Virus record (IMG/VR): IMGVR_UViG_3300035698_015263
Coordinates: 1 to 24,659 of that record
DNA length: 24,659 nt
DNA from: a virus
Strand: one strand, 5' to 3'
In this document: one piece after another, positions 1 to 24,659 of the stretch
Layout: each line of letters begins with the position of its first letter
How positions within the stretch are numbered: position 1 is the stretch's first letter
The notes under the pieces: model-generated
Seen by the model: only the letters and a program-made list of their open reading frames with translations
Databases searched by the model: none
Told to the model about the DNA's origin: nothing
Made by a program: the position numbers and the translations under genes

Positions 1-2
1 GG

Positions 3-956
3 GGGACAAGCAACCGGCCAGGCCTTGAATCGCAAACATACAAATATAAAGACACTTGCGGAAAGTGCGGTGCTGTCAGAATTGACAAGCAGCTCGGACT
101 TGAGAAAACCCCGGAAGAATATGTTTCAAATATGGTTGATGTATTCCGGGAAGTCAGAAGGGTGCTGAAAGATGATGGAACGTGCTGGCTTAATTTGGGT
201 GATAGTTATTCTTCAAATGGAACCGGGTCTGTAAATGATAATGTCTCAACCCTCGGCGGCGGTAAATTAACTCAACAAGTAGCCAGCGTGAGGCCGAGCA
301 AGGACGAGTGTGGGCTTAAACCAAAAAACCTAATCGGTATCCCGTGGCGTGTAGCCTTAGCACTTCAGTCCGATGGTTGGTATCTCAGGCAAGATATAAT
401 TTGGCACAAGCCGAACCCGATGCCGGAAAGCGTAAAAGACCGATGCACGAAAAGCCATGAGTATATATTTTTATTAAGCAAGTCGGCTAAATATTATTAT
501 GATGCCGATGCGATAAAAGAGCCACAAGAAGAGTATGAAAGAAAACGGCGACTGCGGGAAAAATCACAGGGTTTGAAATCGACTTATAAAATAGCTTCTG
601 AAGGGAAAACTGGCCAGACGCCGCAATCTGGATCCGGCAGCGTTAAAAATGTTCAAAAACGCCACGAATTGGCAGAGATCGGGACCCGGAATAAACGCTC
701 AGTCTGGACAATACCAACAAAACCATTCCCTCAAGCCCACTTCGCAGTCTTTCCCCCGGCATTAATCGAGCCATGTATTTTAGCAGGATGCCCGAAAAGT
801 GAGACAGTGCTTGACCCGTTCATGGGAAGTGGAACAACGGCGCTTGTATCTTATAAGCACGACCGGAAGTTTTTAGGGATAGAATTAAATCAAGAATATA
901 TTTCAATGGCAATCAAGCGAATAGACAAGGAAACAGCGCAAAGGAAATTATTCTAA
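3..956 (+). CDS. DNA methyltransferase (N4-cytosine/N6-adenine type), 5' end missing
   Basis: The reading frame is open from the first bases of the window, so the gene starts upstream; 317 residues are visible. The ATG at 132 is internal, because the residues before it (CGKCGAVRIDKQLGLE, about residues 20-35 of the visible part) already belong to the family. The C-terminal part holds the SAM-binding motif DPFMGSGTT followed by GIEL. Before it come IWHKPNPMPES and SVWTIPTKPF, typical of phage and restriction-type amino-methyltransferases that put the catalytic (D/N/S)PPY motif N-terminal to the SAM motif (beta order). That catalytic motif must lie upstream of the window. The enzyme should methylate an exocyclic amino group of A or C in a specific DNA site, probably to protect phage DNA from host nucleases. 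Specificity cannot be read here. The stop codon overlaps the next ATG by one base. Confidence 0.93.
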   Translation, partial: GTSNRPGLESQTYKYKDTCGKCGAVRIDKQLGLEKTPEEYVSNMVDVFREVRRVLKDDGTCWLNLGDSYSSNGTGSVNDNVSTLGGGKLTQQVASVRPSKDECGLKPKNLIGIPWRVALALQSDGWYLRQDIIWHKPNPMPESVKDRCTKSHEYIFLLSKSAKYYYDADAIKEPQEEYERKRRLREKSQGLKSTYKIASEGKTGQTPQSGSGSVKNVQKRHELAEIGTRNKRSVWTIPTKPFPQAHFAVFPPALIEPCILAGCPKSETVLDPFMGSGTTALVSYKHDRKFLGIELNQEYISMAIKRIDKETAQRKLF

Positions 957-1171
957 TGCCTGAAAAAAGAATACCTCTTGCACAAAAATGTATGTATTGC
1001 GATGGCTGGGGCTGGAAAAGCACACCTGCAGGACCGGTCTTATGGTGCTCAATTTTAGAGAAATTTTTAGAAGGTGACATGCCTGGAGAACAAATACATC
1101 CGGAGTGCTGGGTGCTCAGGCAACCCGCTCCAACCAGGCGTGAATGCCTGCATTTAATCATAAAGGATTAA
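956..1171 (+). CDS. Small Cys-containing protein of unknown function
   Basis: A 71-residue ORF whose ATG shares a base with the stop of the methyltransferase (TAATG), which implies translational coupling. It contains a CxxC pair (CMYCDGWGW, residues 12-20) and further Cys at about residues 31, 51 and 64, so it may bind a metal. The CxxC-x-GWGW pattern recalls small zinc-knuckle proteins, but no family is recognised. It is kept as a real gene because of the tight coupling and the clean spacing to the next gene. Confidence 0.6.
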   Translation: MPEKRIPLAQKCMYCDGWGWKSTPAGPVLWCSILEKFLEGDMPGEQIHPECWVLRQPAPTRRECLHLIIKD

Positions 1172-1195
1172 CCCAAAACAAGGAGGTAAAGTCTA

Positions 1196-1585
1196 ATGAT
1201 TAATCGACAATATTATTTTCAGTGCGGGAACGTTGCAACCCATTATGTTCACATAGAGCATGGTTCGGGTTGTCCAAAATGTTCTGCCCTCCTGGTTGAG
1301 ATAACCGCCGAGTGTCCGGATTGTGGTAAAAGGATCACTGTCACCAAGCAGCAGGGGAATTTAAGCCGTTGCCGAGAATGCACCCTTGCTTTATACGGGC
1401 CCGGATATTTCAGAAAGCATAAAAAAAGGGAAAAGAAAATTCCACAGGTCTTGGCCCAGGCGCCCACCGTAAAACTAAACTATTTTGACCATGGCAGCAC
1501 AATATTTATTTGTTCCCTGCTGGCCTCTTCCGAGGTTATCAGGGGTCATGGCACCCGGCATGTTGCCAGTCCATACGGCTATTAA
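1196..1585 (+). CDS. Small zinc-ribbon-like protein
   Basis: A 129-residue ORF with a strong ribosome binding site (AGGAGG about 9 bases before the ATG). Three CxxC pairs lie in the first 65 residues: GCPKC, ECPDC and RCREC. They are spaced as in two or three small zinc ribbons. A Lys/Arg-rich stretch follows (residues 73-82, KHKKREKKIP), which could contact nucleic acid. The C-terminal third has no recognisable motif. The likely role is a small nucleic-acid- or protein-binding factor in the early operon; this is inference. Confidence 0.65.
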   Translation: MINRQYYFQCGNVATHYVHIEHGSGCPKCSALLVEITAECPDCGKRITVTKQQGNLSRCRECTLALYGPGYFRKHKKREKKIPQVLAQAPTVKLNYFDHGSTIFICSLLASSEVIRGHGTRHVASPYGY

Positions 1586-1628
1586 CATTTAACCCAGCAG
1601 CACCCAGGAAAGCAAAAAGGAGAATGAG

Positions 1629-2192
1629 ATGGAATTAAAATTTACAATCGACACAGAAGACCTTGGGTATTTTGATGAAAATGGAGATATGAGGGGTAAG
1701 TATTTAGAGGATCTAATTACTGAGGAACTTTCCAGAACAATAATGAAGGGCTTGTCCACAAAATTAGTATCGGATCAATTCAAAGCGTTTTCTGTAGCAG
1801 CCCAAGATAAGGTGATGGCTGAAATCAAATTAAAACTAGAAAATTTCCTTTCGGAAGAAATTGCATTAACTGATAAATGGGGAAAGGCAACATTTGTCGG
1901 CAGTTTTGAGGATCTGATAAAATCAAGATTCGATGAGGTTTTATTAAAACCCGTTAATTCGGATGGGAAACCGCTTCGGGGCTGTACTGCGGACGGGAAC
2001 ACATGGATAGAATGGAAGCTATCACATATCCTTGAGGGCAGGCTGAAAACAGAAATCAATTCCGCAAAAAAAGAAATAGACCGGGAGATTGACAAAAAAG
2101 TGAAGAGCGCACTTCAGGAGATGAAGGATGGTGCTATAAAGACTCAGGTAGACAGTGTTTTTTCGGCTATTCTTAAACAGGTCAAGGAATAA
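1629..2192 (+). CDS. Acidic helical protein of unknown function
   Basis: A 187-residue ORF with a good ribosome binding site (AAAAAGGAGAATGAG before ATG). It is rich in Glu, Lys and Asp and looks mostly helical. Helical stretches of alternating Lys/Glu are seen around residues 60-75 and at the C-terminus (residues 138-165), where a coiled coil is plausible. A short motif, GNTWIEWKL, lies near residue 125. No family is recognised. The spacing to the next gene is 13 bases and the gene sits inside the rightward early operon. Confidence 0.65.
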   Translation: MELKFTIDTEDLGYFDENGDMRGKYLEDLITEELSRTIMKGLSTKLVSDQFKAFSVAAQDKVMAEIKLKLENFLSEEIALTDKWGKATFVGSFEDLIKSRFDEVLLKPVNSDGKPLRGCTADGNTWIEWKLSHILEGRLKTEINSAKKEIDREIDKKVKSALQEMKDGAIKTQVDSVFSAILKQVKE

Positions 2193-2205
2193 AAAGGGGG
2201 TGCCC

Positions 2206-2835
2206 ATGAATCCGATAATTGACATAAAAGGAAAACGCGGGGTTTGGTACCAGGATGTTAATTATGATTCAAAAGAAGAAGTTTATTTTTTTTGGTGGCT
2301 CCAGGAGTTGGTGGCTGCAAAATATGTGCTTGAATTCGATTATCATTTAACCGCCCATCGTTTATCGGAGGCCGTAAAATACAGCTACGAAGAAGAATAT
2401 TTAACAAAAGTTAATAAGATCCGGAAAACCAGGACCAAAACCAAAGTTTTATATTCAGCGCATTTCTACAAGCCTGATTTCAAGATTGTGTGGGGCCTGA
2501 ATTCGTATAAGCTTTTTTACGGGTACCAGTGCGATGAAAAAAAATACCCGTTCTATATGTGGGCTTATGGCCGGCCATCCTGGATAGATGTCAAGGGTAA
2601 ATATAACCCGCGCGATTCCGATACAAAAGCCTTTGTAATGAACCAGAAGTGGATGTTTCAGCGGCATGACCTGTATGTTCAAGCGATCGTGCCGGAGTTC
2701 TTATTTGAACACACATTTTACCCTGAAAGATATCGATACACAGACGTTGCGCTCAGGCCCAGGAAAGGCGCCGCAGGCTTTACAACACTTCGCCAGTTCA
2801 TCACCGTTAAGATTTCGGAGGTTGCAGGATTATGA
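2206..2835 (+). CDS. Probable PD-(D/E)XK endonuclease (Holliday-junction resolvase-like)
   Basis: A 209-residue protein. The ATG at 2206 is chosen because AAAAAGGGGG lies just before it. An upstream in-frame start at 2155 would lie inside the preceding gene. The residues fit a PD-(D/E)XK nuclease core: a Glu pair in YDSKEEVYFFWWL (E24/E25), Asp in YKPDFKIVW (D91), and the D-x-K pair in WIDVKGKYN (D128, K130). The order and spacing are like small phage resolvases and T7 endonuclease I-type enzymes, which cut branched DNA during recombination and packaging. An insertion of about 35 residues separates the PD strand from the DxK strand. Assignment to a named family is uncertain. Its ATGA stop/start overlap with the next gene indicates co-translation. 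Confidence 0.62.
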   Translation: MNPIIDIKGKRGVWYQDVNYDSKEEVYFFWWLQELVAAKYVLEFDYHLTAHRLSEAVKYSYEEEYLTKVNKIRKTRTKTKVLYSAHFYKPDFKIVWGLNSYKLFYGYQCDEKKYPFYMWAYGRPSWIDVKGKYNPRDSDTKAFVMNQKWMFQRHDLYVQAIVPEFLFEHTFYPERYRYTDVALRPRKGAAGFTTLRQFITVKISEVAGL

Positions 2836-3185
2836 AAGATCAAATCATAAGACAAACATTTATTGACTTAACGGATGAAGTTAAGGGCGATCCTAATTTC
2901 TACAACCGATTTTTCAAGGTTGCCGTTGTAGCCCTTGAAAGCAACCTGAGGCCGTATCTGGAGGGTGGATATGAGTCTTTGCCCTTGGGGATAATAACTC
3001 AAAAAGGAAAGCAGTTTATATACAGGGGTGTTTACATGACATATGTTGAACATTATGATATGAAATGGGGTATGGAAAGGGGTTTTATTTCAGCCATAAT
3101 CGTAAAGAAAGACTCTATTTCATGTACTATCTGTGGAAAAGCTAATATGGGTTGGGTTTGTTCCAGTTGTGCAAAACTAAAATAA
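2832..3185 (+). CDS. Small protein with C-terminal zinc ribbon
   Basis: A 117-residue ORF that starts inside the stop codon of the nuclease gene (ATGA). The N-terminal 90 residues look alpha/beta with no known motif. The last 22 residues hold two CxxC pairs, SCTICGKANMGWVCSSC, which form a textbook small zinc ribbon. It is the last gene of the rightward operon, and the bidirectional terminator lies 23 bases after its stop. The role is unknown; a DNA- or RNA-binding accessory protein of the neighbouring nuclease is possible. Confidence 0.65.
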   Translation: MKDQIIRQTFIDLTDEVKGDPNFYNRFFKVAVVALESNLRPYLEGGYESLPLGIITQKGKQFIYRGVYMTYVEHYDMKWGMERGFISAIIVKKDSISCTICGKANMGWVCSSCAKLK

Positions 3186-3208
3186 ACCAGCAAAGCCAAG
3201 GAAAACAG

Positions 3209-3235
3209 AAAAGGCCGGCGTAATGCCGGCCTTTT
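3209..3235. terminator. Bidirectional Rho-independent terminator
   Basis: A perfect 11-bp stem (AAAAGGCCGGC / GCCGGCCTTTT) with a five-base loop (GTAAT), a T-rich run after it on the plus strand and an A-rich run before it. It works for both strands. It lies between two converging operons, the rightward one ending at 3185 and the leftward one ending at 3256. Confidence 0.93.
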
Positions 3236-3255
3236 GTTTTGCGTGTATGGTTATT

Positions 3256-3444
3256 TTATATAAGCTTGCTTAACCGGTTCTTAATCCGGCAAAGATCGTT
3301 TCGAATGATCATACTTGCCTGGTCGCGGACGATTTTATCACTTAACATATCTAAAAGCTTAATTCCGGCTATTGCAATTTTAATACAGTCTGCAATTTCC
3401 CGCTTTATTTCCTCCAGGCCCTTAACTGTCTCTTTTGTTCCCAT
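3256..3444 (-). CDS. Small helical protein, last gene of the leftward operon
   Basis: A 62-residue, mostly helical protein rich in Lys, Arg, Ile and Leu. A strong ribosome binding site (AAGGAGG, 8 bases before the ATG) overlaps the stop of the gene before it. The hydrophobic residues are spaced for an amphipathic helix pair, with a single Cys near residue 20 and one near residue 52. No family is recognised. It ends about 20 bases before the bidirectional terminator, so it closes the operon. Confidence 0.65.
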   Translation of the reverse strand: MGTKETVKGLEEIKREIADCIKIAIAGIKLLDMLSDKIVRDQASMIIRNDLCRIKNRLSKLI

Positions 3445-3457
3445 GATCCAATCCTCC

Positions 3458-3886
3458 TTACGTCAAAGCTAAAACCTCAGACACCAGGTCCGCATAATCT
3501 TCTGACGTTCGCCTATGTGCTTTGAAATACCGCCCCCAGGCACACACATAGTGCGCTGTTATGTTGCTGGTTTCATACTCGCACATCCTGAAGATCTCGG
3601 CGCCGTTAATGGTCCGGTGCTTTTCAGGCGGCAAAACTTCCAGTGCAGACATAAAAGTATTTTGTGAGATTTCAGTCCAGTCAGAGATTGCAATCCTGTC
3701 TTCTGCGTCCCGGATCCGGCTCATGGCTGCATCCGTTGTAATACAGACACACTCCGGTTTTGTTTTCAGGTATTCATCAACTGTGAGATTCCGACCGTGT
3801 GATTTGTGCGCTGTGAAATCGCAAAAGCCATTTTTCACGGTGGTATTAAGGTGAAGCTCCCCTGGTTTGTATATTACCATATCCAT
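3458..3886 (-). CDS. Phage protein of unknown function
   Basis: A 142-residue protein with a good ribosome binding site (GGGGAGGACAAATAAA before ATG) that overlaps the end of the preceding 43-residue ORF. Visible elements are DWTEISQNTFMSALEVLPP (residues 69-87) and ITAHYVCAWGRYFKA. The pattern of a Trp-x-Glu-Ile helix, a Leu-Pro-Pro turn and a later Tyr-rich helix is seen in small phage-encoded proteins of unknown function. A comparison with DUF1419 would be worth making; the resemblance is an untested impression. Part of the eight-gene leftward operon. Confidence 0.65.
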   Translation of the reverse strand: MDMVIYKPGELHLNTTVKNGFCDFTAHKSHGRNLTVDEYLKTKPECVCITTDAAMSRIRDAEDRIAISDWTEISQNTFMSALEVLPPEKHRTINGAEIFRMCEYETSNITAHYVCAWGRYFKAHRRTSEDYADLVSEVLALT

Positions 3887-3887
3887 T

Positions 3888-4019
3888 TTATTTGTCCTCC
3901 CCCTGTTCTTTTAAAAGTTGCCTGTATGGTTTGGTCCGGTACTTTTCCGTCAGCCTGTCAACATCATCGCTCATAATCCTATCCAAAAACTTGCCAAATA
4001 CTGTAATCCAGTTGTCCAT
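3888..4019 (-). CDS. 43-residue protein, unknown function
   Basis: A short ORF (starts MDNWITVFGKFLD, ends QGEDK) with a strong ribosome binding site, GGGAGG, 4 bases before the ATG. Its stop codon is one base before the ATG of the next gene, and its coding sequence contains that gene's ribosome binding site. Both points fit a real translationally coupled gene. The protein is charged and probably helical, with no family recognised. It fills what would otherwise be an unexplained gap in the operon. Confidence 0.55.
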   Translation of the reverse strand: MDNWITVFGKFLDRIMSDDVDRLTEKYRTKPYRQLLKEQGEDK

Positions 4020-4030
4020 TCAATCCTCCC

Positions 4031-4240
4031 TTATCCCGGCTGAAAACAGTCTGTGTCATAGCGAACAATCCAGGAATCCGAGCCCGCATATTTCAATAAT
4101 GCTGCGTAAATTGGTTCCCCGTCTTCGAATGCCCCAAAAACCTTGATCGTGGTCCGCGTCTTCTCAACTGCTAAACCTGCATCTTCTGCCTGCTTAACAA
4201 TGTTCCGAACCTGCGCGGTGGTCCCTATGCATGCTTTCAT
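4031..4240 (-). CDS. Small alpha/beta protein, unknown function
   Basis: A 69-residue protein beginning MKACIGTTAQVRNIVKQ. The ATG at 4240 is chosen because AAAGGGGG lies 4-5 bases before it. A longer in-frame start at 4297 has no such site and would overlap the PP-loop gene. The sequence suggests helix-strand-strand-strand: a helix at VRNIVKQAEDAG, then strands at TTIKVFGAF, PIYAALLKY and WIVRYDTD. The size and layout recall small RNA-binding or toxin-like folds, but no catalytic residue is evident. Function unknown. Confidence 0.6.
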   Translation of the reverse strand: MKACIGTTAQVRNIVKQAEDAGLAVEKTRTTIKVFGAFEDGEPIYAALLKYAGSDSWIVRYDTDCFQPG

Positions 4241-4253
4241 GGCGCCCCCTTTG

Positions 4254-4994
4254 TTATTTAGCATACCATCGGCTTGAATCATCAAGATACCAAGCATCGC
4301 AAAAGTCTTGCGGTGTCGGGTATGCCATTGTTTTTCCCTGAGAAACCCGCTTGTAATATAATTCAGCTATTCCTTTCTCAAATCGTTTGAAGAATTTAGG
4401 CCAGCGGTCACGGTACGCCTTGTGAATCTTTCCTGTTTTCTCTGAATGATAAGGGCATACAACACACCCTATCCGGTCAAAGCCTTCATCATACAAAGAC
4501 GGATAAGCCAAACCGTGTTCTTTGATAAAATCCCATATCTGCCATTCCTTCCAGTACAGGATGGGATAATACATAGTGCGACCCTTCCACTTATTTATCC
4601 GTGGTCGGCTTGCCCTTCGTGTGCTTTCCTCTGCCCTAATACCCAGAACTTGATCAGTGTCGGTTTTTTTAAGAAGTGTACAGCACCATCTAAGCCTATC
4701 ACTCGGTGGAACGTGTACTGACAGATCCCTCCAAAATGTTCTCTTATTTTTGTGAAATACACAATGCGGATAATTCTTGCGAATAAACCTGACAACCGCC
4801 GGTGCGTCTAATCCGGTAAACGAATATGATAGCGAATGCGGAAGACCCGATAGTTCCATTAATTTAGCTGTAACGATCGAATCTTTGCCACCTGAAAAGC
4901 CAACAGCTATATCAGCAGGCACATTTCCTTTAATGAATTTAATTGCTTCATCTGTCATAGCCTGAACAGAATCAAGCTTAGGAAAAAGTATCAT
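4254..4994 (-). CDS. PAPS/APS-reductase-family PP-loop enzyme
   Basis: A 246-residue protein of the adenine nucleotide alpha-hydrolase (PP-loop) superfamily. The ATP-pyrophosphatase loop VGFSGGKDS is at residues 31-39. GIRAEES (about 118-124) and ILYWKEWQIWDFI (about 145-157) are typical of phosphoadenosine-phosphosulfate-reductase-like proteins, including phage ones. Two Cys pairs, WCC (104-105) and GCVVC (177, 180), have the CC / CxxC arrangement of the [4Fe-4S] site of APS reductases. The C-terminal Glu-Cys-Gly-Leu-His catalytic tail of true PAPS reductase is absent, so simple sulfonucleotide reduction is doubtful. A sulfur-transfer or nucleic-acid-modification role (as for DndC) is an alternative. 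The ATG at 4994 is preferred because the stop of the preceding gene lies one base before it; a TTG at 5006 would directly abut the AAGGG sequence. Confidence 0.8.
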   Translation of the reverse strand: MILFPKLDSVQAMTDEAIKFIKGNVPADIAVGFSGGKDSIVTAKLMELSGLPHSLSYSFTGLDAPAVVRFIRKNYPHCVFHKNKRTFWRDLSVHVPPSDRLRWCCTLLKKTDTDQVLGIRAEESTRRASRPRINKWKGRTMYYPILYWKEWQIWDFIKEHGLAYPSLYDEGFDRIGCVVCPYHSEKTGKIHKAYRDRWPKFFKRFEKGIAELYYKRVSQGKTMAYPTPQDFCDAWYLDDSSRWYAK

Positions 4995-4995
4995 A

Positions 4996-5190
4996 TTAAT
5001 ATTCAACCCTTACATCAGTATGTTTGCCGCCGTCTTGCTTAACAAATACGCTATACTTGGTGAACGGGCGGAGCTTCGGATTTTCTATCCTGAAGACAAC
5101 CCAACTATCCCCGGCTGAATCTCTTATAATACCATCACCATATCCGCTATCAGCAAGTGTCCGCCATCGCTCATTTGTACTTGATCCCAT
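4996..5190 (-). CDS. Small basic protein of unknown function
   Basis: A 64-residue protein with a strong ribosome binding site (AAGGGGG, about 6 bases before the ATG). The sequence WVVFRIENPKLRP-TKYSVFVKQDGG suggests two or three beta strands with polar turns. No family is recognised. The stop is one base from the ATG of the PP-loop gene, so translation of the two is probably coupled. Confidence 0.6.
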   Translation of the reverse strand: MGSSTNERWRTLADSGYGDGIIRDSAGDSWVVFRIENPKLRPFTKYSVFVKQDGGKHTDVRVEY

Positions 5191-5228
5191 TTGAAACCCC
5201 CTTTGTTTGGTTATTAATAAGCCTATGC

Positions 5229-5252
5229 GGTGCTTCCATGGCTGGAAGCACC
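5229..5252. other. Perfect 9-bp hairpin inside the leftward operon
   Basis: GGTGCTTCC, a six-base loop (ATGGCT), then GGAAGCACC. It lies in the gap between the stop of the 130-residue gene (5265) and the start of the next leftward gene (5190). There is no T-run on the minus strand after it. It is therefore more likely an mRNA-stability or processing hairpin than a full terminator of the operon. Confidence 0.6.
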
Positions 5253-5264
5253 TTGTTAAGCCTA

Positions 5265-5657
5265 CTAAAACTGTTGGATTATAACGCCACCATCAAATTG
5301 TATAACCTGTGTGCGGTCACTAAGATACACAAGCGATTCAGTGTCATCATCAAGCTGTTGTTCACAGTCCGGGCAGGTATCACCTGTTTTACCGTCTTGC
5401 TCTGAAAGTCCTTCGCCACAATGCGGGCAGGTATCAAGCTCAAAGCCGTGTTCTCTGGCACAGTCAAGGATTGTGTCATATTCAGCATATTCACAGCAGA
5501 GAGCTATTACATCAAGTTCAACCGGTTCCCCTGTGTCCTCTTCGTACTGTTCAAGATAATCAAACAGCGCCTTTTTACCTTCATAAGAAAATTGATCTTG
5601 CCTACCCATTGCCTGAAATGCTTGCTCAAAGTCATAGGAATTGATTGATTGTATCAT
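5265..5657 (-). CDS. Acidic phage protein with embedded zinc ribbon
   Basis: A 130-residue protein starting MIQSINSYDFEQAFQAMGR. The ATG at 5657 is chosen because AAAAGGGGG lies 4 bases before it. The N-terminal 70 residues contain FSYEGKKALFDYLEQYEED, then PVELDVIALCCEYAEYD. This acidic layout is common in small phage and prophage proteins of unknown function. Two CxxC pairs follow, CPHCGEGL and CPDC, which form a zinc ribbon inserted before a conserved tail (SDRTQVIQFDGGVIIQQF). The strongly acidic character could suggest DNA mimicry, but that is speculation. Second gene of the leftward operon. Confidence 0.72.
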   Translation of the reverse strand: MIQSINSYDFEQAFQAMGRQDQFSYEGKKALFDYLEQYEEDTGEPVELDVIALCCEYAEYDTILDCAREHGFELDTCPHCGEGLSEQDGKTGDTCPDCEQQLDDDTESLVYLSDRTQVIQFDGGVIIQQF

Positions 5658-5668
5658 AATGCCCCCTT

Positions 5669-5779
5669 TTAATTGGTTAAGATTAGAAAGATTGTGCAAG
5701 CAGCCCAAACAAGCCACGCGGCTGAAAGTAGCAGTTTGTCGATGATGTTCATACCTGCAAACCTGTATTTTTTACCCAT
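5669..5779 (-). CDS. 36-residue membrane peptide, first gene of the leftward operon
   Basis: A very short ORF (starts MGKKYRFAG) with a strong ribosome binding site, AAAAGGAGGACAAT, directly before the ATG. A basic N-terminus is followed by one hydrophobic segment (LLLSAAWLVWAACTIFLIL, residues 16-34). It should insert into the inner membrane. It is the promoter-proximal gene of the leftward operon, and its end overlaps the ribosome binding site region of the next gene. Function unknown. Confidence 0.55.
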   Translation of the reverse strand: MGKKYRFAGMNIIDKLLLSAAWLVWAACTIFLILTN

Positions 5780-5808
5780 ATTGTCCTCCTTTTGAGTGTT
5801 TGTGTTTG

Positions 5809-5844
5809 ATTATATGTAACGCAAGACCCATGCCACACTGTCAA
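5809..5844 (-). promoter_or_regulatory. Candidate leftward promoter elements
   Basis: On the minus strand a perfect TTGACA (5839-5844) and a perfect TATAAT (5809-5814) occur in the correct order, 30 bases before the first leftward ATG. The spacer is 24 bases, too long for one standard sigma-70 promoter. Either TATAAT works with another -35 sequence or TTGACA pairs with an overlapping weaker -10 (TTACAT). Confidence 0.4.
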
Positions 5845-5905
5845 GACTATCGAGATAAATAGGCAAATAGTTCTAACGTGCTGATAATGAAGGCAGATAT
5901 TAATA

Positions 5906-5920
5906 TCAGGGTAACCCTGA
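5906..5920. promoter_or_regulatory. 15-bp palindrome, possible operator
   Basis: TCAGGGT-A-ACCCTGA: two perfect 7-bp arms around one central base, the form of a dimeric repressor site. It lies about 60 bases upstream of the candidate leftward -35 sequence in the divergent control region. No cognate regulator is encoded in this window. Confidence 0.45.
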
Positions 5921-5955
5921 ATTGTGCAAGATGGTAAACAAACATGAACTACTTT

Positions 5956-5992
5956 TGACGAAAAACGGCACATTGACTGACGAAAAACGGCA
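5956..5992. repeat. Two 15-bp direct repeats, 22-bp period
   Basis: The 15-base sequence TGACGAAAAACGGCA occurs exactly twice, at 5956-5970 and 5978-5992. The 22-bp period is about two helical turns, so both copies face the same side of DNA. This is typical of paired binding sites for a regulator or for a terminase small subunit. It lies just upstream of the TerS gene. Confidence 0.75.
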
Positions 5993-6168
5993 AATAGTAC
6001 TTGACTCAAGATTAATTACCATTGTAATAATCAATCATCACATGCCGGACTTTGATCCGGTCACATCTCAAACCTCCTTGAAAACGCCTCTCCTCCCGGT
6101 GGGTGCCTGGGGGGAGGGGCCACCTTATTCGGGCAGAATGCACTCCACTAACCGAAAGGGCAGAAAGA

Positions 6169-6669
6169 TTGAGCCGACCCACTTCCTTCACTAACAAAAT
6201 ACAATCACAGATTAAATCCCTCGCTCTCCTCGGTCTTACCGACAGCCAAATAGCCAAAGGTATTGGAATTGATACGAAAACTATCAATAACTTTAAAGCC
6301 GACTTCCCTGAATTCTTCCAGTCTTTAAAGTCTTGGAAGGATCTGGCCGACAAAAACGTTGAAGTGGCCCTATATAAAAGGGCTTGCGGCTACAGCTGCA
6401 AGGAAACAAAGTTTGCCACAGCCGCCGGCATAATCACTGACGAAAAGGAATATATCAAGCATTATCCGCCAGATACAACCGCCGGCATCTTCTGGCTGAA
6501 GAACAGGCAGCCCGATGTTTGGCGGGATGATAGCAATATAATTATCCCTACTAATATAAAGGGTATCAGTATTGAGTTTATTGACGATAAACCGGAAGGA
6601 CTCAAGCAGGCCAATGCTCTTGAGCTATCCGAGCAGGTCCGGGAGCTTCCGCCCCCTGAAAAGGGCTGA
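6169..6669 (+). CDS. Terminase small subunit (TerS)
   Basis: A 166-residue DNA-recognition subunit of the packaging motor. It binds the pac/cos region and hands DNA to TerL. A TTG start at 6169 is preferred: AAAGGG lies 8 bases before it, and the protein then begins SRPTSFTNK, where related small terminases begin. A GTG at 6103 would add 22 residues and has no ribosome binding site. Residues 20-47 (LGLTDSQIAKGIGIDTKTIN) form a helix-turn-helix. The later block with ALYKRACGYS and HYPPDTTAGIFWLKNRQPD (about 68-116) is the hallmark of this family. Confidence 0.88.
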   Translation: MSRPTSFTNKIQSQIKSLALLGLTDSQIAKGIGIDTKTINNFKADFPEFFQSLKSWKDLADKNVEVALYKRACGYSCKETKFATAAGIITDEKEYIKHYPPDTTAGIFWLKNRQPDVWRDDSNIIIPTNIKGISIEFIDDKPEGLKQANALELSEQVRELPPPEKG

Positions 6670-6725
6670 ATCCGGATAAGCTGGCATAACGGGTACTTAG
6701 TCAACTTCGTCCATGGAGGAAACAC

Positions 6726-7163
6726 TTGAGTTTTACAGGGACCGACAGCATACAGCACACACAAGAGAAGGACCGAAACCGGAAGGATATGGACATCAGA
6801 TCACCCGGCACACCACTACATCTTGATCAATCACCCGGGCCTGGACTCGGCTATGTACACCTTGTCCGCAAGTGCTTGATATCATTGAACCGTTCGCTCC
6901 GGAATAGTTTACATAAAGCACGTTATCGGACGTTGGCTGCGATTGCCTTGTGCCTCCGCTGTTTGGAAAAGGATGCTTTGATCCCTGAGAGGAAAAGGCG
7001 ATTGAGAACGTGCAGGCGACCGGGTACCCATACTATTAGTATCTATAGTTTGTATTTTTCACCGGAGAAGGGGCCCCGCGAGATGGCGTGTGCGAGATAT
7101 TTGGAAAGGTACCGGAAATTTTGGAGGGTGCTGGGATGGACGATGTTTGAGGGGGTAGCCTGA
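6726..7163 (+). CDS. Doubtful ORF or degraded gene between TerS and a small Cys protein
   Basis: A 145-codon ORF with a TTG start and a fair ribosome binding site (GGAGG, 6 bases before). Its stop is one base before the next ATG. However, the protein is unusually rich in Arg, Leu, Ser and Cys and resembles no family. Other frames of the same stretch give equally protein-like pieces, for example an ORF at 6713-6826 starting MEETLEFYRDRQHTAHT. Two explanations are possible: a fast-evolving small gene, or the frameshifted remnant of an inserted gene such as a homing nuclease. No nuclease motif can be confirmed. Confidence 0.3.
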   Translation: MSFTGTDSIQHTQEKDRNRKDMDIRSPGTPLHLDQSPGPGLGYVHLVRKCLISLNRSLRNSLHKARYRTLAAIALCLRCLEKDALIPERKRRLRTCRRPGTHTISIYSLYFSPEKGPREMACARYLERYRKFWRVLGWTMFEGVA

Positions 7164-7164
7164 A

Positions 7165-7473
7165 ATGAAGATTTTTAAGCCAAAAAAATTAAGCGAGTCT
7201 TACTGGGAGTATCCTGCACATTATGCGTATTGTGCGAAGTGCCAAGAAGTTTATATAGATGATCTTCCAGGCGGGAAAATAATCCTGTGCCCGAACGGTT
7301 GCGAAAGTGCTGTTGAGCGTGGAATGAGTGAGTTGGAAGCGAGAAAAAAATTTCGACCTATCGGCATTCATTTAAGCAGCGGTTCCGAGGTTTTGTTTCC
7401 TGCAGAAGTTGAGGATGGCGATTATTTTGAAATCAACGGTGAGAAATATTCTCTTGAGCGGAGGAAGCTGTAA
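7165..7473 (+). CDS. Small Cys-containing protein of unknown function
   Basis: A 102-residue ORF with GAGGGGG upstream. A CxxC at residues 23-26 (YCAKCQEV) and Cys-x3-Cys in LCPNGCES (about residues 42-46) form a possible zinc-binding knuckle. The C-terminal half, with FEINGEKYSLERR, looks like a small beta domain. It lies between TerS and TerL, a common place for small unknown phage genes. The next gene starts immediately after its stop. Confidence 0.65.
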   Translation: MKIFKPKKLSESYWEYPAHYAYCAKCQEVYIDDLPGGKIILCPNGCESAVERGMSELEARKKFRPIGIHLSSGSEVLFPAEVEDGDYFEINGEKYSLERRKL

Positions 7474-7782
7474 TTGAGTATTCATAAGCCTGAAAAAAAA
7501 TTCGACCTGCGGTCTCCATTATGTACTGTTCTTTCGGCATGGGCTGAGGTTGAGGTTAATCCAACTGGTGCCGAGTTTGTGTCTCCGGCTAAGATTGCTG
7601 TGCGTATTATAAAAGGGCTACATGAAGAACTTGCACTTTCAAAATACCGGAAAGATCCTGTGCCAGGTTTGCCCGAGGTGATGAGAAAAAATTTTCGAAA
7701 AGCCCAGCGGGAATTTGATGTGTATTCGTATGCCATGACCGCGAGTGATTTTAGTAAACCGCCGAAAAGGATTTTAGAATAA
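7474..7782 (+). CDS. Small phage protein of unknown function (TTG start)
   Basis: A 102-residue ORF that begins with TTG directly after the preceding TAA stop. GGAGG lies 9 bases upstream inside the preceding gene. The N-terminus (FDLRSPLCTVLSAWAEVEV) leads into helical segments rich in Lys and Arg. No family is recognised. Tight packing between neighbours with similar codon use supports it as a gene. Confidence 0.6.
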   Translation: MSIHKPEKKFDLRSPLCTVLSAWAEVEVNPTGAEFVSPAKIAVRIIKGLHEELALSKYRKDPVPGLPEVMRKNFRKAQREFDVYSYAMTASDFSKPPKRILE

Positions 7783-7796
7783 AGGAGGATGTGGGA

Positions 7797-8036
7797 ATGA
7801 GCGACATTTTGAAAGTTATAACTGTTTACAGAATACCTAAATATCCGATTTCCGAGGGAGAAATTTCTAAGAGCATTCCGAAAACAAGCCAAAAAATAAG
7901 ACTTTCTGTATTTTTTGATTCCGAAAACGACAACCACCATGCTGAGTTTGCGGAGGATGCCCCCCGGGAAGTCGTTGTTAAAGCTCTTATTATGTTGGCG
8001 GAGCGGATCCGGAACAAGGGAACGCACGAAAAATGA
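7797..8036 (+). CDS. Small protein upstream of TerL, unknown function
   Basis: A 79-residue ORF. The ATG at 7797 is chosen over a GTG at 7791 because AAAGGAGG lies 8 bases before the ATG. Strands around residues 5-15 and 33-40 and a C-terminal helix (EVVVKALIMLAERIRNKG) are likely. Its end overlaps the start of TerL by four bases (ATGA), so translation of TerL is probably coupled to it. Confidence 0.62.
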   Translation: MSDILKVITVYRIPKYPISEGEISKSIPKTSQKIRLSVFFDSENDNHHAEFAEDAPREVVVKALIMLAERIRNKGTHEK

Positions 8037-9334
8037 AGCCTAAAGTTCAGCTACCCAAAAAATTAAAATTTCTCCTGACGGAGCCATGGAGGTATAAGGT
8101 TGCGCGGGGTGGCCGTGGTAGCTCGAAAAGCTGGTCATTTGCGAGAGCCCTGGAGATATTGGCAACCCAGCGGAAATTACGTATATTATGCGCCCGGGAA
8201 GTTCAGACTTCCATTCGTCAATCCGTTCATGCTCTTCTCAAGGATCAGATTAATGTTATGGGTTTACAGCGGCATTTCCGCGTATATGATACAAAAATTT
8301 TGGCCGTAAACGGGAGCGAGTTTAGTTTTACTGGTTTGTCGGATTTAACAGTTGATACGATTAAATCATATGAGGGATACGACATATGCTGGGTTGAAGA
8401 GGGCCAATCGATTACAAAGCGGAGCTGGGATATTCTTCTTCCTACAATTCGAAAAGCAGGTTCCGAGATTTGGATTTCCTACAATCCGGAACTTGACTCA
8501 GATGAAACGCACGTTCGCTTCACCACGAACAAGCCGACCGATTGCATGAATGTAATAATGAACTGGAGGGACAACCCCTGGTTTAATGAAGTGCTTGAGA
8601 AGGAGCGGTTGAAGTGTAAGGTGAAGGCGCCGGATGATTATGATAATATTTGGGAGGGTAAGACCAGGGCGGCGGTTGCTGGCGCTATCTTTGCTAAACA
8701 GATTCAACAGGCGGTTGATCAGAGCCGGATTACTCAGGTTCCGGTTGATCCGCTGTTAAAAGTTCACCTGGTGATGGATGAAGGGTGGAAAGATAAGCAG
8801 TCAATCGGGATGTTTCAAAAGCATGCTTCTGCAATCCTGGCGGTTGACTATCTTGAGGATGATCATAAGACCATAGCCGAGTATTCCAATCTGTTGCATT
8901 TAAAAGGATATAATTGGGGAGTGCTCATATTGCCTCACGATTGTTTTCGAAAAAGCGTTCAAACCGGCAAGAGCTCTGCTGAAGTTTGGGAGGCTTTGGG
9001 CTGGACAGTCATAGATAAACAGGAAATATTTATTAAGGATGTGGAAGAGGGCATAAAAGAAGCTCGCATGCAGTTTCACCGGTTTTATTTTGATATGGTG
9101 CGATGCGCTGATATGGTCGAGCATTTAAAAAGATACCGGCGTAATATTTCACAAAAAACTCAGGCGGTTGGTAGGCCGGTCCATGATGAACATAGCCATG
9201 CTGGAGATATGTTTCGATATTGTGCCTTAAACATAGACTTAATGACAAATGAGGAATATGTTAAGCCTCACCCGCTTGAGGATCAAATATCTTTGGGCGA
9301 TACGATTGGGAATGATGCCTGGATGGCTGGTTAA
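8033..9334 (+). CDS. Terminase large subunit (TerL)
   Basis: A 433-residue packaging motor with an N-terminal ATPase and a C-terminal nuclease domain. Walker A is GGRGSSKS (residues 26-33). Walker B with the catalytic Glu is ICWVEE (118-123). The coupling motif is ISYNPE (148-153). In the nuclease domain, candidate metal ligands are D249 in VMDEGWKD, D303 in LPHDCF and D392 in HSHAGDMFRY. It is of the PBSX/Sf6-type terminase family and of normal length. It translocates DNA into the procapsid through the portal encoded next and cuts the concatemer. Confidence 0.96.
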   Translation: MKPKVQLPKKLKFLLTEPWRYKVARGGRGSSKSWSFARALEILATQRKLRILCAREVQTSIRQSVHALLKDQINVMGLQRHFRVYDTKILAVNGSEFSFTGLSDLTVDTIKSYEGYDICWVEEGQSITKRSWDILLPTIRKAGSEIWISYNPELDSDETHVRFTTNKPTDCMNVIMNWRDNPWFNEVLEKERLKCKVKAPDDYDNIWEGKTRAAVAGAIFAKQIQQAVDQSRITQVPVDPLLKVHLVMDEGWKDKQSIGMFQKHASAILAVDYLEDDHKTIAEYSNLLHLKGYNWGVLILPHDCFRKSVQTGKSSAEVWEALGWTVIDKQEIFIKDVEEGIKEARMQFHRFYFDMVRCADMVEHLKRYRRNISQKTQAVGRPVHDEHSHAGDMFRYCALNIDLMTNEEYVKPHPLEDQISLGDTIGNDAWMAG

Positions 9335-9346
9335 TGGGAGATACGA

Positions 9347-11389
9347 ATGAGTGAGAAAACAGAAAACGATAAAATTTTGCAGCGAGCGCGAGAGCAATTC
9401 CGGTTTGATAGAGAAGCGGATCGGGGAGAGCGCCTGCTTGCGATTGACGATTTAAGGTTTGCCATTGATGATGGCGGTGATGGCAAAATGGGTTATCAAT
9501 GGGATCCGGAGGTTAGACGCCGGCGAACGAGTATGGCCACGCCACGGCCTTGCCTGGTGATGAACAAAATCCCTGAAAAAATTGACCAGATCGAGGGCGA
9601 ATTTCGGCAGTTGCGACCGAGCATAAAAATTGTTGGTGTTGACTCTGCCTCAGATCCGAAATTGGCTACCATAATCGGCGGCATTATCCGGAATATTGAA
9701 TACAATTCCATGGCCAGGGCCGCATATAATACAAGTCATTCCAACGTTCTACATTGCGGGCGGGGATCCTGGAGGATAGCAATAGCCGAGTGTACCGATG
9801 ATCCATTCCAAAACGAGTTAAGGATAGAACGTATTCCTGATGCCATGGCGGCGACCTGGGATGCAACCGCAAAAAGAGTGGACAAATCGGATGGCAAGCA
9901 TGTATTCGTGCATGAAGATATAGAAATTGAGGAGTTTAAGGCAGAATATCCGGACGCGAGCTTAGAGGATTGGCCGGATGATTCAACATATGAAGAGTGG
10001 CGATCTGATAATACCGTAAGGGTTGCTGAATACTGGTGGATAAAGGAAGAAAAGGCTACGGTTTATCGGGTTATCCGGAACGGTGTTGAGTTAACCGTTT
10101 GGGACAAGATCGATGGTGACGAAGAAATAACTTCCAAGGAAACAAAGCGGCCCAAGGTGCGCTGGTGCAAAATGAGCGCAAACCATATTCTTGAAGGGCC
10201 ACATGAAGATTACCCGGGGCGCTTCATTCCTATCATCTTTGAATTCGGGAAAGAAATCTGTGTTGCTGGAAAGTTTAAATACCGCGGCATGGTTCGGTAT
10301 GCAAAAGATCCTCAGAAAATGTATAACTATGCAGCTTCAAATGAGGCGGAGGGTTTGCAGGAAGGCAGAAAACCTTACCTTATGACTCCTAAAATGATGG
10401 GTACCCACAAGCTCCAATGGGATCGATCCAGTGTTGAAAACCAGAATTACCGGTATTTTGAACCTGATGGCCGTATGCCAAATTACAGGCCCACCCAGGA
10501 ACCTCCGCAACAGGCGTCAAGTGCTCAGATATCGATGAAGCAGGGCATGGAACACGATATCATGAGTGCAATGAATGTTTATGCCGCTCAGATCGGAGAT
10601 CAGGGAACCGAAATTTCCGGAAAAGCAATTACAGCCCGGGCAACACAGGGTAAAATAGGCGGGTTTATTTATACTGATAACTTTGAATATGCCCTGGTTC
10701 ACTCCGCAAAAGTAACCGTGGACCTTATTCCATATGTGTATGACAATGAGCGCATTGAACGTATTCGTGGTGAGGACGGTAAAGAGCGCCTGGTGCCATT
10801 GAACGCGAGGCCAGGCAGCAGCATAATGCAAAGGCAAGGGATTCAAAAAGAGGACGTTGTAACATCCCAGGCGTCAGAATATATAAACGATTTGTCAATA
10901 GGTCGGTATGATATTGTTGCAAAACTTGGTCCTGCGTACTCAACCCAGCGCGAGGAGCTTCTTGAAACAATGATGAAATTAATCAAGCTCTTGCCGGCGC
11001 TCACGAACATAGCTCCTGATCTCATTGTTCAGTTAGTAGATGCTCCGATTACTGATGAACTGCTTAGACGGGTGCGAAAGATTGTTCCTCCAAACGTTCT
11101 TCCTCCTGATCCAGATAATCCTCCGGCTAAACCGCCAGTAGATCCATGGGTTATACTTGCCAGGAAAGAACTGCAGTTGAAAACATTGACCGAGATGCGG
11201 AAGGCGCGTGATGGCCAATTAGGCTCAATCGCTAAGATTATGAAGGCTGAGGCAGCGGAGAAAGGACAGCAGTTTAGTGAGGTTATGAACATAGTTGAGG
11301 CATGGCAAAAGGATATGGAAATGGCCCAAAACATAAATCAACCCGAACCGGCACAGGGCACAGATCCAAATGCAATGGGTAGCCCCTAA
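9347..11389 (+). CDS. P22-like portal protein
   Basis: A 680-residue protein forming the dodecameric ring through which DNA enters and leaves the head. It is slightly shorter than P22 gp1 (about 725). Recognisable blocks are LVMNKIPEKIDQIEGEFRQL (residues 71-90), the AYNTSHSNVLHCGRGSW region, SNEAEGLQEGRKPYL and the helical block ISGKAITARATQGKIGGF before the DNA-tunnel region. A further conserved piece, YDIVAKLGPAYSTQREE, comes before a Pro-rich linker. The C-terminal 70 residues are a charged helix, a shortened barrel. It starts 12 bases after TerL. Confidence 0.93.
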   Translation: MSEKTENDKILQRAREQFRFDREADRGERLLAIDDLRFAIDDGGDGKMGYQWDPEVRRRRTSMATPRPCLVMNKIPEKIDQIEGEFRQLRPSIKIVGVDSASDPKLATIIGGIIRNIEYNSMARAAYNTSHSNVLHCGRGSWRIAIAECTDDPFQNELRIERIPDAMAATWDATAKRVDKSDGKHVFVHEDIEIEEFKAEYPDASLEDWPDDSTYEEWRSDNTVRVAEYWWIKEEKATVYRVIRNGVELTVWDKIDGDEEITSKETKRPKVRWCKMSANHILEGPHEDYPGRFIPIIFEFGKEICVAGKFKYRGMVRYAKDPQKMYNYAASNEAEGLQEGRKPYLMTPKMMGTHKLQWDRSSVENQNYRYFEPDGRMPNYRPTQEPPQQASSAQISMKQGMEHDIMSAMNVYAAQIGDQGTEISGKAITARATQGKIGGFIYTDNFEYALVHSAKVTVDLIPYVYDNERIERIRGEDGKERLVPLNARPGSSIMQRQGIQKEDVVTSQASEYINDLSIGRYDIVAKLGPAYSTQREELLETMMKLIKLLPALTNIAPDLIVQLVDAPITDELLRRVRKIVPPNVLPPDPDNPPAKPPVDPWVILARKELQLKTLTEMRKARDGQLGSIAKIMKAEAAEKGQQFSEVMNIVEAWQKDMEMAQNINQPEPAQGTDPNAMGSP

Positions 11390-11423
11390 CGCTCAAGGTA
11401 GAAACACTTAAATTGGTGGGTAG

Positions 11424-11567
11424 ATGAACATCTTTAAAGTAGGATTTAATAAAGTATTAAAATATATTCAAATGTTTTGTCTCGTTATCCTTTGTTGTTT
11501 GCTAAGATTACAAAATGGATATTGGGCAAGCAAAGGAGAACTTTTGCAATTTATTGAGGGTAGATAA
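11424..11567 (+). CDS. 47-residue small membrane protein
   Basis: A short ORF (starts MNIFKVGFNKVLK) with one hydrophobic segment (MFCLVILCCLL, residues 17-27) after a basic N-terminus. Its stop overlaps the next ATG by one base (TAATG), as in other coupled pairs in this window. The ribosome binding site (GGTGGG) is weak. The DNA here is visibly more A+T-rich than its neighbours. It could be a membrane peptide or lipoprotein-like protein; the hydrophobic stretch is short for a full span. Confidence 0.42.
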   Translation: MNIFKVGFNKVLKYIQMFCLVILCCLLRLQNGYWASKGELLQFIEGR

Positions 11568-12052
11568 TGCAATTATTAATCAGACTAAAAGACAATCCAA
11601 GGGCGGTCAACAACTCAAAAAAGCGTGGTGATGTTGTTACCGTCTTTCCTATAGAACACAACCCATCACCAATGGAAAAACTACCTTATTTCTTAGTTGT
11701 AGACACAGACGAAAAGGATTGTTCAGAATATTTGGAATACAGGCTCGAAGAAGAGGCGTTGACTATAGGCATGTTAAAAAAACAATGGGATGTAGATAAA
11801 ACTTCATTGAGTGTCGTGTCCCCATATATGGATTTTATTCGCAAGCCGACCGAAGTAAAAACCTATGAAGATATAAATGGTGTCGGGATCGTTGTTTTGT
11901 CGGGATATCGGATTAGGCCGGTAGAGAAGAAATTCAGGCTCGATATTGATAAATTACTGGAAGTAGAGAAACAGACGCTTGATGTACTAACAAAAGCCGA
12001 TACGTTTATTGAACTACCTGTAAAGACCGACCAATGGATAAGCAATGTCTAA
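11567..12052 (+). CDS. Unknown protein between portal and beta-helix protein
   Basis: A 161-residue ORF with GAGGG 7 bases before the ATG. The N-terminus (MQLLIRLKDNPRAV) and YFLVVDTDEKDC suggest a small beta domain. The rest is charged with a helical C-terminus (KFRLDIDKLLEVEKQTLDVL). No family is recognised. Its last eight bases overlap the start of the beta-helix gene, suggesting that the two proteins are made and act together. Confidence 0.65.
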   Translation: MQLLIRLKDNPRAVNNSKKRGDVVTVFPIEHNPSPMEKLPYFLVVDTDEKDCSEYLEYRLEEEALTIGMLKKQWDVDKTSLSVVSPYMDFIRKPTEVKTYEDINGVGIVVLSGYRIRPVEKKFRLDIDKLLEVEKQTLDVLTKADTFIELPVKTDQWISNV

Positions 12053-13421
12053 ATATATAGTTTGTACAACAGCGCAATGGACTAACGACATAACCCAAGG
12101 CAGTTATGATGGCTATGTTGGTACAAATGGAACCTATGCAGACATTGCTGCATGGGAGTCTGCAAGAGATGGTTTAGACGCAGCAGATGAAGACAGTATA
12201 TTACATATATATGGAAGCCAGTCAACAACCGCTGTTTTATTCTTGAATGGTTGGACAGATAAAGATTCAACGCATTATATAGAGATTTGCAATAGCGACG
12301 ATGGAACCAAGCATGATGGAGTTGTTGATGGAGTTGGTGATACCCTTACATTCTCCGGCACTCCCGGTACATATCTATTCCAGATTTACGAAAATAGCGT
12401 AAAGATTCACGATTTAAGAATATTATATACAGGCACATCTGTTACTACACTATTTATTGCTTATTATACATCCGGCGAAACAGAAGTATATAATAATGTA
12501 GTCCACATGACAAACGGTGCGGCCAGCACCAGTATTCTAAGATGTACCGGGGCCAACACACTAAACGCTCATGACAACTTTTTAATAGCCGAAGATTTGG
12601 GAGATAGCGGGTATAGTGTTTATGCCGATTCCGGGCCTTTAACTTTTATAAATAATACCCTTGTATCAAAAAACGGACGAGGCATTTTTGTAGACACAGG
12701 GGTTACAAATAATATTAAAAATAACCTTAATTTTGCAGAATCGGTATGGTATCTTGGAGACTCGGAAGCCGACGCAACTTATGAGGGTGTGCCTTGTGCT
12801 TCTGGTGCGAGTTATGCACCCGATGGCGTAAATTGTGTTTATTCCATAGATGAGTCCGGTACAAGACTTTTTAATGATTTGACTGCCAACGAAGAGGATT
12901 TAACACTTAACTCTTCCGGTGCAGCATTTGCAAGCATATCTACTGCGGGTATTGGGCCGACATCAGATGCAGACATATCAACCACCGACATCTTAGGGAA
13001 CGCCCGATCAGGAACTAATTGTTGTATGGGGGCGTTTGAATATGTGGCATCCGGTGGAACAACAGTACAGATAGTGGCGGGGGCTATTGCCTATGCGGGG
13101 CAGGCGCTAAACGTAAATGCTAAAACGGTTGTTGAAATAGTGGCAGGAGCGATTTCATACGCAGGTCAGACATTCAAGGCAAGTCAGGCCGTGGCCATAG
13201 CAGCCGGAGCAATCAGCTATATTGGCAAGGCAGTTAAGGCGAACAGAGCAGTAGCCATTGCAGCGGGAGCCATTGCTTATGCAGGGCAAACACTCAAGTC
13301 TAATCTGATAATCAAAATAGGTGCCGGAGCCATAAACTATATTGGAAGATCGGTCAGCATTGCGGGTGATGTACTCGGTAGGGCAAAATGGCTATTATCT
13401 TTTGTGAGGAGGAGGAAATAA
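12045..13421 (+). CDS. Right-handed beta-helix protein with C-terminal tandem repeats
   Basis: A 458-residue protein. Residues 50-310 show short irregular Asn/Gly-rich strands of a parallel beta-helix (for example NNTLVSKNGRGIFVDTG). They end with DILGNARSGTNCCMGAFEYV (about 311-330), the closing motif of 'choice-of-anchor Q'/pectate-lyase-like helices found in phage spikes and surface proteins. Residues 340-442 hold five copies of a 20-22-residue repeat. The protein then ends in a basic tail (FVRRRK). A virion surface or carbohydrate-binding role is inferred. No catalytic residues can be assigned. It lies between portal and coat genes, not where a P22-type tailspike would be. Confidence 0.72.
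   Translation: MSKYIVCTTAQWTNDITQGSYDGYVGTNGTYADIAAWESARDGLDAADEDSILHIYGSQSTTAVLFLNGWTDKDSTHYIEICNSDDGTKHDGVVDGVGDTLTFSGTPGTYLFQIYENSVKIHDLRILYTGTSVTTLFIAYYTSGETEVYNNVVHMTNGAASTSILRCTGANTLNAHDNFLIAEDLGDSGYSVYADSGPLTFINNTLVSKNGRGIFVDTGVTNNIKNNLNFAESVWYLGDSEADATYEGVPCASGASYAPDGVNCVYSIDESGTRLFNDLTANEEDLTLNSSGAAFASISTAGIGPTSDADISTTDILGNARSGTNCCMGAFEYVASGGTTVQIVAGAIAYAGQALNVNAKTVVEIVAGAISYAGQTFKASQAVAIAAGAISYIGKAVKANRAVAIAAGAIAYAGQTLKSNLIIKIGAGAINYIGRSVSIAGDVLGRAKWLLSFVRRRK
13062..13368 (+). repeat. Five tandem coding repeats (AGAI-Y-G unit)
   Basis: Within the beta-helix gene the peptide unit (hydrophobic)4-AGAI-[ASN]-Y-[AI]-G-x4-(K/N) occurs five times. The starts of the AGAI blocks are 22, 20, 20 and 20 residues apart. 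The DNA copies have diverged (for example GCGGGGGCTATT, GCAGGAGCGATT, GCCGGAGCAATC), so the repeat is kept at protein level. Confidence 0.9.
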
Positions 13422-13422
13422 T

Positions 13423-13686
13423 ATGGGATTTTTAGATAAAATATTCAAGCAGAAAAAAAAGCAGGGTGTTAAGGTTGAAGGCTTTCCCGTAAGAGTTTCA
13501 ACAGATGATAAGTCAAGGCCAGTCCTGCAAAGACAACGCATGCGGGCGGAAAGGCTTAAAATTGCAATTAAAAATGCTGCAAGGGACAACCAGCAGGAAA
13601 CATCCCGATACATTACCATGAAGGATGAACTTGCCATTCTGGAACTCCGGATTAAACAGCATAAACAAAATGTTAGGGGGGCATAA
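13423..13686 (+). CDS. Small basic coiled-coil protein
   Basis: An 87-residue ORF with a strong ribosome binding site (GAGGAGG before ATG). The N-terminus is Lys-rich (FKQKKKQGVKVEG). A long charged helix from about residue 38 (RQRMRAERLKIAIKNAARD) to the end suggests a coiled coil. No family is recognised. Its stop overlaps the start of the next gene (TAATG). Confidence 0.68.
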   Translation: MGFLDKIFKQKKKQGVKVEGFPVRVSTDDKSRPVLQRQRMRAERLKIAIKNAARDNQQETSRYITMKDELAILELRIKQHKQNVRGA

Positions 13687-14123
13687 TGGCTTGGGTAATA
13701 TTTGATACATTCATGGAAAAGCAGCACAATGGCAATGCCGTTGACCTTAACACGGACGATATCCGCTGTATGCTGGTCGACGATACGAGAGCGCCCGTAC
13801 AGGCAACCGATACCACAATGTCCGATATTGATGATAACGAGGTATCCGGTGATGGTTATACGGCATTAGGTCACGACTTTGGCTCTCTTACGTTAACCCT
13901 GGCAGCCGGAACCGTCACATTTGATGCCGAGGATCCGGAGTGGACACAGGGGGCAACAGGTTTTACAGACGCAAGGTATGCTGTCATATATAAAAACACA
14001 GGCGTTGCAGGAAACGACACTCCTATTTGCTATGCTGATCTTGGTGGAGACAAGGGCAACAATGATGGCGATCTTACACTGGAACTTAATGCAGCCGGCA
14101 TATTTGCAATCACCAATTCATAA
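13686..14123 (+). CDS. Probable minor virion beta-sandwich protein
   Basis: A 145-residue protein of the type often found among phage structural genes. It starts MAWVIFDTFMEK and has a Gly/Asp-rich, strand-rich body with the block GYTALGHDFGSLTLTL, then VTFDAEDPEW, then DARYAVIYKN, and a final GDLTLELNAAGIFAI. This layout resembles small structural proteins encoded near phage coat genes. The family name cannot be given with certainty. Confidence 0.68.
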   Translation: MAWVIFDTFMEKQHNGNAVDLNTDDIRCMLVDDTRAPVQATDTTMSDIDDNEVSGDGYTALGHDFGSLTLTLAAGTVTFDAEDPEWTQGATGFTDARYAVIYKNTGVAGNDTPICYADLGGDKGNNDGDLTLELNAAGIFAITNS

Positions 14124-14163
14124 ATAGCTGCAATAACTAATTTATAAGAAAAAGGAGACAACA

Positions 14164-14523
14164 ATGGCAGGGAACATGATGCACAAAGTAAAAAAGGTCA
14201 CGATTGCGGCCTCCGCGAAAGTTTCAGCGGGGTTTACCATAGAGCCCTGGGCGATATTCTACGGTGCCCTGTTTCCAGCAATGGATGATGGCGCCGTTGG
14301 TCTTGAGCTTACCATTGATGGTGGCACAAGCTGGAATCCCGTTCTTGATCCGATAGATGGTGGCGATGCTGTATTATGCGCTTCCGGTTCCGACCCTGGC
14401 TGGATAGATTTTTCTGATTGGGTAAGGTTTATGGGAGACAATGACAATTATCAGGCAAGATTCGTTTCAGCGACAACGCAGAGCAGCGGAGCCGTTGTTA
14501 TCAATGTAATGATGCGAGGATAA
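14164..14523 (+). CDS. Probable small virion protein
   Basis: A 119-residue beta-rich protein with a good ribosome binding site (AAAAAGGAGACAACA before ATG). It contains LELTIDGGTSWNPVLDP, the kind of 'signal with sampled value' block of phage structural beta-sandwiches, and ends with VVINVMMRG. The paralogous style of the preceding gene suggests that both are virion accessory proteins. The next gene starts immediately after the stop. Confidence 0.62.
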   Translation: MAGNMMHKVKKVTIAASAKVSAGFTIEPWAIFYGALFPAMDDGAVGLELTIDGGTSWNPVLDPIDGGDAVLCASGSDPGWIDFSDWVRFMGDNDNYQARFVSATTQSSGAVVINVMMRG

Positions 14524-15219
14524 ATGACTCCAAAAGAAATGGTTGACCAGGCTGTTATAATGTTGGGAACGCAAAGCATACTTCCTTCTTCTGCCAGGTT
14601 GGACAAAGTGGTTTATGATACCCTTGAGAAACCAGGCGGCCCATGGATTTATAGCCGATATTCAAGAAAGAATTGCGTTATGTTAAGAACTTTTATTTAT
14701 GGGCTTATATCCCTGAAGTTGCCAAAAGACGACCGGTTTATTCCAGCCGGTTGCCAGGATTGCTGGAAAGTGGTTGTCCGGCCGGAAACATTAAAGGAGC
14801 TTTATGAATTGCGGGCCCTACAGGCGGATCTGGATTATCCTTCAAAATGCGGGATTGAGAAACGCAAGGAGGTTGATGCTCTTTATGGTGGGTATTGGTA
14901 TTGCGCTTCCCAGGAGGAGGGCCTTGAACGACTTGCCCAGGTGCGCGACAGCTTAAAGGATACCCGTATGCAGGCATTTTTAAAGAGGGGTTGCACAGAG
15001 TATGAGACTGCGTTCGGCTATTCTGATCGGTGGAAAATCACTGAGCTTCAAAAAGCGATCGAGGAAGAAGTTTACGCAAGGATTGCCATAGACAATCCAA
15101 AGATGCCGCAAACAGCCAAAGAGCAGAATGATATTATGCAGATATGGGAAGATTTTGCTGATGTGGTCGGAGATAATTACTCCGGATCACACAGCTATGT
15201 AACATATGAACCCGCTTAA
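14524..15219 (+). CDS. Six-Cys protein of unknown function in the head gene cluster
   Basis: A 231-residue protein starting right after the preceding stop codon. Cys residues lie at 51, 77, 80, 109, 127 and 157. A CxxC (GCQDCWKVVVRPETLKELY) and PSKCGIEKRKEV-ALYGGYWYC form a pattern that looks conserved, with an invariant-looking YGGYWY. A metal- or cluster-binding site is possible. Neither the function nor a family is recognised, and no catalytic motif is visible. Phage gene clusters from environmental samples contain unassigned proteins of similar layout. Confidence 0.65.
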   Translation: MTPKEMVDQAVIMLGTQSILPSSARLDKVVYDTLEKPGGPWIYSRYSRKNCVMLRTFIYGLISLKLPKDDRFIPAGCQDCWKVVVRPETLKELYELRALQADLDYPSKCGIEKRKEVDALYGGYWYCASQEEGLERLAQVRDSLKDTRMQAFLKRGCTEYETAFGYSDRWKITELQKAIEEEVYARIAIDNPKMPQTAKEQNDIMQIWEDFADVVGDNYSGSHSYVTYEPA

Positions 15220-15249
15220 CAGCGAGAACCCAAACAGAAAGGAGACAGC

Positions 15250-15669
15250 ATGGATGAAAATGAGAATAAACCCGTAATTACAAAAGAAGATCTGGACGCC
15301 GGTAAGGAGAAATTTGCAGAGGAACAAAAAAAGCCTATGGGCACAATGAGCATTGATGCCTATGAAGATGGTAAGTTAAACGTATACGGTCCAATATCCA
15401 ATGTCCCAATGGCCATGAGGATGATAGGCGGTGCGCTGGGTGTGGTAGCCAAATACAATGATCCTGGTGAGAGTGAGGCTGATTCATACAAACAGATAAC
15501 CATTAAGATGCATAAAAATAAGGTTATTCTTCATTTGCCAACCGATGATCCGATTTTGTTTTTGCGAACAATGGCAAAGGTCTTAGAAATGATGGCTGAC
15601 AAGTTTTATACGGCTGGCTTAAAAGTGGATACACCGGAGGAACCAGAAGAGAGCAGAATAATACATTAG
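15250..15669 (+). CDS. Small acidic-tailed protein of unknown function
   Basis: A 139-residue ORF with AAAGGAGACAGC before the ATG. The first 30 residues are charged. The centre has a small alpha/beta segment with MSIDAYEDGKLNVYGPI and a helix with MAMRMIGGALGVVAKY, then strands (TIKMHKNKVILHL) and a long helix. The last residues are acidic (TPEEPEES). It lies just before the terminator that separates the accessory block from the scaffold gene. Confidence 0.62.
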   Translation: MDENENKPVITKEDLDAGKEKFAEEQKKPMGTMSIDAYEDGKLNVYGPISNVPMAMRMIGGALGVVAKYNDPGESEADSYKQITIKMHKNKVILHLPTDDPILFLRTMAKVLEMMADKFYTAGLKVDTPEEPEESRIIH

Positions 15670-15709
15670 GCTATACCTGTTTGGCCGAACGGGTTACGCA
15701 ATAGCGAAC

Positions 15710-15757
15710 AAAAAGGGGGCAACGTGGTGCCACGACACCATTGTTGCCCTTTTTTTG
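15710..15757 (+). terminator. Rho-independent terminator before the scaffold gene
   Basis: A GC-rich stem (GGGCAAC-G-TGGTG with CACCA-T-TGTTGCCC; one bulge and one wobble pair) with a six-base loop, CCACGA, preceded by AAAA and followed by a run of seven T. It would reduce read-through from the accessory block into the scaffold and coat genes. Confidence 0.85.
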
Positions 15758-15811
15758 TTGCCACCAAATATTTAATCCGGACACGATCCGAGACAAAAAA
15801 GGAGAAATATC

Positions 15812-16681
15812 ATGGCAGATGAAAACGAGAACACCCCTGGAGAGGGAGAAGGAACCGCAGCGCCAGAAGGCGAAGAACAAAAGGGAACTGGTGCAGAAGA
15901 AGAAAACAAGATTCCCGCCGATGAAGAAAAAAAGGAAGGTGCAGGCGGAGAAGAGGAAGGCGGAGAGGAAAAGGCTGGAGGTGAGGCAGAACCGAAGGAA
16001 CCAACTATTCAAGAACTCATTGATAGCCAGAAAGAGCTTACCAACCGGTTAGACAAATCTGAAAAACGGGTTGGTTATCTTACTCGAAAGCAGGGTAGCT
16101 CCGCACAGCCGGCATTAAAACCGCTTGGTGATAAACCGAAGCAGGACGATTTTGAAACCGCAGAAGCCTTTACGGATGCACTCACAGATTACAAGGTTGA
16201 TAAAAGAGAGCACGAAAGAGCCGATGCGAGAGGTAAGGAAGATACCGTTGCAGCACAGCAGGAATTCTTCCAGGAAATTGCCACAGGCCCGACCAAGTAC
16301 AAAGATTTTAACGATGTTGCAAGGAAACGCCCCGAAGAGGGAGGCCCCACAGTTAATGAAACAATGTTAAGAGGGATGGCTGAATATTGCAATAATACCG
16401 TTGATGTAGCGTATTGGCTGGGTGAGAACGTTCAGGAATCGCAGCGCATAGCGAGGTTGCGTCCTCTTGATGCAGTTGCAGAATTAGTGAGGATCGATGC
16501 AAAATTTGGAGGGGGAGAGGGAGCACCCGAGAAAAAGAATCCTGGCCTGCCACGCAAGGAGGCCTCAAAAATTACCTCAACAAAGACTGTTGCCGGGAAA
16601 AGTAAAAACGAAACCAGCCTTGAAAATATGGGCATGGACGATTTTATGAACTCGCGCAATAAGCGGGACGGGGTAGAATAG
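15812..16681 (+). CDS. Scaffolding-like protein
   Basis: A 289-residue protein directly before the coat gene. It has an extremely acidic Gly/Glu-rich N-terminus (residues 1-65), a heptad-like segment (ELTNRLDKSEKRVGYL, about 74-89) and a charged helical middle. The C-terminus is basic (PGLPRKEASKI and a Lys-rich stretch), ending with ENMGMDDFMNSRNKR. Scaffolds of P22-like phages bind coat through such a C-terminal helix, direct procapsid assembly and then leave. A good ribosome binding site (AAAAAAGGAGAAATATC) precedes the ATG. It is placed where P22 gene 8 lies. Confidence 0.85.
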   Translation: MADENENTPGEGEGTAAPEGEEQKGTGAEEENKIPADEEKKEGAGGEEEGGEEKAGGEAEPKEPTIQELIDSQKELTNRLDKSEKRVGYLTRKQGSSAQPALKPLGDKPKQDDFETAEAFTDALTDYKVDKREHERADARGKEDTVAAQQEFFQEIATGPTKYKDFNDVARKRPEEGGPTVNETMLRGMAEYCNNTVDVAYWLGENVQESQRIARLRPLDAVAELVRIDAKFGGGEGAPEKKNPGLPRKEASKITSTKTVAGKSKNETSLENMGMDDFMNSRNKRDGVE

Positions 16682-16694
16682 AAAGGAGCCTGTA

Positions 16695-17939
16695 ATGGCG
16701 AATGCTTTTGTTAATCCTACAGTTGTGGCAAAAGAAGCGCTCAGACATTTAAAAAATGAGTGTGTAATGGCCCGTCTGGTATTTCGGGGTTATGAGGAAG
16801 AATATATGAAAACTCATAATGGCTGGAACCAGGGTGAGTCGATAACGATTAAAGCTCCGGTTTATTTCCGGACAAAAGAAGGTCGAACGGTTGATACTGT
16901 TGAACTGTACGAACGTTCAACACAATTTACAGTCGATCAGTGGCAGCATGTTGCCTGGGATCTCAATGCCGAGGAAATGACATTAGATCTGGACAAATGG
17001 TCAAAGCGGTATCTCAAGCCGGCCATGCAGGCTTTAGCCAACAAGATTGACCGGGATCTCCTTGGTCTTTATAAGGATGTTCCAAACCAGGTAGGAACCC
17101 CTGGATCTACGCCGAGCACGTTTTTAGTATTTGCTCAGGCCCAGGCCAGATTGACCGAGGAGGCATGCCCTGAAGACAACCGGTGCTGTGTGATTGAGGC
17201 TCAGTCTCAGGCATATCTTGCTGATACCCTGAAGGGTATTTTTCAGCAGGCAATAGTCACCAAGGCAATCCGGAAGGGGCAAATCTCAGGTTCGTTTGCA
17301 GGGTTTGCCATTTATAACAGCCAGAACGTTAATACCCATACTGTCGGTACATGGGCAGTATTGACAGACGTTCAGAAGGATGGCGCTTCAAGTGAGGGTG
17401 ACACGACTCTAGACCTGAAGTCTACGGGTACATCAAACACCCTGCTGGATGGCGATATCTTCACAATCGCGTCTGTTAATAGCGTAAATCCGGTGTCTGG
17501 ACAGGCAACCGGTAGCTTGAGGCAGTTTGTTGTAACAACCGGTGCTGTAATGGACGGGTCCGGAGAAATTGCGTCCCTGGCGTGTACTCCTGGCACAGCG
17601 CCTCATGAGATTTATTCCTCAAGCGCTGGAGAAAATTATTTGCCTTATCAGAGCGTTAACACTCTTCCCTCTGGCGATGCAGCCGTAACAGTTGCGGGAA
17701 CCACTGGCCTTGTTCATCCTGTCAACCTGGCATTTCATAAAGACGCTTTCGGCCTTGTAATGGTCCCGATTGAACAACCGGCCTCTGCAAGTTGGAAGGC
17801 AAGACAGAGTTATGAAGGGTTTCAGATCTCAGTGATCAGGTACATGACCGGATCAACCCTTACAGAAACAATCAGGTTTGATGTGCTTTACGGCATTAAA
17901 ACCCTCAACCCGATGTTGGCATGCAGAATTGCAGGCTAA
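16695..17939 (+). CDS. P22-like major coat protein
   Basis: A 414-residue capsid protein of the HK97-fold P22 family (P22 gp5 has about 430). The start ANAFVNPTVVAKEALRHLKN matches the N-arm. Blocks such as GESITIKAPVYFRTKEG (about residues 48-64), TVDQWQHVAWDLNAEEMTL and the later GDIFTIASVNSVNP-SGQ are typical of P22-type coats, as is the closing IRFDVLYGIKTLNP. It forms the icosahedral shell after scaffolding. Spacing to the scaffold gene is 13 bases. Confidence 0.94.
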   Translation: MANAFVNPTVVAKEALRHLKNECVMARLVFRGYEEEYMKTHNGWNQGESITIKAPVYFRTKEGRTVDTVELYERSTQFTVDQWQHVAWDLNAEEMTLDLDKWSKRYLKPAMQALANKIDRDLLGLYKDVPNQVGTPGSTPSTFLVFAQAQARLTEEACPEDNRCCVIEAQSQAYLADTLKGIFQQAIVTKAIRKGQISGSFAGFAIYNSQNVNTHTVGTWAVLTDVQKDGASSEGDTTLDLKSTGTSNTLLDGDIFTIASVNSVNPVSGQATGSLRQFVVTTGAVMDGSGEIASLACTPGTAPHEIYSSSAGENYLPYQSVNTLPSGDAAVTVAGTTGLVHPVNLAFHKDAFGLVMVPIEQPASASWKARQSYEGFQISVIRYMTGSTLTETIRFDVLYGIKTLNPMLACRIAG

Positions 17940-17949
17940 GACCAATAAA

Positions 17950-18019
17950 GTGACACTTATTGCCATAATCTGTCACATCTTTTAGCAATATTGTCATTAT
18001 TGGGCAATTTGTGTCACAT
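17950..18019. repeat. TGTCACAT repeats after the coat gene
   Basis: The non-coding stretch after the coat gene contains TGTCACAT twice (17971-17978 and 18012-18019, 41 bases apart), each following a TTATTG-containing half. There is an inverted copy, GTGACA, at 17950-17955 and a near copy, TGTCAT, at 17992-17997. The second copy lies just before the ribosome binding site of the next gene. It may be a regulatory binding site; the function is not known. Confidence 0.55.
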
Positions 18020-18034
18020 AGAAAGGAGAACAAA

Positions 18035-19954
18035 ATGAATAAATTTGCAAGAATCCTTTTGGCGTTGGCTTTAGCAGTTGCATTTGTTGTGCCGGTCAAT
18101 GCCGGAGTAAATGATCGATATTCAGGCATAGAGCTTGGTGATTCAGGAGACACCAGGAACGTTATTATCTGCCCTGAAATAGTTACATCTCCTGATACCC
18201 CTGTTTCCGGATTCAGCTATGTGTATGTTTCTGGAAACAATATCTATTTCCTTGATGATGCCGGAACCACTACAAGCATGATCGCCTCCGCTGGGGGTGG
18301 AGTTTCGAACCTGGATGAAGCCTATGATGGAGGTGGGGCCGGTGCAGGCGCCACGATTGCAGTTGATTCCGGTCCTGTTATTCTTACAGGAACCGCAGCA
18401 GCTACAAATACGCTTAATCTCACAGCCTCCGGATCAGGTCATGTTCTGGCCATAAGTAACTCTGGAACAGGCAAGGATATTTCCGGGACCGCAGGTTGGA
18501 ACATAACCAAAGCGGGCCTTGGGACGTTTGCCTCGATCGGAGCCTTTACCGGAGTCGGAGATATTGATTTAGACGATGGCGCTGGCGCTTCTCCGACCCT
18601 TACCTTCACAGATGTATCCGATGAAACCTCAGCTTTTAGCAAGGCGGATTCAGGCGTTTTGAGCCTTACGACCGAGGCGGCTGATGGGATGAAAGTTCTT
18701 GTTGGCAACCTATGGGTTGGTAACGGATCACCTGGCACAGCCTCAATGGACGGGGAGGACTTTTATTGTGAGGGCGCAAGTGAGTTTGATGGTGCAGCCG
18801 AATTTGATGGAGCCGTGAATATTGATGGCGCTGTTGACATGGACAGCACTATGTCACTTGCTGGAGTTCTTACCCTGGCAAACGGTCTTACCATTGATAA
18901 CGCTGTGAACAACTCCCTTGAATGGAACGAGAATTCCGAGGAAATAAAGTGGACATTTGCGAGTAATGCCCTGGATCTTGTTTCGACTTCCGGAGTGGTT
19001 GAGTTGTCAATTTTTGATAATTCAGCCGATGTGGTTATATCTCATGCCGCGAATGGTGCCGCTGATGATTTCTATATCAGCCAAACCGGGGCGCAAGATG
19101 CCTCTTTCTTCATTACCTCTGCCGGAACCGGTGCTGATGCTTTAAGTCTAAGCGCGACCGCTGGTGATATCGATGTAGATGCCACGTTGGGGGCTGTAAC
19201 GATTTCAGCCAATGCAGCCGGCAAAGATGTTAACATTGATTCTGTCCTTGGTTCGATTTTCATAGAGGGAGAAGAGGACGCCGCAAATGCAATCCACATT
19301 ATTTCCGATGGTGGAACGACAAGCGGTATTATTGTCCTGAATGATACAGGGACGGGTGACGAATCTATTTTGCTTGATTCTGACGTTGGCGGTATAACCG
19401 TTAATGCAAACGCAGGTTCAATAGATATCGAAGCTGTTGGCGGTACAGCCGGAGACGTTGGCATAAGTGCCGGTGATGATATGGGTATCACGGTTGCCGG
19501 AGACTTCACCATTACCGTGTCTGGTACGACCAGTTTAGCCGGTGGATCGATTACCAGTGTGCTTGAATCAGCTGCCGCTCTTGCAGCAATCTATACTGTA
19601 ACGACTGGAGATTCTGGCAGGACATTTTATTTTGGGAATGCTGCCGAGTTTGACATTGAGCTCCCGGCATTATCAACCGTGTCTTCAGGAACTTCTTATC
19701 GGTTTGTCTGTACCGCTGCCCCTTCTGGTGTTGATTATACAATCATAACCGGCAACTCTCTTGAGAACTTAATATATGGGTCGGTTGTCGTAGACGGTGC
19801 TGCTATTCCCGGTGCAGCCGCAGATACAATCACATTTACAGCTTCCGCAGCAGCGGTGGGCGATTGGGTGGATGTGCGTTCGGATGGCACAAACTGGTAT
19901 GTTTCAGGGATTGGAGAGGCCGCAACGGCCATAACCTTGACGCAGGCTGACTAA
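18035..19954 (+). CDS. Large beta-repeat fibre-like protein with signal peptide
   Basis: A 639-residue protein. The ATG at 18035 is chosen (AAAGGAGAACAAA before it). The N-terminus is a clear Sec signal peptide: Lys/Arg at residues 3 and 6, a hydrophobic core ILLALALAVAFVVP and a VNA cleavage site after residue 23. The body is Gly/Ala/Asp-rich and low in aromatic residues, with short hydrophobic repeats. Seven six-residue units (SEFDGA, AEFDGA, VNIDGA, ...) lie at residues 249-290, as in fibrous beta-helical stalks. The C-terminal 125 residues (TFYFGNAAEFDIELP to DVRSDGTNWYVSG) resemble the cap domain of phage structural proteins. It is placed between the coat and gp4-like genes. A head decoration or fibre role is inferred. 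Confidence 0.75.
   Translation: MNKFARILLALALAVAFVVPVNAGVNDRYSGIELGDSGDTRNVIICPEIVTSPDTPVSGFSYVYVSGNNIYFLDDAGTTTSMIASAGGGVSNLDEAYDGGGAGAGATIAVDSGPVILTGTAAATNTLNLTASGSGHVLAISNSGTGKDISGTAGWNITKAGLGTFASIGAFTGVGDIDLDDGAGASPTLTFTDVSDETSAFSKADSGVLSLTTEAADGMKVLVGNLWVGNGSPGTASMDGEDFYCEGASEFDGAAEFDGAVNIDGAVDMDSTMSLAGVLTLANGLTIDNAVNNSLEWNENSEEIKWTFASNALDLVSTSGVVELSIFDNSADVVISHAANGAADDFYISQTGAQDASFFITSAGTGADALSLSATAGDIDVDATLGAVTISANAAGKDVNIDSVLGSIFIEGEEDAANAIHIISDGGTTSGIIVLNDTGTGDESILLDSDVGGITVNANAGSIDIEAVGGTAGDVGISAGDDMGITVAGDFTITVSGTTSLAGGSITSVLESAAALAAIYTVTTGDSGRTFYFGNAAEFDIELPALSTVSSGTSYRFVCTAAPSGVDYTIITGNSLENLIYGSVVVDGAAIPGAAADTITFTASAAAVGDWVDVRSDGTNWYVSGIGEAATAITLTQAD
18779..18904 (+). repeat. Seven hexapeptide coding repeats
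   Basis: Consecutive units SEFDGA, AEFDGA, VNIDGA, VDMDST, MSLAGV, LTLANG, LTIDNA within the fibre-like protein. Pairs of small residues alternate with a hydrophobic residue at the third position, which suggests a beta-solenoid or triple-stranded beta-helix rung. The unit is 18 bases. Confidence 0.8.
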
Positions 19955-19980
19955 TAATCATGAATAAATTCATAAAACAA

Positions 19981-20000
19981 GGGGGGGCAGAGGCTCCCCC
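19981..20000 (+). other. Short G/C hairpin in leader of the LEM-like gene
   Basis: Seven G, an eight-base loop region (CAGAGGCT) and five C form a 5-bp GC stem about 22 bases before the ATG at 20023. No T-run follows. It may slow translation or stabilise mRNA. Confidence 0.4.
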
Positions 20001-20022
20001 TACCCCTGAAAAGGAGACAACA

Positions 20023-20316
20023 ATGGCTAAGAAAGAAATAAAATTGGTTCCTGGATTTTTGTATAATGAGAAAGACTTCACATATCCTGCCGGAAAGCTG
20101 TTCACGGATATTGACGAACGGCAAGAAGCGCTGGATTCCGGATGTTGGCTGACAGGTCCAGGAACCCCCCCGGGCAAAAAACCTTTAGCTCAGATGAATA
20201 AAGCCGAGCTTCAGAAAGAAGGGGCAAAATACGGGCTTGACCTTCCTGATGATATGATCAATGAAGACATGAGAGTTGCTATCACGGAGGCACAGAAACC
20301 CTTGGAAGAGGAGTAA
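20023..20316 (+). CDS. Small protein with a C-terminal LEM/HeH-like helix pair
   Basis: A 97-residue protein. The ATG at 20023 is chosen because AAAAGGAGACAACA directly precedes it. An ATG at 19960 in the same frame has no ribosome binding site and would add 21 low-quality residues. The N-terminal half (VPGFLYNEKDFTYPAGKLF) is a small beta element. The C-terminal half (MNKAELQKEGAKYGLDLP, about residues 57-74, then MRVAITEAQ) fits the two-helix HeH/LEM/Rho-N type of small nucleic-acid- or protein-binding domain found in phage head-tail proteins. It lies just before the gp4-like gene. Confidence 0.65.
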   Translation: MAKKEIKLVPGFLYNEKDFTYPAGKLFTDIDERQEALDSGCWLTGPGTPPGKKPLAQMNKAELQKEGAKYGLDLPDDMINEDMRVAITEAQKPLEEE

Positions 20317-20319
20317 GTT

Positions 20320-21051
20320 ATGACAGTTGCCGTTAGATTGGTCAGTGAGATAGTCGCGGGCGCATTTAAAAAGTTGGGTGTGTATGCACCAGGGGAAACC
20401 CTATCAACCGATGATACGGCTACGGGCCTTGAGGCGTTTGTGGACCTTCTGTCTGAGCTATCAATCGATGGAATGATAATCCCTGCATATACCGGGGTGG
20501 ACATTACACTTGTTGTGGATCAGAATTCCTATACGATTGGAGAAAACGGATCACCCGACAAGGACACCACTCGGCCAGAAAGCATAGAGGGAGCGTTTGT
20601 AAGGGTGAGCGATATTGACTTTCCCGTTCAGATTATATCGCGGGAGGAGTACAATGCTATTTCAAACAAATCCGCCGGCGGTACCAGGCCCGAAAAGTTA
20701 TGGTACAATCCTACGGTGCCGAACGGGACCATTTATTTATGGCCGGCCACTGCTTCAACCGACACGCTCTATATTTACACTCCGGACATTTTTGTCGATA
20801 CAGCCACATTAACGATGGATGCGATGATTGCTCTTGGCATTCCCAGGCCGTATCATAATCCGCTTAAATTCCTGCTTGCAATAGATCTCGCGCCTGAACT
20901 CGGCATTGAGCCTTCTGTAATAGTTGTCAGCAGGGCAAATATTGGACTTGAGCGAATCCGGAGCGCGAATGCTGCAAACAGTTTTAAACCGGCGGAGGTT
21001 GGCGTTGCTCCAGCAGCAGGTCATAATCAAGATCTGATAAGGTACGGATAA
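20320..21051 (+). CDS. P22 gp4-like tail accessory (packaged-DNA stabilisation) protein
   Basis: A 243-residue protein. Conserved pieces of the P22 tail-accessory family gp4 are visible: AFKKLGVYAPGETLS (residues 15-29), LSELSIDGMIIPAY, NSYTIGENGSPDKDTTRPESI (about 65-85), PVQIISREEYNAISNK, GTIYLWPATAS and a C-terminal helix with KFLLAIDLAPELGI. In P22 gp4 binds the portal first after packaging and closes the head. This protein is longer than P22 gp4 (about 166 residues). GAGGAG precedes the ATG, and the stop overlaps the next gene (TAATG). Confidence 0.88.
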   Translation: MTVAVRLVSEIVAGAFKKLGVYAPGETLSTDDTATGLEAFVDLLSELSIDGMIIPAYTGVDITLVVDQNSYTIGENGSPDKDTTRPESIEGAFVRVSDIDFPVQIISREEYNAISNKSAGGTRPEKLWYNPTVPNGTIYLWPATASTDTLYIYTPDIFVDTATLTMDAMIALGIPRPYHNPLKFLLAIDLAPELGIEPSVIVVSRANIGLERIRSANAANSFKPAEVGVAPAAGHNQDLIRYG

Positions 21052-23291
21052 TGGCACATAAAAGAATTGAAATCCCTCTTGTTGGTGGGCAGTATATAGG
21101 CAGGTCCACGGATGTGGATGCCCAGGAGTGCATAAATCTATATCCCGATGCCAGCGCTAAAGGTGGAAGATCACCGGTCCTTCAACCCGTTCCTGGGCAA
21201 ACAGAGTGGGGCGATTCTGGAAGCTCAGGAGAGGTAAGGGGGTGTTTCAAGTTTTCTGCTACAGTTATGTATGCCGTTATTGGAAATACGGTTTACAAGT
21301 TTGCTACAGCCGGAACGTCCACGGCGCTTTCTACCATACTGGATGGTTCTACAGGTCCGGTGCAGATGGTCAGTAATGACACACAGGTTATGATTCTCGA
21401 TCTTACTGATTTTGCTGGATACGTTATCGAAAATGACGTTGTTACGGCAATTAATAGCACCTGGTCGACACAAAATGTTGAAACAATGCTCACCGAGGCC
21501 GGGACCGCAGCAATCGTTTCCGGAAGTCTTGAAGTGGGGCATTATTACAAAATCCTTGCTCAATCAGCAGCTAATTTCGTTGCTGATGGTGCAGCCAATA
21601 ACAATGTTGGCACTTATTTCATGGCAGACGATACAACCGTTACGCTTACAGCCAATGATAACGTGTCAGAAATAACCTCAAAACTGGTCGATCCTCAATC
21701 TACCGTAACAGAGAGCAGTACCTCTATTTCATTTGCAGACACATATTGCTCAGATATCCTCTTTGGATTTAAGGATTATGGCGCCGCTTATTTTGGAGAC
21801 GTAAAACATAGGTTTGCCTTTAATCTGTCTGCCTGGTCCGGAACTCAGTTTATCGGTGAAAACATAATATTGTGGGCGCTCAAAGATTATGTTGAAAACA
21901 CGGGACTTGGTGTTGCAATAAGTGGTACAGAGTTTGGGATCAGTATGACGATAGACGATGGAACTAATCCTCATCTTAGCCTTTATAAAAAATGGGGGGG
22001 GTCATTGCTTAATGATGTGGTTGAAATAGCTTTAGCGACAGATTATTATATTGAGATCGAGAGGGCCAGTGATGCGCTTACAGCAAAGATATATACCGAT
22101 GAAGCATTCACAACCTTGCTATCCGGTGGAAGCCTGGCATTAGATTTAACCACTACACACTCAGCAACATACAGATACTTTTTCCCAATTTCTACTGACA
22201 GGTCCGGTAATGCCCATACAGAAAAAGCCTCCGGCGTTATATCAGATTTAAAATTTCACGACACTGATTTTATAAAAGGAAGCAGCCTAACCTACCAGGA
22301 TGGTTATGCGATTGTTTCAAATGATGATTCTAAACTATTTAATATCTCAACCCTGGATACAGCTTCGGTTGCCGCATATAACGCCTCTGACTTTACCAGA
22401 TGGGCAACCCTGGACTATGAGAGCGTTGATGGTCTTAGCAGCCCGATAAAAGCCATTATCTCAGACCACAGCGAATTGCTTGCGTTCGGTGAGGGACGGA
22501 TCAATTATTATTCGAATTCAGGCAATGTGGATTTTCCTTTCACAAAAACCCGAAATATTAATACAGAAGTCGGCCTTGGTGGCACAGCAGCATGTGTTGT
22601 GCAAATCGAAAACTCTTTGCTCTGGTTAGATGATGATTATAATGTCCGAATGGCCGAGGGATATAGGCCAGTAATAGTCTCAACCCCGGAAATCTCGTAC
22701 AATATTCAGCAAATGTCGGACGTTTCAGACGCGATTGCCTTTGGGTATTACTATGAAGGCCATGCGTTTTACGTCATTACATTTCCAACTGCGGATAAAA
22801 CATACTGTTACGATCTTCTCACAAGGGAGTGGCATTTAAGGTCTTCCGGTGTTGCTGGTGGTCGCTGGATACCTAATTGCTATTGCAACTTTGGAGGAAA
22901 GCACCTGGTCGGTGCATATAATGATGGTGTCCTATATGAGCTTGATCACACCGTTTTTACAGAGGACGGTGCTACCTTTAGTGCGACACGGACAACAAGG
23001 CATATAGACACATTGGGCCGCCTTATGATTTTTCACAGGCTGGAGTTGATTGCAAAGACCGGATCCGTGACGTCCGGAACTCCAGAGGTTATTTTAACTT
23101 GGTCTGATGATGGAGGTTATACCTGGTCGAATGAACATACGGGAAGCCTCGGAACAACCGGGGCATACGGGCAGAGAATTGTTTGGCGAAGGCTGGGACG
23201 ATCAAGAGACAGAATTTTCAGGTTTAAAATTACAGACGCAGTTGACAGGGTTTTGATATCCCTGTTCGCTGACGTCACATATGGTAAATAA
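21051..23291 (+). CDS. P22 gp10-like packaged-DNA stabilisation protein with inserted lectin-like domain
   Basis: A 746-residue hub protein; P22 gp10 has about 472. The N-terminus (RIEIPLVGGQYIGRSTDVDAQ, first 25 residues) and the C-terminal 330 residues (SLTYQDGYAIVSNDDSKLF, then ISDHSELLAFGEGRINYYS, then VGLGGTA and WRRLGRSRDRIFRF at the end) match the gp10 family, which binds gp4 and seals the portal. Between residues about 137 and 408 lies an insertion. It has a YKI-x-ANF-x-DGA module (152-205) and a domain (222-404) with a concanavalin/LamG-like look, containing YYIEIERASDALTAKIY. The insertion may add a surface-binding function to the tail. TAATG overlap with gp4. Confidence 0.9.
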   Translation: MAHKRIEIPLVGGQYIGRSTDVDAQECINLYPDASAKGGRSPVLQPVPGQTEWGDSGSSGEVRGCFKFSATVMYAVIGNTVYKFATAGTSTALSTILDGSTGPVQMVSNDTQVMILDLTDFAGYVIENDVVTAINSTWSTQNVETMLTEAGTAAIVSGSLEVGHYYKILAQSAANFVADGAANNNVGTYFMADDTTVTLTANDNVSEITSKLVDPQSTVTESSTSISFADTYCSDILFGFKDYGAAYFGDVKHRFAFNLSAWSGTQFIGENIILWALKDYVENTGLGVAISGTEFGISMTIDDGTNPHLSLYKKWGGSLLNDVVEIALATDYYIEIERASDALTAKIYTDEAFTTLLSGGSLALDLTTTHSATYRYFFPISTDRSGNAHTEKASGVISDLKFHDTDFIKGSSLTYQDGYAIVSNDDSKLFNISTLDTASVAAYNASDFTRWATLDYESVDGLSSPIKAIISDHSELLAFGEGRINYYSNSGNVDFPFTKTRNINTEVGLGGTAACVVQIENSLLWLDDDYNVRMAEGYRPVIVSTPEISYNIQQMSDVSDAIAFGYYYEGHAFYVITFPTADKTYCYDLLTREWHLRSSGVAGGRWIPNCYCNFGGKHLVGAYNDGVLYELDHTVFTEDGATFSATRTTRHIDTLGRLMIFHRLELIAKTGSVTSGTPEVILTWSDDGGYTWSNEHTGSLGTTGAYGQRIVWRRLGRSRDRIFRFKITDAVDRVLISLFADVTYGK

Positions 23292-23293
23292 TT

Positions 23294-24659
23294 ATGGGAT
23301 GGCCACAGGAACCAATCACGGATCCACGGAGCGGACGGTTAACGCCGAACTGGGAAAGGTATTTTAATAATGAACTCCAGCCGGTCATTGATGCAAGTCT
23401 TTCTCCGCTCTCTTCTGACGGGTCACTGTTCATACCGGCACCGAATATGGATCACGGTGCTCTTTATGGTTTAGAGTACGATAAACACCTTCAATATTTG
23501 CTTACTGCAGGTACCCGGGCCGGTGCAACTTCCCAGGCACAGGTCTTCACTTTAGGCATTACCGCTTCTGGCGATATTATCACGACAGAAGATGTGAAAG
23601 TAGGTGATGGAAAATATATTGGCAGTACTACAACTCCAACAGCTATTCAGATTGCAGCGAATGGTGATATTACTTTATTAGAAGATCTTATAATTGGTGA
23701 TGGTAAAACTATTGGTCAAGCAGCAGGACCATTATTGACCTTTGATAATACGAATAATAGACTAAATCTCACAGGTGCAGGTTATTATGTAGATGGTAGT
23801 GCTGGTGGTGATTTTGTTACAGATGGTGGGTTTGATGCGGTTACCGAGGGGGCCGCATTATCATCGGGGCTTTTCACGGTTGGGAATTGCTATAAGATTG
23901 CAACGCATGCCGATGCTGATTTTACTACCGTTGGCGCTCCCGATTCGGTGGTAGGGACATACTTTAATGCCACGGCGACAGGTGCAGGATTGCTTGACGC
24001 TGGCGACACGGTGCTTCCGATTACGTTTACAAGCTGGACAGAAGGAACGGGGTGGGCACCACAGGCTACAGCGGGTGCACTTACCGGCAAAGTGCAGAAG
24101 GTTGCTGGATCGGCAAGCTATTTAACGCAAAGTGGTGTTTTGACCGCCGGTATAAATTATAGGGGTATATTTACATCAGTGGTTAGCGCTGTGGGTGGTC
24201 ATTATTTACTGTTTGGGACAGCAGCGCGCGGAGAGATCCGTACCGCTTCTGGAACTTATACAGAAAATGTTACTGCGGATAATACAAGCATGCGGGTTGC
24301 TGCTGATGGGGCTTTCGCAGGGACAATTGATGCATTATCAGTAAAAGCTGTTGGGATAAATCTGACCTCTGATGGAAATGTTGTAATATCTGGTAAGGTT
24401 TCTGTTGGTGATGCAATAATAGTACTAGATTCTATATCTGTAGGAACAGCTAATCCAGCAGCAGGATTTAGCGGCACTGGAGACATTTATGCAACAAGCG
24501 GTATAAAGGCGATGGAAGGCCTGTACTCCGAGGCCGTGGCTTATGGTGCAGGTTTAGAGGTTGCAGATAATTCTCTGGTAGTTACTCACACAGGGACAGG
24601 TGCAACTTTAACAGCAGCCACGCAATTAATCACAGATGCAGGTGGGAGTTTTGACAGTA
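23294..24659 (+). CDS. Tail fibre protein, 3' end missing
   Basis: The frame starts at ATG 23294, two bases after the stop of the gp10-like gene, and stays open to the end of the window (455 codons); the 3' end is beyond it. The N-terminus (MGWPQEPITDPRSGRLTPN) and DHGALYGLEYDKHLQYLL (about residues 55-72) are typical of phage tail fibres. Then come Gly-rich repeats (EDVKVGDGKYIG and EDLIIGDGKTIG). A YKI/DADF/GTYF module (residues about 187-235) and a beta-sandwich with EGTGW and DALSVKAV follow. The first part should attach to the tail and the distal part should bind the host surface. No strong ribosome binding site is seen, so translation is probably coupled. Confidence 0.8.
   Translation, partial: MGWPQEPITDPRSGRLTPNWERYFNNELQPVIDASLSPLSSDGSLFIPAPNMDHGALYGLEYDKHLQYLLTAGTRAGATSQAQVFTLGITASGDIITTEDVKVGDGKYIGSTTTPTAIQIAANGDITLLEDLIIGDGKTIGQAAGPLLTFDNTNNRLNLTGAGYYVDGSAGGDFVTDGGFDAVTEGAALSSGLFTVGNCYKIATHADADFTTVGAPDSVVGTYFNATATGAGLLDAGDTVLPITFTSWTEGTGWAPQATAGALTGKVQKVAGSASYLTQSGVLTAGINYRGIFTSVVSAVGGHYLLFGTAARGEIRTASGTYTENVTADNTSMRVAADGAFAGTIDALSVKAVGINLTSDGNVVISGKVSVGDAIIVLDSISVGTANPAAGFSGTGDIYATSGIKAMEGLYSEAVAYGAGLEVADNSLVVTHTGTGATLTAATQLITDAGGSFDS

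Follow-up and report, generated by a model that had tools for sequence, protein, structure and literature searches.

In a P22-like podovirus, the gp10-type tail hub appears to have acquired a lectin-like nozzle domain. Six copies would encircle the tip of the tail, where they probably attach to surface glycans. Few podovirus tail proteins are as well conserved as gp10-type hubs, which are generally regarded as internal plugs. The hub, the edge at which the insertion lies and the fold of the inserted domain are each already known, but their combination is absent from the homologues that we examined and from the open-access literature searched; in a full-text search covering mostly open-access journals, no paper described a gp10-type or nozzle protein with a lectin. 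The gene lies in a record of 24,659 bases of virus DNA, which we refer to as the window (Table 1).

Table 1. Coordinates of the hub gene, its parts and the flanking genes in the window; residue numbers are those of the encoded proteins.
Feature	Position	Strand	Basis
Adaptor gene (gp4 / SU10-adaptor type), directly upstream, 1-base overlap with hub start	20320..21051	+	PF24175 SU10_adaptor, 27.6 bits (cut-off 27)
Tail hub / nozzle gene, P22 gp10 (Hc3) family, 746 aa	21051..23291	+	phrog_578 profile and fold
Hub core before the insertion (N-terminal), residues 1-137: platform strands, propeller blades 1 and 2	21051..21461	+	Homologue alignment; pLDDT mostly >80
Insertion, residues 138-403, ~266 extra residues at one point	21462..22259	+	Homologue alignments
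Module 1 of insertion, residues 152-210, mobile YxI..(G)xxDFxxxGAxxxxVGTxF module	21504..21680	+	Match to next gene; pattern search
Module 2 of insertion, residues 206-403, predicted ConA-like beta-sandwich	21666..22259	+	Predicted structure; Foldseek/VIA; relatives L056-L061 and in L189-L200
Hub core after the insertion (C-terminal), residues 404-746: last five blades, platform, conserved DDGGYTWSNEH	22260..23288	+	phrog_578 match to residues 390-742; pLDDT mostly >85
Next gene, putative tail fibre, truncated by record end; module 1 at its residues 188-246	23294..24658	+	ORF list; module match

The genes upstream of the hub follow the order terminase, P22-type portal, scaffold, P22-type coat and SU10/gp4-type adaptor, with family profile matches to P22_portal, P22_CoatProtein and SU10_adaptor arranged as is usual for gp10-type hubs. 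Because the hub gene comes after this series, we assign the region to a P22-like podovirus structural module. The gene immediately downstream of the hub has no family match in PHROGs or Pfam, and neither does a repetitive 647-aa ORF (18011-19954) between the coat and adaptor genes, which has a signal-peptide-like start (MNKFARILLALALAVAFVVPVNAG). A 458-aa ORF (12045-13421) between the portal and coat genes gives a weak NosD-like match (E 0.008) that falls below the cut-off. Elsewhere in the window there is a phosphoadenosine phosphosulfate reductase-like gene (4254-5006; phrog_424, E 1.5e-39) on the minus strand, opposite to the structural genes, and a DNA methyltransferase-like gene (3-956; phrog_67, E 5e-66) that is truncated by the start of the record.

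Sequence profiles and structural models together predict that the hub gene product is a gp10-type hub with a complete platform and a seven-bladed beta-propeller, interrupted after its second blade. The 746-aa ORF matches phrog_578 ('head closure Hc3'; E 3.8e-89) and solved chains of the gp10 family, in agreement with the initial annotation, which had assigned both ends of the protein to the P22 gp10 family. Matches also extend to the hubs solved for the cyanophages Pan3 and Pam1, and a profile built from 37 hub homologues identifies P22 gp10 (E 5e-25) and Sf6 gp8; the Pfam model PF11134 has no match in the hub at E 0.001. The nearest homologues share only about 38% identity with it, and a scan of bacterial and archaeal genomes found no hub relatives. 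Conservation within the hub family is highest at SDDGGYTWSNEH (residues 685-696), which lies in the C-terminal part of the protein (within 22260-23291) and includes an Asp-box-like motif (SxDGGxTW).

The core and the insertion were modelled separately. In the model of the full-length hub the core is confident (pLDDT mostly >85) and superposes on P22 gp10 (8eap_D) with a VIA Z of 38.8 over 436 of 471 residues (rmsd 2.1), and seven sets of four strands can be counted in the propeller. The hubs of P22 (gp10), Sf6 (gp8), Pam1 and Pan3 are alike across the whole core (Z 35-39) and their genes share the order of adaptor followed by hub, but these proteins are 442-472 aa long and lack the inserted domain that the 746-aa hub carries; at the insertion point, which corresponds to a loop at about residues 126-137 of P22 gp10, that protein has just a few extra residues.

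The limits of the insertion are given by homologue alignments, in which the hub core aligns with proteins from virus contigs over its entire length and residues 138-403 are without counterpart. Residues D404-F407 (DTDF) match the conserved core motif DxDF, and the insert is therefore placed at about residues 138-403, within a few residues of the limits (137-408) first proposed. The earlier estimate of about 270 inserted residues is likewise upheld. Nearly all homologues are about 450-500 aa long and lack the segment; in the virus collection, 55 loci were compared, and the majority of their hub ORFs measure 450-500 aa and have fewer than 15 residues inserted here. Since the core aligns throughout and superposes on 8eap_D while the segment, absent from most homologues, has no counterpart, the insert is not part of the gp10 core fold. 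As to whether it is unique or recurs in other hubs, the two parts of the question have different answers: this lectin-like domain is present in no other hub within the sets searched, whereas the edge itself is reused for unrelated inserts.

The insertion place is not new, and the model puts it at the edge of the second blade, at or near known nozzle and Ig insertion places. The modelled chain first forms platform strands and two blades of four strands each, exits at residue 138, re-enters at 404 and continues through five more blades before returning to the platform, with blades numbered from the secondary structure and strand count of the model and compared with published topologies. By strand order this is at or near the place used in SU10, T7 and crAss001: the SU10 nozzle domains (PMC9509320) and crAss001 IG1 (PMC10172136) lie between blades 2 and 3 and the T7 gp12 nozzle tip is reached from a loop of blade 3 (PMC6702177), an equivalence that we give to within one blade edge because numbering conventions differ between papers. 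The SU10 nozzle (7z4b), T7 gp12 (6r21) and crAss001 muzzle gp44 (7qol) resemble the hub in having a propeller with domains at the second or third blade edge (VIA Z of 25.6, 19.0 and 27.2, respectively), but instead of a ConA-like domain they have Ig-like domains, a beta-barrel tip or the crass fold inserted there. Sequence similarity is not reported between the SU10 and T7 nozzles.

Among the gp10 homologues, unrelated inserts at the same edge are present in L031/L032/L037 and in L035 (about 100 aa) and in the hubs of L007 and L008 (78 aa); for the insert of L031 there is a likeness to Flagellin_IN (E 1.9e-4) that narrowly misses the curated cut-off. Other hubs are altered elsewhere. A gp10-family hub in L029 (3385-5163) has an 89-residue insert near the position of residue 455 in the window hub, and the 995-residue hub of L050 (3588-6572) is enlarged around its first blade by long inserts and gives weak matches to BNR/Asp-box. 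In four loci (L007:3488-6299, L008:4254-7065, L049:3661-8544 and L055:4158-7814) the hub is split into two ORFs just before the DGGYTWSNE motif; a glycosyltransferase-2-like ORF (E 9e-8) lies between the two in L007, and the second ORF of L055 has about 560 new residues.

The insertion is composed of two modules. The shorter of these, module 1, shares 45% identity over 58 residues with the downstream putative fibre gene (phmmer against the window's own ORFs, E 4.3e-6), and the initial suggestion that a module is common to the hub insert and the next gene is well founded. A pattern search of virus contigs recovered it from at least 120 stretches of virus DNA, and among the matches listed there are 125 copies (consensus YTIVTVGTTDFTLIGAANNNVGTIFTA), 108 of which sit in ORFs of more than 300 codons. 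On these sequence grounds module 1 is a very common mobile piece that is not special to this phage; it has no confident structure in the insert model.

Relatives of module 2 are harder to find. The insert gave no usable match in Pfam, PHROGs, PDB sequences or isolated phages (tblastn), and a peptide-pattern search of virus contigs with the insert alone found nothing. We sought relatives with a degenerate DNA motif derived from the module 2 stretch YY-x-[LIV]-x-[LIV]-x-R...LT..IY[ST]D, which identified six virus contigs (L056-L061) whose proteins align with the domain from end to end at 21-44 bits in phmmer. When the motif region is removed, four of the six still align, two of them at 15-16 bits compared with a maximum of 10.9 in 200 shuffles. 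A looser motif added nine further contigs (in L189-L200), giving a family of 15, none of which has the domain within a hub gene. The nearest relative, L058, has no match in isolated phages. At four of the contigs, namely L059 and three larger loci (L062, L063 and L065), a small separate gene starts with the domain, and the same loci also hold tape-measure, tail-fibre, major-head or portal genes. As judged by these alignments, module 2 belongs to a domain family that is portable and carries no annotation.

Residues 206-403 are predicted to form a concanavalin-A-like domain. When the alignment lacked the relatives of the insert, the full-length model did not fold this segment confidently, whereas a model of the insert that included them (10 sequences; mean pLDDT 62.6) has a beta-sandwich at hub residues 210-403, with pLDDT of about 70-90 over most of it. 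The best Foldseek matches in the PDB are the L-type lectins VIP36 and ERGIC-53 followed by legume lectins (E 2e-6 to 4e-5), and then SO2946 and PL7 alginate lyases; VIA gives Z of 13-13.9 over 166-193 residues to L-type lectins and their relatives, and in a library of viral structures an SO2946-like protein ranks first and a protein with a ConA-like annotation fifth. The concanavalin/LamG-like strand pattern initially read from the sequence is therefore recovered as a predicted ConA/LamG-like sandwich, and the six virus proteins found by motif also speak for it. The likeness to the ConA-like lectin / LamG superfamily (ERGIC-53, VIP36, legume lectins, SO2946) is one of fold, as identity to the solved lectins is only 6-17%, and the insert differs from them in lying inside a phage tail hub and in having no recognised sugar- or metal-binding site.

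What the domain does can be read in several ways. The main alternative to glycan binding is a purely structural role in the nozzle or as a spacer, in which the domain would make the tail tip longer or more stable or serve as a dock for the next fibre protein; we regard this role as somewhat unlikely. The domain would then resemble the Ig-like nozzle domains at the same or a neighbouring edge, which appear to be structural in SU10 and crAss001, and SU10 nozzle domain 4 touches the dock loop of the short tail fibre; the non-lectin inserts that other gp10 relatives have at this edge and the lack of identified binding residues in the insert also fit. Glycan binding is nonetheless favoured by the folds closest to the insert, which are sugar-binding or sugar-cleaving, and by the occurrence of its relatives as separate late genes in unrelated phages, as expected of an appendage or binding module. 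The ConA-like fold also serves enzymes and protein-protein contacts, and the PL7 alginate lyases among the structural matches (Z 12.4-12.8) raise the question of a polysaccharide lyase or other depolymerase of PL7 or GH16 type; the insert lacks the PL7 motifs tested (QIH, RxExR, YxKxGxYxQ) and the GH16 motif ExDx(x)E, and we consider such an activity very improbable.

The fusion is known from a single record, and GC content is 0.41 in the ConA part compared with 0.45-0.47 in the core, as might be seen if metagenome misassembly had joined the insert into the hub gene. The reading frame is, however, open across both joints, the domain ends agree with the core motif and with the boundary of the family, GC at third codon positions (0.36) lies between that of the core (0.40-0.42) and that of the next gene (0.33), and the insert shares a module with the gene that follows on this contig, so that an artefact of this kind is scarcely to be expected.

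We therefore favour a hub with an acquired lectin-like nozzle domain. As the hub or nozzle of a P22-like podovirus tail the protein would be a hexamer, and by analogy with solved nozzles the insert would lie on the outer, cell-facing side of the tail, where the six inserts of a virion would surround the site of the needle or fibre. The domain probably binds a polysaccharide or other surface glycan during adsorption, as suggested by its fold, its recurrence as separate late genes in other phages and the module held in common with the next gene, and its role may be to keep the tip of the tail on the envelope or to contribute to the opening of the channel. Recombination with genes of tail-fibre type is the most likely source of both modules of the insert.

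A bolder proposal is that the tail hub is itself a receptor-binding protein, whose six lectin domains recognise glycans of the host and relay the binding signal straight to the channel gate, and that the blade-2 edge is a general socket for surface-binding domains. Unrelated inserts share this edge in other environmental hubs and suggest a reusable socket, but we hold the proposal as a whole to be rather doubtful. With the hub seen simply as carrying a lectin-like nozzle domain, the placement of a sugar-binding-type domain in the loop that holds tail-tip domains indicates that the hub itself, and not only the fibres, may make contact with the host cell. Built into the propeller in this way, a lectin-type domain would tie surface recognition directly to the DNA gate.
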